This document shows, piece after piece, positions 1 to 64,000 of a stretch of DNA of 64,000 bases (positions are counted from its first letter, which is position 1; each line of letters opens with the position of its first letter). Position numbers and translations under genes: made by a program. The stretch covers positions 2,530,501 through 2,594,500 of the forward strand of contig NC_019703.1 in NCBI RefSeq assembly GCF_000317045.1, read 5' to 3'. Below the pieces are notes generated by a model that made no database searches, was not told where the DNA came from, and saw only the letters and a program-made list of their open reading frames with translations. This stretch comes from Geitlerinema sp. PCC 7407. Its GTDB lineage: Bacteria; Cyanobacteriota; Cyanobacteriia; PCC-7407.

Positions 1-324
1 CTTAGGGCCGCGCCAAACACAAAAAAGGTAACGAAACGCTGAAAGGGTTTGGGTTTCAGGAGATCAATCACGGAAGCTGCCTCACAAATCTACGGTAAAC
101 CGATCAAGTTAATGGAGTTAACCGACGTATGAGGAATCACGATATCCGAAGTTTTTCAAAAAGTACAGTAACCCGATGAGTTTTTAGGAGTTTAATTTTA
201 CCTAAAACCGTCAAAGCCTGATCAGCTCAGGCATCTGGGCGATCGCTGGTCGCCCTCAAAGAGTCTTTTCACCCTCATCCTCGGCCATCAACCGGAGATT
301 TACTTGTAGGCGATCGCCCTTTGC
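1..324. other. Left-edge intergenic region, no gene seen
   Basis: No open frame with a plausible start, family motif or RNA fold was recognised here. The stretch is moderately AT-rich and has one HIP1-like site near 238. It lies downstream of the chromate transporter, so any terminator of that gene would be here, but no convincing hairpin with a T-run was found. Confidence 0.4.
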
Positions 325-1509
325 CTAGAAGCTTTGGCTCAGAAACCCGATCAGCCCACCGGCCAATACCAGCCAGACCGCGTTGATTTTGAAGCGAAAG
401 ACCAGCACGGTGCTGAGGATTGCCAGGGCGATCGTTAGGCCATCCACCAGCGCCGCTCGGCCCAGGGTGTAGGTCACCGTCGCCATCAGGCCCAATGAAG
501 CGGCATTGACGCCATCTAGAAAACTGCTCACCCAGGGCGATCGCCGCAGTTTGGGCACCCAGGGATTGACCAGGCCCACCAGCAGGAATCCCGGCAGAAA
601 AATGCCCACCGTCGCCGCGATCGCCCCGCGGTGGCCCGCCAGCACATACCCCACAAAAGTCGCCGTTGTAAAAAGCGGCCCCGGCGTCACCTGGCCAATG
701 GCGATCGCGTCTAGCAGCTGCTGGGAGGTCAGCCACTGGGAGCGCTCCACCAAATCCCGCTGCAAAAAGGCCAGCAGCACGTAGCCACCCCCGTAGAGCA
801 CCGAGCCGATTTTCAGAAAAAACCAAAACACCTGGTGCCAGGCGATCGCCAGAGCTTCGCTGCTCGCCGTCATTTGGGCCAAGGGCAGCGGCAGCCAGAG
901 CAGCCCCGAAAAGCTCCCCGGCAACCGGCGATTTTTGATCACCATGACCGCCAACCCCGCCAGCACCAGCAGCAAAATCTCATCGATCTGGACAAAAAAC
1001 GCCACCATCACAGCCACGCCCGCCAGAGTCGTCGGCCAGTCCTTGGCCGCCTTTCGCCCCAGTTTCCCCAGAGCCTGCACGATGATCGCGATAATCACCG
1101 GCTTGATGCCGTACATTAGCCAGCCCAGGGCAGGCACGCTCTGGTAGCGGACATACACCATCGCCAAAACCCACACGATCAGGGCCGCTGGCAGGATGAA
1201 GCACACCCCGGCGATCGCCAGTCCCCGCCAGCCGCCGCGCTCATAGCCGATGTGAATCGCTAGCTCAGTGGAGTTAGGGCCTGGGATCAGGTTCGTGACG
1301 CCGATCAGATCCAGCAGCGCTTCGCTGGTCAGCCACCCTCGGCGAGTGACGACCTCATCCTGGATGAGGGCAGTGTGGGCCGCCGGCCCGCCAAAGGCGA
1401 TCGCCCCTAGCTTGAGAAACACGATCGCCAGATCTCGCAAACGCTGGCGCTGCTCGGCGGGCGGCAGCTTAGCAAAAGGAAGTGAAGCAGGCGCATGCGG
1501 GGACGTCAT
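325..1509 (-). CDS. chrA: Chromate transporter, CHR family (ChrA)
   Basis: A 394-residue inner-membrane protein with the duplicated architecture of long CHR transporters, two homologous halves at about residues 25-190 and 215-390. The first half shows FGGPAAHTALIQDE and a GPNSTEL stretch; the second repeats the theme with GGGYVLLAFLQRDLVE and GQVTPGPLF. Most of the remainder is hydrophobic helix. Family members export chromate by an oxyanion/proton mechanism, and some cyanobacterial homologues respond to sulfur status. It is divergent from a CRP-type regulator that starts 135 bp away, which suggests that regulator controls it. Family assignment is secure; the physiological substrate (chromate, sulfate or another oxyanion) is inferred. 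Confidence 0.92.
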   Translation of the reverse strand: MTSPHAPASLPFAKLPPAEQRQRLRDLAIVFLKLGAIAFGGPAAHTALIQDEVVTRRGWLTSEALLDLIGVTNLIPGPNSTELAIHIGYERGGWRGLAIAGVCFILPAALIVWVLAMVYVRYQSVPALGWLMYGIKPVIIAIIVQALGKLGRKAAKDWPTTLAGVAVMVAFFVQIDEILLLVLAGLAVMVIKNRRLPGSFSGLLWLPLPLAQMTASSEALAIAWHQVFWFFLKIGSVLYGGGYVLLAFLQRDLVERSQWLTSQQLLDAIAIGQVTPGPLFTTATFVGYVLAGHRGAIAATVGIFLPGFLLVGLVNPWVPKLRRSPWVSSFLDGVNAASLGLMATVTYTLGRAALVDGLTIALAILSTVLVFRFKINAVWLVLAGGLIGFLSQSF

Positions 1510-1644
1510 AGGTTCTCAGCCTACAAAAAGAACAAGAGGGCGATCGCAGGAATTGCTTGATTTCTCGTTAAACCACGGTTAGTCTATCAAGATACCGTAT
1601 TTTACAATTCTCTCCTCAGCGCTCCCCTAGGGGCGAATTTTGCC

Positions 1645-2235
1645 ATGCTGCTTTCCCTCGCAACCACTCAAGGCGCGATCGCACCCCCCGTCCGCACTTT
1701 TGCTCGCCGCTCTAACCTGCCCCTCCTGCCCAATCAGCTCTGGCAGATTCACAGCGGAGTCGTCCGCACCCTCACCTGGACCGAAGCAGGCGAGGTCGTC
1801 ACCCTTGGTCTTTGGGGGCCGGGAGACGTGTTGGGAATTCCTCTTTCGAGCGCCGATCCGCTCCAGGCCGAATGCGTAACAGAGGTGGTCGCTCGCTCGC
1901 TCCAGCCGCAGGATTGGCCCCAGGTGACCGACGCCCTGCTCCGCCACGCCCGCCAAACCGAGGAGCTGCTGAGCATGGTGCGATCGGGCCCTGTCCAAGC
2001 AACGCTGATCCAAGTGCTGAACTGGCTAGCCCAGCGCTTCGGCAACGAGCACGACCATGGCCGCCGCATCGCGCTCCGGATCACCCACCAAGAGCTGGCC
2101 GATCTAGTCGGCTCCACGCGCGTCACGGTCACGAAGCTACTCAGCACCCTCGAGCGCCAGGGTTTCATCCACCGACACCAGCGACAGATCGTCGTACGGC
2201 CCGATCGCACCCCCTTCTGGCACTACGAAATCTAG
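1645..2235 (+). CDS. CRP/FNR-family transcriptional regulator
   Basis: A 196-residue DNA-binding regulator. The N-terminal part (about 30-95) resembles a cyclic-nucleotide-binding beta-barrel with GLWGPGDVLGIPL. The C-terminal part (about 145-190) is a winged helix-turn-helix with ITHQELADLVGSTRVTVTKLL, typical of CRP, NtcA and CysR proteins. The barrel is short compared with cAMP-binding CRP and no phosphate-binding cassette is obvious, so ligand binding is uncertain. It is divergent from the chromate transporter and followed by a NIL-domain gene and an Rrf2 regulator. By analogy with the CRP-type sulfur regulator CysR it may answer to sulfur or oxyanion status, but that is inference from context only. 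Confidence 0.85.
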   Translation: MLLSLATTQGAIAPPVRTFARRSNLPLLPNQLWQIHSGVVRTLTWTEAGEVVTLGLWGPGDVLGIPLSSADPLQAECVTEVVARSLQPQDWPQVTDALLRHARQTEELLSMVRSGPVQATLIQVLNWLAQRFGNEHDHGRRIALRITHQELADLVGSTRVTVTKLLSTLERQGFIHRHQRQIVVRPDRTPFWHYEI

Positions 2236-2332
2236 CCCCTGAGTTAGGGTTTTGAAGTTTAGCTTCTAAATTAGACCTTAATTAAACCCTAATTTTTCCT
2301 GTGTTCGCTTTGACTTCCGCAGGAGACTGCAC

Positions 2333-2611
2333 ATGGTTTTCCCAATCGTTTCTCGCACCCAAGTCCGCGTACAAGTGCACATTCCTACGGACTATCGAGG
2401 TGAGCCAATTCTCGCTCGTCTTGCCCTGCGCCATGGCCTCACGTTTAATATTCTGGCCGCAGCGCTTGACCCCTCATCCCGCCCTGGCATTTTTGATCTA
2501 GAGCTGCGGGGTAGCGTGGAGCAAATTCGGGCAGGACTGGAAGAATTGCGATCGCTCCATCTGGGCATCATGGGCAAGGCAAATCCCGACGGTGACAGCT
2601 GGCACTACTAA
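2333..2611 (+). CDS. NIL-domain protein
   Basis: A 92-residue protein matching the NIL domain, a ferredoxin-like fold otherwise found at the C terminus of MetN-type ABC ATPases and beside ferredoxins. Features are VRVQVHIPTDYRGEPILARL near the start, GLTFNILAAAL in the middle and GSVEQIRAGLEEL toward the end. It has a good ribosome site (AGGAG eight bases before ATG). Free-standing NIL proteins are common in cyanobacteria, often near sulfate or methionine genes. It lies between a CRP-type regulator and an Rrf2 regulator on the same strand. A small-molecule sensing role is an inference. Confidence 0.8.
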   Translation: MVFPIVSRTQVRVQVHIPTDYRGEPILARLALRHGLTFNILAAALDPSSRPGIFDLELRGSVEQIRAGLEELRSLHLGIMGKANPDGDSWHY

Positions 2612-2683
2612 AAGGTAGGGTTCAATCCTCCAACTTCTCGGCGATCGTTGTTAATCACACATAATCTGGGCGGAAAACCGGTA

Positions 2684-2704
2684 TATATTGAGCCGAACAA
2701 TATA
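2684..2704. promoter_or_regulatory. Inverted repeat before the Rrf2 gene, possible operator
   Basis: TATATTG (2684-2690) and CAATATA (2698-2704) form perfect 7-base arms around a 7-base spacer, ending six bases before the Rrf2 start codon. Rrf2 regulators commonly repress their own promoter from dyad sites at this location, so this is a reasonable autoregulatory operator. No binding consensus was available to compare. Confidence 0.4.
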
Positions 2705-2709
2705 ACCCG

Positions 2710-3147
2710 ATGCTCATGGAACTCTCTTCAAAGGTCGAATATGCGCTGATCGCGCTGATGGAGCTATCAAAAGGCAGCGATCGCGGTGAACCAGTACAAG
2801 TCAAGCAAATTGCTGCTCGCCAAGGAATTCCCGATCGCTATCTAGAGCAAATCTTTGCGGCGCTGCGTCACGCAGGCCTGATTCAGAGTCAGCGCGGCAA
2901 TAAAGGGGGATACCTACTGGCGCGGGAAGCATGGCAGCTCGCTTTGATCGAGATCCTAGATGCACTAGAAGATCATGGACATAATAAGAGCAGACAAGAC
3001 ATAGAGCCAGGCGATCGCGCCATCGTACGAGAGATATGGCAGCAGGCCCACCATGAAGCTCGGGAGGTGCTGCGCCGTCATACCCTCCAGGATCTCTGTA
3101 GCCAGCGAGATATTCGGCAGCGCCTAAGTGATATGTACTATATCTAG
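2710..3147 (+). CDS. Rrf2-family transcriptional regulator
   Basis: A 145-residue Rrf2-family winged-helix repressor. The N terminus ELSSKVEYALIALMEL and the helix-turn-helix IAARQGIPDRYLEQIFAALR followed by the wing SQRGNKGGYLLAR are diagnostic. The three cysteines that bind an Fe-S cluster in IscR-type members are missing from the region after the wing (about 88-110); the only late cysteine is in LQDLCSQ. It is therefore more like CymR-type or other cluster-free members. CymR-type proteins control cysteine metabolism, which would fit the sulfur-flavoured neighbourhood, but the target genes cannot be read here. ATG at 2710 or 2716 would both work. Confidence 0.9.
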   Translation: MLMELSSKVEYALIALMELSKGSDRGEPVQVKQIAARQGIPDRYLEQIFAALRHAGLIQSQRGNKGGYLLAREAWQLALIEILDALEDHGHNKSRQDIEPGDRAIVREIWQQAHHEAREVLRRHTLQDLCSQRDIRQRLSDMYYI

Positions 3148-3283
3148 GCAAAGCTTCAGCGAAGCCGCTACTGATCTGTCATTAAGACTTGATTGAAAGA
3201 CACATATCTAAGCGTTGGCCTCAGAGTTTAGCTCGCTGAACTAAAACCCATTTGGTGAGGTGTCTTTGATAGGGTTTGAAAAA

Positions 3284-3357
3284 TCGGGATGACTGGATTC
3301 GAACCAGCGGCCCCTTCGTCCCGAACGAAGTGCGCTACCAAGCTGCGCTACATCCCG
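3284..3357 (-). tRNA. tRNA-Pro (anticodon CGG)
   Basis: The complement folds as a standard 74-base tRNA: acceptor CGGGATG pairs with CATCCCG, discriminator A, a T-arm containing GGTTCGAATCC, and anticodon stem CTTCG/CGAAG enclosing loop TTCGGGA. The anticodon is CGG, reading proline codon CCG. CCA is not encoded. Confidence 0.97.
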
Positions 3358-3505
3358 TTGCTTGCGCTTTACCAGGCTAGAATAGCACATTTGTTGAGAT
3401 TTGTTCAAATTTCGCAAGGAAATTCTGGGGCATTGTCTGCAAGCTCAAGGCGCTGCATAGTGAAGCTGGGAGCGGAGTAGCGAGCGATCGCCCAGAGGAG
3501 ACGAG

Positions 3506-4801
3506 ATGGTGGCGGAGAAAAGCGCAGCAATGGACGTGCTGATTTTGTCGAATGGGCCAGGGGAAGTGACTACCTGGGTGCGGCCCGTGGTGCGAGAGCT
3601 GCGGCGACAGCTGGGAGACGATCGCGATCGCCTGCGCATTTCGGTGATTCTCGCTCCCTGCAACAACGCCAGTGGCCAAGAAGCCGCGATCGCCCGTCGC
3701 TTTCCCGAAGTCGATCGCGTCCAGGGAGCCGAGCACTTTTTTCCCTTTCTGCTGGCAGGCAAAACCGCCGAGAGCTGGGACTGGCGCGATCGCGGCGTTG
3801 TGCTGTTTTTGGGCGGCGACCAGTTCTTTCCGGTGGTGATTGGCAAGCGTCTGGGCTACCGCATCGTGATTTACGGCGAGTGGGATGCGCGCTGGCCTCG
3901 CTGGGTCGATCGCTTCGGCGTAGCTCGGGAAGACATCGCCGCCCGCGCGCCCAAAGCTTATCGCCACAAGTATCAGGTGATCGGCAACCTAATGAGTGAC
4001 GCCGCAGCCGTCCTGCGTGATCAGTCCGAGTCTCCCCTTTCTCCAGAGGCTGAGTGGATCGGGCTGCTGCCGGGGTCCAAGGCAGCGAAGCTGGCCCAGG
4101 GCGTGCCGCTGGTGCTGGCGATCGCCGAGCATCTCCACCGCGATCGCCCTCAGACTCGCTTCGTGCTGCCGGTCGCCCCGACCCTCAGCCTGCCAGAGCT
4201 CGCCCGCTTCGCCGATCCTCAGCAAAACCCTATCGTGAAGCTCATTGCAGGCTCATCAGCCCAGCTCATCTTGCCGCCGGAGGGCAGCGGCGATCGCCCC
4301 CGACTGAGAACCGAAAACGGCCTGGAAGTCGAGCTGTGGACCACCTCCCCCGCCTACGATGTCTTGGCCAATTGTCGTCTTTGTCTGACCACCGTCGGCG
4401 CCAATACCGCAGAGCTCGGGTCCCTCGGCGTGCCAATGATGGTGCTGCTGCCCACCCAGCAGATCGACGCTATGCGCTCTTGGGATGGGCTACCGGGCCT
4501 GTTGGCGAATCTGCCAGGAGTCGGCACCCTCTTTGCCGTTTTGATCAATCGCTGGTTTCTGCGGCGATCGCGCCTGCTCGCCTGGCCCAATATCCTGGCC
4601 AGCGAAGAGATCGTGCCAGAACTCCTGGGAGAGCTCAAAGCCGAAGAAGTCGCGGCCAAAGCAGCGCACTATCTTTCGCACCCAGAAACCCTAGCCACCA
4701 TGCGCGATCGGCTTCTCCAGGTGTGGGGTCAGTCCGGCGCCGTCACTAAGCTCGTGCACATTGTGGCCGAGGAGCTGGCGCAATCGACAGCATCAGGCTG
4801 A
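3506..4801 (+). CDS. LpxB-like glycosyltransferase, cyanobacterial type
   Basis: A 431-residue protein resembling lipid-A-disaccharide synthase and other GT-B fold glycosyltransferases. It opens with MDVLILSNGPGEVTTWVRPV, has GLLPGSKAAK in the middle (the LpxB-like nucleotide-sugar domain) and CLTTVGANTAELGSLGVPM near the C terminus, where GT-B enzymes bind the sugar donor. An AGAGGAG ribosome site lies six bases before ATG 3506; a second ATG at 3530 is possible. It sits between two tRNA genes and looks monocistronic. Cyanobacteria carry an LpxB-like paralogue of unknown acceptor, so a role in lipid A synthesis should not be assumed. Confidence 0.7.
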   Translation: MVAEKSAAMDVLILSNGPGEVTTWVRPVVRELRRQLGDDRDRLRISVILAPCNNASGQEAAIARRFPEVDRVQGAEHFFPFLLAGKTAESWDWRDRGVVLFLGGDQFFPVVIGKRLGYRIVIYGEWDARWPRWVDRFGVAREDIAARAPKAYRHKYQVIGNLMSDAAAVLRDQSESPLSPEAEWIGLLPGSKAAKLAQGVPLVLAIAEHLHRDRPQTRFVLPVAPTLSLPELARFADPQQNPIVKLIAGSSAQLILPPEGSGDRPRLRTENGLEVELWTTSPAYDVLANCRLCLTTVGANTAELGSLGVPMMVLLPTQQIDAMRSWDGLPGLLANLPGVGTLFAVLINRWFLRRSRLLAWPNILASEEIVPELLGELKAEEVAAKAAHYLSHPETLATMRDRLLQVWGQSGAVTKLVHIVAEELAQSTASG

Positions 4802-4849
4802 TATCGTTGACGCTGGCTCGACTCCAGCGTTATCCTATAGTTCGTTCCA

Positions 4850-4922
4850 GGGGAATTAGCTCAGCTGGTAGAGTGCTGCGATCGCACCGCAGAGGTCAGG
4901 GGTTCGAATCCCCTATTCTCCA
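4850..4922 (+). tRNA. tRNA-Ala (anticodon CGC)
   Basis: A 73-base cloverleaf: acceptor GGGGAAT/ATTCTCC includes the G3-U70 wobble pair that defines alanine tRNAs, D-arm GCTC/GAGT, anticodon stem CTGCG/CGCAG with loop ATCGCAC, and T-arm AGGGG/CCCCT. Anticodon CGC reads GCG. The anticodon arm contains a complete HIP1 palindrome. A decayed copy of the 3' half of this gene lies at 6989-7028. Confidence 0.97.
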
Positions 4923-5107
4923 TTCTCTCAAAGCCATCAAGTTAGGAATTAGATCACCTATTCACCAGGACACTCAGGGCGTTGCCTAGCTTCTAGCGGC
5001 GGGGGGTGCCATCTTTTTCATAGTCATTTGGGTTATCAGCGACTACCCAGGTCTTCGGTATCCCTTCCCCCGATTGCCATCGGAAGTTCATCCGCCACCC
5101 ACCAGCC

Positions 5108-6061
5108 TCACCATTCCCGGTAGAGTTTTTCCGCATGAACCATGATCTCCTCGTTGGGTAAGCGAATCTTCGCAGGCTGGCGCGGATAAGACGTTTCGAT
5201 CGATCGCGTATCCTGTTCCACAACCGTTGCCACCGCACTCAATATCGATCGTTTTAGCAGCGGTTTCAATACGGGATAATTCAATTGGGCAAAAACCAAA
5301 ACGAAGGCTTTTGTATGGGTCTCGGTTTCCGGATACAGCACGTGTACCTGCAAAATTTCGCCCAATGCAAAGCGAGTTTTAAAGGTCGTCAGAGATGGAA
5401 ACGCATACTCTAATGTGCTCGTGTAAGTCTTGGGTGCGGAAAGAATCACCGGGTTGCGACAAATATCTGCAAAGGTCGGATCATTGCGATCGATTTCCTG
5501 CACAACCTTTGCCCAGTAACCCTCCTTTTCAAAGACAGGAATGCGATTGGCTTTGATGCCAAATAGCTCTCTGTGAGTCCCGTTCTGATGGTTGTAATCG
5601 TAATTGATCAGCAGATTATGCAGAAAGGGACCCCGGATGCTTTTTTCTCCAGCAACGCCGACAAAGGTCATGTCCTGACTCACTCGTTCAATCAAGTCAG
5701 AAACCGGAGTTTTGGCATCCATGCCGCCGTACGTCCAGATACAATCCCCCTGAATCACGAGTTTCAGCGGAGCGATGAGCGGCTGCGCTCCCACTTTTCC
5801 GGCTTGATGCAGCCGTCCCTGTCCATCAAACTCCAGCGCATGAAACGGACAGGTAATGGTATTTCGCTCCTGACAAACCCAGCCCTCCGACAGCGGAGCC
5901 TGCAGGTGAGGACATACATTATTGAGGGAAAAGACCTCCCCTTGAGAATTCTGCCAGAGGACGTAGTCCTGGCCATTCAAAGAGAGTTTGTAGGGTCGAT
6001 TAATGCCCAGCATGGATCGATGAGCGATCAGCCACGGTGCGCCCGGAAGGATGAATGACAT
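5108..6061 (-). CDS. Rieske-type aromatic-ring oxygenase
   Basis: A 317-residue Rieske non-heme iron oxygenase alpha-subunit-like protein. The Rieske centre is C50-P-H52 and C71-P-F-H74, with an 18-residue gap. The mononuclear iron site is recognisable as YNHQNGTH, matching the NHxxxxH pattern. Family members hydroxylate or demethylate aromatic or porphyrin-type substrates using a reductase partner, which is not encoded nearby. It is divergent from a TetR regulator 84 bp away, a usual arrangement for an inducible catabolic or detoxifying oxygenase. The pair lies between the intact tRNA-Ala and its decayed copy, so it may be an acquired cassette. The substrate is unknown. Confidence 0.85.
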   Translation of the reverse strand: MSFILPGAPWLIAHRSMLGINRPYKLSLNGQDYVLWQNSQGEVFSLNNVCPHLQAPLSEGWVCQERNTITCPFHALEFDGQGRLHQAGKVGAQPLIAPLKLVIQGDCIWTYGGMDAKTPVSDLIERVSQDMTFVGVAGEKSIRGPFLHNLLINYDYNHQNGTHRELFGIKANRIPVFEKEGYWAKVVQEIDRNDPTFADICRNPVILSAPKTYTSTLEYAFPSLTTFKTRFALGEILQVHVLYPETETHTKAFVLVFAQLNYPVLKPLLKRSILSAVATVVEQDTRSIETSYPRQPAKIRLPNEEIMVHAEKLYREW

Positions 6062-6125
6062 AGTAAAATTATGACGAAACTTTCATATTCGATTTTGAAA
6101 ATACGACGGATTATTCATCTTTGTC

Positions 6126-6135
6126 AAGACGTCTT
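6126..6135. promoter_or_regulatory. Palindrome in the TetR/oxygenase divergent promoter
   Basis: AAGACGTCTT is a perfect 10-base palindrome lying ten bases before the TetR start codon in the 84-bp shared promoter region. It is a natural candidate for a TetR operator, but it is short and no second copy was seen. Confidence 0.3.
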
Positions 6136-6145
6136 TTAGTCACCC

Positions 6146-6919
6146 ATGGTCAAACCACAGCCGCCTTCTATGCCCCTGAGACGACAGCCCAAGCAGCAGC
6201 GCAGCCAAAAGCGGGTTGAGCAAATTTTGCGATCCGCAGCCGAGGTGTTTGTAGAGGTCGGCTACGAAGCCGCAACCACTCACATGATTGCTGCCAGGGC
6301 AAAAACGGCGATCGGCTCGCTTTACCAGTTTTTTCCCGATAAACTTGCCGTTTTTCACGCTTTAGAAGCCCGTCACATGGAAAACGTGACGGTCCTTAAC
6401 CAGGAACTATTGCAGTCTGCGGATCTGAAGCGACCGTTTGCGGAGTTTGTCGATCGCCTGGTAGAAGCGCATGTTGCCTATTTCCAAGACCCGATTCCCC
6501 AGGTGGTCTACATTCAGTATTTTGTGGCGCCTCAGCTATTTATGCTGTTTGACGAGACGTTTAATCGTCAGTTGATTGAGCAATACGCGAGCTTCTTGCG
6601 ACAGTGGAATCCAGCATTGCCCATCGAGAAGAGCGAGCGCCTCGCTGAAACGGTTCATCAGTGCTACAACGCCCTACTGCTGCAGGCGTTGAGGGGAGAG
6701 GAACATCAACGGCGATCGCGCTACGAAGAGCTCAAGGCTTTGCTAGTCGCCTATCTAGCCCCCCATGTAGAACCAAAGTCAATGGATGAAAAAGCAACAA
6801 AAGTAATGAAGTGTCATTACTGTCACTCTGACCGCTTGTCGAAGAACGGGCATCGCTACAACAGGCAACGCTATCTATGCAAGGACTGTGGCAAGCAGTT
6901 TTTAGAGCGCGCTGACTAG
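6146..6919 (+). CDS. TetR-family regulator with IS1-type zinc-ribbon tail
   Basis: The 257-residue product has a typical TetR N terminus: RSQKRVEQILRSAAEVFVE, then GYEAATTHMIAARAKTAIGS and LYQFFPDKLAVFHALE. The ligand-binding part runs to about residue 212, where a normal TetR would end. The last about 45 residues are foreign: KCHYCHSDRLSKNGHRY followed by CKDCGKQF, the zinc ribbon that begins IS1-family InsA proteins. The simplest reading is that IS debris replaced the native stop and the frame stayed open. The regulator may still work because the DNA- and ligand-binding parts look complete. It is divergent from, and likely controls, the Rieske oxygenase gene. Confidence 0.85.
   Translation: MVKPQPPSMPLRRQPKQQRSQKRVEQILRSAAEVFVEVGYEAATTHMIAARAKTAIGSLYQFFPDKLAVFHALEARHMENVTVLNQELLQSADLKRPFAEFVDRLVEAHVAYFQDPIPQVVYIQYFVAPQLFMLFDETFNRQLIEQYASFLRQWNPALPIEKSERLAETVHQCYNALLLQALRGEEHQRRSRYEELKALLVAYLAPHVEPKSMDEKATKVMKCHYCHSDRLSKNGHRYNRQRYLCKDCGKQFLERAD
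6782..6919 (+). mobile_element. IS1-family transposase fragment (InsA zinc ribbon)
   Basis: This stretch encodes a CxxC...CxxC zinc ribbon and nothing of the downstream InsA helix-turn-helix or InsB catalytic domain. It is in frame with the preceding TetR gene and ends at a stop codon. No inverted terminal repeats were found around it, so it is a remnant. Confidence 0.6.
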
Positions 6920-6988
6920 CGAACTCATAGGAAGCATTTGGGAAAAGCCTGCACCCCGTTTGAAATAAGAGTGATGGAGCTTAGATAC

Positions 6989-7028
6989 CTGCGATCAAAA
7001 GTTAGGAGTTCAAATTGCCTATTCTCCA
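6989..7028 (+). pseudogene. Decayed 3' half of a tRNA-Ala gene
   Basis: Aligned with the intact tRNA-Ala, the segment keeps CTGCGATC of the anticodon stem, loses about nine bases, then matches the variable loop, T-arm and acceptor strand at 24 of 30 positions, ending in the identical CCTATTCTCCA. Similarity continues about 12 bases past the tRNA end. Most mismatches are G-to-A or C-to-T. It is either a duplicated tRNA end left by an integrating element or a relic of a tandem duplication. Confidence 0.65.
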
Positions 7029-7065
7029 CTCTCTTAAAGAGCTAACACTCTCCCATATAAAAGAG

Positions 7066-10000
7066 TTAATCATCTTCCAGCAAAAGAGTATTTAACAAGT
7101 TCATCTCACTGGACGCCATAAAATAGCGATTATCAAAAATGAGATCTAGCTGACTCATCGTTCGTTGTCCAACAACCGCTGCCCATGGAAAATCCTGGTA
7201 CTTGGCAACAACCGGCATGACCGTTCCTTGGGAAGCCAGGGCACGTCCTAGAGCATCGCGCCAAGTATTTGGATCCTCAACTTCTTGTTGTCTGATTCCG
7301 TCCTCTAGACTCTTTTGCCAAAAGTGAGGATAGTCCAGAGGCAGGGCAATCACAAGATTATCTGTGCGAGTATCTTGCAAAGTAGAATATTCTCGCGTAG
7401 CGGCATCCTTTTCACGGATAAGCAATCGGTATAACTCTTGTGCTGGACGTCTAAGCTTAGATGGCAAAGCTTTATTCTTCTTTATTCTCTGAAAAATCTC
7501 AAGCAAACTACTACTGCCTTCTTTTACTCCTTTTCGCCAGGTTTCGAAACTAAACTTCTCTTCAGAATTACGACCCTTCCAGTCTTCCATCCAAAAGGGA
7601 CCAATACACGTTACTTTTTCTGGAATGACCAATGTCTCCATTTCTGTTGGAGTAGATAGAGCCAACAAACGACTGGCAGGCCGAGTAAGCGCCTTTGCTA
7701 ATCTTTCAGTAGTGCCATAGTCTACGTAGGAGATCGCACCTCTCTCAGGCGACATGCCTCGGAGATTAAAGTGGCCAAAGAGGCGCTCTGTCAGCTGAGC
7801 AGCTTTCGCAACCAAGGCTTTATCGTCTGGGTGCTGGGCGTCACAAATAAATACTTGAGCTTCTCGCAAAAAATCACGCAGGTCGCCAGACATCAAGCTG
7901 AGCAGTTCTTCATCACCGACAAAGCCAACTGGGACAAAGGCTATTCGCTGACGTCTGAGACCGGCATCTCCCTTGATGCGAGTGTGAATCGTAGACCGCA
8001 ACATGAGCAGCAGCGTCAAAAGGTCGCTGGCTTGGCGTAACCAGCGGCGGTCCCTATCATCAGTCCCCTCATCGATAACAAAATCATTGATCAGCATGAC
8101 CAGTTGCCTGGACTTATTATCTCCAGGAACTGGCTCGCCCGTCGTTGCATCGGTATACGAACCCCGACCCCGATAAATGAGTTGGGCAACCTCCATCAAA
8201 GCTGCTTCAATGTTGAAGCGAGGAATAGATGCGATAATCCAATCCGTTTTGGGGAAGGAAACACCTCTTGCTCCAGAAGAGGTCATTAGGAAGACACGCA
8301 CCTGATCTCGCTGAGGTTCTTGAACCAACTTTAATCGCTCTGCTTCAGGAACACTCTGGTCGATCACTTTGACTTTTTCAGGAGCAAGTACAGGCCGATC
8401 TCCCAAAGTCAAGTTTTGGCAGAGCTGTCGCAAAAAAGCTTTATCTTGAGCAAAAAAGATGAGTTGTTCTGCTCCATTAGCCAAACCTCGCTCAATTTCT
8501 ATCCGAGCATTGTTCAGCAGCTTTTCCGCTGATTGATCTCGTATCGCTTGTCGAATGGATTGGGGTAATCCATCGCTGGTTAAGCCAGGAGTGATAGGAG
8601 CCAGTCGAACACTGTAGTCAACTTTGAGCTGAGATGCTGGGTAGCTATTCGTCATAACATGCAGCACCGGATGTCTCCCTGGCCCTACTTTCATCCGAGT
8701 GCCAGTAACGCGAAAAGCTGAATTGCCCTGAGTAGGGCTGATGAGAACTTTGTCTGGAGCCCGTTCACCTGAATTCAAGTAGCTGTTCAATACCACCTCA
8801 TTGCTGAGAGAGGCATCTGAAATAATAAGCACTACTCGAAACGGACAAGGCTCTCCTTCAAACGGCTCAAGAAATTGCTGATGGAGCCATTCGGCTAACC
8901 GATGACAAAATAGAGCCCCTGCGCCATCGCCAGCCACCTCATCGACCATGGCAATAATAGTGGGAATCTTTTGGGCGAAGATTTGCCGTTCTCGCTTACC
9001 CTCCTGGAGATTGGCCTTTTTAGTAAAGAGATTGCTGAGAGCATCAATCGTTGTCCGGTTTTGAACACCACGATAGCCCTGAATCGCCGCTGTCATCACA
9101 ATTCGGTTAATGGCTGGATTATGTTCCAACAGCTTACGAGCGGAGGTTGCTAAAGTTCTCAAAACCCCTGGTCGAATTTGGGACTGAACGCTATCTTCCC
9201 GTTCATTGCGGGAGCGCTTGTATCGACGGGAGGTGACAATACTGGTATCAATGTTTTGTTCATCTTCGGGTGATACAAAGATAGTGTTGCAGGTGGGATA
9301 AACCAAGTTTGAGATACCATCAACCACCACCGCACTGTCAACCCGACGCGATTTCTGTCCAGACTGGGCTGATTGTTGGTCATACCATTCAGGAGCCGCA
9401 TCAATTAGTTTGGCATTAGATGTCATGGTCAAAATGCCGGTGGGTCTGCCTTTGTCTCGCGCCAACTTGTTGGTAACATCTCGGTTAATCACAACTCGAG
9501 GGCTGACATAGAGAAAGCAGTAACCCTCCTGTTGAGCCAGAAATTGAGTGACTGCCGTCGTCTTACCAATACCGGGGTTACCTTCTAGGGCAAGCACATT
9601 GAGGCGACCGGGCTGAGCCGCTTTCAAGCCTGCCACCACAGCGGCGGCGTGAGCATCTCGCAAGGTCACCTGTTCTTGTGAATCCTGTCGCGAAATAAGA
9701 GCCTGACGTAGATTAGCTTCAGGGGCGTTGCCAAGTAATTCGATGAACTCATCGCTTAGCTGTACTCCTGAGATAACATCTTCTACCGAAAAAAGCTGCG
9801 TGGGATTCGAGAAGTCTCCAATCTGTTCCTGAAAATTGAAATGTAGCAGCTGGCCTGGATCTGGGCTTTTAAGAAGAGGTTTGACCTGGTTTTTCAACTC
9901 AGTCGGCAAGGATCCAAGCAGTTTCCGAAAGACCAGCTGGATCTCCTGCTTCAAAGCATCCGGGGCATCATCGGAGAGGCTCCGAGCCTTCCGATAGGCT

Positions 10001-10935
10001 TGACCCAAAGTAGTCATCAACCGGGCTCGCGGATCTGGTTCAGGCTTCTGGCCGTTGAAGTGAGCCGCTAGGCTTTCTAAACCGTTGGAGGTAACCGCGA
10101 TCGCTCGAACATTACATCCCTGGGAAAATCGTCCCATTGCTGACAGTTGGCGTACTAGCTTCTCTGTGTAGGAGGCAGCTTGACAGAGTTTATAAAGTGG
10201 TTTGTCAGAGCCACTAAAAGCCACTAAGTGATCAGCCAGTTTATGGCTCAGGGTCAATGTTTCGCCTTCCACTTCGGCGCACACTCGTGCAAAGACTCCG
10301 CGGGAATCGAGATATCGGGCGTAGCGATTGACCTCAGCGCAGTGAGGGGCTTCAGTCTTGAAGTCAGCTAGTTTTGCCGGGGCGTTGTAGGAAAACTCTA
10401 GACACAGCAAAAAATCTTTGGACCGTTTACTGCGTCGCCGATCAGTGGCATCTGACTTAAGCCACAACAGAAAGTCAGCTTTGCCCGGACTGCCCTTTTG
10501 GGTAACTGCATCCGGGGGTCCGGAAAGCTGAAAGGCTTGGTGGAATGCGATCGCAGTTTTTTCCTGTTCCTCTTCAAACTTATCTTCCTTACCCGGTAAA
10601 GTCAGAGGGCACCAAAGGGCTTCAAGCTTAGGGTTTTTCGGGGCATCGTGCTTCAAGCACTCCCGCATCGTCGTCCAGCCCAATCCATAGCCAAATATCA
10701 ATAGATGGCGGACTCCGGATTCCAGCCAGTCTCTGACATTGTCATCCGTAACCGATAGAGCTTTCAAAGCTCCTTTGGTGACATCAGAGACTCGGCCAGT
10801 ATGCCAGGGCTCCAAGGCAGGATGGGCCGGAGACAGAAGTTTCTGATAAATCAGTTGGGCAATTACTCCCCGCTGTACAGCAATTTCAAAGATTCGCCCC
10901 CAAGTGGACGCTTGCACAAGGAAGTTATCTTCCAT
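7066..10935 (-). CDS. Large SF2-like helicase with possible N-terminal nuclease domain
   Basis: About 1289 residues. Residues ~150-185 contain ADFLLWLK and, about 20 residues later, FLLCLEFSYN, a D...E arrangement reminiscent of PD-(D/E)xK nucleases but lacking the lysine. A P-loop, GNPGIGKTT, is at 452-460; a Walker B, MVDEVAGD, has D665-E666; motif V/VI-like segments are SSGARGVSF and QLIYRGRG (918-925). Together they indicate an SF2-type helicase or translocase core. The last ~300 residues are unassigned. The start chosen is ATG 10935, which follows AGGAG by eight bases and overlaps the upstream gene's stop by 11 bases. HIP1 density and GC are low compared with neighbours, suggesting transfer. 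A DNA-targeting defence role with the upstream gene is inference. Confidence 0.7.
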   Translation of the reverse strand: MEDNFLVQASTWGRIFEIAVQRGVIAQLIYQKLLSPAHPALEPWHTGRVSDVTKGALKALSVTDDNVRDWLESGVRHLLIFGYGLGWTTMRECLKHDAPKNPKLEALWCPLTLPGKEDKFEEEQEKTAIAFHQAFQLSGPPDAVTQKGSPGKADFLLWLKSDATDRRRSKRSKDFLLCLEFSYNAPAKLADFKTEAPHCAEVNRYARYLDSRGVFARVCAEVEGETLTLSHKLADHLVAFSGSDKPLYKLCQAASYTEKLVRQLSAMGRFSQGCNVRAIAVTSNGLESLAAHFNGQKPEPDPRARLMTTLGQAYRKARSLSDDAPDALKQEIQLVFRKLLGSLPTELKNQVKPLLKSPDPGQLLHFNFQEQIGDFSNPTQLFSVEDVISGVQLSDEFIELLGNAPEANLRQALISRQDSQEQVTLRDAHAAAVVAGLKAAQPGRLNVLALEGNPGIGKTTAVTQFLAQQEGYCFLYVSPRVVINRDVTNKLARDKGRPTGILTMTSNAKLIDAAPEWYDQQSAQSGQKSRRVDSAVVVDGISNLVYPTCNTIFVSPEDEQNIDTSIVTSRRYKRSRNEREDSVQSQIRPGVLRTLATSARKLLEHNPAINRIVMTAAIQGYRGVQNRTTIDALSNLFTKKANLQEGKRERQIFAQKIPTIIAMVDEVAGDGAGALFCHRLAEWLHQQFLEPFEGEPCPFRVVLIISDASLSNEVVLNSYLNSGERAPDKVLISPTQGNSAFRVTGTRMKVGPGRHPVLHVMTNSYPASQLKVDYSVRLAPITPGLTSDGLPQSIRQAIRDQSAEKLLNNARIEIERGLANGAEQLIFFAQDKAFLRQLCQNLTLGDRPVLAPEKVKVIDQSVPEAERLKLVQEPQRDQVRVFLMTSSGARGVSFPKTDWIIASIPRFNIEAALMEVAQLIYRGRGSYTDATTGEPVPGDNKSRQLVMLINDFVIDEGTDDRDRRWLRQASDLLTLLLMLRSTIHTRIKGDAGLRRQRIAFVPVGFVGDEELLSLMSGDLRDFLREAQVFICDAQHPDDKALVAKAAQLTERLFGHFNLRGMSPERGAISYVDYGTTERLAKALTRPASRLLALSTPTEMETLVIPEKVTCIGPFWMEDWKGRNSEEKFSFETWRKGVKEGSSSLLEIFQRIKKNKALPSKLRRPAQELYRLLIREKDAATREYSTLQDTRTDNLVIALPLDYPHFWQKSLEDGIRQQEVEDPNTWRDALGRALASQGTVMPVVAKYQDFPWAAVVGQRTMSQLDLIFDNRYFMASSEMNLLNTLLLEDD

Positions 10936-13900
10936 GCAAATTTCTCCTGTGCAGCACTTGAGCAATATGGGTCAGGACAGCTGGATAGATGAGATGGACT
11001 CGCCCCCGCCGCCGGGAATGAAAAATTTCGATTTCTCCCGCAGCTTCTTTTGTTGTAGGGGAAATCCAGCTGAATGGATCTAGAACAGGAATCAGCTGTC
11101 CGTTCTTGACACCCCGTTCAGCTTCAATGAAGTGTAGCCCTCTAAGCACTGTCAGCAAACATGAGTGTTCTGGAGATTGCCCTTGGGGGTTGAGCAAATG
11201 TTGGCGAGCCCGTTCAGTCCAGTTAATGTTAGTTACTCTCTGATCTGAAACCAAGAAGTACATACAAAAGCCCGATTGGGGCTGTTTATCTTCTTCTACA
11301 ACATGGAGGGTGGCAAAGGTGTAAACCGGAATAATGTCCCGCACCTGCTCCATACCTGTATTACGCAGAAACGTACTGTGGTCACCAGCACTGGCAATTT
11401 CAAACGCAGTTTCTCCTGTTTTCCGTTTGCGAAATCGCGTTGCCGGAAATACATCCCGCAAGAGAGGATAAATCGTCAGATCTGGGAATGTTTGAAAGAC
11501 TTCTTCTAGAAAATTGGCGGGGGCGAGTGCCGAGTTGTGATCAGCAGTGCGGTTGAAATGGCGGCTGCCATAGGAGTGAGACAACAAAATAATGTGCTGA
11601 CATCCCTGGCGCTTTAGGTAACCAATTTCTTCTCGAACAATTCTTTGTTTTTGTAGATCATCTGGGGAGGTCACAATATCGGACTGAGTCCGCTCAGCTC
11701 TTAGCTCATATCCTGAGAGCGGTTGACTAACGGCTGAGGCAATATAGCTTTGGGTAAGAAATAGGGTATTGCGATCGTCCGGATCTAGCCCTGGTATCTC
11801 ATCAGCAGGACGAGTAGCATAGGATATCAGTCCAATTCGCTTAATATCAGGGGAACGATCGGTTTGAATCACCAGAGGGAAGGCACTCACCAGCGCATCA
11901 AAGGTGCCTGACTTTACCCACGGGGTGGAGCGGTTGCTAGGAGCTAAATTGTCTAAGGCAATACCTTGCATATGTACAGAGGTATCCTGTGCCAGGATCG
12001 CTTCAATGGATTGGGAAGCAGCATAGACACAATCATCTCCCGCACTTTTGCTATTTTTGCCAGTTTCCTGGAGACGAAGTATCAAGGTAGTGAAGTCAAC
12101 AGCCGCTTTATCATCCAGGCTTTTCAGCCGTTTGATAATGGCCCATAGGCAGCAATAAGCCAGAATCGTAAAGGCTGTTATGGCAGCAGCGTGCAACTGC
12201 CTGGTGCTATCGTCACCTTTTTCCTGTCGTCGAGTTAGAGTGCGGGTTTCATACTCTAGCTGAATGGCCGATGGTAAGGCCCACGATCTCATTTGAATTG
12301 CAGACTCAGAGGGCTTGTATAACTGATCTTTTTCGGATTGATGGGGAACCCAAATGACTTGTAGCAGCTTGCCCTGGTATAGTCTTTGTGCTTGAAGCGA
12401 TCGCCCCCCCGTCTCCTTCAGCACCAGGTCATACTCTGTCAAATAGGTAGTGACCTTCACAGAAAACAAGAGTTTAGGAACATCGGGTGAATCAGCAATT
12501 TCAATGTGCTGAAACCACTCCACCTGTTCTCGGGACTTGTTTTGAGACCCGACCAGCAGGTCTTTGACACCGGGAGCTGCATGCTCTAGGCGTGACCAGG
12601 CCACGATATCTCGCTTTACGCAAATGAACTGCTGAGCAGTGCGCCGTTGGGCCTGAGCGAAAATCTGGGTGCCTTTGCGTTTGAGTAGGTTAACCAGAGC
12701 ATCAGCGATACTCTGCATAACGTGGGATCGCTCTCGCAATGACTGGATTAACTGTTGAATCCCGGGCTTTCCTTGATGGCGCAACGCTTCAGTACGGGCC
12801 TGAATAGTTGTAGAGAGTTGTTCAGGAGAAATAGACTCCGCAGAACCAGAGAGAGACGGCACAACTACATCCAAGACGATCAGTTCGGCCAAACGTCGAT
12901 AAAGTCCTGATGGGGGCGGTCCAGAATCGTCGTCTTGTAGAAGTATTTCTTCAATCACATCCAGCCGGGCTTCATAAGCGGGCTTGCTGTGCTCAGGATT
13001 CTTACCATTGATGCGAAAGCGATAGCTGACTTCCCGCTTCACTCCATAGCTATTCTGGTCCCGCACCTTTTCTTCAAAAATTTGGGTTTGCCAATCTGGC
13101 CAAACTGACAGACAGGAGAAGAAAGTGGCTTTGTTTAGATAATCTAACAAGTCAAATTCCGCATTCTGGCCGTAGTGAGCAGTTAGATCAACATACAGGT
13201 TTCCAGTTTTGGCGGCCTTTAGCAGGGCCAATACCCGGTCTACATATTCTACCAACCGCTGATTTTCAGCTTGGGTACTGCTGCGGGCATTTTCTGCGAT
13301 CGCCTCCATGATGCGGAAGGTCACACTGAGCCTGACCCGAGATAGCGCTTCATCATCGAGAAAGCGGAGGAAGCGATTGATTTGGCTATCGGCTCGGTGA
13401 TGCTCCTCTTCAAGACTCTTGATGGCATCATCTATATCATCTTCATCACAATCTCGATTTTCTAGGTGAGTCCCAACAGCATCGATCATGTGCTGGAAGT
13501 AGTCGTTTACTTCCACCTGTTCAACAGCGGCCAACACCTTGGCAACAGCTGTTTTTGGCTCTGATTTGCTGGGAGCGCTAGAGTCAAAGGCGAGAGGCTG
13601 AAGATTCGCTTGAAAAGCCTGGTCCTTGAACGTTGCACCGGCAGCTTTAGCCAACTTTGTCAGATGCTGAGCCGGATCGTTGAGCAGCAGAGTAGATAAG
13701 GATTCCGGAGTTGGCAGAGCCTGGTCTAATGCTTGGTTGATTGCCTCCATGAGTTTGTCAACATCGGTGGGCAAATGGGAAGGGTTTCCTTCTGTCAGTT
13801 GCCCGCCTAGCTTAGCTCTGAGGCCAAAGGGGGGAGACTCGAAGTCTCGAATAAAACTACTAGAAGCGTCAGTCTTGAAAGCTTGAAAGCCTGGGGAAGA

Positions 13901-14113
13901 GAAGAGCCGAATCAGCACTGCTGAGGTACAAATCCTTAAGCGGCTTCTTTCAGAGTCAAACCAGAAAAGGGAGCGCTCTTTGATGGTTCTAGAATCAGAA
14001 GGCGTCTGGCTATTTTCGACAGCCTCTGCCAACAGACCAACGAGCTTTGCTAAATCTACAGACGGCTTGAGGGAAGGTGCCTGAATGCTGGCACCCCGTT
14101 CTTGGGACGTCAT
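10925..14113 (-). CDS. Large unrecognised protein, first gene of the helicase operon
   Basis: A 1062-residue protein that I do not recognise. No signal peptide is evident and there are few hydrophobic runs; a short one near the middle (AITAFTILAYCCLWAII) is probably buried rather than a true membrane anchor. An acidic cluster NRDCDEDDIDDAI lies in the first quarter. The C-terminal ~290 residues alternate strands and helices: DIKRIGLISYATRP, HIILLSHSYGSRHF, LTIYPLLRDVFPATRF and a final RVHLIYPAVLTHIAQVL. That pattern is loosely like a nuclease-type alpha/beta fold such as PIWI/RNase H, but no catalytic set can be named. Its stop overlaps the start of the helicase gene (CATGGAAGATAA), so the two are translationally coupled and probably form one complex. 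Confidence 0.6.
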   Translation of the reverse strand: MTSQERGASIQAPSLKPSVDLAKLVGLLAEAVENSQTPSDSRTIKERSLFWFDSERSRLRICTSAVLIRLFSSPGFQAFKTDASSSFIRDFESPPFGLRAKLGGQLTEGNPSHLPTDVDKLMEAINQALDQALPTPESLSTLLLNDPAQHLTKLAKAAGATFKDQAFQANLQPLAFDSSAPSKSEPKTAVAKVLAAVEQVEVNDYFQHMIDAVGTHLENRDCDEDDIDDAIKSLEEEHHRADSQINRFLRFLDDEALSRVRLSVTFRIMEAIAENARSSTQAENQRLVEYVDRVLALLKAAKTGNLYVDLTAHYGQNAEFDLLDYLNKATFFSCLSVWPDWQTQIFEEKVRDQNSYGVKREVSYRFRINGKNPEHSKPAYEARLDVIEEILLQDDDSGPPPSGLYRRLAELIVLDVVVPSLSGSAESISPEQLSTTIQARTEALRHQGKPGIQQLIQSLRERSHVMQSIADALVNLLKRKGTQIFAQAQRRTAQQFICVKRDIVAWSRLEHAAPGVKDLLVGSQNKSREQVEWFQHIEIADSPDVPKLLFSVKVTTYLTEYDLVLKETGGRSLQAQRLYQGKLLQVIWVPHQSEKDQLYKPSESAIQMRSWALPSAIQLEYETRTLTRRQEKGDDSTRQLHAAAITAFTILAYCCLWAIIKRLKSLDDKAAVDFTTLILRLQETGKNSKSAGDDCVYAASQSIEAILAQDTSVHMQGIALDNLAPSNRSTPWVKSGTFDALVSAFPLVIQTDRSPDIKRIGLISYATRPADEIPGLDPDDRNTLFLTQSYIASAVSQPLSGYELRAERTQSDIVTSPDDLQKQRIVREEIGYLKRQGCQHIILLSHSYGSRHFNRTADHNSALAPANFLEEVFQTFPDLTIYPLLRDVFPATRFRKRKTGETAFEIASAGDHSTFLRNTGMEQVRDIIPVYTFATLHVVEEDKQPQSGFCMYFLVSDQRVTNINWTERARQHLLNPQGQSPEHSCLLTVLRGLHFIEAERGVKNGQLIPVLDPFSWISPTTKEAAGEIEIFHSRRRGRVHLIYPAVLTHIAQVLHRRNLHGR

Positions 14114-14350
14114 ATTGTGTGGTCCTCCTTTTTCAGCCTTGCGGCTGCTTCACCTCTTTTAGCTGACCAAGCTAAAGAAGTGGGTTTCATTTCCTACTTA
14201 CGCTTATTATCGCTCGAAAGTCAAGTCTTTTTTCTCAGGGCTGATTCAGTACGTTCAGTCTCAAAACTTTACTTTTTCCTGAGCCGCTCTCACTGTCCAA
14301 GCAGCGATTTAAGAATTTATCTGCATATTTCGGGTGGCAACCATTAAACC

Positions 14351-15223
14351 CTACTTTAGGAGATCGCGATCGCCCGGTAGCAGGGGCTGGGTCGGCAGAT
14401 CTTCGAAAACGATGCGCAGCCACTTTTCCTGAAGCTGGGCCATCTGGCCTGTGCGGCGGACCGTTACCAAGAACTCATTGAGGAAGGCCAGCAGATCTGC
14501 ATTTCCCTTGCGAACGGCCCAGGCGGCGTAGGAGCGGCGCCCCACGCGATCGCCCATCTCAAAGAGATCGAGCTTTTCGTCTACCAAGACGGACAAAGAG
14601 ACAACATTATGGAGAACCGCGTCGATCTGGCTATGAATTAGATCTAGATAGGCCGCGTCAAAATCTCGATATTGCCGAATCTCTACCAAAGCCCGATTTT
14701 GGCTTTGTAGATACTTCTGGAGCTCCGGCACCGTCGCGAGAGATAGACCTCCCTGCTGCACCCCAATGCGCTTGCCAGCTAGATCCTGAAGATTGCGAAT
14801 CGACGCATCGGCTTTGCGCTTGACGTAGGCGATCGAGGACTCGGCGATCGGCATCGTGAAATCTAGGGTAGTTGCCCGCTCATCGGTAATACCAACGGCG
14901 CTGAGAGCCAGATCAAAGCGTCCTGACTCAACCCCCGGCAAGATCTCCTGCCAAGGCAAGATCTCCTGACGAATCTCAAAGGGTGCGACCTTGCGCAGCA
15001 GCTCTAGGAGATCATAGTCATACCCCGTCGGGCGATCGTTGACCAAGAACTCAAAGGGAGGATAGTGATTTTCGGTGGCCACCACCATGTAGCCTCGCGC
15101 TTTAATCGCCTTGAGAGAGCTGCGGTAGACCGAGGTAGCGGGCGATCGCCTACAGCTGTGAGTCAGCAGTGCCAGTGCCGTCGTGCCCCCCGCCTGCAAG
15201 AAGAAACGTCGATTCATAGCCAT
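14351..15223 (-). CDS. Family-3 solute-binding lipoprotein
   Basis: A 290-residue amino-acid-type periplasmic binding protein. It begins with RRFF and a hydrophobic stretch ending LLTHSC, consistent with a lipoprotein or Tat-like signal. The binding fold has the SBP_bac_3 signatures GYMVVATENHYPPFEF, GYDYDLLELL, GRFDLALSAVGITDER and GKRIGVQQGG. No ABC permease or ATPase is adjacent. Instead it follows two sensor kinases on the same strand, separated by 50 bp from the nearer, so it may serve as a ligand-capturing partner for signalling rather than transport. ATG 15223 and 15217 are both possible; the second has better ribosome-site spacing. Confidence 0.85.
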   Translation of the reverse strand: MAMNRRFFLQAGGTTALALLTHSCRRSPATSVYRSSLKAIKARGYMVVATENHYPPFEFLVNDRPTGYDYDLLELLRKVAPFEIRQEILPWQEILPGVESGRFDLALSAVGITDERATTLDFTMPIAESSIAYVKRKADASIRNLQDLAGKRIGVQQGGLSLATVPELQKYLQSQNRALVEIRQYRDFDAAYLDLIHSQIDAVLHNVVSLSVLVDEKLDLFEMGDRVGRRSYAAWAVRKGNADLLAFLNEFLVTVRRTGQMAQLQEKWLRIVFEDLPTQPLLPGDRDLLK

Positions 15224-15273
15224 CTCTCAAGGGTAATACTCCCAGGGCAAATCTCTCTCAGCATGACTAAGCG

Positions 15274-16587
15274 TCAGCACACGCCCGCCGGGACGCCAGC
15301 GCGAATGGGAAGCGAGATCTCAAAGGTTGCTCCCTCTCCTGGCTGGGAGTAGACATTGAGCATACCGCCGTGCTTTTCCAGCACAATTTGGCGAACGATC
15401 GAGAGACCAATACCGGTCCCCTGACCGATGGGCTTAGTCGTAAAAAGATGATCAAAAATTCGTTCTCTGACCTCACTGGACATGCCAGCACCGTTATCTT
15501 GAATGCGAATTAGAACCTGGCGATCTTGCTCCAGGGCTTGGGTAGTGATGGTGATCTGGCCTGGGTTCGCCGCGATCGCCTGATAGCTGCGATCGCGATT
15601 GGCCTCCTCAATAGAGTCAATGGCATTCGCGAGGAGATTCATAAATACCTGGTTCAAAGAGCCAGGAAAGCACTCCACCAGCGGCAAATCACCGTATCGT
15701 TTTTCCACCAAAATCGCGGGATGATTGGGTTTTGCCTTGAGGCGGTGGCCCAAAATTAAAATCGTGCTGTCAATACTTTCGTGAAGATCACAAATAACGC
15801 TCTGGTCATTATCTGCGCGGGAGAAACTGCGTAGACCATTACTCAGATTACAGATGCGGTTCACGCTCTCGCGCATTGAGTTTAAAAGCTTAGGAAGATC
15901 GGTGCGGACATAGTCTAGATCGATCGCGTCGCGCTCATCGTCGATCTCTGGGTCCGGCTGAGGATAGTGTTTTTCGTAGAGAGAGATCAGGTGAAAGAGA
16001 TCGCCAACATAGTCCTGGGCGGGCTGAATATTGCCCACTAGACAGCCGATGGGGTTGTTGAGCTCGTGGGCAATCCCCGCGACTAGCTCTCCCAATACCG
16101 ACATTTTTTCTCGCTGAACGAGCTGGAGTTGGGAGTGTTTGAGCTGCTCAAGGGCGCTCATGAGAGCAGCCGTGCGCTCGGCGACGCGCGCCTCTAGGGC
16201 TTTGCTCTGGTTGCGCAGCCGCAAATGGGTGTGGACCCGCGCCAAGACTTCCTGCTCCTGAAAGGGCTTGGTGATATAGTCCACTGCTCCTAGATCAAAG
16301 CCTTTGACGCGATCGCTCACCTCTGAGAGCGCCGTCATAAAGACAATGGGAACTTCGGCAGTCGAGGGAGATGCTTTCAGGCGGCGACAGGTCTCAAAGC
16401 CGTCGATTCCCGGCATCATGACATCCAGCAAGATCAAGCTTGGCTGGATATTGGGCATCAGCTTGAGTGCTCCCTCGCCCGTCGTTGCGATCGCCACTTC
16501 AAATCCAGCATCCTCAAGTACCTCAGACATGACGTCTAGGTTGGCTGGGGTATCATCCACCACCAGAATCAATTCGGCGTCTCTCAT
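15274..16587 (-). CDS. Response-regulator/histidine-kinase hybrid (REC-HisKA-HATPase)
   Basis: A 437-residue cytoplasmic protein. An N-terminal receiver (about 5-120) shows LILVVDDTPANLDVM, the phosphoacceptor in LILLDVMMPGIDGFE and the conserved lysine in YITKPF. A short coiled coil follows, then a kinase core with H-box GELVAGIAHELNNPIG, N-box MNLLANAIDSI and G-boxes DNGAGM and GQGTGIGLSIV. The order receiver-then-kinase suggests that an upstream kinase phosphorylates the receiver to set kinase activity. The 817-residue hybrid kinase immediately upstream (15 bp) is the obvious partner. Confidence 0.92.
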   Translation of the reverse strand: MRDAELILVVDDTPANLDVMSEVLEDAGFEVAIATTGEGALKLMPNIQPSLILLDVMMPGIDGFETCRRLKASPSTAEVPIVFMTALSEVSDRVKGFDLGAVDYITKPFQEQEVLARVHTHLRLRNQSKALEARVAERTAALMSALEQLKHSQLQLVQREKMSVLGELVAGIAHELNNPIGCLVGNIQPAQDYVGDLFHLISLYEKHYPQPDPEIDDERDAIDLDYVRTDLPKLLNSMRESVNRICNLSNGLRSFSRADNDQSVICDLHESIDSTILILGHRLKAKPNHPAILVEKRYGDLPLVECFPGSLNQVFMNLLANAIDSIEEANRDRSYQAIAANPGQITITTQALEQDRQVLIRIQDNGAGMSSEVRERIFDHLFTTKPIGQGTGIGLSIVRQIVLEKHGGMLNVYSQPGEGATFEISLPIRAGVPAGVC

Positions 16588-16602
16588 CGGTTATCGTCCT
16601 TT

Positions 16603-19056
16603 TCAGCGGGTATATTGTCGGATAAAGCGTTCGATCTGCTCGACTTGGAAGCCTTTGGCGAGGCGCTGGATCTCTTCGGTGAAAGCGAGATATTGAGAAT
16701 CTCGAGCCGCGATTTGCTGAGCCGCCTCCCGCAGACGCTTGAGGCGTCCCTGCTGCAACAGCTCTAAGAGAGGGGAGAGATCTTCGGGCGGGGGCGCAAT
16801 GATGCAAGCAGGGGTAGCAGGAACCTCCGAGGCGATCGCCCTTTCGGCTTCCGCTTCCAGCCGCCACTCCAATTGCAGCTGTTTGGCAAGTAGCCGAAAC
16901 AATTCCTCAGCCTGGACCGGCTTGGGCAAAAACGCGTCTCCCCCCGCCTCCAAACTCTGTTGCTGATCGGCCTCTGACACCGAAGCTGAAGAAACGATAA
17001 TACGCACTGACGCCCATTCAGGCTCAGCGCGAATTTGCGTCATCAAAGCATAACCATCGAGAACGGGCATTAGCAAATCCGTAATTATCAGGTCGACAGC
17101 CTGATTTTGAAGGATTTTGAGGGCTATTTGACCATTTTCAGCCTCTAGGATCTCGAAGCCCAGCGGCGTGAGGAGGTGGGCCAGCACCGAGCGATTTTCC
17201 CACTTGTCATCCACGATCAGCAGCGTGCGCCGGGATCCCTGATAGCCAACCACCTGGTGACCCGATAGCGTCGCCACGGCATAGTGCCAGTTTTCCACCG
17301 CAGCGGCGCTGATTTCGAAGAAAAAGGTACTGCCTACGCCCACCTGACTCTCGACCTGAAGGCGGCTCTGCATCAGGGCCAAAATGCGATCGGTGATGGC
17401 CAGTCCTAGCCCCGTGCCTTCTCGCTGATGGCGGCGATCGCCCCCCTGCTCAAAGGGCTGAAAAATCGTCTGGAGGGACTCCGCCGGAATGCCAATCCCC
17501 GTGTCGGCCACCTGGAAATGCAGGCGGTAGGATGTCGAGCTGCGATCGCTCACCTTCACCGACAGCGAAACGCTGCCTTCATCCGTAAACTTGACGGCAT
17601 TGCCCAGCAGATTGACCAAGACCTGGCGCAGCCGCTTTTCATCGAGTTCTAGGCTCTCGGGCATCTCCTGATCGACGTCATATATAAAGCGCAGCCCCTT
17701 TTGATCAGCCCGAATGCGGATCATCTCCACAATGCTCTGCAAAAAAGAGAGCATATGCACCGGATGGGGAGATAGCTCGAGCTTGCGCGCCTCAATCTTG
17801 GAGAGATCGAGCACATCATTAATGAGCGTTAGCAGGTGAGAACCGCACTGATAAATCACCTGAATCCCCTTGCGCTCCTTCTCGCCCCAGCTCTGGGATC
17901 GGCTGAGGATCTGGGCATATCCCAGCACGCCATTGAGGGGGGTCCGCAGCTCGTGACTGATATTGGCCAGAAATTCGCTCTTTGCCTGGTTAGCGGCGTC
18001 GGCGGCTTCTTTCGCCTGATCGGCCGCTTCCTTGGATTTGCGGAGCTGAAGCTGCTCTGTAGTGTGAAACTGCCACAGCATCGCCAGCATCGCCAGAGAC
18101 AGACCCACCACCATGGCGGCAATCCCATCGAGGAGGCGCAGCTTATTCTCGATATTTTCCCGGGGAATCACCATGGCCATGGACCAGTTGGTTTGGGGAA
18201 CCGGGAGATAGGCGACGTATTGCTTTTTGCCGTCGAGGTCCAGGAGATCGATGCCCCGCTGATGGTGTTCGATATGCTGGGCGATCGCCACTAGCTCTGG
18301 ATTTTCTGAGTCGAGCCAGCTTTTGTCCTCATCTGTGATCGTCGCGAGGAGATCGCGATTGGGATGGGCGATCGCGCGGCCCGTGGCGTCGAGGGCAAAG
18401 GCATAGCTGTTTGGGCCGTAGCTCAAGCCATCCACCACCGCCTGTAGATAGTTGAGGCGCACGGTGCCGCTGAGGACAGCAGCGGGGTCGCTCTCGACAT
18501 CCCAGCGCGCCTGGAGCGGCACCGACACAAAGATAATTGGGCTGCTGTGCCCCGGAAAGGCGACGGGGTTACTAATATTTCGCTGACCGGCGATCGCCTG
18601 CTGAAAAAAACCGTAGGTCCGCAGGCTGAGGCTGTCACGATGGGTGCTAAAGCTGGGGCCTTGACGGGGCGTAATGGTGAGAGACGAAAGGCCTTTGAGC
18701 CGGACGGTTTCGCTGCGAAGATAGTCGGCCTGCACTTCGGCATCTAGAGGCCGCGTGGTTAAAATTTGGGCGAGCGACTCCATGTCTTCGAGCAGCACCA
18801 CTAGCCAGCGCTCAACGGTTTGACTGCCCTGCTCCACCTCCAAAAAGGCGTTTTGCTTGAGGCTGTCGAGCATCAGATTACGCACAACCTGATAGCTACC
18901 GTAGGCTGCAAGGCCAATGACGACGCTAAAGAGGCCAAGGGTCAATCGGGTGATTTGACGCCGGTAAAAAGGCGATCGCGCCCCAGCCCAGCTAGACAGA
19001 GAGGGAGTGCTGGGGCTCTGCTGGCGAGAAATATCCGGGACAACCATGGGGAACAC
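16603..19056 (-). CDS. Membrane hybrid histidine kinase (dCache-like sensor, HisKA, HATPase, REC)
   Basis: An 817-residue membrane kinase. A transmembrane helix (about 35-58) and a second (about 310-330) enclose a roughly 250-residue periplasmic sensor of Cache type. Next come H-box [20 protein letters not shown]-box [25 protein letters not shown] and GTGLGLAI, then a receiver with [12 protein letters not shown] and [14 protein letters not shown]. The C-terminal ~100 residues are helical and could act as a degenerate phosphotransfer segment, but no Hpt histidine motif is clear. It is the promoter-proximal gene of the three-gene signalling cluster. Cache sensors usually bind small metabolites such as amino or carboxylic acids. 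Confidence 0.92.
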
Positions 19057-19729
19057 AAACGAAGAGTCTTGGAAAATTTCAGCAGAGACGCATTGAGAAC
19101 GAAACCAAAGGCGGCGATCGCCGGTTATGGCTCATGAGTGGGCGATCGCTCCTGAGTCGCTCCGAAAATTTCAGTGTTTAAGCCCCGTCAACTCATATAT
19201 CACTTACCTAGCGTACGTTGCTAAAGTTTTTGATTAACCTATCACGACAGTTGCATGACCATTGCTGGGAGTCTACCGCTTTTGGTCAGCGATTAGCCCA
19301 TAGTCGAAACTCTCTAAGAAGAAAACAAGCGAGTTTTTACCGATTTAAGCTTGAGCACAAAATTCAAAATGACCGATTGGAGAGGCTTTTCGTCGAGATT
19401 TTGGGCAACTAGGAGAAGGCTAGACCCTAAGCAGCTTCGGGGAAAATCGCGATCGCCGCTAATGAGGTTAGCGTTGATCGCCAATCAGAATTTATTAATA
19501 TTCCAGTTAATGAACTTATTATGAAGCGATTAATAATTTTGCGATCTTCTGGTTGATCTGAGACTCATCTCAAGCCTATAACCAGCTAGCTGATAGTCTT
19601 TTTAAAGACGAATTCATAAAATTTTCAATCCAATTTTCTAGAGCGAAAAATTAGAACTTTGGGTAGCAAGGCTTGAGCCAATCTGTCTCCTTAAGTTTCT
19701 CGATCGACTTTTTAGGGTCAGCGGAGGGG
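19057..19729. other. Intergenic region without recognised gene
   Basis: About 670 bp, AT-richer than the flanking genes. A 64-codon open frame at 19218-19412 has no ribosome site or recognisable features and was not accepted. The stretch should contain the promoter of the sensor-kinase cluster. No repeats or stable hairpins were seen. Confidence 0.4.
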
Positions 19730-20041
19730 CTAGCGACGGAACAATTGACAGATCAAGTTGCCGCCGTTTGGTATTTCAGGTGTCTCAAAGGAAATCTGCT
19801 TGCCGTCAGCCCGCGTCCAGAGGCGATCGCGGCAGTTGTAGATCTCGATGGGGCGTTCTTTTCCATCGACCCTTACCTTTGCTCGATATTCCCAAAAATA
19901 CTTGGCGCTGCGCTTGAGGCTCAGGACACAAATTTGATGGCCCTCAAGGGTGCGGCACAGAATTGGGGCGGCCTGGAGCGGCAGGGCGATCGCCAGCCAT
20001 CCCCAAAGAACCCCCAGGAGAATCACCACGCCTTTGATCAT
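19730..20041 (-). CDS. Small secreted protein of unknown function
   Basis: A 103-residue protein if read from ATG 20041. It starts MIKGVVILLGVLWGWLAIAL, a clear signal peptide with likely cleavage after QAA. The mature part has four cysteines (ILCRTLEG, QICVLS, YNCRDRLW, LICQLF) spaced as if forming two disulfides. The family was not recognised. An upstream ATG at 20074 would add eleven polar residues and spoil the signal. It lies 75 bp downstream of the SMI1/KNR4 gene on the same strand and may be cotranscribed. Confidence 0.6.
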   Translation of the reverse strand: MIKGVVILLGVLWGWLAIALPLQAAPILCRTLEGHQICVLSLKRSAKYFWEYRAKVRVDGKERPIEIYNCRDRLWTRADGKQISFETPEIPNGGNLICQLFRR

Positions 20042-20116
20042 CGTGCCGCCTCTATCTTGTTTGGCATGTCTCAAAGTTATTTAAAACTGCAAAGCCCCAA
20101 GCGATAGAAATAGATT

Positions 20117-20710
20117 TCACCAGCCCTCGGCATAGAGTCTAGGCGCGGTGTCCGGGTTGTATCGACGACGAATTTCACTGAATTTTTGGGGGTCTGTGAG
20201 ATGGAGATATCCTTCGGCATCGAGGGCGTAGAGACCCGCCTGGTAGCTAGCGGCGATCGCCTGCATCATCGCCGTCAGGCTGGAAAACGCTCGCGTTAGC
20301 GCCCCGTCATCGCAGCCCACGTGAAAGACCGGCGCTGCTGGCACCGCAGTCTCTGTCACCGGCACCACAAAGTATTCTCCATCAAAGTCAAACAGCGGGA
20401 ACACGTGGGCGGGCTGCTGTTCCTGGGTGCGGGCCTGGACCCAAACGTCATCGTTGAGCAAGGCCGCATCGGTGAGGGCAAGATCAAGATCTAAAAAATG
20501 GTGATAGACAAAGAGGCCCGCTTCTTCACCGGAGCCGTTGCGCCAGAGATATAGGTCATAGACTTCTTGGGGCAGCGCAAAGGGAAAAGATCGCAAGTGT
20601 GATTGAATTTCTGTCAGGGAGAGACCTGGCGCCAAGCTGCTGGCCTGTTGGGGAGCATGCTCGAGGAGCCAAGCGCGGATTTCTTCTAGGGCTGTGGTGA
20701 GGGAAGACAT
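20117..20710 (-). CDS. SMI1/KNR4-family protein
   Basis: A 197-residue protein with the SMI1/KNR4 pattern: an early helix with SLTEIQSHLRSFPFALPQEV, then LYLWRNGSGEE, FPLFDFDGEYFVVPV and a C-terminal LTAMMQAIAASYQAGLY. In bacteria this fold appears in immunity proteins of contact-dependent toxin systems and in general binding proteins. No toxin gene is next to it, so an immunity role is not supported. ATG 20710 was chosen over the longer frame because SMI1 homology begins there. Confidence 0.8.
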   Translation of the reverse strand: MSSLTTALEEIRAWLLEHAPQQASSLAPGLSLTEIQSHLRSFPFALPQEVYDLYLWRNGSGEEAGLFVYHHFLDLDLALTDAALLNDDVWVQARTQEQQPAHVFPLFDFDGEYFVVPVTETAVPAAPVFHVGCDDGALTRAFSSLTAMMQAIAASYQAGLYALDAEGYLHLTDPQKFSEIRRRYNPDTAPRLYAEGW

Positions 20711-20984
20711 GGCGCGATCGCCCGGAGGGACTCTCAGATTATCTCCTGTTGGCAGGAGTTCGACCCAGGGCAAACCAAGAGAGATTTGCGCCAAGCAACC
20801 CAATCAATCCTTCATAGATTTTTCAAGGACCAACAGAATTAAGATTCAGAAAACTGAGAGGGCGATCGCTCAGAAATTTCATCCTGGTTTCATCGCGCAG
20901 TGCCATGCTGGCGACAAGGCCAACGGCGCTTGAGCAGTTGCTTTCGCTTCCCGTTGCGCCGAAAAACGTTGGTTATGGCTTGGT

Positions 20985-22565
20985 GTGACGCTCATGTCTG
21001 TGCATCGACGGCCCCTGATAGTTTCTAGCTGGGTCTTAGCAAGCTTGCTCGCGATCGGCGCTCCCCAAAGGGCGATCGCCCACGCGGGACACGGGAATGA
21101 ATTTCAAAGCGCTCCAGCGGCTAGCTCCTCGGCGATCGCGGTGGATGAGACCACCGCTGAGCGCCTCGGCATCCAGATCGAAAGCGTAACTCGCCGTCCG
21201 ATGCCGGTGGGGCTCCAGGCCACCGGCCAGGTGGAGACGCTGCCCAACGAAACCGTCAACGTGACCAACCCCGTCCAGGGCAGCGTGGTGCGACTGCTGG
21301 TGCAGCCCGGAGACACCGTGGTGGCGGGTCAGGGGCTGCTGGTGATGTCCAGCCCCGAACTGGCCGAGCTGCGAGTCAACTCTCTAGAAAAGCGGGCCGA
21401 GGCCGAGGCCGACGTGCGTCAAGCTGAAGCAGAAATGCGGCTGGCCGAGAATAATCTCGATCGCCAGCGCCAGGTGGCCACCGCCGAGCTGCGGGAGGCC
21501 CAGAGCGCCCTCCGGACCGCCCAGGACCGCTACGAGCGCGATCGCGAACTGCTCGACAGCGGCGCGATCGCCCGGCGTCAGTATCTCGAGTCCGAGTCCG
21601 CCTACACCCAAGCCCAGGCCGCCCTTACCAAAGCCAGCAGCCGCCTGGAAGTCCTCGAAGCCGAGACCCAAGTGCAGCGGGCCCGCTCAGATATGCAGGT
21701 GGCGCGCGATCGCAGGGTGCTCAGCGACGCCGCCTATCAGCTGCGCCTCGAGCAGCTCGGGGCCAGCGCCAACGCCGACGGCACCCTCACCCTCACTGCC
21801 CCGATCAGCGGCACCGTTGCCGACCAGGCGGTGTCCCTGGGCTCCTCCGTCGAGGATGCGGGGACCGTCCTATTGACCCTGGTCAACGGCAGCGCCGTCA
21901 GCGTCACCGCCAACGTCTACGAGCAAGATCTCGCTCAGCTCTCGGTGGGTCAGGCCGTGCGGGTCCGCCCTGCCAGCGGCAGCAGCCAGGTTCTGAACGG
22001 GCGCATTGACCTGATCGGCGCCGTTGTGGCCGACACGCGCACGGTGCCAGTGCGGGTCGCCCTGAGCGATGACGCGGGCCTGCTCAAGCCAGGCCAGTTT
22101 GTGACGCTGGAAATCCTCACGGACCCAACGCCTCGGGCCGTGATCGCCCTGCCGAGAGCGGCGATCGTGGACGCCAATGGCCAGCCGACGGTGTATGTCC
22201 AGAATGGCCAGAGCTTCGAGCCGGTGAGCGTCACCCTGGGGCGCGAATCGGGAGAGCAAGTGGAGATTACGGAGGGCCTGTTCGAGGGCGATCGCGTGGT
22301 GACCCAAGGCGCACCGCTGCTCTATGCCCAGTCTTTGCGGGGCGGCACCGCCCTCGAGGAAGCCCACGATCACCCGCCAGAAACCCCAGCCCCTCGCTGG
22401 ATCGCGCGATCGCAGCCCTTTGGGCTGGGGGCGATCGCCCTCGGCGGCCTTGCCCTGGCCTTCTGGGTGGGTCGGCGCAGCGCCATTCAGCGGGCGATCG
22501 CCGTTCAGCACGCCCTCGACGCCGCCGAGCCCCGCCCCCAAGACCTGTCCTCCCGCATTCCCTAA
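20985..22565 (+). CDS. RND efflux periplasmic adaptor, heavy-metal type
   Basis: A 526-residue membrane-fusion protein. After a signal segment (about 10-32) the mature N terminus is histidine-bearing (AHAGHGNEF), as in CzcB/NrsB-type metal adaptors. Then come a lipoyl half with VRLLVQPGDTVVAGQGLLVM, a long alpha-helical hairpin (about 130-250), the second lipoyl half with GTVADQAVSLGS, and barrel domains. The end is unusual: a predicted membrane helix GLGAIALGGLALAFW near 490-505 follows a short histidine-containing linker. It is 21 bp upstream of the pump gene and forms the first gene of a metal-efflux operon. It bridges the inner-membrane pump to an outer-membrane channel not encoded here. 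Confidence 0.9.
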   Translation: MTLMSVHRRPLIVSSWVLASLLAIGAPQRAIAHAGHGNEFQSAPAASSSAIAVDETTAERLGIQIESVTRRPMPVGLQATGQVETLPNETVNVTNPVQGSVVRLLVQPGDTVVAGQGLLVMSSPELAELRVNSLEKRAEAEADVRQAEAEMRLAENNLDRQRQVATAELREAQSALRTAQDRYERDRELLDSGAIARRQYLESESAYTQAQAALTKASSRLEVLEAETQVQRARSDMQVARDRRVLSDAAYQLRLEQLGASANADGTLTLTAPISGTVADQAVSLGSSVEDAGTVLLTLVNGSAVSVTANVYEQDLAQLSVGQAVRVRPASGSSQVLNGRIDLIGAVVADTRTVPVRVALSDDAGLLKPGQFVTLEILTDPTPRAVIALPRAAIVDANGQPTVYVQNGQSFEPVSVTLGRESGEQVEITEGLFEGDRVVTQGAPLLYAQSLRGGTALEEAHDHPPETPAPRWIARSQPFGLGAIALGGLALAFWVGRRSAIQRAIAVQHALDAAEPRPQDLSSRIP

Positions 22566-22586
22566 GGCCACCGCCCAACAACCGCA

Positions 22587-25500
22587 ATGCTCAACACCCT
22601 TCTGAAGTGGTCCATCCTTCAGCGCTGGCTGGTGGTCATCGGGGCGATCGTCGTCACGCTGCTGGGCTTTTATTCCCTACAGCGCATGCCCCTGGACGTT
22701 TTCCCCGACTTTGCGCCGCCCCAAGTGGAGATCCAGACCGAAGCGCCGGGCTTTGCCCCGGAGGAGGTGGAGTCTCTGGTCACCTTGCCCATCGAGAGCG
22801 CTGTCAATGGCACTCCCGGCGTCGAAACCGTGCGCTCGAGCTCGGCGGTCGGCCTGTCTGTCGTCAAGGTGATTTTTCGGTGGGGCACCGACGTCTATCA
22901 GGCCCGCCAGCTGGTCACCGAGCGCTTGCAGGAGGCCCGCGAAAAGCTGCCTGAGGGCGTCGCGCCGCCCCTCTTGTCACCCGTCTCCTCCCCCATCGGC
23001 ACTATTTTGCAGTACGCCTTCACCGCCGAGGAGACCTCGCTGATGACGGTGCGACGGATCGTGGACCGCGACATCACCAATCGCCTGCTGGCGGTGCCGG
23101 GGGTTTCCCAGGTGATCGCCTACGGCGGCGATGTGCAGCAGTATCAGGTCTTGGTCGATCCGGCGAAGCTCGTGGCCTTCGATGTGTCCTTGCAAGAGGT
23201 CACGGAGGCCGCCGCCGGCGCAAACGTGAACGCGGCTGGCGGCTTTTTGACCGGGCCGGACCAGGAGCTGATTATTCGCGGCATTGGGCGGCTGGAGTCC
23301 CTCGACGATCTGGCCCAGTCGGCGGTGACGGCTCGCAATGGCGTGCCGGTACGCCTAGCCGATGTGGCCACGGTCACCCAGGGCGCTGCTTTGCCCCGGG
23401 GAGACGCGAGCTGGAATGGTCAGCGGGCGATCGCCGTCATGGTCAACAAGCAGCCCGACGCCGATACGCCCACCGTGACTCGGGCGGTCGAGGCGGCCAT
23501 GGAAGCGCTAACGGCGAGTCTGCCTGAGGACGTCCAGGTCGCGGTCACCTTTCGCCAGAGCGACTTCATCGATGCGGCGATCGCCAATGTCCGCGACTCC
23601 CTGCGCGACGGCATCGTGATCGTGTCAGTGGTTTTGCTGCTGTTTCTGATGAATTGGCGCACCGCTTTGATCAGCCTGTGCGCGATCCCCTTATCGCTGC
23701 TGATCGGCCTGATGATTCTCAAGGCCTTTGGGCTGGGCATCAACACCATGACCCTGGGCGGTCTGGCGGTGGCGATCGGCTCGGTGGTGGACGACTCGAT
23801 CGTGGACGTGGAGAACGCCTACCGGGGCCTGCGGCGCAACCAGCTTGCGGACAATCCCCTGCCGCCGGACCAGGTGGTCTACGACACCTCGGTGGAGGTG
23901 CGGGTCAGCGTCCTGTTTTCCACGGTGATTATTGGGGTGGTGTTTGCGCCGATCTTCACGCTGACGGGGATCGAGGGCCGGATTTTCGCCCCCATGGGTG
24001 TGGCCTACCTGGTGTCGATTTTCGCTTCGACCCTGGTGGCCCTCACCCTGTCTCCGGCCCTGTGCTCGATTTTGCTGACGCGGCGATCGCTGCCCACCGA
24101 TGAAACCTGGGTCACCGCCCTGGCCCAGCGCCTCTACCGGCCCGCGCTGGGCTTAGCGGTGGGGCGGCCTTCCCTGATTCTGGCGATCGCCGGGGGCGCT
24201 CTGGTGGCGTCCCTGGTCCTGCTGCCCTCCCTGGGCCGCGTCTTTCTGCCCGAGTTCCAGGAGCGATCGCTGGTCAACGCCATGCTGCTGTATCCGGGCG
24301 TGTCTCTGGAGACCACCAACCGGGCGGGCCTAGCACTGCAAGCCGCCCTGAAAGACGATCCGCGCTTTAGCTCGGTCCAGCTCCGATCCGGGCGGGCACC
24401 GGGGGACGCGGACGCGGGCGGTGTGAACCTCGGGCACCTGGATGTGGAGCTGAGCGACGTCGGCATCGCCGACCGCGAAGGCAGCATTGCCAAGCTGCGG
24501 GCGGAGTTCGCCAAGCTGCCAGGGGTCGCTCCCAGCATCGGCGGCTTCATCAGCCACCGTATGGACGAAGTGCTCTCGGGGGTGCGCAGCGCGATCGCCG
24601 TCAAGATCTTCGGGCCGGAGCTGCCGGAGCTACGCCGCCTGGGCCAGAGCGTCCAGGCCGCCATGGCAGATCTCGAGGGCATCGTCGACCTTCAGCTCGA
24701 GCCCCAGGTACCCATCCGGCAGGTGCAAATCCAGTTCGAGCGAGACGCCGCCGCCCGCTACGGCCTCAGTGTCGGAGAGCTAGCGGAGGTGGTCGAGACC
24801 GCCCTCAATGGCCGCGTCGTCTCCCAGGTGCTCGAGGAGCAGCAGCTTTTTGACCTGGTCGTGTGGCTGGAGCCCGAGGCCCGCCGCGACCTGGACACCA
24901 TCCGCAACCTGCTGGTGGACACGCCCGCCGGTCCCAAAATCCCCCTCGGCCAGCTCGCCCAGATCCGCTACGGCACCGGCCCCAACACGATCAACCGGGA
25001 AAATGTCTCGCGCCTGATCGTGGTGTCGGCCAACGTGGCGGGGCGCGATCTGGGGTCGGTGGTCGATGCGCTGCGCGATCGCCTCCAGAGCAGCATCAGC
25101 CTGCCGCCGGGCTACTTCATTCAGTACGGGGGGCAGTTCGAGTCGGAGCAGCGGGCCACCCAAAACCTGCTGCTCTTCGGCGGGATGGCGATCGCCGTGA
25201 TTGGCGTCATGATGTACTTCGCCGTCAAATCAGTCCCGGCCACGATCATGATTCTGCTCAACCTGCCCCTGGCCATTGTGGGGGGCATTGTCTCCGTGGC
25301 GGTGGGGGGCGGCATTCTGTCGGTGGCCTCTCTGGTGGGCTTCATCACCCTGTTTGGGGTGGCCGTGCGCAATGGCCTGTTGCTCGTCGACAACTACAAC
25401 AGCAAAATTGCCCAGGGCCTCTCCCTGCACGAGGTGATTACCGAAGGCTCCATGGAGCGGCTGGCGGCCATCTTGATGACGGCCCTGACCTCAGCCCTGG

Positions 25501-25712
25501 GCATGGCGCCCCTGGTGCTGGGCACGGGAGCCGGCAAGGAAATTTTGCAGCCCCTGGCGGTGGTCGTCTTGGGGGGCCTATTTACCTCAACGGCCCTCAC
25601 GCTGCTGGTCCTGCCTGCTCTGTACGCGCGGTTTGGCCGCTGGCTGATGCCCCAGCGATCGACCGTTGAGATCGACACCCGCAGCGCCTCCGTGCCTGAG
25701 ACCTCTTTTTAA
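22587..25712 (+). CDS. RND efflux pump, CzcA/CusA type
   Basis: A 1041-residue RND permease with two repeats of one plus five or six membrane helices and two large periplasmic loops. The N terminus shows QRMPLDVFPDFAPPQVEI, typical of heavy-metal RND pumps. The transmembrane helix that carries substrate- and proton-coupling charges reads GGLAVAIGSVVDDSIVDVEN, belonging to the metal-type (HME) group rather than drug pumps. The C-terminal part includes FITLFGVAVRNGLLLV. Operon position and the downstream two-component pair support metal export. The particular metal cannot be read from the sequence. Confidence 0.93.
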   Translation: MLNTLLKWSILQRWLVVIGAIVVTLLGFYSLQRMPLDVFPDFAPPQVEIQTEAPGFAPEEVESLVTLPIESAVNGTPGVETVRSSSAVGLSVVKVIFRWGTDVYQARQLVTERLQEAREKLPEGVAPPLLSPVSSPIGTILQYAFTAEETSLMTVRRIVDRDITNRLLAVPGVSQVIAYGGDVQQYQVLVDPAKLVAFDVSLQEVTEAAAGANVNAAGGFLTGPDQELIIRGIGRLESLDDLAQSAVTARNGVPVRLADVATVTQGAALPRGDASWNGQRAIAVMVNKQPDADTPTVTRAVEAAMEALTASLPEDVQVAVTFRQSDFIDAAIANVRDSLRDGIVIVSVVLLLFLMNWRTALISLCAIPLSLLIGLMILKAFGLGINTMTLGGLAVAIGSVVDDSIVDVENAYRGLRRNQLADNPLPPDQVVYDTSVEVRVSVLFSTVIIGVVFAPIFTLTGIEGRIFAPMGVAYLVSIFASTLVALTLSPALCSILLTRRSLPTDETWVTALAQRLYRPALGLAVGRPSLILAIAGGALVASLVLLPSLGRVFLPEFQERSLVNAMLLYPGVSLETTNRAGLALQAALKDDPRFSSVQLRSGRAPGDADAGGVNLGHLDVELSDVGIADREGSIAKLRAEFAKLPGVAPSIGGFISHRMDEVLSGVRSAIAVKIFGPELPELRRLGQSVQAAMADLEGIVDLQLEPQVPIRQVQIQFERDAAARYGLSVGELAEVVETALNGRVVSQVLEEQQLFDLVVWLEPEARRDLDTIRNLLVDTPAGPKIPLGQLAQIRYGTGPNTINRENVSRLIVVSANVAGRDLGSVVDALRDRLQSSISLPPGYFIQYGGQFESEQRATQNLLLFGGMAIAVIGVMMYFAVKSVPATIMILLNLPLAIVGGIVSVAVGGGILSVASLVGFITLFGVAVRNGLLLVDNYNSKIAQGLSLHEVITEGSMERLAAILMTALTSALGMAPLVLGTGAGKEILQPLAVVVLGGLFTSTALTLLVLPALYARFGRWLMPQRSTVEIDTRSASVPETSF

Positions 25713-25737
25713 CCCCTTCGACTTGCCAGTTTTTTTG

Positions 25738-26268
25738 ATGAGGATGTCTGTGATGCGAAACTTTGTGATGCCAAAATCCGGGATGGGCAAAACTGTTTTC
25801 AACGTCTCCTGGGCAGGGGCGATCGCCCTTCTGCTGGCGGCGTGCAGCAGCGCCCCCACCGCCTCGACCCCAGAGAGCGGCGCGGCCCCCGCGGCTCCCG
25901 AGGCCAGCGCGATCGCCTCTAGCCCCGCCCCCGACGACCACAGCCAGCCCCAGCACGGCGGCCAGGTCATCGAGTCCGGCCCCTACCACCTAGAGCTGGT
26001 GCCGCTGTCTGAGCCCGAGCAAATTCACCTCGATTTTTATCTCCAGCGCGGGGACACCCACGAGGCCATCCCCAACGCCACGGTCACCGCCGAGCTCCAG
26101 TTTCCCAACGGCTCCCAAAAATCCGTGCCCCTGACCTACGATGGCCAGGGAGCCCACTACGTCGCCGAGATTCCTGACGCCCCGCTGGGAGAGTACAAAG
26201 TCGCCATTCTGTCCGACGTTAACGGCGAAAAAGTCAACGGCCGCTTTAGCTTTAGCCATCGCCCCTAG
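25738..26268 (+). CDS. Histidine-containing lipoprotein of the metal-efflux operon
   Basis: About 176 residues. A signal segment ends in LLLAACSS, a lipobox, followed by a proline/alanine/serine-rich linker (about 45-70) and then DDHSQPQHGGQVIESG and YHLELVP. The rest is a small beta-sandwich-like domain with a final FSFSHRP. The HGG...YHLE pattern is common in proteins encoded beside cyanobacterial metal RND pumps, and suggests metal binding in the periplasm. Starts at 25738, 25744 and 25753 are in frame; the last has the best ribosome-site spacing. It is the third gene of the operon, 20 bp before the response regulator. Confidence 0.75.
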   Translation: MRMSVMRNFVMPKSGMGKTVFNVSWAGAIALLLAACSSAPTASTPESGAAPAAPEASAIASSPAPDDHSQPQHGGQVIESGPYHLELVPLSEPEQIHLDFYLQRGDTHEAIPNATVTAELQFPNGSQKSVPLTYDGQGAHYVAEIPDAPLGEYKVAILSDVNGEKVNGRFSFSHRP

Positions 26269-26287
26269 GGAGCCCAGCCTCATCGGT

Positions 26288-26986
26288 ATGCGGATTCTGC
26301 TTGTCGAAGATGAGCCCGACTTGGGGGAAGCCATTCAGAAGACGCTTCGCCGAGAAAAGTACATCGTGGACTGGACCCTCGATGGGGAAGAGGCTTGGCA
26401 CTACCTCACCAACCCCTGGACCCAGTACACGCTGGCGATTTTTGATTGGCTGCTGCCGAATTTGTCGGGGCTGGCGCTGTGTGAGCAGCTGCGGGCGACG
26501 GGGAGCACGCTGCCGGTGCTGATGCTGACCGCCAAAGATGCCATGGCCGACAAGGTCCGCGGCCTGGATGCGGGGGCCGATGACTACCTGGTTAAACCTT
26601 TTGGTATGGCGGAGCTGCTGGCCCGGCTGCGGGCGCTTCAGCGGCGATCGCCCCAAATTCAGCCAGCGCGCATTCAGGTAGGCCAGCTCATCTTGGAGTA
26701 CGGTAGCTCCACGGTCACTCTGCCCTCGCCCCAGGGGGAGCAGGTGATTCCGCTGACCTCCAAGGAGTTTCAGCTCCTGGAATATTTCCTGCGCCATCCC
26801 CAGCAGATTTTGACCCGCGATCAGCTGCTCAACCAGCTCTGGGACGTGGAAGCGGAAACCGTGAGCAACGTGGTGGCGGCCCAGGTGCGCCTGCTGCGCC
26901 GCAAGCTGGCGGAATATGGCTGCCCAACCCTGATCGAAACTGTCCATGGCCAGGGCTACCGCCTGATTCTCCATGAATCGCCATAG
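26288..26986 (+). CDS. OmpR-family response regulator (RppA/NrsR-like)
   Basis: A 232-residue regulator. The receiver begins MRILLVEDEPDLGEAIQKTL, with the phosphoacceptor in LAIFDWLLPNLSG and lysine in DYLVKPFG. A winged-helix output domain follows with LTSKEFQLLEYFLRHP and ETVHGQGYRL. The longer open frame starting at 26141 was rejected because homology begins at ATG 26288. It overlaps the kinase gene by 14 bp. Related Synechocystis proteins (NrsR, RppA) control nickel efflux and redox-responsive genes, so the efflux operon itself is the likely target. Confidence 0.93.
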   Translation: MRILLVEDEPDLGEAIQKTLRREKYIVDWTLDGEEAWHYLTNPWTQYTLAIFDWLLPNLSGLALCEQLRATGSTLPVLMLTAKDAMADKVRGLDAGADDYLVKPFGMAELLARLRALQRRSPQIQPARIQVGQLILEYGSSTVTLPSPQGEQVIPLTSKEFQLLEYFLRHPQQILTRDQLLNQLWDVEAETVSNVVAAQVRLLRRKLAEYGCPTLIETVHGQGYRLILHESP

Positions 26987-28319
26987 GCTGTTTCGCCGGA
27001 CCTACTGGCGGCTGGCGGGGCTGTATACCGGCGTGATGGCGCTGATTTTGCTGGGCTGCGGCGTCACGCTGTACCACTGGCTGGCCTACGCTCGCCACCA
27101 GACCCTCGATCGCGAGATCGCGTCGGTGGCTGGCACCCTCCACGACAGCATCGAGCCTTTGCTGAAGCGGGCCGATCGCCTCGAACCCGAGATAATCGCG
27201 CTGGTGCCGGGGCTGTGCGTGGTGGCGGCGGGCTGCCCCCAGCCTGCGGCCATCGAGCGCATTCACATCTTGGGCACGGTGCCCCAAAAGGGGTACTACG
27301 TGCGATTTTTCGATCGTCAGGGCGCGCTGCTGGCGATCGCCGGTCTCACTCGCGAACAGCTGCCGGTCCAGACTCCCGACACTGGCTGGCAAATGCAGCG
27401 GTCCGCTGGGGGCGATCGCTACCGGCAGATGACGCTGCTGCTCAAGACGCGCACTGGCCGATCTTGGGGCTACATGGTTGTCGGCCGCAGCCTCGCTGAG
27501 GTTGAGCGAGACATTATCACCCTGCGCACTTGGCTGCTGCTGGGTCTGCCAGTGGGGCTGCTGCTGATCGGCAGCGCCAGCGTCTGGCTGGCGCGGGTGG
27601 CCATGCAGCCGGTGTATCGCTCCTACGAGCAGATTCAGCAGTTCACAGCCGATGCGGCCCATGAGCTGCGCACGCCCCTGGCCGCGATCCGCGCCACGGT
27701 GGAGTCGACGCTCCAGACCCCCGACCTTTCGGGGGAGAGCCGCAGCGCCCTCGAGACGGTCCAGCGCCAAAATCGACGCTTGGCGCTGCTGGTGCAGGAT
27801 TTGCTTTTTCTATCGCGCCTGGATTTGCAGGGGCTGCCCGTCAAGGTAGAGCGGTGCCATCTGTCCGAGATTTTGGCTGATTTAGTAGAAGAATTTGCCG
27901 AAATGGCGATCGCCGCTGAGGTGGAGCTCCAGCTCCAGTCCCAGACTTCAGAGGCCGTGGTGATCGGCAGCGCCGATCAGCTCTATCGCCTGTTTACAAA
28001 CCTGATCGTGAATGCCATTCAGTACACGCCGCCGGGGGGCCAGGTGACGGTCAGCCTCGAAACCCTCGACTCCTGCGCCCTGGTGCAGGTGCGCGATACG
28101 GGCATCGGCATCGCCCCGGAGAACCTGCCCCACATCTTCGATCGGTTCTATCGGGTGGGGGGCGATCGCTCCCGCAAAACCGGCGGCGCGGGCCTGGGGC
28201 TGGCGATCGCCCGCGCCATCACCGAGCTGCACCACGGCACTCTCCAGGTCCACAGCCAGCCCGCTCAGGGAGCCACCTTCAGCGTCCGGCTCCCCCTCGC
28301 CCCGGCCTTGGAGCCGTAA
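26973..28319 (+). CDS. Sensor histidine kinase paired with the metal-efflux regulator
   Basis: A 448-residue membrane kinase. Membrane helices lie near residues 15-37 and 190-212 and frame a periplasmic domain of about 150 residues with a cysteine pair around LCVVAAGCP that could bind a metal. The kinase core has H-box FTADAAHELRTPLAAIRATV, N-box NLIVNAIQYTPPGG, DTGIGIAPEN and GAGLGLAIA. It resembles the NrsS/RppB group. Its stop codon is followed with no gap by the stop of the convergent CIA30 gene (28319/28320). Confidence 0.92.
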   Translation: MNRHRLFRRTYWRLAGLYTGVMALILLGCGVTLYHWLAYARHQTLDREIASVAGTLHDSIEPLLKRADRLEPEIIALVPGLCVVAAGCPQPAAIERIHILGTVPQKGYYVRFFDRQGALLAIAGLTREQLPVQTPDTGWQMQRSAGGDRYRQMTLLLKTRTGRSWGYMVVGRSLAEVERDIITLRTWLLLGLPVGLLLIGSASVWLARVAMQPVYRSYEQIQQFTADAAHELRTPLAAIRATVESTLQTPDLSGESRSALETVQRQNRRLALLVQDLLFLSRLDLQGLPVKVERCHLSEILADLVEEFAEMAIAAEVELQLQSQTSEAVVIGSADQLYRLFTNLIVNAIQYTPPGGQVTVSLETLDSCALVQVRDTGIGIAPENLPHIFDRFYRVGGDRSRKTGGAGLGLAIARAITELHHGTLQVHSQPAQGATFSVRLPLAPALEP

Positions 28320-29474
28320 CTATTCCGGTCGCCCTTTCAGCAGCTCAAGGCAGCGCTGGAGAGCTGCGTCGGGGTCGGCGGCGGGAACGAGGGTGCAGGG
28401 AATCGGGCTAGCCTGGGCGCAGTCTGCGATCGCGCTAGAAGGCTGAGCGGTCAAAACCAGGCAAGCAGCGGGGTGGGACGCCCGGTAAGCGGCGATCGCC
28501 TCGATTTCGAGCTGAAAGGCCCCCGGCGAAAAGTGCGGATTGAGGGCGCCGTCATACTCGAACTTGCTCAGCATCAGCTGAAAGGCCCGCACCCGATCGG
28601 CAGCAAGCGCCCCAAGCTGAGGCTGGGTTTTGGCCCGAAACACCGGCACCAGTTCCCGAAAGGGCAGACGCACCTCGCACCACTGGCCCGCCACCGTATC
28701 AAAGGACGCGCAGTAGGCCACGCTGTCCCAGCCGCCCTCGGTGCGCAGCATAAACTTGTAGCGCTGGCCGTCTCCCCGCACCCGCAGCGCCACGCCGTCG
28801 TAGGGCGACAGATTCAGGGGCGGCTCGAAGTTGCGGGTGCGCACCGACGCAAAGCCCCCCGAGTTGGCGGTGGACACGACCCCTGTGAAAAAGGCGGAAT
28901 TCGGTCCCAGGCGCAGGCCGCTTTCGCTGACGCCGCCCATCACCACATCGTCGATCGCTCCCCAGGTCTCCGCCAGATTCCCCGTCGGCTGCCCAAAGTC
29001 AAACAGCGATCGCTGGGGCGTTTTGGGCGTCCAGTGGGTCAGCAGCGCCTGAAGAAAGGCCGGCGGCAACGCATCATCACAGACGATCACGTGATCCACC
29101 TGGGCCAGCAGGCTACTGGGCAAAGAGTCGGGATTGTGAAAATCCACCGGGATGGCCGTGACTCCCGCTGGCAGGGTGGGGGTCGGGGCCTGGTGGACTG
29201 AGATTAGCGATCGCACCTGGTAGCCCGCCGCCAGGGCGCTTTGGGCCAGGGCATGGCCCAGGGGCGTCGCGCCATTGAGCAGTAGCAGCACTTGAGAAGA
29301 CGCAGTCATAGCAGAATCCGGAGCCAAATCATCAACAGACAAACGGGGGTGGGAGCGGCTGCCTAGCCACTGCTGAAACCAGTCCAGCTCGCTGAGCAGC
29401 GGAATCGCGCCAAAGTAGGCCATGGTCTTGAAAAAGCGGCCCAAATCCCAACGGGAAGAAGTCGACTGAGACAT
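28320..29474 (-). CDS. CIA30-domain protein with Rossmann-like N-terminal part
   Basis: A 384-residue protein. The C-terminal region (about 157-330) fits the CIA30/NDUFAF1 family: SLFDFGQPTGNLAETWGAID, DDVVMGGVSES, GGFASVRTRN and a carbohydrate-binding-like beta-sandwich. The N-terminal portion (about 60-150) has LLLLNGATPLGHALAQSAL, like a degenerate NAD(P)-binding GATGxxG loop. In plants and cyanobacteria such proteins are linked to assembly of NDH or other thylakoid complexes, so a related role is possible. A much longer open frame extends upstream but lies across the divergent acyltransferase gene, so ATG 29474 is used. Confidence 0.82.
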   Translation of the reverse strand: MSQSTSSRWDLGRFFKTMAYFGAIPLLSELDWFQQWLGSRSHPRLSVDDLAPDSAMTASSQVLLLLNGATPLGHALAQSALAAGYQVRSLISVHQAPTPTLPAGVTAIPVDFHNPDSLPSSLLAQVDHVIVCDDALPPAFLQALLTHWTPKTPQRSLFDFGQPTGNLAETWGAIDDVVMGGVSESGLRLGPNSAFFTGVVSTANSGGFASVRTRNFEPPLNLSPYDGVALRVRGDGQRYKFMLRTEGGWDSVAYCASFDTVAGQWCEVRLPFRELVPVFRAKTQPQLGALAADRVRAFQLMLSKFEYDGALNPHFSPGAFQLEIEAIAAYRASHPAACLVLTAQPSSAIADCAQASPIPCTLVPAADPDAALQRCLELLKGRPE

Positions 29475-29654
29475 AGCAACATCGCACGGGGACTTTTGCT
29501 TGATCCTAGACAACTCCTGCCAGAAATTTTTTCTCGGGCCTGCGATCGCGATCGCCCAAAGCCCAGGCAACCGCCCCAGGCAAAGGGGGGCGAGATATTC
29601 CCTCAGCGCTGATAATGGCTTAGAAGCTCCTGTAGGCGTGTGCTGAGGAAATGT

Positions 29655-30551
29655 ATGGCTGATGGTGTTGCAAAGATGGGATGGTCCCTGACGGAGCGCG
29701 ATCCCCAGGTGATCGATCGGCTGATGCCCATTTGGGAATGGCTGTATCGTTACTATTTCCGGGTGGAGACCGACGGCTGGGAGCATGTTTCGTCCCAGGA
29801 GAAAGTGCTGCTTGTGGGCTCTCACAATGGCGGTCTGGCCGCGCCGGACATGTTCATGATGATGTATGACTGGTTTCGGCGCTTTGGTACGCGGCGTCCG
29901 GTCTATGGGCTGATGCACCCGACGGTGTGGCAGGTGGCGCCACCCGTGGCCCACTTCACCGAAAAGCTGGGCGCTGTAATGGCCCACCCCAAGATGGCGA
30001 TCGCGGCCTTGCGCCAGGGGGCCAGCGTGCTGGTGTATCCGGGCGGACCGCAGGACGTCTTTCGGCCCCACAACGATCGCTTCAAGATTCACTTCGCCGA
30101 TCGCCAAGGATTTATCAAGCTGGCGCTGCGGGAGCAGGTGCCCATTGTGCCGGCGATTTCGGTAGGGGCTCACGATACCCTGATCGTGCTGACGGACCTC
30201 TACGACTGGGCCAAACAGCTCCACGCCTGGGGCATGCCCTGGCTGTTTGATGTGGACCCCCAGGTGTTCCCGATTTATCTGGGGCTGCCCTGGGGGCTGT
30301 CGGTGGGGCCGCTGCCCAATATTCCGCTGCCGGTCCAGATCCGCACGCGGGTGTGCGCGCCGATCGTGTTTGAGCGCTACGGCCCGGAGGCCGCGCGCGA
30401 TCGCGCCTACGTGGAGGCCTGCTACTGGCGGGTGCTGACCCAGATGCAAACCGAGCTCGATCGCCTGGTCATGGGCCTGCCGGGGCTGCCCGCTACGCCC
30501 GCCCAAAGCCCTGACCCGCAGGTCCCAGCGCCTCCAACCGCCGCAGTCTAG
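29655..30551 (+). CDS. Lysophospholipid/glycerol acyltransferase-family protein
   Basis: About 298 residues, PlsC/LPLAT superfamily. The catalytic region reads LLVGSHNGGLAAPDMFM, where H is followed by a spaced D as in modified HX4D motifs. The later signatures LVYPGGPQDVFRP and PIVPAISVGAHD match diacylglycerol-acyltransferase-like members more than classical PlsC. Cyanobacteria have such an enzyme that makes neutral lipids or acyl-plastoquinol, so that is a plausible activity, though not proven by motif alone. ATG 29655 follows GAGGAA; a GTG at 29640 is the alternative. Its stop shares the tetramer CTAG with the convergent TPR gene. Confidence 0.78.
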   Translation: MADGVAKMGWSLTERDPQVIDRLMPIWEWLYRYYFRVETDGWEHVSSQEKVLLVGSHNGGLAAPDMFMMMYDWFRRFGTRRPVYGLMHPTVWQVAPPVAHFTEKLGAVMAHPKMAIAALRQGASVLVYPGGPQDVFRPHNDRFKIHFADRQGFIKLALREQVPIVPAISVGAHDTLIVLTDLYDWAKQLHAWGMPWLFDVDPQVFPIYLGLPWGLSVGPLPNIPLPVQIRTRVCAPIVFERYGPEAARDRAYVEACYWRVLTQMQTELDRLVMGLPGLPATPAQSPDPQVPAPPTAAV

Positions 30552-33500
30552 CCCTCGAGGAGCTGCCAGAAGCGATCGTCGTCCGCGATGGCGTCGAAGT
30601 CGGGGTCGTTGCGGACCTCTTCTCGGTAGCGCGGGTTGAGGGCGATCGCCTGGGAAAGGCTTTCGAGGGCCTGCTTCAGGCGGCCCTGGAGACCAAAGCA
30701 GGCGGCTTTGTTGTAGTGGGCGACGGCGTAGTCTGGTTGGATGGCCAGGGCCTGATCAAAGCAGGCGATCGCTTCGTCATCTTTCTCCTGCTTCACCAGC
30801 AAGTAGCCCTTGTAGTTCCAGGCCTTGTACAGATCCGGGTTCACGGTCAGGGCCTGCTCATAGGACGCGATGGCGTCGTCAAAACGCTCTAGAACCTCCA
30901 GCGCCAGTCCCCGGTTGAGCCAGGCCACCGCGTCTCCAGGGGTCACCTGGACCGCCTGATCAAAGGATTCAAAGGCTTCCTTGTGGCGCTGCATCTTGCC
31001 GAGGGCCACCCCCCGATCCACCCAGGCTTCGTGGTAGTCCGGCTTCAGCTCGACCGCTTTGTCAAAGGACGTGACCGCCTCTTCGAGCTGGCGCAGGCGG
31101 CCCAGGGCCATGCCCCGATTGAACCAGGCCCGCTCATTTTCGGGCTCCAGCTCGACCACCCGATTGAAGGCAGACAGAGCGCCTTCGTAGCGCCGCAGCT
31201 CCCGCAGGGCAAGGCCGCGCTGGAACCAGCAGCGGCTGTCCTCGGGCTCGGCCGCCAGGACTTGGTCCCAGCTCTCGATCGCGCCTTCGTACTGCTGGAG
31301 CTCCCAGAGGGCATCGCCGCGCTGCCGCCAAACCTCGGGCAGGTCCGATCGCACCGCCAGGGCCTGATCGTACTGGGCGATCGCCTCCTCGAAGCGGCCC
31401 TCCAGGAAGAGGGCGTCTGCCTCGGTGATGTGGTCGTCGGGCGTCAAGAACAGCTCTGGATGGTTGGTGCTCAGGCGCTCTAGGCGCTCCGACAACTCCT
31501 GAATCTGCTCCAGCACATTGGCCATGGCCTCAGCGGCGATCGCCGTGGGCGTGATGTCGGCCAGCTTGCCGAGGATTTCGGCTTTCTGGGCCTGGGCGTC
31601 TTCTTGGACCAGCTTCATCTGGTCGGCCAGGGTCTGCTCCAGCCGCTCAATGGTTTGCAGGGTCTCGTCTTTGCGGGCCTGCACCATGGTTTGCAGCTCG
31701 CCCAGCTGCTGGGTGGCTGCCGTCTCCAGGGTCTCTACTTGGTCCAGAGCAGCACTTTGGCGCTCGGTGAGCGATCGCTGCAGAGTCTCAAACTGGTTCG
31801 AAACTTCGGCTTTGAGGGTTTCGAGGCCCTGATAAATGCGATCGGCGCGGCCCTGCAGGTCGGCCTGGGTGGCGGCCAGCTTCTCGCGGTAGTCCGTCTC
31901 CAGCTGCTGGAGGCCGCTGAGAACGTCGCCTTGCTGCCCTTGCAGGGCTTCCCGCCAGCCCGCGATCTGGCCGGAAAATTCTGCTTGCAGATCGGCCAGG
32001 TGCTGGGAATGGGCCTCGCGCTGCTGGGCGATCGCCTCTCGATCCGCCTTCACTTGGTCGGCAAACTCCGCTGCGACCGTTTGCAGATGCTGAATCTGGG
32101 CCTCGCGCGCCTGGGCGATCGCCTCCCGATCCGCCGTCGCCTGCTCCGTGAGGGACTGACTGAGGGCCGCTAGGCTCCCCAGGACGCGGTTTTGCTCATC
32201 ACTCGCCTTTTCGCGGGCCTGGGTCTCCAGCTCCGCCAGGGACGGCGCAAAACCAGCCTCCACTTCCCGCAGGCGCTGCACAGCGGCCTCGCGCGCCTCA
32301 AGAGCGCCGGTTTCGAGGCCGGACAGGTGCTGCTGATAGTCGGCCTGGGCCGTTTCGAGGCCAGACAACACCTCGCTCTGGCGGCCTTTTGCCTCCGTCT
32401 CCAGGGCGGCTAGGCGCGTCCCAAAGGCTGCCTCCGTCTGGGCCAGCGCCTCCAAGATCACGGCCTGCTGGCGCTCGACTTCCGCCTGCAACGTCGCCAG
32501 CTGGGGCGAGAAGTCATTGGCCAGGGTCTTGAGATGCTGAATCGTAGATGCGCGATCGCCCTCCGCGTCGCTGCGCAGGGTCTTCAGGTGCGCGCCAAAG
32601 GCCGCGGCGGCTTCAGCCAGCGATCGCACCGTGGCCTCTTTTTCTTGCACCACTTCGGTCCGCAGGGCCTCCACCGCTGGCCCGAAGTCGGTCCGCACCT
32701 GCTCCAGCTCCGCCAGGACCACCGTCCGCCGCTCCTGGGCCATGGCCGTCAGCGCCGCAATTTCGCTGCCAAAGCTCTCTTCGGCTGCCCGCAGCTTCTC
32801 TAGCAGGCTGGTTTTTTCTTCGATCGCTTCGTCTTGGAGATCCGACAGCTGGGGCCGGAAGTCCGAGGCCAGGGCCGTCACGCTGGCCAAAATGGTTTCT
32901 TTCTGGGCCTCTGCGTCCGCCTGGATGGCCCGCAACTTTTCTGCGAAGGCGGCTTCCCGCTCCGCGAGCGTAGCCTTCGCCGAGGCCAAGATTTCTTGCA
33001 GCGCCTCAATTTGGGCTTGCTTGGTGGACTGGACCTCCTGGACAACTAGCTCCAGGGTTTCGCGCTCCACCCCGACGACCTGCCGGAAAGCAGCCGATTC
33101 TTGATCCACCGCATCGGTGGCGGCTTCGGTTTCCCGCAGCATGGCCTGCAGCTCGGTGTTGGCGCTGGTAATTCGGTTTTCGAGGTCGTGCAGCTCGTTG
33201 AGGTGCGCTTTGACGATGTCGGTGACTTCGTGGATCACCGCTCGCCGCAGCAGGTACAGAGCCGCGATCGCAGCCGCCAGCAGCAGGGCCAGCACCCCCA
33301 GCATGATGTTAAACAGCGTGGTCGTCCGGCTAAAGGCCTGATTGGCCTGGGCCTGGACCTGGGCCTGGACTCGCTGCTCGTTGCGCAGACGCTCCAGCTC
33401 TTGGCGCTCGTCTCCCCCCAAGGCCGGGGCTTCGTCCACGGCTTCGGTAGTGGGCGCTTCGGTCTCCGGCGTCTCGGTGTCTTCGGTCTGAGCGCGTCCT

Positions 33501-33601
33501 ACCCCCACCGACAGCCCAAACGATAGCAGGAAGGTCGAGAGAATCAGGCCGCTCCGCAGTGATAGGGCCGAAGCCGTGGATGGTTGACGCTTCATTCGCA
33601 C
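30548..33601 (-). CDS. Giant membrane-anchored coiled-coil TPR protein
   Basis: 1017 residues. The N terminus has a signal-like stretch, an acidic T/E-rich segment, then a membrane helix around 98-122 (FNIMLGVLALLLAAAIAALY). Residues about 130-700 are an almost uninterrupted coiled coil of E/Q/A/L repeats, in which variants of LETEAKGRQSEVLSGLETA recur about every 40 residues. The final ~280 residues are at least seven TPR units (for example WFNRGMALGRLRQLEEAVTS). It is likely a structural or scaffold protein projecting from the membrane. Internal repetition may arise by duplication. No enzyme domain is present. Confidence 0.85.
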   Translation of the reverse strand: MRMKRQPSTASALSLRSGLILSTFLLSFGLSVGVGRAQTEDTETPETEAPTTEAVDEAPALGGDERQELERLRNEQRVQAQVQAQANQAFSRTTTLFNIMLGVLALLLAAAIAALYLLRRAVIHEVTDIVKAHLNELHDLENRITSANTELQAMLRETEAATDAVDQESAAFRQVVGVERETLELVVQEVQSTKQAQIEALQEILASAKATLAEREAAFAEKLRAIQADAEAQKETILASVTALASDFRPQLSDLQDEAIEEKTSLLEKLRAAEESFGSEIAALTAMAQERRTVVLAELEQVRTDFGPAVEALRTEVVQEKEATVRSLAEAAAAFGAHLKTLRSDAEGDRASTIQHLKTLANDFSPQLATLQAEVERQQAVILEALAQTEAAFGTRLAALETEAKGRQSEVLSGLETAQADYQQHLSGLETGALEAREAAVQRLREVEAGFAPSLAELETQAREKASDEQNRVLGSLAALSQSLTEQATADREAIAQAREAQIQHLQTVAAEFADQVKADREAIAQQREAHSQHLADLQAEFSGQIAGWREALQGQQGDVLSGLQQLETDYREKLAATQADLQGRADRIYQGLETLKAEVSNQFETLQRSLTERQSAALDQVETLETAATQQLGELQTMVQARKDETLQTIERLEQTLADQMKLVQEDAQAQKAEILGKLADITPTAIAAEAMANVLEQIQELSERLERLSTNHPELFLTPDDHITEADALFLEGRFEEAIAQYDQALAVRSDLPEVWRQRGDALWELQQYEGAIESWDQVLAAEPEDSRCWFQRGLALRELRRYEGALSAFNRVVELEPENERAWFNRGMALGRLRQLEEAVTSFDKAVELKPDYHEAWVDRGVALGKMQRHKEAFESFDQAVQVTPGDAVAWLNRGLALEVLERFDDAIASYEQALTVNPDLYKAWNYKGYLLVKQEKDDEAIACFDQALAIQPDYAVAHYNKAACFGLQGRLKQALESLSQAIALNPRYREEVRNDPDFDAIADDDRFWQLLEG

Positions 33602-33823
33602 TTCCTTGAACGCTGATGGACGGGGGGGAGGGCCAGCGGTGGCGATCGCCCCTAGGCCGCTCTACAGACAGCTAGTATGCCAGTTTTCCGCCGAATCGCG
33701 GGCGCGATCGCTGTCTCTACCAATCTACAAGATCCGTTGCCGTGCGCCGCTGACCCCGCAAAGCGGTTGGGAGATGGGCAAGGGGAGGGGCGATCGCAGC
33801 CAGCCATTTTCCCGCCCACAGCC

Positions 33824-33862
33824 AAAAGCCTCGCTCCAAAACTCGCTCAGAGAGAGGCTTTT
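33824..33862 (-). terminator. Possible terminator for the 81-residue gene
   Basis: AAAAGCCTC (33824-33832) and GAGGCTTTT (33854-33862) form 9-base arms around a 21-base loop. On the minus strand the hairpin lies about 80 bp beyond the stop of the small gene at 33945-34190 and ends in a short T-run. The large loop makes this tentative. The rest of 33602-33944 has no recognisable gene. Confidence 0.4.
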
Positions 33863-33944
33863 CACTTTAGGAAGGCGCAATTTTCCAATCAGCAATATCT
33901 GGTTTAGCAATTTCCGGTGGAAAGTCCTGGCGCTGGGGTAAAGC

Positions 33945-34190
33945 CTACCAGTTGCTTTGCAGCTCATCTAGCGCTTTCAGCGCGCGCTGGGTCGTCTGGA
34001 TCGCGCTGCGCCGAAACTCTTCCCAAGTGGCTTGCCCGGTGCCCGTGCTTGCAAAGGCTTTTTTCTGATCTCGCGGCCATTCGTAGTCCTGCCAGCGCTC
34101 TTCTTCGGAGCCCGGGATGCGGCCCGTTTGGTCGGCGTATTCCTGCACCATCGCGCTCATGGGACCAAAGTCGAAGATGTGAAAAATCAT
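33945..34190 (-). CDS. Small conserved-looking protein, unknown function
   Basis: 81 residues with no signal peptide or membrane helix. It is rich in charged and aromatic residues (RWQDYEWPRDQ, WEEFRRSAIQTTQRAL). Codon use and GC match the neighbourhood, and there is no competing frame, so it is probably real. The family was not recognised. Confidence 0.55.
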   Translation of the reverse strand: MIFHIFDFGPMSAMVQEYADQTGRIPGSEEERWQDYEWPRDQKKAFASTGTGQATWEEFRRSAIQTTQRALKALDELQSNW

Positions 34191-34300
34191 GGCCCTAACC
34201 CTCGCAGATTCTAGGGATAAATGCTCACTACCCTAAAGATGCCTCGCTTTTCGGCAAACTCATCAGGCAAAGGGCTAAACGATCCAGTTCTTGATAAGAG

Positions 34301-35209
34301 TTAATTATGTGAAACATGGGGCTGGGCGTAAAATCCCAGATGATTGGCGACGGGCCGCTCGCGGGTGGGCAGTTTGGTGTGATTGGGAGCGTTGAGGAGG
34401 GTGGGGCCGGTGGGCGTAGCTACTGCCAGGGTCGCGGAACCGCCGCCGTCGAGGTTGAGGGCGTCCGTCGCGCCCAGATCTTTGAGCACTTGGGCCAGAT
34501 CTGCCAGGGTGATTCCTTCGCTGTAGCGGGGCTGCTGGTGATCGACGACCACGAGCCACAGGCGATCGCCTGCTGCGTTCAGGCCGGCGGCGGTGCGGGC
34601 GTAGCGTGTGCGGTCTTCAAGCTGGGACGCGATGCCCTGGGCCAGCAGGATCTCGTCCCCGGCGATCGCCTGCTGGGTCCCCGCTGGACAGTCTCCGTCT
34701 GGGGCGATCGCCCCGCGATGGCTAGGGTCAAAGCACAGAGCAGGCCAGCTCGGCTCGGGCGCGGAGTAGCGCACCCCATTGGACATTCCCAAACCCACCG
34801 CGTTGACGGCCTCTCCGGGGCGCGGTCGGTAGTCCCAAGGGGTCTCGGCCCGAAAGGGATAGAAAAAGTTGCCGTTGATCGCCACCTGCACGTCGAAGGT
34901 CTCAACAAAATCTCGGGTTGTGCGGGCCTGGAGCTCAGGCGTCCCTGGCTGTCCCGGGGTGACGAAGGGACGCACCCCCGCCGCTAAATCCACGGCTACA
35001 ATGTGCATCACGACTGGCTGGGGCGCAGGCTGGATGCGGCGCTCGTAGCGGATTCCCTGAAACAGGTCCCGTTGTTGCGGGGTGACCTCGGGCCGCTGGA
35101 AGTGCAGGCCCCCGTATGCGATCAGGGGCAGGCTACCGGCGATCGCCCCGACCCAGCGCCACCGGTTATTTGCGTGCTGACCATGGCTGACTCTCGCGAT
35201 TTTTCCCAT
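34301..35209 (-). CDS. Phosphodiester glycosidase (NAGPA-type) domain protein
   Basis: A 302-residue protein with an N-terminal membrane anchor or signal (WVGAIAGSLPLIAYGGL) and a NAGPA-like domain. Characteristic segments are DVQVAINGNFF, GLGMSNGVRYS, LWLVVVDHQQPRYSEGITL and DALNLDGGGSATL. The family cleaves or modifies phosphodiester-linked sugars and is often tied to exopolysaccharide. The start at 35209 has an excellent ribosome site (GGAGG five bases upstream). It therefore overlaps by 27 bp, head-to-head, the divergent pentapeptide gene starting at 35183. The longer open frame upstream is not part of the gene. Confidence 0.82.
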   Translation of the reverse strand: MGKIARVSHGQHANNRWRWVGAIAGSLPLIAYGGLHFQRPEVTPQQRDLFQGIRYERRIQPAPQPVVMHIVAVDLAAGVRPFVTPGQPGTPELQARTTRDFVETFDVQVAINGNFFYPFRAETPWDYRPRPGEAVNAVGLGMSNGVRYSAPEPSWPALCFDPSHRGAIAPDGDCPAGTQQAIAGDEILLAQGIASQLEDRTRYARTAAGLNAAGDRLWLVVVDHQQPRYSEGITLADLAQVLKDLGATDALNLDGGGSATLAVATPTGPTLLNAPNHTKLPTRERPVANHLGFYAQPHVSHN

Positions 35210-36013
35210 CAAGACCTCCGCAACCGCTCCTTTCGGGGCCAGGATTTGTCCTTTGCCACTTTTACCCAGGCAGACCTGCGGGGCTGTGATTTCAGCCACG
35301 CCGATCTGCGCCACGCCGATTTTACTGGGGCGCGTCTGGGAACGACCGGGCGGCGGTGGCTGGGGGCGATCGCCCCGGTGATTGTTGCGACGAGCGTGAT
35401 GGTGGCAGCCCTCGGCCCCATGATTTTTGGTGTCCTGGGCAGCGCTCCGGAAGCGCCTGCCGCCGCCTACGCCTCGGCGTTGTACAGCAGTCTGGCGATC
35501 GCTGGCCTGCCACCTGCCTTTTTGGGCAGTCAGTCGCCCCGCTGGCGACGAGTCTTGCTGGTCCTGTCGGGGGCGGCCTCCGGGGCGCTGCTGGGGTTCT
35601 TCCACGGCGGCAGCGCGGCGGACAACTCTCCCACAATGGCGATCGCCGGGGCCGTGGTGGGCGGACTGCTGGCGGGCGGCTGGACGAGCTATTCTGCTAG
35701 CCCCCTGACTCAAACAGTGGTGCTCACGGCCAGCACGCTCTGCGCCTACGGCCTCGCCTTTTTGCTGGGGTCGGGGGCGATCGCCCACCTGACCCCCCAG
35801 CTGGACGGCAACGCCCTCAGCTGGATGGTGGCGGCAGGGGTGGCCTTTTGGGCCAGCGTGCAGTCCTTCGGTCACCTTGGGACCGTGGTCAATCGGCGCG
35901 CGGCCACCTGTTTCTGGAAGGCCGATCTGGAGGGCGCTCAGCTACCGGACTTCGCCGCCGCAGATACCACAGAGGCCCGAGGAATTCCCCGGGCCTCTGC
36001 CAGCGATTCTTGA
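35183..36013 (+). CDS. Pentapeptide-repeat membrane protein
   Basis: A 276-residue protein. The first ~50 residues are pentapeptide repeats of the A(D/N)LxX kind (FRGQDLSFATFTQADLRGCD, then FSHADLRHADFTGARL). Then come about six hydrophobic helices of 20-25 residues (for example IAPVIVATSVMVAALGPMIF), and a cytoplasmic tail returns to pentapeptide form (FWKADLEGAQLPDF). Proteins of this build are frequent in cyanobacteria, with unknown function. No ribosome site precedes ATG 35183, but the repeats begin right after it and there is no later start, so the overlap with the divergent glycosidase gene is probably real. Confidence 0.8.
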   Translation: MADSRDFSHQDLRNRSFRGQDLSFATFTQADLRGCDFSHADLRHADFTGARLGTTGRRWLGAIAPVIVATSVMVAALGPMIFGVLGSAPEAPAAAYASALYSSLAIAGLPPAFLGSQSPRWRRVLLVLSGAASGALLGFFHGGSAADNSPTMAIAGAVVGGLLAGGWTSYSASPLTQTVVLTASTLCAYGLAFLLGSGAIAHLTPQLDGNALSWMVAAGVAFWASVQSFGHLGTVVNRRAATCFWKADLEGAQLPDFAAADTTEARGIPRASASDS

Positions 36014-36101
36014 CTGTTTGCTCACAATGGCTTTTATGTCGACCAATGCCATCTAGCAAATGCTGTGGCTGTCAATTCGCTCTCGCGCTTCGCTCTCGCA
36101 C

Positions 36102-36989
36102 TTAGTTATCAGTTGAGGGCTGCGTTTGGCTCTGGGCCATGGTTTCCTGCATTTTCGGCGTGTCGAGGAACATCTTGGCCTGGTTGAGTAGCTTGGCGCC
36201 CCAGAGGTTCTCTTCTAGAAACTCCAGGTTGCCGTAGCGGCCATCGAGTTCGAGGGCGGTCTGGCCGAGGGTGAGGCCCTGATCGCGATCGCCCTTGGCG
36301 TAGAGCGCGACGGCGATCGCCAGTTGAGGCTCTGCCGCCTTGGGATCGAGGAGCACCGCTTCGCGCCACTGGGCGAGGGCACCCTCGACATTGCCCTGCT
36401 CGTACAGGACCAGGCCAATGTTATTGATGGCGGGCCAGAATTTGGCGTCTTCTTTGACCGCCCGCTCGTACTGGGCGATCGCCTTGGGAAACTGATTGAG
36501 CTTGTAGTAGGCGTTGCCGAGGTCAAACCAGCCGCCAGCGGTATCGGGCTTGAGTTTCAGGGCCGCCTCCAGATACTCAATGGTCTTGGAGTAATCTTCT
36601 TTTTGGAAGTAGGCCGAGCCCAGGGCAAACCACACCGCAGAGTCCTCGGGGTCGAGGGCGCGCGATCGCTCTAGGGCTTCAATACCCGCATCGTACTCGC
36701 TCTCTTCTAGATACAAGCTGCCCAGGAGCGCCCACACTTCGGCGTTTTGGGGGACTAGCTGGGTTGCCAGCTTGGCCCTCGGCACCGCCAACTCATACTG
36801 CTGGAACTGGGCCAGTTGGGCCGCCTCTTGGGCCAAAATGAGCCCCCGCTGCTCCAAGTCCGCAGAGTCTGGCTGGGCGGTGTGCGTGATCACGGCCTGC
36901 GCCAACACTGGGGAAACTGGCATCAGGCCCAGCAGCACAAGAAGGGGTAGAAAAGAGAGACGTTTGAACACAATACCGTTCCGTTTCAA
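36102..36989 (-). CDS. Secreted TPR protein
   Basis: A 295-residue protein with a signal peptide (LSFLPLLVLLGLMPVSPVLA, likely cut after LAQA) followed by six TPR-like units from about 60 to 265, such as AVWFALGSAYFQKEDYSKTI and GWFDLGNAYYKLNQFPKAI. Proteins like this act as periplasmic or thylakoid-lumen scaffolds in cyanobacteria. It stands alone between a convergent membrane protein gene and queG. No partner is indicated by context. Confidence 0.85.
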   Translation of the reverse strand: MKRNGIVFKRLSFLPLLVLLGLMPVSPVLAQAVITHTAQPDSADLEQRGLILAQEAAQLAQFQQYELAVPRAKLATQLVPQNAEVWALLGSLYLEESEYDAGIEALERSRALDPEDSAVWFALGSAYFQKEDYSKTIEYLEAALKLKPDTAGGWFDLGNAYYKLNQFPKAIAQYERAVKEDAKFWPAINNIGLVLYEQGNVEGALAQWREAVLLDPKAAEPQLAIAVALYAKGDRDQGLTLGQTALELDGRYGNLEFLEENLWGAKLLNQAKMFLDTPKMQETMAQSQTQPSTDN

Positions 36990-37150
36990 GTACGAGGGGT
37001 TGTTCAGTCAAATTACAGCAGGTTTCGCGGAGGTTCACCACTGCGCCTTGCTGGGGCTGGATTGGCTGGCGATCGGCGATCGCAGCACCCCTATCCTGGC
37101 AAAAAATTGCGGGTCTGGCGCGGAAGATTCCTTAAAGGATTGCGGGAAGC

Positions 37151-38092
37151 TCAAGAATCCGCGATCGCCGGGAGGCTGGCTTGGGCATTGCGCCGCAGCA
37201 TTTCCGGCTTGATGCGCCGGAGGGCGGAGGCAGGAAATCGCGCTTGCCAATCGTCCTCGGAGATCTGAGCCAGTTCTGCCAGGGTCGGCCCTACATTCCA
37301 GGAATAGGGTTGGAAATCCTCTATATCTGATGGTTTTGCGAAGCGTTGGTTCCAGGGACACACGTCTTGGCAGATGTCGCACCCAGCGACCCACCCCTGG
37401 AGGTGGGAGGCGATCGCCTCGGGCAGGGCGGGGCTGCGATTTTCGATGGTGTGGTAGGCGATGCAGCGGTTGGCGTCGACGACGAAGGGCGCGGCGATCG
37501 CCCCGGTAGGGCAGGCCTGCAAGCAGCGATCGCAGGTGCCGCAGTGGTCCGTGTGCGGTTTATCCGGCTCCAGCACTAAGTTTGTGACGATTTCGCCCAG
37601 AAACACCCAAGAGCCGTACTCACGGGTGATCACATTGCCGTTTTTGCCGATCCAGCCCAGGCCTGCCCGCTGAGCCCAGACCTTGTCCTGGACGGGGCCG
37701 GTGTCCACGTAGTAGCGAGCTTCGACCTCTGGCGCTTGGTCTTGGAGCCAGAGGGTCAGGGCCTTGAGGCGGCGCTGGAGCACCCGGTGGTAGTCGCGGC
37801 CCCAGCCGTAGCGAGAGATTTTGGCGTACTCAGGGCCCTGGGGGCGCGGGTGGGGGGTGTAGTAGTTGAGGGCCAGACAAATCAGCGATCGCGCGCTGGG
37901 GAGGACTTGGGTGATGTCTTGGCGGCGCGGATCGGCCATCCAGGCCATATCCGCCTGATAGCCCTGCTCCAGCCACGCCTGGAGACGCGCTTCGGCCCCG
38001 TCTTGCCAGGGGCCGACGGGCGCGATACCGACTTTGTGAAATCCCAGACGCTGGGCCTGGTCTTTGATCTGAGCTGCGGTGAGTGTGCCCAC
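37151..38092 (-). CDS. queG: Epoxyqueuosine reductase
   Basis: A 313-residue enzyme that reduces epoxyqueuosine to queuosine in the wobble position of tRNAs, using cobalamin and two 4Fe-4S clusters. Diagnostic segments are [31 protein letters not shown], cluster ligands [16 protein letters not shown] and the second set [11 protein letters not shown]. The start is GTG 38092, preceded by AGGAAG eight bases upstream; the open frame continues further but without homology. The C-terminal extension found in some relatives (HEAT-like) is absent. Divergent from the NTF2-like gene 105 bp away. Confidence 0.95.
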
Positions 38093-38197
38093 GCTGATTT
38101 CTTCCTTCTCGCCTAGCCAAATTCTCCCCCCAGAAGCAGGTGTCTGAGCAAGGGGGTGGCCTACAGTGGGGGCGTTGTTTGTCCAGAGGCCGCCCGC

Positions 38198-38620
38198 GTG
38201 ACCCAGTCCCTTGTCCCCCAGCAGCCGGTGACCCAGCCGCTCTCGGCGGTCGCCTCCCAGTTTCCGGTGATCCAGCAGTACTTTGACGCGCTTAATGGGG
38301 AAACTTACCCGGAGGCGGCCAGCCTGTTTGAGGAGGCTGGGGTGCTGCGAGCGCCCTTTGAGCAGCCAGTGCAGGGCCGCGAGGCGATCGCCGCCTACCT
38401 GAGCCAGGAAGCCCGAGGCATGGTCCTTCAGCCGGATCAGGGAACTGTCGCCTCCACAGCTTACGGCGCTGAAATCACCATCCAGGGCAAGGTTCAAACG
38501 CGCCTGTTCAAGGTGAATGTGGCCTGGATCTTTGAGGTGGTCTCTGCCAGGAGCGCCCTAGCCTCAGTCCAGGTCAAGCTCCTCGCCTCGCCCCAGGAGC
38601 TGCTGAAGCTGCGCCGTTAG
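38198..38620 (+). CDS. NTF2-like protein related to the OCP C-terminal domain (CTDH-like)
   Basis: A 140-residue NTF2-fold protein. Motifs of the C-terminal domain of orange carotenoid protein are present: [20 protein letters not shown], then [16 protein letters not shown] and a C-terminal [13 protein letters not shown]. Free-standing versions (CTDH) bind and deliver carotenoids, and the conserved tryptophan in NVAWIF lies in the carotenoid pocket. No N-terminal-domain homologue (HCP) is adjacent. GTG 38198, with AGAGG seven bases upstream, fits better than GTG 38156. Carotenoid binding is probable by family but not certain, since other NTF2 proteins share the fold. Confidence 0.7.
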
Positions 38621-38688
38621 CGGGCGAATTTGTCACAATGGGCACCAGGGCGACTCTGATGTAAACTTTTGGCCCTGGGAGTCACGCT

Positions 38689-40011
38689 ATGACCTCTTGT
38701 GATCTGTTGCTGCGCCGCTGTCGCCTGTTATCCCCCGCCCCGTCGGTAGCAGTAGAAGAAGTCGAGATCGCGATCGCCGATGGCAAGCTGGTGGCGATTG
38801 CCCCCCGCCTGGACTACACAGCCTCCCAAGAGCTTGACTTGCAGGGACGCTTGGTCAGTCCTCCTTTTGTGGAATCCCACATTCACCTCGACTCGGCGAT
38901 GACCGTGGGCGAGCCCCGCTGGAACCTCAGCGGCACCCTATTTGAGGGCATCGAGATTTGGGGCGAGCGCAAGCGGCACCTGTCCGCCGAAGAAATCCGA
39001 GAGCGGGCGATCGCCACCCTCCGCCAGCAAGCTGCCCAAGGCGTTCTGTTTGTTCGCTCCCACGTGGACGTCAGCGAGCCCAGCCTGACCGCGCTCCACG
39101 CGCTGCTGGCCGTGCGCGAGCAAGTCCAGGACTGGATCACCCTGCAACTGGTCGCCTTTCCCCAAGACGGCTTCTACGGCAGTCCGCGCAACGTCGAGCT
39201 GATCGAAGAGGCCCTAAGGCTAGGGACCGACGCGGTGGGGGGCATTCCTCACTACGAGTTCACCCGCGAAGACGGCGTCAACTCCGTTCATCGGATCTTT
39301 GAGCTGGCCCAAAAATATGATCGCCTGATCGACATCCACTGCGACGAAACCGATGACGATCAGTCCCGATTTCTCGAAGTTGTGGCCGCCTGCGCCCTGC
39401 GCTCGGGCCTGGGCGATCGCGTCACCGCCAGCCACACCACCGCCTTTGGCTCCTACAACAACGCCTACGCCACCAAGCTGCTGGGCCTCGTCGGGCGATC
39501 GCGCCTCAACTTCGTTGCCAATCCCTTGATCAACCTCACCCTCCAGGGCCGCGCCGACACCTACCCCAAGCGGCGGGGCCTCACTCGGGTCAAGGAGCTC
39601 TGGCAGCACGGCCTCAACGTCAGCCTCGGCTATGACTGCATCCAGGACCCCTGGTATCCCCTGGGCACCGGCAACATGCTCGATGTCGCCCACATGGCCC
39701 TGCACGCCTGCCACATGACCGGCACCAGCGAGATCGACGCCTGCTATGACATGGTCACCTGGAACGGCGCCAAGACGCTGCATTTGGGCGATCGCTACGG
39801 CCTCGAGGTCGGCAAACCCGCCAACCTGATTGCCCTAGACGCCCGCGATCGCTTTGATGCCCTGGGTCGGCGGCCCGTCGTCACCCACGTGATCTCTCGC
39901 GGTCGCCTGCTCGTGGAAACCACGCCCCCCGTCACCCACTGGCACAGCGGCCCATCCGGGGGCGATCGCCCCTCGCCTAGCGCCCATGAGAATCTTCGGA
40001 TTCCACAGTAA
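38689..40011 (+). CDS. Cytosine deaminase-like amidohydrolase
   Basis: A 440-residue metal-dependent hydrolase of the CodA group. Metal ligands appear in VESHIHLDSAM and DIHCDETDD, and in ASHTTAF. The segment GYDCIQDPWYPLGTGNML closely follows the bacterial cytosine deaminase catalytic-aspartate region. Members deaminate cytosine, isocytosine, creatinine or related rings; cytosine is the likeliest substrate but is not certain. The C-terminal ~20 residues, after THWHSGP, look unconserved and run into the repeat array that starts at 39990. No permease is adjacent. Confidence 0.85.
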   Translation: MTSCDLLLRRCRLLSPAPSVAVEEVEIAIADGKLVAIAPRLDYTASQELDLQGRLVSPPFVESHIHLDSAMTVGEPRWNLSGTLFEGIEIWGERKRHLSAEEIRERAIATLRQQAAQGVLFVRSHVDVSEPSLTALHALLAVREQVQDWITLQLVAFPQDGFYGSPRNVELIEEALRLGTDAVGGIPHYEFTREDGVNSVHRIFELAQKYDRLIDIHCDETDDDQSRFLEVVAACALRSGLGDRVTASHTTAFGSYNNAYATKLLGLVGRSRLNFVANPLINLTLQGRADTYPKRRGLTRVKELWQHGLNVSLGYDCIQDPWYPLGTGNMLDVAHMALHACHMTGTSEIDACYDMVTWNGAKTLHLGDRYGLEVGKPANLIALDARDRFDALGRRPVVTHVISRGRLLVETTPPVTHWHSGPSGGDRPSPSAHENLRIPQ

Positions 40012-40195
40012 GAATGATGGGCAAGTCGACCAACCAGAGTCTTCGAATTCCTCAATCGGCTGGTGGAGAAAGAAGACTTCTTCCCCTTTATTTGGAATCT
40101 GCCAACCAGAATCTTCAGATTCTCTAGTCAGGCTAATAGGACAAAGAAGATTTCCTCATCTTTTTCGGAATCCGCCGACCAGAATCTTCGGATTC
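39990..40195. repeat. Four-copy hairpin repeat array before ccmK3
   Basis: Cores of GAATCTTCGGATTC or close variants occur at 39990, 40037, 40109 and 40182. The first and last are perfect: 5-bp arms GAATC/GATTC around a TTCG tetraloop. Copy three has TTCA in the loop; copy two has two arm changes. From the second copy onward the units are 72-73 bp long and the sequence between cores is also related (both include GGCT...AAGAAGA...GGAATC and end in CCRACC). The array starts inside the last codons of the deaminase gene and ends about 70 bp before ccmK3. Confidence 0.75.
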
Positions 40196-40267
40196 CCCAG
40201 TAGTGCTGGGACCGTAAACCCTCGTACAATAAGCAGTCGTGCCTTCCGTTGATCGAGGAGATCTTCT

Positions 40268-40576
40268 ATGCCCGTTGCCGTTGGCGTCATCCAAACCATC
40301 GGCTTCCCAGCCATCCTGGCAGCTGCCGACGCCATGGTGAAAGCCGGACGCGTTACGCTCGTCTCCTACGACATCGCCGAAAGCGGTCACTTTTTTATCG
40401 CCATTCGAGGCAGTATCTCCGAGGTCAAGCCCGCCATGGAGGCCGGAATTCGGGCCGCCGAGGAAGTCTTTGGAGGAGAAGTGGTCACCCACTATACCGT
40501 CCCCAACCCTCCCGAAAACCTCGAAAGCGTCTTACCGATCAGCTACACCGAAGAAGTCGAAATGTTCCGGCTGTAG
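40268..40576 (+). CDS. ccmK3: Carboxysome shell protein CcmK3
   Basis: A 102-residue BMC-domain shell protein. The start VGVIQTIGFPAILAAADAMV is typical. The pore-loop region reads VSYDIAESGHFF, matching CcmK3 rather than the KIGS-type of CcmK1/K2. GAGGAG precedes the start by eight bases. It forms a two-gene unit with ccmK4, the usual satellite locus outside the main ccm operon. CcmK3 forms mixed hexamers with CcmK4 and changes shell permeability. Confidence 0.93.
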   Translation: MPVAVGVIQTIGFPAILAAADAMVKAGRVTLVSYDIAESGHFFIAIRGSISEVKPAMEAGIRAAEEVFGGEVVTHYTVPNPPENLESVLPISYTEEVEMFRL

Positions 40577-40649
40577 CCGATCCCGTCCGCGCAGCCCCCA
40601 GACTGCGTAAAATACTTGCACATGTCAGAAACAAGGCAGGAGAAACACA

Positions 40650-41000
40650 ATGCCAGCCGCGGTTGGAGCAATTGAAACAAAAGGTTTTCCAGGAATTTTG
40701 GCAGCCGCCGACGCCATGGTGAAAGCCGGACGCGTCACGCTGGTTGGGTATATCCGCGTGGGAAGTGCCCGATTCACCGTTCTGATTCGGGGCGATGTCT
40801 CCGAAGTCAAGCAAGCCATGGACGCTGGGATTGACGCCGTCGAGAAGACCTTCGGCGCCGCCCTCGAGTCCTGGGTGATCATCCCCCGGCCCCACGAAAA
40901 CGTGGTCTGCGTCCTGCCCATCGACTACAACGAAAAAGTGGAGCAGTTCCGCCTGGAAGTCGAGGGCATCAGCGTCCCTCGTCTGGGCAGCAACACCTAG
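40650..41000 (+). CDS. ccmK4: Carboxysome shell protein CcmK4
   Basis: A 116-residue BMC-domain protein. It shares the N-terminal GFPGILAAADAMVKAGRVTL with its neighbour, but the pore segment VGYIRVGSARFTVLIRGDV and WVIIPRPHENVVCVLPI identify CcmK4. An AGGAG ribosome site lies eight bases upstream. It lies 73 bp after ccmK3 and is followed by a strong terminator. Residues from about 100 on form the variable C-terminal tail. Confidence 0.94.
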   Translation: MPAAVGAIETKGFPGILAAADAMVKAGRVTLVGYIRVGSARFTVLIRGDVSEVKQAMDAGIDAVEKTFGAALESWVIIPRPHENVVCVLPIDYNEKVEQFRLEVEGISVPRLGSNT

Positions 41001-41022
41001 GATTCAAGCACCCTTGCAACAC

Positions 41023-41055
41023 AAAAGCCCCAGGCGAAGAACCTGGGGCTTTTGT
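41023..41055 (+). terminator. Rho-independent terminator after ccmK4
   Basis: AAAAGCCCCAGG (41023-41034) and CCTGGGGCTTTT (41042-41053) pair perfectly around a seven-base loop, followed by more T. It also reads well on the opposite strand and so may end the convergent hetR transcript, which stops at 41087. Confidence 0.9.
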
Positions 41056-41086
41056 TATAAATCTTGGGACCGGGGCAGGGCCAGCA

Positions 41087-42085
<999 letters not shown>

Positions 42086-42321
42086 CTAGATGCAAGAACC
42101 AACTAGGTGTAGAACATTGAAATCAGCAGAAGTACAGCACATCTAGATTAAAGCACTCAATTTGACGATGTATAAGGGGTAATTGCGGTTTTCCGCTAAA
42201 TAGCGACTTGAGAATCCGCAATTCTTACGGAAATAAAGATGTACCTAATCTAACTTAATTTTTCCTTTGAAACTGCCAATTCGCAGCAAACTTCGATTCA
42301 CTTTGAACATCAATCAGACAA

Positions 42322-42359
42322 CAACAGCTCCACTCTGCAAAGTGCGAGTGGAGCTGTTG
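42322..42359. other. Long hairpin between patX and hetR
   Basis: CAACAGCTCCACTC (42322-42335) and GAGTGGAGCTGTTG (42346-42359) form 14 perfect pairs, and the 10-base loop can add three more pairs (GCA/TGC) past a one-base bulge. It lies about 200 bp downstream of patX and 310 bp upstream of hetR. It may terminate patX or be part of the hetR leader; there is no strong T-run. The remainder of 42011-42559 shows no gene. Confidence 0.55.
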
Positions 42360-42559
42360 GAAGAGCGATCGCGAACCAAGCTGAATCACCCAGAAGCTGG
42401 AAGGACTGAGACCTATTTTGTAAGTAAGCGGCCTAGAGAAATGTTGCGAATTTGACTAAACATGGTGACATCGAGCTGACCCTAGGTTCAACCTCAGCAT
42501 CCATACCGAAAGATTTAAGAGACTCTAGGTGGCTAATAGCCGCAGTCCACCGGCGATCG

Positions 42560-42739
42560 CTAGCTTAGGGCCAGATAGTGAGACGGGGTCGAGGAGCTGA
42601 CGCGGCCGCTGCCGCGGTGGTCCATTTGCTCCGAATCAGTCGAAGCAGTGAGGGACCGACGACCTTCGGGCTGCCAAGGAGCCAAAACTGTAAGCAGCAG
42701 CAGGAGGCTCGACAGGGCGATGGTAGCGTGAGTGCTCAT
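42560..42739 (-). CDS. patX: PatX-type RGSGR peptide precursor
   Basis: A 59-residue gene. The N terminus is a signal-like helix, IALSSLLLLLTVLA at residues 7-20, preceded by a short polar start. Residues 41-46 are HRGSGR, giving the exact RGSGR pentapeptide at 42-46 that inhibits HetR in heterocystous species. The His before it is also typical of PatX. The coding stretch is GC-rich and ends at TAG 42560. It lies upstream of hetR on the same strand, and PatX genes are known companions of hetR in filamentous cyanobacteria. Processing of the precursor and export of the peptide would allow cell-to-cell signalling. No good ribosome site was seen, which leaves some doubt over the exact start. Confidence 0.88.
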   Translation of the reverse strand: MSTHATIALSSLLLLLTVLAPWQPEGRRSLTASTDSEQMDHRGSGRVSSSTPSHYLALS

Positions 42740-42748
42740 GGGAAGAGG

Positions 42749-42780
42749 TCCGTAGCAGAGTTTCTATTCCCTGTTACGGA
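42749..42780. promoter_or_regulatory. Inverted repeat in the patX leader
   Basis: TCCGTAGCAG (42749-42758) and CTGTTACGGA (42771-42780) match as inverted arms at nine of ten positions, with a 12-base spacer. The element ends 9 bases before the patX start on the minus strand. It could be an operator or a leader hairpin. The rest of 42781-43097 holds no gene I would accept. Confidence 0.5.
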
Positions 42781-43097
42781 TCTTCTCGATGGTCATCAGG
42801 ACAAAACCAAAAACCCCCAGCACTGGTTTGCCCGATGACAGCAAGAGAATACTGGGTCTCCGGGCAAAACGCAATGCGTGCGATCGCTTTAGCTAGTTCA
42901 GCCAGAAGCCTCAAGTCCATAATCTCTGATTTGGCGTGAGAGGAAGGCGCGTTCATGGCGGGGCAGTCAGTGAACCATGTTTGACGCGAGAGGCGACCAG
43001 CCCCGTCATGAACCCCCTCTTCTGCCCCAAGTCAGAAAGTCCTACTCTCCAGCTCAGGGAACGGATGCTGAAAAATCGCACCCAGTAAAATGCTCAA

Positions 43098-44330
43098 ATG
43101 AGAACTGCCTACCAGTACCGATTGCGTCCAACCTCCAGTCAAGTCGCCTTGATGAGCGAATGGCTGGAACTCTTGCGCAGACAGTACAACTACCGTCTCG
43201 GTGAGCGGTTCTCTTGGTACGAGCAAAACCGCTGTGATATCAACGCTTGCCCGCTAATTTGCCACTTGCCAGAACTGCGAGAGAATCCCGACTTCTACTC
43301 CCAAAAACGAGACCTGGTGAACTCCAAAGCTCTGTTTCCGGAGTACCAGCAGATTCATTCTCAAGTGCTGCAAGACTGCATTGGCCGGGTGAAGAAGACC
43401 TTTGACCGCTGGCTCAAAGGAGACTGCAACGGCAAGCGAAGCGGCAAGCCTCGGTTTAAGGGAGTAAACCGATATCGCTCATTTACTTTCCCGCAAGTTA
43501 AACAGGACTGTATCCAAGGCAAACAGATCAACCTGCCCAAGATTGGCTGGGTGAAGCTGATCCAGCATCGCCCCTTACCAGAAGGGTTCAAGATCAAGAC
43601 CGCCACCGTCAGCTACAAAGTCGATGGCTGGTACGTGACTCTCAGCCTAGAGGATTCATCAATCCCCGTTCTCACTCCCGACATCCCCAATACTGAGAAC
43701 ACGACTGGAATTGATCTGGGCTTGAAGTCGTTCCTAGTGGACGACTCAGGGAAAGAGGAACCCATCCCCCAGCACTACCGAAAAGCTGAAAAGCGTCTGA
43801 AGCGGTTGCAGCGCAGTCTATCGAGAAAGAAGAAGGGGTCGAATCGCCGGAAGAAGGCGGTTAAACGCGTTGCCAAGGCGCATCTAAAAGTCTCGAATCA
43901 GCGCAAGGACTTTCACCACAAAGTCGCAAACAAGCTTTTATCCAAAGGGAAGCATGTCGCCCATGAAAAGCTGAATATTCGAGGTATTGCGAGAACGCGA
44001 CTCGCAAAATCGACCCAGGATGCTGGCTGGGGCCAGTTCCTACAAATTCTGGCAATCAAGGCTGAAAGAGCCGGGTTGTGGACGATTGCGGTGAATCCCA
44101 GCGGTACGTCTCAGAACTGCTCTGGTTGCGGGGTCAAGGTGCCAAAAACACTTCAGGACAGGGTTCACGCCTGTCCTGAGTGCGGGCTGACGATTGACCG
44201 TGACCACGATGCAGCGATCAACATCAAGTATTTGGCGGTAGGGCATTCCGTCAATAAAGCTCAGGAAACGCCCGATGGGTTGCCAGGGGTCACTGAGAAG
44301 CCGACACCGGATACGTCAGTATCGGTGTAG
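43098..44330 (+). CDS. tnpB: TnpB-type RNA-guided nuclease of an IS200/IS605 element
   Basis: A 410-residue TnpB. RuvC residues are D206 in GIDLGLKSF, E290 in HEKLNIRG and the aspartates in IDRDHDAAINI; the usual asparagine of DRDxNAA is aspartate here. The zinc ribbon is CSGCG...CPECG. The N-terminal helix-turn-helix-like part includes QYNYRLGERFSWYEQNRCD. TnpB is guided by an RNA from the element's right end and cuts donor sites to retain the transposon. No tnpA is present, so the copy moves only in trans or is fixed. The element sits between patX and pfkA, whose stop is 7 bp beyond. Confidence 0.93.
   Translation: MRTAYQYRLRPTSSQVALMSEWLELLRRQYNYRLGERFSWYEQNRCDINACPLICHLPELRENPDFYSQKRDLVNSKALFPEYQQIHSQVLQDCIGRVKKTFDRWLKGDCNGKRSGKPRFKGVNRYRSFTFPQVKQDCIQGKQINLPKIGWVKLIQHRPLPEGFKIKTATVSYKVDGWYVTLSLEDSSIPVLTPDIPNTENTTGIDLGLKSFLVDDSGKEEPIPQHYRKAEKRLKRLQRSLSRKKKGSNRRKKAVKRVAKAHLKVSNQRKDFHHKVANKLLSKGKHVAHEKLNIRGIARTRLAKSTQDAGWGQFLQILAIKAERAGLWTIAVNPSGTSQNCSGCGVKVPKTLQDRVHACPECGLTIDRDHDAAINIKYLAVGHSVNKAQETPDGLPGVTEKPTPDTSVSV
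44304..44328 (+). other. Right-end hairpin of the TnpB element
   Basis: ACACCGGATAC (44304-44314) and GTATCGGTGT (44319-44328) pair with one bulged base around GTCA. The hairpin covers the last codons of tnpB. IS605-type right ends have subterminal hairpins here, and the guide RNA usually ends near this point, so this likely marks the element's right end. Confidence 0.5.
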
Positions 44331-44337
44331 GAGTATG

Positions 44338-45468
44338 TCACGCGACAGACTCGGCGACCACTTCGGCAGAGCGATCGTCCGGGATCTCATCCCCAAAGCA
44401 AATTCCCACGCCCCGCGCCGTCTTCACCAGCGTGCCGTCGGGCTCGACGGCGCAGTAGCGCGAGATCGCCTCGGAGATCGGCACCCCGATAACCTGGCGC
44501 TGCTGCCACGTCACCATGTGGTCAAACCGCCCCTCGGCGATCAGATCCACCGCCGCCACCCCAAAGGCCGTCGCCAGCAGCCGATCGAGGGGAGACGGCG
44601 TGCCGCCTCGCTGGGTATGGCCCAGGACCGTCACCCGCGTTTCGGCGCCCGTGACGCGACAGAGCTGCTCTGAGAGGTACTGGCCGATGCCGCCAAAGCG
44701 ACACTGGCCCGCCGGATCGGTGCAGACCACCGGCTGGTTGGTTTCGGTGCGCACCGCCTCCGCCACCACGACGATGGCGTATTTCTTGCCGCGCTCCTGC
44801 TGGAGCCGAATAGCCTGGGCGATGTTGTCGAGGGTGTAGGGAATCTCGGGAATCAAGATGATGTCTGCGCCCCCGGCGATGCCTGCGCTGACCGCGATGT
44901 GGCCAGCGTCGCGGCCCATGACCTCGACGATCATCACGCGGTTGTGGCTGGCGGCGGTGAAGTGGAGGCGATCGATCGCTTCGGTGGCAATATTCACCGC
45001 CGTGTCAAAGCCGATGGACCGCTCGGTGATGCCCACATCGTTGTCAATGGTCTTGGGGATGGCTACGAAGTTGAGGCCGCCCTGGCGAGCGATCCGCTGC
45101 AAAATGGCCAAGCTACCGTCCCCGCCAATGCCGATGAAGGCGTCTAGGCCGAGCTCGCGGTAGCCGTCGATGATGTCCTGGGAGCGATCGCCCAAGGTGC
45201 CGTCGGGCATCGGAAAAGCAAACGGATTGCCCTTGTTGGTGGTCCCCAGCATCGTGCCTCCAGCCGTCAGCAAATGATCGACCAGAGCCGGTTCCAAAAT
45301 CTGGGCCGCTGGCGGGCGGCACATCAGGCCCTGGGTGGCCTGACGAATCCCCAGCACTTGCCAGCCGTAGGTGCCGGTGGCGCGATGCACCACCGCTCGA
45401 ATGGCGGCATTGAGGCCAGCGCAGTCACCGCCACTGGTGAGAATACCGATGCGCTTTAGTGTTTCCAT
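44338..45468 (-). CDS. pfkA: 6-phosphofructokinase
   Basis: A 376-residue PFK, converting fructose-6-phosphate to fructose-1,6-bisphosphate in glycolysis. It begins RIGILTSGGDCAGLNAAIRA, the phosphate-donor site reads GIGGDGSLAI (glycine as in ATP enzymes), and the catalytic segment is PKTIDNDV. MGRDAGHIA and VLGHTQRGGTPSPLDR complete the signature. GGDGS with PKTIDND is a combination seen in the group between classical ATP- and PPi-PFKs. It starts at ATG 45468 and is convergent with tnpB. Confidence 0.95.
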   Translation of the reverse strand: METLKRIGILTSGGDCAGLNAAIRAVVHRATGTYGWQVLGIRQATQGLMCRPPAAQILEPALVDHLLTAGGTMLGTTNKGNPFAFPMPDGTLGDRSQDIIDGYRELGLDAFIGIGGDGSLAILQRIARQGGLNFVAIPKTIDNDVGITERSIGFDTAVNIATEAIDRLHFTAASHNRVMIVEVMGRDAGHIAVSAGIAGGADIILIPEIPYTLDNIAQAIRLQQERGKKYAIVVVAEAVRTETNQPVVCTDPAGQCRFGGIGQYLSEQLCRVTGAETRVTVLGHTQRGGTPSPLDRLLATAFGVAAVDLIAEGRFDHMVTWQQRQVIGVPISEAISRYCAVEPDGTLVKTARGVGICFGDEIPDDRSAEVVAESVA

Positions 45469-45682
45469 AGGAGGTTTCTAGAATAGGGCGTATGGAGGTC
45501 AGAGCCTCGACTAGACTGAATCAGGGGAGCTTTGGCTCGGGGCGCGATCGCCCACCTTCTGGATCAGGCACAAACCGCAACGCTGGCAGCGCCTGGACAC
45601 CAGAGGCTTCTCGACACCATAAGGACGCATAGCAACGACGATGACAGAGCATGAGAATGAGTTTTTGGGCCTAGGAGAATCG

Positions 45683-46600
45683 ATGATTCCCATGGCTCCC
45701 GAAGGGTTTCGGGCCGGTTTCGTCGGATTGGTGGGACGTCCAAATGTGGGGAAGTCAACGCTGATGAACCAAATGGTGGGTCAAAAAATTGCCATCACCT
45801 CCCCCGTTGCTCAAACAACGCGCAATCGACTGCGGGGCATTTTGACGACGCCCCAGGCCCAGATGATTTTTGTGGACACACCGGGAATTCATAAACCCCA
45901 CCATCGGCTGGGAGAAGTGCTGGTGCAAAATGCCCAAATTGCCATCCAGTCTGTCGATGTCCTGTTGTTTGTGGTTGATGGCTCCGTGGCGGCAGGCAGC
46001 GGCGATCGCTACATCGAAGAGTTGATCGCCCAGAAAGGACAAGGGGTAACGGTGATCGTTGGACTCAACAAGATTGACCAGCAGCCATCAGAAAGTGAAG
46101 CGATTGATCACTCTTATTATTCCCTTGCCCAGGCCCACGGTTGGCCCATCGTGAAATTTTCAGCCCTAACGGGTCAAGGCCTCGATAAGCTTCAAGAATT
46201 ATTAATCAATCACCTAGAGCCCGGGCCTTACTACTACCCGCCGGACCTCGTCACCGACCAGCCCGAGCGCTTCATCATGGGAGAGCTGATTCGCGAGCAG
46301 ATTCTGCTGCACACCCGCGAAGAGGTGCCCCACTCGGTGGCGATCGCCATTGATATGGTGACCGAAGAAGATGCCCTAACCCGCGTGCTGGCCACCATTC
46401 ACGTCGAGCGTCCCTCCCAAAAGGGCATCGTCATCGGCAAAGGCGGCGCCATGCTCAAAACCATCGGCTCGGCGGCCCGCCAGCAAATTCAGAAGCTGAT
46501 CGAAGGCAAGGTCTATCTGGAGCTGTTCGTCAAAGTGCAGCCCAAATGGCGGCAATCGCGGCTGCGCCTCTCAGAACTGGGCTACCGGGTCGAAGAATAG
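45683..46600 (+). CDS. era: GTPase Era
   Basis: A 305-residue Era GTPase. G-motifs are GRPNVGKST (G1), an effector TT within QTTRNRLRG, DTPGIH (G3) and NKID (G4). The C-terminal KH domain has GIVIGKGGAMLKTIG. Era binds the 3' end of 16S rRNA and helps small-subunit assembly. ATG 45683 was chosen over ATG 45641 because GGAG stands five to seven bases upstream and the family normally starts just before the G-domain. It is monocistronic with the carbonic anhydrase gene further downstream on the same strand. Confidence 0.95.
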   Translation: MIPMAPEGFRAGFVGLVGRPNVGKSTLMNQMVGQKIAITSPVAQTTRNRLRGILTTPQAQMIFVDTPGIHKPHHRLGEVLVQNAQIAIQSVDVLLFVVDGSVAAGSGDRYIEELIAQKGQGVTVIVGLNKIDQQPSESEAIDHSYYSLAQAHGWPIVKFSALTGQGLDKLQELLINHLEPGPYYYPPDLVTDQPERFIMGELIREQILLHTREEVPHSVAIAIDMVTEEDALTRVLATIHVERPSQKGIVIGKGGAMLKTIGSAARQQIQKLIEGKVYLELFVKVQPKWRQSRLRLSELGYRVEE

Positions 46601-46773
46601 GCTCGACTGATTTGTTTTTCCTATCGCGATCGCCCAAAAAATTAAACTGTTTGCCGCTATCCCATAGAGTCCTCCTTTGCCGACAATAGACAAGGGATCG
46701 ATCGCTTCGGTGGCGGCAAGGGTAAATTTCTCCGGATCCCCTGGTTTCATCTCTCTTAGTAGGCCGCTTGGTC

Positions 46774-47538
46774 ATGGAAAAACTCATTAAAGGGCTGCAA
46801 GATTTCCGGCTCGGATATTTCACAGCCCATCAGGCACTGTTCGAAGAGCTCTCCCAAGGGCAAAACCCCCGGGTCCTGTTCATCACCTGCTCGGACTCGC
46901 GGGTCGACCCGAACCTGATCACCCAGGCCCAGCCCGGAGAACTCTTCGTGATCCGCAACGCCGGGAATATCGTGCCTCCTTTCGGAGCCGCCAACGGGGG
47001 AGAGGGAGCCGCCATCGAGTATGCCGTGCATCACCTCGACATTGATCAAGTGATCATCTGCGGCCACTCCCACTGCGGCGCGATGAAAGGCCTGCTGAAG
47101 GTGGAGGCGCTCAAGGCAAGCATGCCCCTGGTTTACGACTGGCTGAAGCACACCGAGGCCACGCGGGTCCTACTAAACGAAAACTACAGCCACCTGTCGG
47201 GCGAAGAGCTGCTGGAGGTGGCGATCGCCGAGAACCTCCTCACCCAGGTTGAGAACCTGCGGACCTACCCCTCCATTCGCTCCAAGATCCACCAGGGACG
47301 ACTCACGATCGCCACCTGGATCTACCACATCGAAACCGGCGAGGTCCTGGCCTACGACCCAGCCAGCCATGGCTTTGTGCCGCCCCGCAGCAGCATTGGA
47401 GATGTCGCCGCCCAGGAGCGTCTCCCCCATGCGATCCCCACCACCGTCTCTTTCTCGACGCCTCCGAGCCCCAGCCGCTCGGCCCGCCTCTCTCCCGATC
47501 AGTGGGAACGCATCTATCGGGGCTCAGGAACCCGCTAG
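46774..47538 (+). CDS. Beta-class carbonic anhydrase
   Basis: A 254-residue beta carbonic anhydrase. Zinc and active-site residues are CSDSRVDP and, 58 residues later, HSHCGAMKG. The N-terminal GLQDFRLGYFTAHQALFEEL is typical of cyanobacterial enzymes of the CcaA/IcfA type. The C-terminal extension after HGFVPP (about residues 205-254) is longer than in plain bacterial enzymes and may target the protein to the carboxysome, as in CcaA; that location is inferred. It interconverts bicarbonate and CO2. ATG 46774 is used rather than the TTG six bases upstream. Confidence 0.93.
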   Translation: MEKLIKGLQDFRLGYFTAHQALFEELSQGQNPRVLFITCSDSRVDPNLITQAQPGELFVIRNAGNIVPPFGAANGGEGAAIEYAVHHLDIDQVIICGHSHCGAMKGLLKVEALKASMPLVYDWLKHTEATRVLLNENYSHLSGEELLEVAIAENLLTQVENLRTYPSIRSKIHQGRLTIATWIYHIETGEVLAYDPASHGFVPPRSSIGDVAAQERLPHAIPTTVSFSTPPSPSRSARLSPDQWERIYRGSGTR

Positions 47539-47625
47539 ATGCGCCTGAGCGCTCTCCCCGTGGCGACTTGACGGGTTCTCTTCCACGGCTGCCCAGAGAG
47601 AAATTCCTATCTCAAAAGCTTTTGG

Positions 47626-47657
47626 CCCCTCTTCCCGGTCGGGAAGGGGGGTTTTTG
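47626..47657 (+). terminator. Terminator after the carbonic anhydrase gene
   Basis: CCCCTCTTCCC pairs with GGGAAGGGGGG around GGTC, followed by TTTTT. It lies about 90 bp after the stop codon and is a standard strong terminator. Confidence 0.85.
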
Positions 47658-48212
47658 CTGTGTGGGGGCTTGGGCTAGGCGGGCTAGCGAGATTCCCACG
47701 GGTACGGCTAGTGCTTTTTCCTGCTCCGGTCTACGCAATTACCGTATCCGTAGCGATCGCTTTTTATAAAGCTTCTATGAAGATGAAGCCGAACTTTATA
47801 AGCAAAAGATAAAACAATATTCTTATTTAGATAGAAAAATTAAGCTAGCCTTGTGAATTTCTAGGCTCTAGATTGCTGCTGAAATTTTAGAGAATTGACG
47901 ATTTTTTTAGACGATTTTATTTTTTCTATCAAGAACTCTGATGTTCTCTACCTAATAGATGAAACGCTCGACTTTTAGGTGACGAGATTCGCTAAAGCTA
48001 AGACATCAAGCTTTAGAATTCTGAACCATCATACAGGGCAAGATAGCCAGCATTCAGAATTCTTGTAATCATACTTAAAAGACACAATTAACGATTGCTT
48101 GGACAGCGCAAAAATTTTTGCCGTTCAGGTAAACCTGGGCAAAGCAGCGCTGATATCAAAGCGTTAGAAGATTCAGAATTTTTGACGTGCAGGATTCACT
48201 TATTGCTGAGGG
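47658..48212. other. AT-rich intergenic region with one inverted repeat
   Basis: About 550 bp with no acceptable gene. AGAATTCTGAA (48015-48025) and TTCAGAATTCT (48053-48063) form a perfect 11-base inverted repeat over 27 bases. A related ATTCAGAATT recurs near 48171. It may hold a promoter region for the glycosyltransferase. No RNA gene was recognised. Confidence 0.4.
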
Positions 48213-48224
48213 ATGGAGACTTCC

Positions 48225-49571
48225 ATGATCCAAGGGCATAGGCCTCGCATTTGTATTTCTCTGTTGGGCAGCTTGGCTGAAGGGCGATCGCCCCACTGGT
48301 CTCGAACCGCGCCGATTTTGCCCTACCTGGCCGAGGACTTTGATCTGACGGTGCTGTGGGATGTTCAGCCAGAGCGAACCTGGAGCGATCGCTCGTTTCA
48401 TAGCGATCGCACGCTCTTCTCAGGCGAGCCCAAGGGGGCAAAAAACGCCGCTGCTAAGGCCAAAGCATCCTTTCAAAGGGCCAGACTTGAGGCAAAGTAT
48501 CGTCGCCAGCTTCAGCAGTTTGCCAACCAAAATTCTGAGCAGTTTGACCTCATTGTGGAGCGAGACTGGCTCTGGCGCGGGCTAGTGGCTGAGGCTTTCC
48601 AAGCGATCCAGTGTCCCACTCTCGCTGAGGTTCATCAGGGCGTCGAGAGCGCTTCTATCGTCCCGCTAGCCCGTTCTAGCAAAATTCTCGACTGGTTCAA
48701 GGCGCGGCATCAGCCCCAATCCCAGAACCCGCTACCAGCGAAGGGTTGGGAGTCAGCAACGGGGATTTTGGTGTCGTCGGTGCAGGCGCGGCGGGCTGTG
48801 CAGAAACAGGACCCATTGACCGCTTCAAAACCTATTCACGTTGTCTCAGATGGGGTGGACTTTGACAGTTTCAAGGTGCGCGATCGCCTTTCGTGTCGGC
48901 TTGATCTCGGTCTCCCGGAAAGCACGTACGTCCTTACGTACGTTAGCCAGCTTGACGACTTCCAGGAAGCGGCTCCTCTGATCGAAGCTCTGGGGCGATC
49001 GCGGCCCGCCCAGGCGGTGCTGCACGTGGTGGGAGACGGCGCAGCCCGCCCAGCCCTGGAGAAACTGGCCCAGGACTATGGGTCCGCCGTGGTGTTTCAC
49101 GGGGAACTGCCAGCCGCCGATGCCGCTCGCTACATGGCCGCCGCCGATCTGTGCCTCGCGCCCCAGAGCGCCGACGCTGGCTGGCCGACGGCTAGCCAGA
49201 CGCTGCGGGAGGCGCTGGCGTGCGGTCGGCCCGTGGTCAGCACCCCCGAGGATGTGCTGGCGCCGGACCTGGAGGCCCGAGGATGGGGCTGGCCGGTGGA
49301 AAACAGCGTGGCGGCCTACAGCCGATTTTTCTGCGCGCTGCCGAGCCGCGATCGCCTCCACGCCATGGCCGATCGCCTGGAAGACAACGTGCGCCGGGGC
49401 CAGCTCCAAGCTCAGGGAATTTTGCTGAGCTGGCGGGAGGTGGCAGAGCAATACAAGCGGATTTTTTGGGACAGTTTGCTGCCCGCCGCCAGCAAATTCG
49501 CCAGTGGCCAGGAAGCCGTCTGCGCAGGGTTCCCAGGGCGCAGATCGGCCTCGGTAAGGCGATCAGCGTAG
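48225..49571 (+). CDS. GT4-type glycosyltransferase
   Basis: A 448-residue GT-B fold enzyme. The C-terminal half shows [54 protein letters not shown] and [19 protein letters not shown], the last matching the nucleotide-sugar-binding E-x7-E region. The N-terminal half is less conserved, with a basic, lysine- and alanine-rich insertion near 70-95. ATG 48225 has GGAG six bases upstream and was preferred over ATG 48213. The acceptor is unknown. The stop overlaps by nine bases the stop of the convergent aroB. Confidence 0.82.
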
Positions 49572-50678
49572 CGCTTCGAGGACGGGCCGCAGGACCTCGC
49601 GGGTGACCTGGTCGGTGATCTCGGCTTTGCCGAGGCCCTGGGGCAGCGCGAACCGCACTTTACCAGCTTTGACTTTTTTGTCGGCGGTCAAGGACTCCAG
49701 CACGGCGTCCAGGTCGAGCTCGGCGGGCAATCGGGTCGGCAGGCCCGCTTTTTCGATCAGGCGCTGCTGGCGATCGCACGCGTCCTGAGACCACCAGCCC
49801 AGGCGGACCGCCACTTCCCCAGCGGCCACCATGCCGATAGCGACGGCTTCGCCGTGGTTGACCTGGGTGTAGCCGGTCAGGCTCTCGACGGCGTGGCCCA
49901 CCGTGTGGCCATAGTTGAGAATGGCCCGCAGGTTGCCCTCCCGCTCGTCCTGGGCGACCACGTCTGCCTTGGCCTGGGCGGAGTGGGTCAAGATCATTTG
50001 CAGCAGATCGTCGCTCAGGTGCTCGATGGCATCAAGGCGATCGCAGGCTTCGAGGGCCTCAAACAGGCCCTGATCCCAAATCACGCCGTACTTGATCACT
50101 TCGGCCATGGCCGCCCGAAACTCTCGCACCGGCAGCGATCGCAGCACCTGGGGATCGATCAGCACCAGGCTGGGCTGATGAAACGCACCAATCAGGTTTT
50201 TGCCCTGGGGATGGTTCACGCCGGTTTTGCCGCCGATGGAGGCATCCACCATGGCCAGCAGGGTGGTGGGCACCTGCACCACGGCCAGTCCGCGCATCCA
50301 GGTCGCCGCCGCAAAGCCTGTCATATCCCCAATCACGCCACCCCCCAGGGCCACCAAGCAGGAAGAGCGCTCCAGGCGGTGGGCCAAGGCCGCATCATAA
50401 ATCGTCTGGAGGGTTTCAAGGGTCTTGTGCTGCTCGCCGTCGGGCACCAGGTGATGGGCCACCTCGAAGCCAGCCTGCTCCAGGGAGGCGATCGCCCGCT
50501 GACCGTAGTGGCCAAACACGACCGGATTGGACACGAGCAGGACTTTTTTGCCCAGCTTGAGGGGGGCCGCCGCCTCTGCTTCGCCCGTCATCCAGGCCCC
50601 CAGGTAGTCGAGGCCGCCGGGCGCAATCACAATGTTGTAAGCCCGCTGGGGCAAGGGAACCGTAATGACAGATTTCAT
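49563..50678 (-). CDS. aroB: 3-dehydroquinate synthase
   Basis: A 371-residue enzyme of the shikimate pathway that converts DAHP to 3-dehydroquinate with NAD and a divalent metal. Diagnostic motifs include [40 protein letters not shown], and metal-site segments EVIKYG and [11 protein letters not shown]. Length and order are normal. ATG 50678 fits the family start; the longer frame adds three residues. The gene is single and converges on the glycosyltransferase. Confidence 0.96.
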
Positions 50679-50860
50679 GGTGCACACACCGCAAAAACAA
50701 CAGCCTTTTCATCAGCCTATCGAGTTTGGTGCGTTTCAGGAATGCCCGAATTCTCGGGGATTTTCGGACGTGGGCGATCGCGCGAACTTCCCCAGGCGGG
50801 CTGTATTCGACCCCGGCAAATGATTCAATAGTTCTGTTAGCTAGTGTTAGGGAAACCTGT

Positions 50861-50956
50861 ATGTCCGGAATTATCACCTACTTCCTGTTCTTCGGCGCCA
50901 TGATCGGTGTGGCCGTGACCCTGTTCTTTGGCCTGCGCGCTGTCAAGCTGATCTAG
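50861..50956 (+). CDS. petL: Cytochrome b6f complex subunit PetL
   Basis: A 31-residue single-helix protein, MSGIITYFLFFGAMIGVAVT at the N terminus, then LFFGLRAVKLI. Length, polarity and the FGLRxxKLI-type ending match cyanobacterial PetL, which stabilises the cytochrome b6f dimer in the thylakoid membrane. A purine-rich AGGGAAA precedes the start. Another single-helix photosynthetic subunit is the main alternative. Confidence 0.75.
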   Translation: MSGIITYFLFFGAMIGVAVTLFFGLRAVKLI

Positions 50957-51238
50957 GTTGCTTTTGGGTGAAGGCGTTCGGTCAGAACGTCTTCACACCT
51001 AGCTGCTGCCAAATTGAGTTCTCACCAGATTTATTTCACCAGACTTATTTTCGATTCGCTCCAGATTCGTCCCTAGGGATGAGGTTCCAAGGCAGCTCTT
51101 GCGCTGTGATATTGCCTGTTTTGTATGGCTCTCTTGACGCTAGCGGAATTCCTGCTGCTGGTGGTGAAGTCGCCTCTTTGAGCCGCTCTCTTCGGCCCAA
51201 GCCCTCTATTCGGCGATCGCAGTAAGCAACCAAACCCT

Positions 51239-51871
51239 ATGGAATCGATTCTCGGTGATGCCCTCCAGTCCTTTGACCGCCACAGCGGCTGGATTGTCTG
51301 GAATCTCTTTCTCGCTTTTATCCCTCTCGCGCTGAGCTTTTGGCTCTATCGACGCCGCAGCGATCGGCGATCGCCCTTTTGGTGGCTCGGCTTCTTGGTA
51401 TTCATCGCCTTTTTGCCCAATGCGCCCTATCTCCTCACCGACATCATTCACCTGATTCGCGTGGTGCGCTCTGGCTACTCTGCCTGGATCGTCACTCTTA
51501 TTTTTATTCCGCTCCATCTTTTCGCAATTCTCAGCGGCTTCGAGGCCTACGTTATCTCTTTGATCAATCAGCGACACTATCTGCGCCGCCAGGGCGCTAA
51601 ACCCTATATTCTCGCCTCTGAGCTGCTGACCCACGGCCTATGCGCCATCGGCGTTTACCTGGGCCGCTTTCGCCGCTTCAACAGCTGGGACTTTGTGACC
51701 GATCCGGGCAATATCCTCCTGAGCGCCCTCGATGACCTGACCACCAAGCGTCCTCTCTTTGTCATTGTGATTATCTTTGTGGTGATCTCAATTCTCTACT
51801 GGATTTTCAAAGAGATTACCCTCGGCCTGGTTCTGCGCTTCCGCTATGCCCACCTAGACGAAGATTGTTAA
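51239..51871 (+). CDS. DUF1361-family membrane protein
   Basis: A 210-residue integral membrane protein with about six helices. The conserved part FLPNAPYLLTDIIHLI and the later NSWDFVTDPGNIL are typical of the DUF1361 family. Function is unknown. It is monocistronic and followed by a hairpin at 51909-51944. GC content is normal, in contrast to the adjacent reverse transcriptase gene. Confidence 0.85.
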   Translation: MESILGDALQSFDRHSGWIVWNLFLAFIPLALSFWLYRRRSDRRSPFWWLGFLVFIAFLPNAPYLLTDIIHLIRVVRSGYSAWIVTLIFIPLHLFAILSGFEAYVISLINQRHYLRRQGAKPYILASELLTHGLCAIGVYLGRFRRFNSWDFVTDPGNILLSALDDLTTKRPLFVIVIIFVVISILYWIFKEITLGLVLRFRYAHLDEDC

Positions 51872-51908
51872 ATCTTGCCATTGAGAAAAATTTGAGGATT
51901 TTTTTAAT

Positions 51909-51944
51909 AATTGACATAAGAAGACAAAGCTTCCTATGTCAATT
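51909..51944 (+). terminator. Hairpin terminator between DUF1361 and reverse transcriptase genes
   Basis: AATTGACATA and TATGTCAATT form 10 pairs; after one mismatch GAAG/CTTC extends the stem to a six-base loop. It is followed by TTTT on the plus strand. It may serve both convergent genes. Confidence 0.7.
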
Positions 51945-52031
51945 TTCACCAATCAGACAAAGAGTAACTATCTACTTTCAGGCAAAAATTTTCATAAACA
52001 ATCTTGACTTTCATGATGAATATAAAAATAT

Positions 52032-53849
52032 TTAAATTTTTAGATTTTGCAAATACCATAGGTAGATAGGATCTTTGATTCTATTTAACAATTCATTTTT
52101 TAATGATTTAAGATTCAAGGAGTCAATTGTTTCGGAGTTTAAAATATCAATCAAAATCAAAAATTTGCTTAGAGGATATAGCTCGCTCTTGGATTGATGC
52201 AGTATATACAAAATATCACCTTTTGAAAGAGGCCTTGCTCTAATTTCATTCAAGTTGTATAAAATTCTTAAAGATTCTAATTGTCCGGTCTCTGAGAATA
52301 TTTTTTCCATATCCTTATACTTTGAATCTCTAATTCTTGGAATAGTTGCTGCAACCTGCCTAGAAAGAAATCCAGAGTATTTCCAGACATTGACATTGGC
52401 ATCTAAAATTTTGCACAATTCTGATTCACTACCATATTTTGCCAGCAACCAAATACTTGAAAGTAAGTGAGATGATGAGCGATTTGAAATTTTAATTGCT
52501 AAAGAAACGATTTTATTTTTAATTAGAGAATTAGGCGTTATTTTCCACTCCACAAGAAGCTTTGCAACCGAAAATGGAGCAACATCATCTAAGCAGTGAT
52601 AGCTTTCCAGAAAATTTTCTAGGTGATGAAATCGCTTCTCACTAACTCCTAGACTGGCATAATAGCGGAGTATATTTTCTCTCAAGCCTGGACTGCTCTC
52701 AAGTAAATCAGGAACATATTCTTCTAAAAATTCATCTTTGGTCTTGCATGAAATGGTGAAATATCGCTTGTAGACCTTCTCCCATCTACCAGCATTAGAT
52801 AAATCTAGAAATTTTTTAAATCTACCTCGAACCTTTCTCTTTTCATCTTCAATATTTAGTTCTTTTTCTAAGTGTTCATTTATTCGTTTCGACATAATGG
52901 TCAGATATCTATTTTCATTTGGAAGAAAGTATTTTTTCGCATCTTCCGAGGACAAAATTTTTGTTTTCCCTAAATTCAATCTAAGACCTCTTGTAAGCAA
53001 CAGTTCATCAAGCCCTCTCAAAACTTTTTTCGCTGACTCTATATCTTGGACTCCAAAATCAATGTCATCCATCCAGCGAACAAAATTTCCATCAGTCTCT
53101 CCATCAAGATATTTATCTATCTCAAACAAAAAAGCATGGGCTAACAATCGTGGAGCATCAAAATTAATCTGCGGCAATCCGATACCTGACAATGGTAAAT
53201 AGTCAGGTTTCCACATAAAAAAGTCGAGCATAAAAAACAGAAAATCCAGCAAGCATTCATCAAACCTTGCGTAGCTTGCTAAGACATTTCTCAGGCGATC
53301 AAATGAAATGGTATCAAAATAATTAGCCACATCAGTGACAACTACGTAGTTGAAGGAAGTAGAAAACTCATAGATTTTTTTCTGAAATTCGGGCCACAAC
53401 TCCCACCATTGATAGGAAAAGGAATCATCTATATCCTCTTCTGTTTTAAGGTTGCTATGACTTCTACTATAAAAAGCTTTTGGAGAAGGCTGGTTATTTT
53501 TAATATGGGAAGAAAGACGCTCAACAAGAGTCTGCAAAACTACTGCGTCACTTGGAGCTGGTATTTGAATATGTCTACAGACACCATATTTTTTCTCGAG
53601 TCTGATCACATGGGGGGGTTTAGGCCTATACTCATGCCGTAGAATTTGATCCCTAATAACTAAATTAAGAGCGGCATAGTTTCTCTGATAGTCAAAGTAA
53701 TCATGCAAGCACAGTAAATTTTGATTTCTCATGCCTTGTTTAACGATTTTTCGCCAAACTTTATTCATTAATCCTGGCTCAAAACAAGTCTCCAGAGTTA
53801 AAATTCTTTCAGTAAATCTGGGCGTGCTTATTGGAGACATAGTTAACAA
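52032..53849 (-). CDS. Solitary reverse transcriptase, probable defence type
   Basis: A 605-residue protein. RT fingers-palm motifs are present: motif A VVVTDVANYFDTIS with D173, motif B-like GIGLPQINFDAPRLLAHAF, and the catalytic box FVRWMDDIDFG with D261-D262. A basic and helical C-terminal domain (about 330-605) has no intron maturase, endonuclease or retron-specific segment. It therefore falls outside group II introns and probably among the unknown-group/Abi-type RTs, many of which are anti-phage (DRT). The gene is very AT-rich and lacks any HIP1 site, unlike its neighbours. No accessory gene is present. Defence function is inference. Confidence 0.8.
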   Translation of the reverse strand: MLTMSPISTPRFTERILTLETCFEPGLMNKVWRKIVKQGMRNQNLLCLHDYFDYQRNYAALNLVIRDQILRHEYRPKPPHVIRLEKKYGVCRHIQIPAPSDAVVLQTLVERLSSHIKNNQPSPKAFYSRSHSNLKTEEDIDDSFSYQWWELWPEFQKKIYEFSTSFNYVVVTDVANYFDTISFDRLRNVLASYARFDECLLDFLFFMLDFFMWKPDYLPLSGIGLPQINFDAPRLLAHAFLFEIDKYLDGETDGNFVRWMDDIDFGVQDIESAKKVLRGLDELLLTRGLRLNLGKTKILSSEDAKKYFLPNENRYLTIMSKRINEHLEKELNIEDEKRKVRGRFKKFLDLSNAGRWEKVYKRYFTISCKTKDEFLEEYVPDLLESSPGLRENILRYYASLGVSEKRFHHLENFLESYHCLDDVAPFSVAKLLVEWKITPNSLIKNKIVSLAIKISNRSSSHLLSSIWLLAKYGSESELCKILDANVNVWKYSGFLSRQVAATIPRIRDSKYKDMEKIFSETGQLESLRILYNLNEIRARPLSKGDILYILHQSKSELYPLSKFLILIDILNSETIDSLNLKSLKNELLNRIKDPIYLWYLQNLKI

Positions 53850-54110
53850 ATTGATTTTTGAGAAGACTTTTTTATTGTAATTTATTTAAAGAAATCTGCA
53901 AGACCAACTCAAATTAACTACATCTAATATTTAAATTTTCATGTTGATTTTAAATATTGATTCTGTAAGCAATCAATATCTAGAAAAATCATTAAAAACT
54001 CATACTTCTATTTTTTGCCATTCAAGTTTTGCACTTGATCACCTCTTATTTAGGTGTGGAGGTGTCTTTATGCCTGTATATGACAAGAGTCGTGGTAATA
54101 AACTGAACTT
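53850..54110. other. AT-rich leader region of the reverse transcriptase gene
   Basis: About 260 bp of strongly AT-rich DNA with no open gene. Two small inverted pairs occur: CAAGT/ACTTG (54023-54037) and CACCT/AGGTG (54040-54056). Some defence RTs use a structured RNA encoded next to the gene, and this is the natural place for one. The evidence is positional only. Confidence 0.3.
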
Positions 54111-57100
54111 TTAATTTTCCTCAATCTCGTTGGGCAAGCTGAGGATAAAGTGGGTCGCGTTTTCATCGCTGGTAACTCGAATATGGCCGCCGAGGTGTTC
54201 GACGAAGCGCTTGACCAGCGCCAGTCCTAGCCCGGTACCGCCATATTTCCAGGGATCTTGATTGGGAATGCGATAGAACTTATCGAAAATGCGATCGCAC
54301 TCTTCTGGCGGGATCGTCACCCCAGAATTGCTAATTTCAATTTCCACGCGATCGCCCTGCATCTGGGCGCCCAGAGTAATGCTTTGGTGAGATGGCGTAT
54401 ATTTGCAGGCGTTGTGGAGCAGCTCCGAGAGAATGCGCTCTAGATAGGAGAAATCCGTTGAGATATTCACCGGGCGATCGCCCGGACACCGCAGCACCAG
54501 ATCTTGGTGCTGAGCCCGCATTCGCTCCGCAAAGGGCTCTGCCACGTGGGGAATCCAGATACACAGATCCATCGTACCCACAATTAGCGGCTCCGTTCCG
54601 GCATCGAGGCGAGTGAGATCCAGCAGATCATTAATGAGATTAATTTCTCGCTGACCTTCATCTTTGAGCACCTGGAAGTAGCGAGAGATATCTCCCATGT
54701 TGAGCACATCCAGAGACTGGAGCTGCAGCTCTAGCATTTGAGTGGCCATTTTGATATTCGCCATGGGCGTGCGCAGCTCGTGGGAAACGGTGCTCAAAAA
54801 GTCATCTTTGAGCTGATTGAGACGCTCCAGTTCTCGGACCTGGCTTTGGGCGGCCTGATAGAGGCGCGACTGGCGGAGGGCGATCGCGCACTGATTGGCC
54901 ACCTGCTCCACGAGGCGCACCTCCATCTCGCTAAAGCGCTCCTGCTTGTAGCGGAAAAGCCACAGATTTCCCAAGATGCCGCGATCGTCGAAGATCGGGC
55001 ATACCAGAATGGCGTAGCGCTCTAGGGTGCCGCGCAGCAGCGTCCCAGAGGTGAAGCAAAACTGGCAGCACTGCCCCGTCAGAAGCCGCTCATAGATCTG
55101 CGCCTCCATGGGATCGATGAGGGAAGACGATCGGCCCAGGGAGGTCGGCAGAGAGACATTATATTCGTGGGTCACCGTGGAGAGCGTGAAGTCTGCGTTG
55201 TAGAGCGCCGTGTCGCAGCACTCGATGCCCAGGGTTGCGCCCAGGGCATCCACCGCCGTTTGGAGGATCTTGTCTTCATCGAGGGAATCTCTCACCGAGT
55301 CCGTAATTCCCTTGAGAACAGACTCAAAGTAGAGAGACTGTTCTAGCTCGGCGGTGCGCTCTTGGACCTGCTGCTCCAGGGTGCTGTTGAGGGACTGTAC
55401 CTGGGCATAGAGCTCCGACTGCTGGATGGCGATCGCCACCTGGGCCGAGAGCTGCTTCATGAGATTGACCTCCCAGGACTGCCAGCTGCGCGGCGCGGTG
55501 CAGTGATGGGCGATCAGCAGCCCCCAAAGGCGATCGCCTTGGAGAATTGGCACCACCAAATTGGCCTGAACCTGCAAATTTTTCAGCAGATCGACATAGC
55601 AGCTGCGCAAGTGGGGCGCATTGACATCATTGAGAACGCCGACGTGCCCCTGCAAATAGGAGAGATGCCAGTTGTGACGAAAGCAGGGATCATGGATAGT
55701 CCAGCCCATGATCGCCAGGTCAGGAGAGATCACAGACTCCGCTACCACATCCCCACTCCAGTCCGGCTGGAAGTGATAGATCACCACGCGATCGGTATGG
55801 AGCAGCGCGCGGATATCGGCCACCGTCGTTTCGAGGATCTCTTCGAGGTTGAGAGACTGGTGGATGCGCTGGGTGATCGCCCCCACGAGCTGCTCCCGCT
55901 CGGCTTGCTGACGCAGCACTCGCTCAGCCTGCTTGAGAGCCGTCACGTCCCGGCTGACGATCAGCACAGAGTCCACGGTCCCGTCCCCTTTCCACTCCGG
56001 CACCAGGCGCGCTGACCACTCTCGCATGCCGCGGGGAGAGTAGAGCTCAAACTCGTAAGACTGCTCTTGGCCCGTCTCAAACACCCGTCGCACGGCTTGG
56101 TACCAAGGCGTCAGCTTGTCCGCAGAGTGGCCCATCTGCTCATCGGTCCGGCCCATCAAGCTAGCGGGCGAGACGCCGGTCTCACGCTCCAGGCTGGGGT
56201 TGACGTAGACGTATCGCATCTGGCGATCGATCCGGGCGATGATGTCGGGGGAGTTTTCCACCAGGGCGCGAAATTCCCGCTCTCGCTGGCGTAGCTCGGC
56301 CTCTGCTCGGTTGCGGCCTGCGATCTCTTGCTGGAGCTGCTCAATGGTCGTAGCGAGGTTGCGCGTCTGGGCCTCGACGGTCAGCCCCAGTTCGGCGATC
56401 GCCCGCTGCAACGCCGTTTCGGCCTCCTTGCGATCAGTGATATCGATGGAGATGCAGATCATCCCCGCCAGCTCATGATCTTGGTTGAACAGGGGCGAAT
56501 GGGTCACCAAGGCCCAAAACACGCTGCCATCGCGTCGCAACAGCTGCTTTTCGGCCGTCCAGCTTTCGCCTTGAACCATCGACAGCAGCAGCCCCTCGGC
56601 CTCGGCTTGATCCTCCGGCCTCAGGAGCAGCTCTAGCACCTTGCGATCGCGCACTTCCTCAAAGGTCCAGCCGTACAGCCGCGCCGCGAAGTCATTCCAG
56701 TACAAAATGCCGCCCGCCAAATCCGTGGCGATCACCGCGTGATCGACCATCTGCAGCAGCCGCGCCTGGAAGTGGAGGGCCGCCTCAGCCCGCTGGCGCT
56801 CCGAAACTTCTTGCTCAAGCTGCTGATTGGTTGCGATGAGGGCCACAGTGCGCTGATCGACCAAGTCCTGTAGGCGATCGCGATACTGGTAGAGCTCTGC
56901 TTCTAGGCGCTTGCGCTCGGTGATGTCACGCACCACCCACACCACCGATTCAGCGTCCAGGGGAGAGACATTGGCCGAAAACCAGTGCTCGCCCCGATCC
57001 GGCAGGTTCAGCGCATACTCGGTATGGATGGTCTGGCCCAGGTCCAAAGCCTGCTGCGTCACCTGGATAATGTACTTCGCCTCATCCGCAGGCATCACGT

Positions 57101-58520
57101 CCGCCACGGCCAGCCCTGACAGAGCCGCTGCGCGATCGTAGAGGTAGCGCGGATCGCTGGTGACGACCTTGCGGTAGCGGCCTTCGCGATCGAGGATCAC
57201 CACCAGGTCCGACATGGCCGCAAAGACGGCTCGCAGCTCCGACTCCGAGTTTTGCAGGGCCAGCTCCGCCAGCCTGCGCTCGGTGATGTCGCGCCCGACA
57301 GACTGGATCTCCGCCACGTTGCCCTGGCGATCGCGGATCGCCTGGTCCGTCCACTGCTGCCAGCGCACCGATCCATCTGCAGCGATCGCCTGGTGCTCAT
57401 AGGTAATGCTGTTTTGCCCCGCCAGCAGCGCCGCGATGTGCTGCTGGGGAATCGCGCGATCGCCCTCCGGAATCAGCTCCAAAAAGCTGCGCCCCAAAAG
57501 CTCCTCCGGCGATCGCCCAAAATAATCGCAGTAGGCCTGGTTGACGAACGTCAGCGTGCCATCCGGCTGAAAGCAGCAGATAAAATCCGGAACCCGGTTC
57601 AAAATGTGGCGATACTGCTGCTCCCGCAGGCTCAAGCCAGCCTCATCTCCCCACACCGTCGCCCCAGCGAGCTGCGGCTCCGCCAGAGCCGTCACCGCGT
57701 TTTGCAGATCCTCCCACACCTCCTGCAAGCGCTCCGTTCCCAGCAGTTGCCAAATATCCCCCTGGCTCACCACCCCCACCAGATCTTCTTGGGCATCCAC
57801 AACCACCAGGCGACGGACATTGTGGGACTGCATCTGCCCCAGAGCCACCAGCAAAGACGTCTCCAGATCCGCCGTCACCACCGGCCGCTTCATCACCGCC
57901 TGGGCCGTCAGCTTCTCGAGGTCCAGATTGAGGGCTTGGAGCTGCGCAACATCCTGGCGCGTGAGCAGCCCGACCGGGCGCTGGGCCTCCGTCAGCACCA
58001 GGCAGCGATCGGCTGAGCTTGCCATGAGCAGGAGGGCCTGGGCGACACTCACCGACGGGGAGGCCTGGACCATCTGCCGAGGCCGCACCAAGCGCACTTG
58101 GCCATAGCGCAGCAAGTCCATGGGCGACAAGGCCGTCCGCAGGTCGTCGAGGGTAACCACCGCCAGGGGATGCCCCTGGGCATTGACCACGGGCAGGTGC
58201 CACAAACTGTACTGCTGCAACAGGTTCAGGACCGTTAAGGGGTTTTTGACCTCTTCTAGAGAAATCGCGATCGCGGGCTGGAGCAGGCAGTCTTGCAGGG
58301 TTTGAGCAGAGGCGGGTTTTTTCTTGATGGCCTGGAGAATTTCAGTATCTGTGACCAGCCCCACCAAGCGACGGTGCTGGGTGACCAGCATGACATTGCG
58401 CTGCGTCTCCTCCATCACCGCGATCGCCTGCTGAAGAGAAGTCTTGGCGTCGCAGGTGAGGAGAGGGCGCTGAATAATTTTGTCAATAAATGGCTCAGAG
58501 AGATTAGAGGAGTTTGGCAT
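54111..58520 (-). CDS. Multi-sensor histidine kinase with CBS, PAS and DXCF-type GAF domains
   Basis: 1469 residues from ATG 58520. Order: four CBS domains (about 10-275), several PAS units (about 285-890), a bilin-type GAF (about 895-1060), a second GAF (about 1095-1245) and a HisKA/HATPase core with FLSTVSHELRTPMAN, LLHNACKYTPSHQS and GTGLGLALVKRF. In the first GAF, D944-P-C946-F is the DXCF motif and C974 is the canonical chromophore cysteine, 28 residues later, in SCYVDLL. That pattern identifies a cyanobacteriochrome able to sense blue/green light. CBS domains may add adenine-nucleotide sensing. A GTG eight codons upstream is an alternative start. It has no receiver domain and no adjacent regulator. 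Confidence 0.9.
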   Translation of the reverse strand: MPNSSNLSEPFIDKIIQRPLLTCDAKTSLQQAIAVMEETQRNVMLVTQHRRLVGLVTDTEILQAIKKKPASAQTLQDCLLQPAIAISLEEVKNPLTVLNLLQQYSLWHLPVVNAQGHPLAVVTLDDLRTALSPMDLLRYGQVRLVRPRQMVQASPSVSVAQALLLMASSADRCLVLTEAQRPVGLLTRQDVAQLQALNLDLEKLTAQAVMKRPVVTADLETSLLVALGQMQSHNVRRLVVVDAQEDLVGVVSQGDIWQLLGTERLQEVWEDLQNAVTALAEPQLAGATVWGDEAGLSLREQQYRHILNRVPDFICCFQPDGTLTFVNQAYCDYFGRSPEELLGRSFLELIPEGDRAIPQQHIAALLAGQNSITYEHQAIAADGSVRWQQWTDQAIRDRQGNVAEIQSVGRDITERRLAELALQNSESELRAVFAAMSDLVVILDREGRYRKVVTSDPRYLYDRAAALSGLAVADVMPADEAKYIIQVTQQALDLGQTIHTEYALNLPDRGEHWFSANVSPLDAESVVWVVRDITERKRLEAELYQYRDRLQDLVDQRTVALIATNQQLEQEVSERQRAEAALHFQARLLQMVDHAVIATDLAGGILYWNDFAARLYGWTFEEVRDRKVLELLLRPEDQAEAEGLLLSMVQGESWTAEKQLLRRDGSVFWALVTHSPLFNQDHELAGMICISIDITDRKEAETALQRAIAELGLTVEAQTRNLATTIEQLQQEIAGRNRAEAELRQREREFRALVENSPDIIARIDRQMRYVYVNPSLERETGVSPASLMGRTDEQMGHSADKLTPWYQAVRRVFETGQEQSYEFELYSPRGMREWSARLVPEWKGDGTVDSVLIVSRDVTALKQAERVLRQQAEREQLVGAITQRIHQSLNLEEILETTVADIRALLHTDRVVIYHFQPDWSGDVVAESVISPDLAIMGWTIHDPCFRHNWHLSYLQGHVGVLNDVNAPHLRSCYVDLLKNLQVQANLVVPILQGDRLWGLLIAHHCTAPRSWQSWEVNLMKQLSAQVAIAIQQSELYAQVQSLNSTLEQQVQERTAELEQSLYFESVLKGITDSVRDSLDEDKILQTAVDALGATLGIECCDTALYNADFTLSTVTHEYNVSLPTSLGRSSSLIDPMEAQIYERLLTGQCCQFCFTSGTLLRGTLERYAILVCPIFDDRGILGNLWLFRYKQERFSEMEVRLVEQVANQCAIALRQSRLYQAAQSQVRELERLNQLKDDFLSTVSHELRTPMANIKMATQMLELQLQSLDVLNMGDISRYFQVLKDEGQREINLINDLLDLTRLDAGTEPLIVGTMDLCIWIPHVAEPFAERMRAQHQDLVLRCPGDRPVNISTDFSYLERILSELLHNACKYTPSHQSITLGAQMQGDRVEIEISNSGVTIPPEECDRIFDKFYRIPNQDPWKYGGTGLGLALVKRFVEHLGGHIRVTSDENATHFILSLPNEIEEN

Positions 58521-59080
58521 AACCTTAGGACACAGGCAATCCACACTATCAGATCAAAAAATTCTCTCTATACAGAGTACCCAGTCTAGAGAAGAGCACT
58601 GTTTAACTGTTTGAAAAAGATAGATTTCCTACTTTAGGTGTAGCCTATTTTTTTCGCTAAATGGACGCTCCACAAAGAGGACAATTTAGCAAGCCCCCAA
58701 AGTAGGTTAATCGCCTGATTTTCTTGATCTTTTGCAAGTTACAGTAAAATCATTGACCTCTTTCTTCTAGAAGAAACTTAACGAAGGAGTAATTTGAGCG
58801 AGCAAAAGACGGCTTTTTGAGCCAACACCGGCTGGACTTTGTCCGTCACTCTCTAGGCCAGTGAGCTTTTCATTCTGTTCTTTTTGACGGTCGTCTTCAG
58901 CAAGCAGGTTCAAACTGCTTTTCTAGCTTTTGTTTACCTTTCTTTGCTCAATTTTGTTGATTTTAGTCGCTTAGGCCGCGCTCTCTTTCGCCAAGACTTC
59001 GTCAAGACATAGATCTCCATTTTCGAGTTTAGTCTCGAGCCTATCTTTCCCGAACGAGTCATTCGCAGGAGATTTATACG
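58521..59080. other. Long intergenic region before the 38-codon frame
   Basis: About 560 bp with no acceptable protein gene. The right half is T-rich on the plus strand and could be a long leader transcript toward 59081. No riboswitch or known RNA fold was recognised. The kinase gene promoter must lie in its left part. Confidence 0.35.
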
Positions 59081-59197
59081 ATGGTTAGCCGAACTTGTGG
59101 GGAGCGATCGCTCCCTACCGGCTCCCAGGCAACCCTCAAAAGCCTTTCAGGCCACCGATCGCGCGATCGGTGGCCTGAAAGGTTTTTAAGAAATTGA
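59081..59197 (+). CDS. Doubtful 38-codon frame running through a terminator
   Basis: ATG 59081 is preceded by GCAGGAGATTTATACG, with AGGAG at good spacing. The 38-residue product begins MVSRTCGERSLPTGSQ and has no recognised features. The frame contains a 16-base palindrome with HIP1 (59100-59115) and continues through the perfect hairpin at 59143-59182. It could be a leader peptide or chance; the strong ribosome site is the only support. Confidence 0.3.
   Translation: MVSRTCGERSLPTGSQATLKSLSGHRSRDRWPERFLRN
59143..59187. terminator. Perfect 40-base palindromic terminator
   Basis: CCTTTCAGGCCACCGATCGC (59143-59162) is followed at once by its exact reverse complement (59163-59182), then TTTTT. 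On the other strand it ends CTTTTG, so it can serve the peptidoglycan-binding gene ending at 59221 as well. Confidence 0.85.
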
Positions 59198-59220
59198 GAT
59201 AGCGAAGCCAGCAGTCTTTT

Positions 59221-59514
59221 TTAATTCAGCCCGTCATCGATCATAGAGTCGTCGACCGAGGCAGCGGGCACGGGGCAAGCAATCTGGGAGCCCAGCTCGC
59301 GCCAGGTTTTGGGGCCGACCATGCCATCGTCAATCAGGCCGTGGTTGGACTGGAACAGCCGCACCGCGTTGCGGGTCTCGGGGCCAAACACCGCATTGAA
59401 GGGGATCGAGAAGCCGTAGCGCAGGATCAGGATTTGCTGCAAAAAGCGTACCGCTTCGCCAGTGTTGCCTTCGCGCAGGGAGGGGAGGCTGATGATGGAG
59501 GTAAAAGCAGTCAT
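59221..59514 (-). CDS. Small peptidoglycan-binding domain protein
   Basis: A 97-residue protein consisting almost entirely of one PG_binding_1 domain: LREGNTGEAVRFLQQILI, FGPETRNAVRLFQ and GMVGPKTWRELG. It lacks a signal peptide, so export would need another route. The acidic C terminus (VDDSMIDDGLN) is unusual. The family binds cell-wall peptides; no enzyme domain is attached. A GGAG ribosome site is present before the start. Confidence 0.88.
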   Translation of the reverse strand: MTAFTSIISLPSLREGNTGEAVRFLQQILILRYGFSIPFNAVFGPETRNAVRLFQSNHGLIDDGMVGPKTWRELGSQIACPVPAASVDDSMIDDGLN

Positions 59515-59702
59515 GGTGTTTCTCCTGAAAGGAAGTGAGTGAATGTTGCTAGGGAGTACTCCAGCCCAGGCGAAACGGATTTCTGGGGGCAGGGGGTGCG
59601 AAAAGGGGTGATTTCACGGCGGGGAACCGGGGCTAGGGCAGCGGCTGGGCGATCGCCCTATGATAGAAAGGTTTCTTTTGCTGACCCTGGGCGCTTCCCA
59701 CC

Positions 59703-62246
59703 ATGACCGTTTCTCCGACCCCGAGCTCCGCTGCGGCCAAAGCCTCTCGCGATCGCCCCGAACTGCTGGCCCCCGCCGGGTCCTGGGACTGCGCCAAGGC
59801 CGCCGTCGAAAACGGGGCCGACGCGATCTACTTCGGGCTAGAGCGGTTTAATGCGCGGATGCGGGCCGAGAACTTTACTGAGGGAGATTTGCCGGCGCTG
59901 ATGGCCTATCTCCATCGCCGGGGCCTGCGGGGCTACGTGACTCTCAACACGTTGGTGTTTCCCCAGGAGCTCGCTGAGGCGGAGCGCTACTTGCGCAGCA
60001 TCATCGGGGCGGGCGTAGATGCCGCGATCGTCCAGGATGTGGGCATTTGTCGCCTGATTCGCCACTTATCACCGGATTTTCCCATTCACGCTTCGACCCA
60101 GATGACCGTGACCAGCGCAGCGGGGGTGGAGTTTGCGCGGTCCCTGGGCTGCCAGCTGGTGGTGCTGGCGCGGGAGTGCTCCCTCGCAGAGATCCGCAAA
60201 ATTCAGCAGCAGACGCGCGATCGCGGGGTGGCGCTGCCGCTGGAGGCTTTTGTGCACGGCGCGCTGTGTGTGGCCTACTCGGGCCAGTGCCTGACCAGCG
60301 AGGCCCTGGGCGGGCGATCGGCCAATCGCGGGGAGTGCGCCCAGGCTTGCCGGATGCCCTACGAGCTGATCGCCGACGGGAAAGCGGTGGATTTGGGCGA
60401 TCGCCGCTATCTGCTGAGTCCCCAGGATCTGTCGGGGCTGGCGGTGCTGCCGGAGCTGGTGCAGGCGGGCATTTGCTCGCTCAAGATCGAAGGGCGGCTC
60501 AAGACGGCGGAATATGTGGCCAACGTGACGCGGGTGTACCGGCAGGCCCTCGATCGGGCAATGGCTGAGCTGCCCACCCCAGCGGCAACGGCCCAAGAGG
60601 AGCGCTATGCCCTGGAAATGGCCTTCTCGCGGGGGCTGTATACGGGCTGGTTTGAGGGCATCGACAATCAGCAGCTAGTCCACGGACGCTTTGGTAAAAA
60701 GCGGGGCGTCTACGTGGGCGAGGTGACGCGGGTCCAGGGCGATCGCGTGACGGTGCGCCTAGAAGTGCCGGTCAAGGCCGGGGATGGGGTGGTTTTTGAC
60801 GGCGGCCATCCCGAGGCGGAGCAGGGCGGCCGGGTCTACACCGTGGACCTCCAGGGCCGGGAGGCGGTGCTGACCTTTGGGCGGCGAGATCTGGATTTGC
60901 GCCGGGTGCGGGTGGGCGATCGCCTCTGGAAAACCAGCGATCCCGAGCTCGATCGCCAGCTGCGCCAGACCTACAGCGGCGACACGCCTCAGTTTCAGCG
61001 GCCCATCGAGATCGAGGTCCACGGCGAAGCGGGGCTGCCGCTGGTGGCGATCGCCCGCGACGAGCTGGGCCACTTGGCCCAGGTGGAGTCCGCCATGGCC
61101 TTGGTAGAGGCCCACACCAAGCCCCTCACCGCCGAGCGACTCCAGGAGCAATTTGGCCGCCTGGGCAACACGCCCTTTCGCTTGGCGGCCCTGACCAGCG
61201 CGGTGGTCGGCGAGGTGATGCTGCCGGTCAGCGAGCTCAATCGCCTGCGGCGATCGCTGGTGGAGCGCCTGGAAACCCTGCGATCGCAGCCCCAGCGCTG
61301 GCAGCTTCGCCCCGAGGCCTCCTACCGCGACCTGCTGCCCGCTCGCCCGCCAGCTCCGGACACTGAACCTGAGCTAACCGTTTTGGTGCGGCGCTTTGAT
61401 CAATTGCAGGGGGCGATCGCGGCGGGCATCGAGCGAGTGTACTGCGAATTTGAAGATCCTCGGGCCTACCGCGCCGCCGTGGCCTGGGTGCGCGACCACG
61501 CTCCCCAGGCCGAAGTCTGGGTCGCGCCGCCCCGGATCACCAAGCCGGGCGAAAACTGGATCTTGCAGCAGGTGCGCCAGAGCAACGCCGACGGCTACCT
61601 CGTTCGCAACTACGATCACCTGGCCTTTTTCGCGGGCGATCGCTGTCTTGGGGACTTTTCGCTTAATATCGCCAACCCCCTCACCGCCGCCTACTTCCAG
61701 CAAACCTTTGGCCTGGAGCGCCTCACCGCCTCCTACGACCTCAACATCGATCAGCTCAGCGCCCTGCTGCAAAGCTGCCCTCCCAGCTGGTTTGAGGTGA
61801 CCATTCACCAGCACATGCCCATGTTCCATATGGAGCACTGCGTTTTTTGCGCGTTTCTCTCCGAGGGCACCGACTACACCAACTGCGGACGCCCCTGCGA
61901 GAAGCACGAGGTGAAGCTGCGGGTGAATGAAATTCGGCCCAAGGGCGTCCGCGCCGGCACCGAACACATCCTTCAGGCCGATGCGGGATGTCGCAATACC
62001 GTCTTTAATGGCATCGCCCAAACTGGAGCCGAATACACCCAGCGGCTAATTGACCAAGGCGTGCGCCACTTCCGAGTCGAGTTTGTAGACGAGAGTCCGG
62101 CCCAGGTGGACCAAACCCTGGCCCGCTATCGTCAACTACTGCGCGGGGAGATCACCGGTGCCCAACTGTGGCGATCGCTCCGTCTGCAAAGTCAGCTCGG
62201 CGTCACCCGTGGCACCATCGGCCTCGGAGCCCACCATCCCTCCTGA
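59703..62246 (+). CDS. U32-family protein, RlhA-like
   Basis: An 847-residue peptidase-U32 family protein. The N-terminal domain shows PELLAPAGSWDCAKAAVENG, GADAIYFGLERFNARM and IHASTQMTVTS. Iron-sulfur-type cysteines occur in CVAYSGQC and RGECAQACR, and further ones in HCVFCAFLSEG and NCGRPCEKHEV. E. coli RlhA, of this family, hydroxylates a 23S rRNA cytidine with prephenate; a similar RNA role is more likely than protease activity. It is longer than RlhA, with an extra mid-region (about 330-540) of the collagenase-like DUF3656 type. Its TGA overlaps the ATG of the next gene (TGATG). Confidence 0.88.
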   Translation: MTVSPTPSSAAAKASRDRPELLAPAGSWDCAKAAVENGADAIYFGLERFNARMRAENFTEGDLPALMAYLHRRGLRGYVTLNTLVFPQELAEAERYLRSIIGAGVDAAIVQDVGICRLIRHLSPDFPIHASTQMTVTSAAGVEFARSLGCQLVVLARECSLAEIRKIQQQTRDRGVALPLEAFVHGALCVAYSGQCLTSEALGGRSANRGECAQACRMPYELIADGKAVDLGDRRYLLSPQDLSGLAVLPELVQAGICSLKIEGRLKTAEYVANVTRVYRQALDRAMAELPTPAATAQEERYALEMAFSRGLYTGWFEGIDNQQLVHGRFGKKRGVYVGEVTRVQGDRVTVRLEVPVKAGDGVVFDGGHPEAEQGGRVYTVDLQGREAVLTFGRRDLDLRRVRVGDRLWKTSDPELDRQLRQTYSGDTPQFQRPIEIEVHGEAGLPLVAIARDELGHLAQVESAMALVEAHTKPLTAERLQEQFGRLGNTPFRLAALTSAVVGEVMLPVSELNRLRRSLVERLETLRSQPQRWQLRPEASYRDLLPARPPAPDTEPELTVLVRRFDQLQGAIAAGIERVYCEFEDPRAYRAAVAWVRDHAPQAEVWVAPPRITKPGENWILQQVRQSNADGYLVRNYDHLAFFAGDRCLGDFSLNIANPLTAAYFQQTFGLERLTASYDLNIDQLSALLQSCPPSWFEVTIHQHMPMFHMEHCVFCAFLSEGTDYTNCGRPCEKHEVKLRVNEIRPKGVRAGTEHILQADAGCRNTVFNGIAQTGAEYTQRLIDQGVRHFRVEFVDESPAQVDQTLARYRQLLRGEITGAQLWRSLRLQSQLGVTRGTIGLGAHHPS

Positions 62247-63346
62247 TGTCACTGCCCTCTCCCATGCAAACGCTGCGTCCCCATCTGCGCTGGTTACTGC
62301 CCCTGGCAGCCGGAATTCTGTCTCTAGTGCTCACCCTGGCCTTTCACTATCGTCACCAGCTGCCGCTCCTGGCCGAAGTCGAGCCCGCAGTTCCCCAGGC
62401 ATCCCTCTCAGTCGCCGTGCCGACTCCGGCCCCCGTGGCTTCCCCGGCTGCCGTACCGGCTCCGCCCTCAGCGACGCCCTCACCCACTCCCAGCCCCAAG
62501 GCCCCAGCATCTCCAGCCCCAGCCAAGCCCCAGCCCGTCGATCCGGCTCAGTACACCGCCGAAGAAAAGGCGCTCAATGAGCAGGCCAAGCGGCGCTTCA
62601 AGCAGTCCATTCCGTCCGTCGATGGCATGGTGGAAATGCAGGTGGCGATCGCCTCTGGCAGCGTGGTCACCGTCGGCAGCCCAGACGGGGCCACCCTCCA
62701 CGACGAGAGCGGCGCGCTCTTGGCCGAGATGCCCGCCAAAGAACTCTACACTGCCCAAATGGGCGCGTCAGGGATTGCTTTGGGCTCCACGGAGCTCCCC
62801 AGCGTTGTGTGGCTGGAGCCGAGCTTTGGGGGACTGCTGCAAGTGGGCGATCGCCTCTATCGCGGCAGCCTGATGCTAGCCGTGCACAAAGGCGAGATCT
62901 GGGCGGTCAACTATATCAATCTGCGCGAATATCTCCACAGCGTTGTGGGCAGCGAAGTCTCACCCAGCTGGCCCGCCGAAGCCCTCAAGGCCCAGGCGGT
63001 CGCGGCCCGCTCCTACGCGCTCACCTACTATTTCCGGCCCGTGAGCAGTCTCTATCACATGGGCTCCGATGAGTATTACCAGGTCTATAGCGGCATCGGT
63101 CGCGAAGCCCCCGAAACCAGCGCCGCCGTGGACGCCACCGCAGGCGAATTTGTCAGCTATCGGGGCGGCATTGTGGAGTCTCTCTATGCAGCCTCCGATG
63201 ACATCGTGGCGGAGGCCTTCGAGGGCAAGGGCATGAGCCAGCTCGGGGCGCTCGACCTGGCGAAAGGCGGCTATTCCTATCACCAGATTCTCAGCCACTA
63301 CTACCCCACCACCGGCGTCGCCCGCTTTGAGGCTGATTTTGAGTAG
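62246..63346 (+). CDS. SpoIID/LytB-domain protein
   Basis: A 366-residue protein with an N-terminal membrane anchor (LLPLAAGILSLVLTLAF), a long proline/alanine linker (about 45-105) and a SpoIID domain. Signatures are NYINLREYLHSVVGSEVSPS, WPAEALKAQAVAARSYALTY and EAFEGKGMSQLGALDLA. SpoIID domains cleave or remodel peptidoglycan glycan strands; in cyanobacteria the role is probably in cell-wall or septum structure. It is translationally coupled to the U32 gene through TGATG. ATG 62264 is an alternative start. Confidence 0.9.
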   Translation: MSLPSPMQTLRPHLRWLLPLAAGILSLVLTLAFHYRHQLPLLAEVEPAVPQASLSVAVPTPAPVASPAAVPAPPSATPSPTPSPKAPASPAPAKPQPVDPAQYTAEEKALNEQAKRRFKQSIPSVDGMVEMQVAIASGSVVTVGSPDGATLHDESGALLAEMPAKELYTAQMGASGIALGSTELPSVVWLEPSFGGLLQVGDRLYRGSLMLAVHKGEIWAVNYINLREYLHSVVGSEVSPSWPAEALKAQAVAARSYALTYYFRPVSSLYHMGSDEYYQVYSGIGREAPETSAAVDATAGEFVSYRGGIVESLYAASDDIVAEAFEGKGMSQLGALDLAKGGYSYHQILSHYYPTTGVARFEADFE

Positions 63347-63405
63347 CCCTCGAAGCGCGATCGCCCATGGTAATCTCGACAGTAGTTTTTGAGACGCGAT
63401 CGCCC

Positions 63406-63666
63406 ATGGGTAGCCAATCCACCGCCAAAACTATCTTTCTTCTCACCTCCATGGTGGGCTGGCTCATCGTCGGAGCCGCCATGATGTATCTCTTTCCCCA
63501 AGTGGCGGACTGGATCGTCTCCTCCGAGCTCACCCACCGCTGGATGGAGAACCTGGGGCGCGGCGGCTACAACCCCACTCTGGGCTGGGCTGGCGGCGGG
63601 ATCGCCCTAGGAGCAAACATCGTCGGCAACTGGGTTTGGTATCAGCGCTTCGACGACAAGCTCTAA
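63406..63666 (+). CDS. Small two-helix membrane protein
   Basis: 86 residues from ATG 63406. Two hydrophobic helices (IFLLTSMVGWLIVGAAMMYLF and a weaker GGGIALGANIVGNWVWY) flank a short polar loop containing NLGRGGYNPTLG. The family was not recognised, but codon use fits the neighbourhood and it follows the SpoIID gene by about 60 bp. An upstream in-frame ATG at 63367 would place a HIP1-coded segment in the protein and is less likely. Confidence 0.65.
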   Translation: MGSQSTAKTIFLLTSMVGWLIVGAAMMYLFPQVADWIVSSELTHRWMENLGRGGYNPTLGWAGGGIALGANIVGNWVWYQRFDDKL

Positions 63667-63858
63667 CTCTCTCTTTGTTCTGCGCTCGATTGGTAGTCAA
63701 GGAGTGCTTGGACTCAACCACTGTCCCAAATTGGTGCCTGCTGGTCACCGACAAACAGAGAAATTCAGTTGTGAGATCAAAGGGCGATCGCCCTCAGTGG
63801 CCCGCAGAGTCAGAGCTTTAAGCAGTTATTTCAAGCAAGGGAAAGAGACACAATTTCG

Positions 63859-64000
63859 ATGGCCCAGCATGTCCTGATCGTCTGTGAAGCCTGCGGCAGC
63901 GACAAAAAAACCCCAGGAGACACCCCCGGCAAGCGCCTGATGCGACAGCTCCAAGTCCTGCATCAGCAGTGGCCCCGCCGAGCAGAGCTGGATCTCGAAA
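63859..64000 (+). CDS. DUF1636-type metal/cofactor-binding protein, 5' part only
   Basis: The first 47 codons are present: MAQHVLIVCEACGSDKKTPG, then GKRLMRQLQVL, and the frame runs off the window. The VCxxC arrangement followed by a helix with GxRL matches the small DUF1636 family, thioredoxin-like-ferredoxin-fold proteins found near cobalamin or metal genes. The full product is normally about 110-150 residues. The next cysteines lie outside the window. Confidence 0.65.
   Translation, partial: MAQHVLIVCEACGSDKKTPGDTPGKRLMRQLQVLHQQWPRRAELDLE

Follow-up and report, generated by a model that had tools for sequence, protein, structure and literature searches.

What kind of system is encoded by the two large, overlapping reverse-strand genes of Geitlerinema sp. 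PCC 7407 considered here, and does it have any precedent? The window, that is the whole stretch of DNA analysed, comprises 64,000 nt of contig NC_019703.1 (assembly GCF_000317045.1), in which the first-pass annotation had distinguished two open reading frames overlapping by 11 bp, the second preceded by a good ribosome site, and had read them as two unrecognised giant proteins forming a candidate undescribed defence system. Both reading frames, the overlap and the AGGAG site were confirmed (Table 1): the TAA stop codon of gene A (10927-10925) lies inside gene B, which starts at the ATG at 10935, with a TTG at 10965 as an alternative upstream start. The sizes of the proteins also held, while the word unrecognised did not survive for the product of gene A, which is Argonaute-like by fold. 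Scanning for promoters and terminators returned sites no more numerous than in shuffled sequence.

Table 1. Coordinates of the gene pair, its sequence features and the adjoining tRNA remnant, as positions of the window.
Feature	Position	Strand	Description	Basis
Gene A	10925-14113	-	1062 aa; apparent divergent Argonaute-superfamily (MID-PIWI) protein	ORF, ribosome site, model, fold matches
Ribosome site of gene A	14124-14130	-	AAGGAGG	sequence
A, N-terminal half, residues 1-540	12494-14113	-	alpha-helical and beta; no assigned domain	conservation, model secondary structure
A, MID-like region, approximately residues 610-750	11864-12286	-	R680, Y697-x3-Q701, Q716-G717, basic K734	conservation; boundaries inferred
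A, PIWI/RNase-H-like region, approximately residues 756-1062	10928-11848	-	predicted inactive	strand/helix order, conservation, fold match
Gene B	7066-10935	-	approximately 1289 aa; SF2-type helicase	ORF, model, fold matches
Ribosome site of gene B	10944-10948	-	AGGAG, within the end of gene A	sequence
B, PD-(D/E)XK-like segment, residues 1-222	10270-10935	-	E17 in helix, D154 in strand, E180-x-S182 in strand, then helix with H198	
B, Walker A, residues 452-459	9559-9582	-	GNPGIGKT; invariant except N453 (40/41)	
B, motif II, residues 665-666	8938-8943	-	DE; 41/41 homologues	
B, motif VI, residues 918-925	8161-8184	-	QLIYRGRG; 41/41 homologues	
Decayed tRNA-Ala 3' end and flank	6996-7039	+	att-like; 44 bp, 80% identical to 4890-4933	

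Gene A had no match in Pfam, PADLOC or NCBIfam, and a sequence search of the PDB with its product returned none either. Its AlphaFold model, built from 48 sequences (pLDDT 84, pTM 0.85), was then compared with the PDB by Foldseek, and all 50 matches listed were Argonaute or PIWI entries, with probabilities of 0.98-1.00 and E values from 3.1e-5 for the best to 1.6e-3. TM-scores for these matches were 0.17-0.23 over the query and at most 0.43 over the target (an AGO2 lobe), with large rmsd; because the scores are low, the kinship is one of fold only and not of close similarity. A fold search of a viral structure library with the same model gave no significant match. Profile comparison with hhalign of A, of the second subtype described below and of both merged detected no relation to 20 cyanobacterial pAgos or to four PIWI-RE proteins (probability 0.2% and at most 0.3%, respectively), and PF02171 had no match in the window's genome. 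Thus, A has in common with the long and short pAgos (PF02171) an Argonaute fold detected by structure comparison, but differs from the cyanobacterial ones in having no sequence or profile relation to them. Cumulatively, the modelled structure suggests that A, which appears to be a member of the Argonaute/PIWI superfamily at the fold level, has diverged strongly and beyond sequence recognition.

The N-terminal half of A carries the conserved stretches FLDDEALxRVR and REVSYRFRxNGxNP. In the MID-like region R680, Q716 and G717 are kept in all 48 sequences and Y697 in 47, and the motif takes the form Y-x3-Q/K/H...QG...K/R across homologues; judged from its sequence, this Y...QG...basic arrangement resembles a guide pocket and may bind a guide. 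Within the PIWI-like region no acidic residue is kept in strands 759-769 and 840-845, in which Y765 (47/48), R768 and P769 are conserved instead. By strand order, as opposed to superposition, these strands correspond to the ones with the catalytic aspartates in active Argonautes, and A is accordingly predicted to have lost them and to be inactive as a nuclease.

Among curated families gene B matched the generic Helicase_C of Pfam, with nothing in PADLOC or NCBIfam beyond generic helicase and ATPase models, and a PDB sequence search returned only DEAD-box and clamp-loader fragments along with other weak matches. The AlphaFold model of residues 1-1200 (pLDDT 85, pTM 0.81) matched MrfA, Brr2, Lhr and other SF2 helicases in the PDB, with E values from 4.6e-8. 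A P-loop, a DE box and a QLIYRGRG motif had been reported at the outset, and all three occupy the stated residues and vary little or not at all among 41 homologues. With Walker A, the DE motif, motif VI and the modelled core fold all found, gene B is assigned to the SF2 helicases. It shares its core with MrfA/DUF1998, Brr2 and other members of this superfamily, but its N- and C-terminal regions differ from theirs. A search for FeS-cluster cysteines found no conserved cysteine cluster in the 41 sequences, and B is therefore not DinG-like. Modelling of both proteins, which the first-pass annotation had recommended, gave an Argonaute/PIWI fold for A and an SF2 helicase fold for B.

The N-terminal segment of B had been suggested to contain a nuclease D...E pair. 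That pair is probably D154 and E180, both present in all 41 sequences, as are E17 and H198; S182 is present in 40. In the model, helices and strands of the segment succeed one another as in a PD-(D/E)XK fold, but the position usually taken by the catalytic lysine of PD-(D/E)XK enzymes is a serine (S182). Considering that K245 and K249 are invariant, the modelled segment may be either a nuclease whose lysine has migrated to one of these positions or an inactive remnant, and its nuclease activity is putative.

The pair was sought in other genomes, as had also been proposed at first pass, and it proved strictly conserved across distant bacteria. An alignment search restricted to one genome per species yielded 64 loci in cyanobacteria and in beta-, gamma- and alphaproteobacteria, a set that also includes a few bins bearing the names of other phyla. 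A precedes B on the same strand in all 60 scorable loci, with the two genes mostly -4 to +5 bp apart, and the distance matrices of the two proteins are correlated at r = 0.98 overall, a value reached by none of 2000 permutations, and at 0.98-0.99 within the two main groups. When all ORFs of the loci were clustered, A was found in 67 and B in 63, the next family occurred in eight, and no third conserved gene emerged. Because order and strand are the same throughout, the distance matrices match and no third family recurs, A and B are inherited together as a single unit to which no other gene belongs. Two candidates for an additional component were discarded: an HNH gene beside one Acinetobacter pair is not conserved, and a third ORF in Acetobacter is the C-terminus of a split helicase.

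Within the phylum, relatives of A were found in 14 of 386 sampled genomes. Decayed or broken copies occur at four loci (L011, L012, L026 and L027), and such a patchy set of copies, some of them broken, is what is expected of immunity genes. Plasmid-borne relatives were found in Cupriavidus, Acinetobacter and Acetobacter. No match of B was found in phages, and viral contigs yielded one partial relative of A and none of B.

In the window itself, the claims that the block is poor in HIP1 sites and adjoins a decayed tRNA copy were borne out. HIP1 (GCGATCGC) occurs at four sites in the A-B block, where its frequency elsewhere in the window would predict 21.5 (Poisson P ~5e-6), the GC content is 0.49 vs. 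0.59 in the remainder of the window, and GC3 of the two genes is 0.46-0.47 vs. 0.56-0.81 in six other genes that were sampled. Since HIP1 frequency, GC and GC3 are all atypical and occurrence in the phylum is patchy, acquisition by transfer is supported. The tRNA-Ala remnant follows closely on gene B; the loci show no general link to a tRNA, which was rejected as a feature of the family. A recent transfer into cyanobacteria from other phyla is not supported, as the cyanobacterial members form one clade.

In a second subtype, A-like proteins of 890-1170 aa have a related helicase as partner and are homologous to A over nearly its full length (hhalign 99.5-99.8%, E to 6e-28). Of 194 genomes of the phylum, 22 contained its A protein, which makes this subtype commoner than the type present in the window, and examples lie on conjugative plasmids of Trichormus, Tolypothrix and Nostoc. 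Most of its members keep the QG motif. Both subtypes occur together in some genomes.

The last of the proposed checks concerned co-occurrence with defence islands, for which ORFs within 6 kb of the pair were compared with defence models (E<=1e-15) and the results tallied as families, not loci. By this tally many known defence genes lie beside homologues of the pair: Shango SngABC, Azaca ZacABC, CBASS cyclases, E1-E2, JAB and TRIP13, Hachiman, Shedu, a BREX helicase, DRT, restriction-modification of types I, II, IIG and III, and HEC-01. Some could be pinned to individual loci, namely SngA to L056, ZacC to L041, a type III system to L044 and HmaC to L036. Among 105 ORFs drawn at random from two cyanobacterial genomes as a control, the hits were mostly to generic models, plus one Cas12k. 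Many neighbours across the loci are not defence genes. Within the window, no defence genes were found among the immediate neighbours of the pair; a UG13a reverse transcriptase is located 38 kb away.

How new, then, is the pair? Since A is a divergent Argonaute/PIWI protein, the pair belongs to a known kind and is not without precedent: ApsAB and DdmDE both join an Argonaute-like protein to a helicase-nuclease and act against plasmids (PMC11096173; PMC12904381). The description of the locus as a candidate undescribed defence system is therefore upheld in that it has no curated match, is strictly paired and has defence neighbours, but has to be qualified in that the Argonaute-helicase kind was already established. 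A literature search, outside the reach of which lay most subscription papers and bioRxiv preprints, found no description of the A-B family.

ApsAB, compared through its published description only, is the closest in kind to the A-B pair. The ApsAB system of E. coli ST38 was active against plasmids but had no effect on eight phages; ApsB carries the motif Y[X]3K[X]nQG[X]nK and reportedly has no RNase H fold of the PIWI type, ApsA has a C-terminal PD-(D/E)XK nuclease and the helicase motifs GFGKS, DELH, SAT and QAVGRVER, and ApsAB-like systems are reported across proteobacteria and cyanobacteria, in genomic islands with Shango (PMC11096173). The A-B pair could thus be a distant member of the ApsAB/DdmDE group with its gene order reversed, and the correspondence extends to two genes with the same functional components (an atypical protein resembling Argonaute, and a helicase that carries a nuclease-like domain), a similar MID-type Y...QG...K motif, presence in cyanobacteria and Shango in both neighbourhoods. 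We nevertheless regard such membership as unlikely, keeping in mind that the helicase gene comes first in apsA-apsB and the Argonaute gene first in every scorable A-B locus, that B differs from ApsA both in its motifs (GNPGIGKT, DE, QLIYRGRG) and in carrying its nuclease-like segment at the N-terminus rather than the C-terminus, and that A matches whole Argonaute lobes, whereas ApsB reportedly lacks the RNase H fold. Moreover, the motif VI pattern of ApsA had a single match in 386 cyanobacterial genomes, at about chance level. DdmDE, in which a DNA-guided inactive pAgo works with a helicase-nuclease (PMC12904381), offers an analogy of mechanism, as a catalytically dead Argonaute directs a helicase or helicase-nuclease to invading DNA there, in the manner proposed below for A and B; A is, however, much larger than the Argonaute-like protein of DdmDE, neither component of DdmDE is among the listed fold matches of A and B, and neither A nor B matched DdmD or DdmE in PADLOC or NCBIfam, of which the copies searched perhaps did not include these models.

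A reading outside immunity must also be weighed, in which the pair serves DNA or RNA processing or repair, or acts as a plasmid-competition module on mobile elements, with A as an Argonaute-like scaffold that no longer binds guides. Relatives on conjugative plasmids would fit such a role, and Med13, for which a similar loss has been suggested, provides the precedent of an Argonaute fold that can diverge in its nucleic-acid channel (PMC12477606). The patchy distribution, the decayed copies and the recurrent defence neighbours fit immunity better, and most proteins of either subtype retain QG in the MID-like region, for which reasons we give this reading little credence. Finally, membership in the pPIWI-RE systems, which comprise three genes with a DinG-type helicase and a restriction-endonuclease-fold partner (PMC3702460), is very improbable: although a divergent bacterial PIWI-like protein, a helicase partner and a possible restriction-endonuclease-like fold are common to both, and A has an invariant R893 and a nearly invariant E905 near the extension of its PIWI sheet, R893 is absent from L016 and from the second subtype, the pair has neither a third gene nor a DinG-type helicase with its FeS cysteines, PF13032 gave no match over threshold in the window's genome, and no profile relation was detected.

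The A-B pair is, in our opinion, probably a two-component and likely nucleic-acid-guided immune module, a role that we infer from A having an Argonaute fold and B being a helicase, from their strict pairing and co-inheritance, and their location beside defence genes, all of which were obtained by computation. In the mechanism that we propose, the 5' end of a short guide would sit in the MID-like region of A. Having presumably lost its PIWI aspartates, A would only recognise the complementary strand of the invader. It would then bring B to the bound target, or switch B on there, whereupon B would unwind the invading DNA, be it a plasmid or a phage, and might also degrade it if its N-terminal segment is active. 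The same logic underlies DdmDE and, by proposal, ApsAB.

The Argonaute-helicase pair is real, conserved and unnamed, and it most likely functions as a guided system of defence. Beyond this, the two subtypes might form a branch of their own within the Argonaute superfamily, not recognised before and equipped with a dedicated SF2 helicase, distinct from pAgos, PIWI-RE, Med13, DdmE and ApsB, amounting to a guided immune system in approximately 10-15% of sampled cyanobacterial genomes and in many proteobacteria that is invisible to sequence-based defence annotation; we advance this broader proposal tentatively, as one for which the case falls a little short of even. If these interpretations are correct, a widespread Argonaute-based system was overlooked because its sequence had diverged past curated models, and partnerships between dead Argonautes and helicases would have emerged or spread repeatedly, with differing gene orders. 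The family would then provide new guided helicases for study. It might also account for some of the resistance to plasmids and phages that is a practical hindrance to genetic work in cyanobacteria.

The second cyanobacterial form of the pair (subtype 2), in which gene A, encoding the Argonaute-like protein, is homologous to that of the window, was found to be commoner than the window's own type, being present in 22 of 194 cyanobacterial genomes. Plasmids from Trichormus, Tolypothrix, Microchaete and Aulosira carry it as well, and their helicases share 97-100% identity. On the Trichormus plasmid the Sacsin-domain protein matches PF25794 (E 5e-20) and is TmtA-like in PADLOC, and this gene, together with the very large one that follows it, is a possible further defence operon.

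In the Thioploca locus (L072), a gap of 1209 bp separates gene A from gene B, the helicase gene, and holds an ORF. Gene B is broken in two Nostoc loci, L026 (765 + 585 aa) and L027 (858 + 453 aa), and in the former other ORFs lie between the halves. Further, gene A copies are highly alike in L063, L069 and L078, which come from bins labelled Propionibacterium, planctomycete or Pseudomonadota; the same holds for L044 and L045, from Thiobacillus and Rhizobium bins; either recent transfer or mis-binned contigs would account for this likeness.

Within the window, the TetR-family gene has the tRNA-Ala gene on one side and the decayed copy of that tRNA gene on the other, and possibly represents a regulator whose end has been swapped for an insertion-sequence fragment. 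The TnpB/Cas12f-like gene is probably part of an IS605-type element. SUKH-1 family members are frequently toxin immunity proteins. The reverse transcriptase matches UG13a, a defence-associated family, and the stretch containing its gene (51367-54291) has no HIP1 sites.

Features of the window and of homologous loci (L-numbers)
Feature	Position	Strand	Remarks
TetR-family regulator, additional C-terminal zinc-ribbon	window 6146-6919	+	InsA (IS1) likeness, weak Pfam match
SUKH-1 (SMI1_KNR4) domain protein	window 20117-20803	-	Pfam score under curated cut-off
TnpB/Cas12f-like protein, 410 aa	window 43098-44330	+	PADLOC Cas12f, E 1e-59
Reverse transcriptase, 605 aa	window 52032-53849	-	Full-length match to UG13a, E 2.8e-225
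Subtype 2 loci	L013, L014, L018, L019, L132-L143		
Sacsin-domain protein, then very large protein	L018:11474-19003		3' of subtype 2 pair, Trichormus variabilis plasmid C
ORF, ~338 aa	L072:13276-14292		Thioploca
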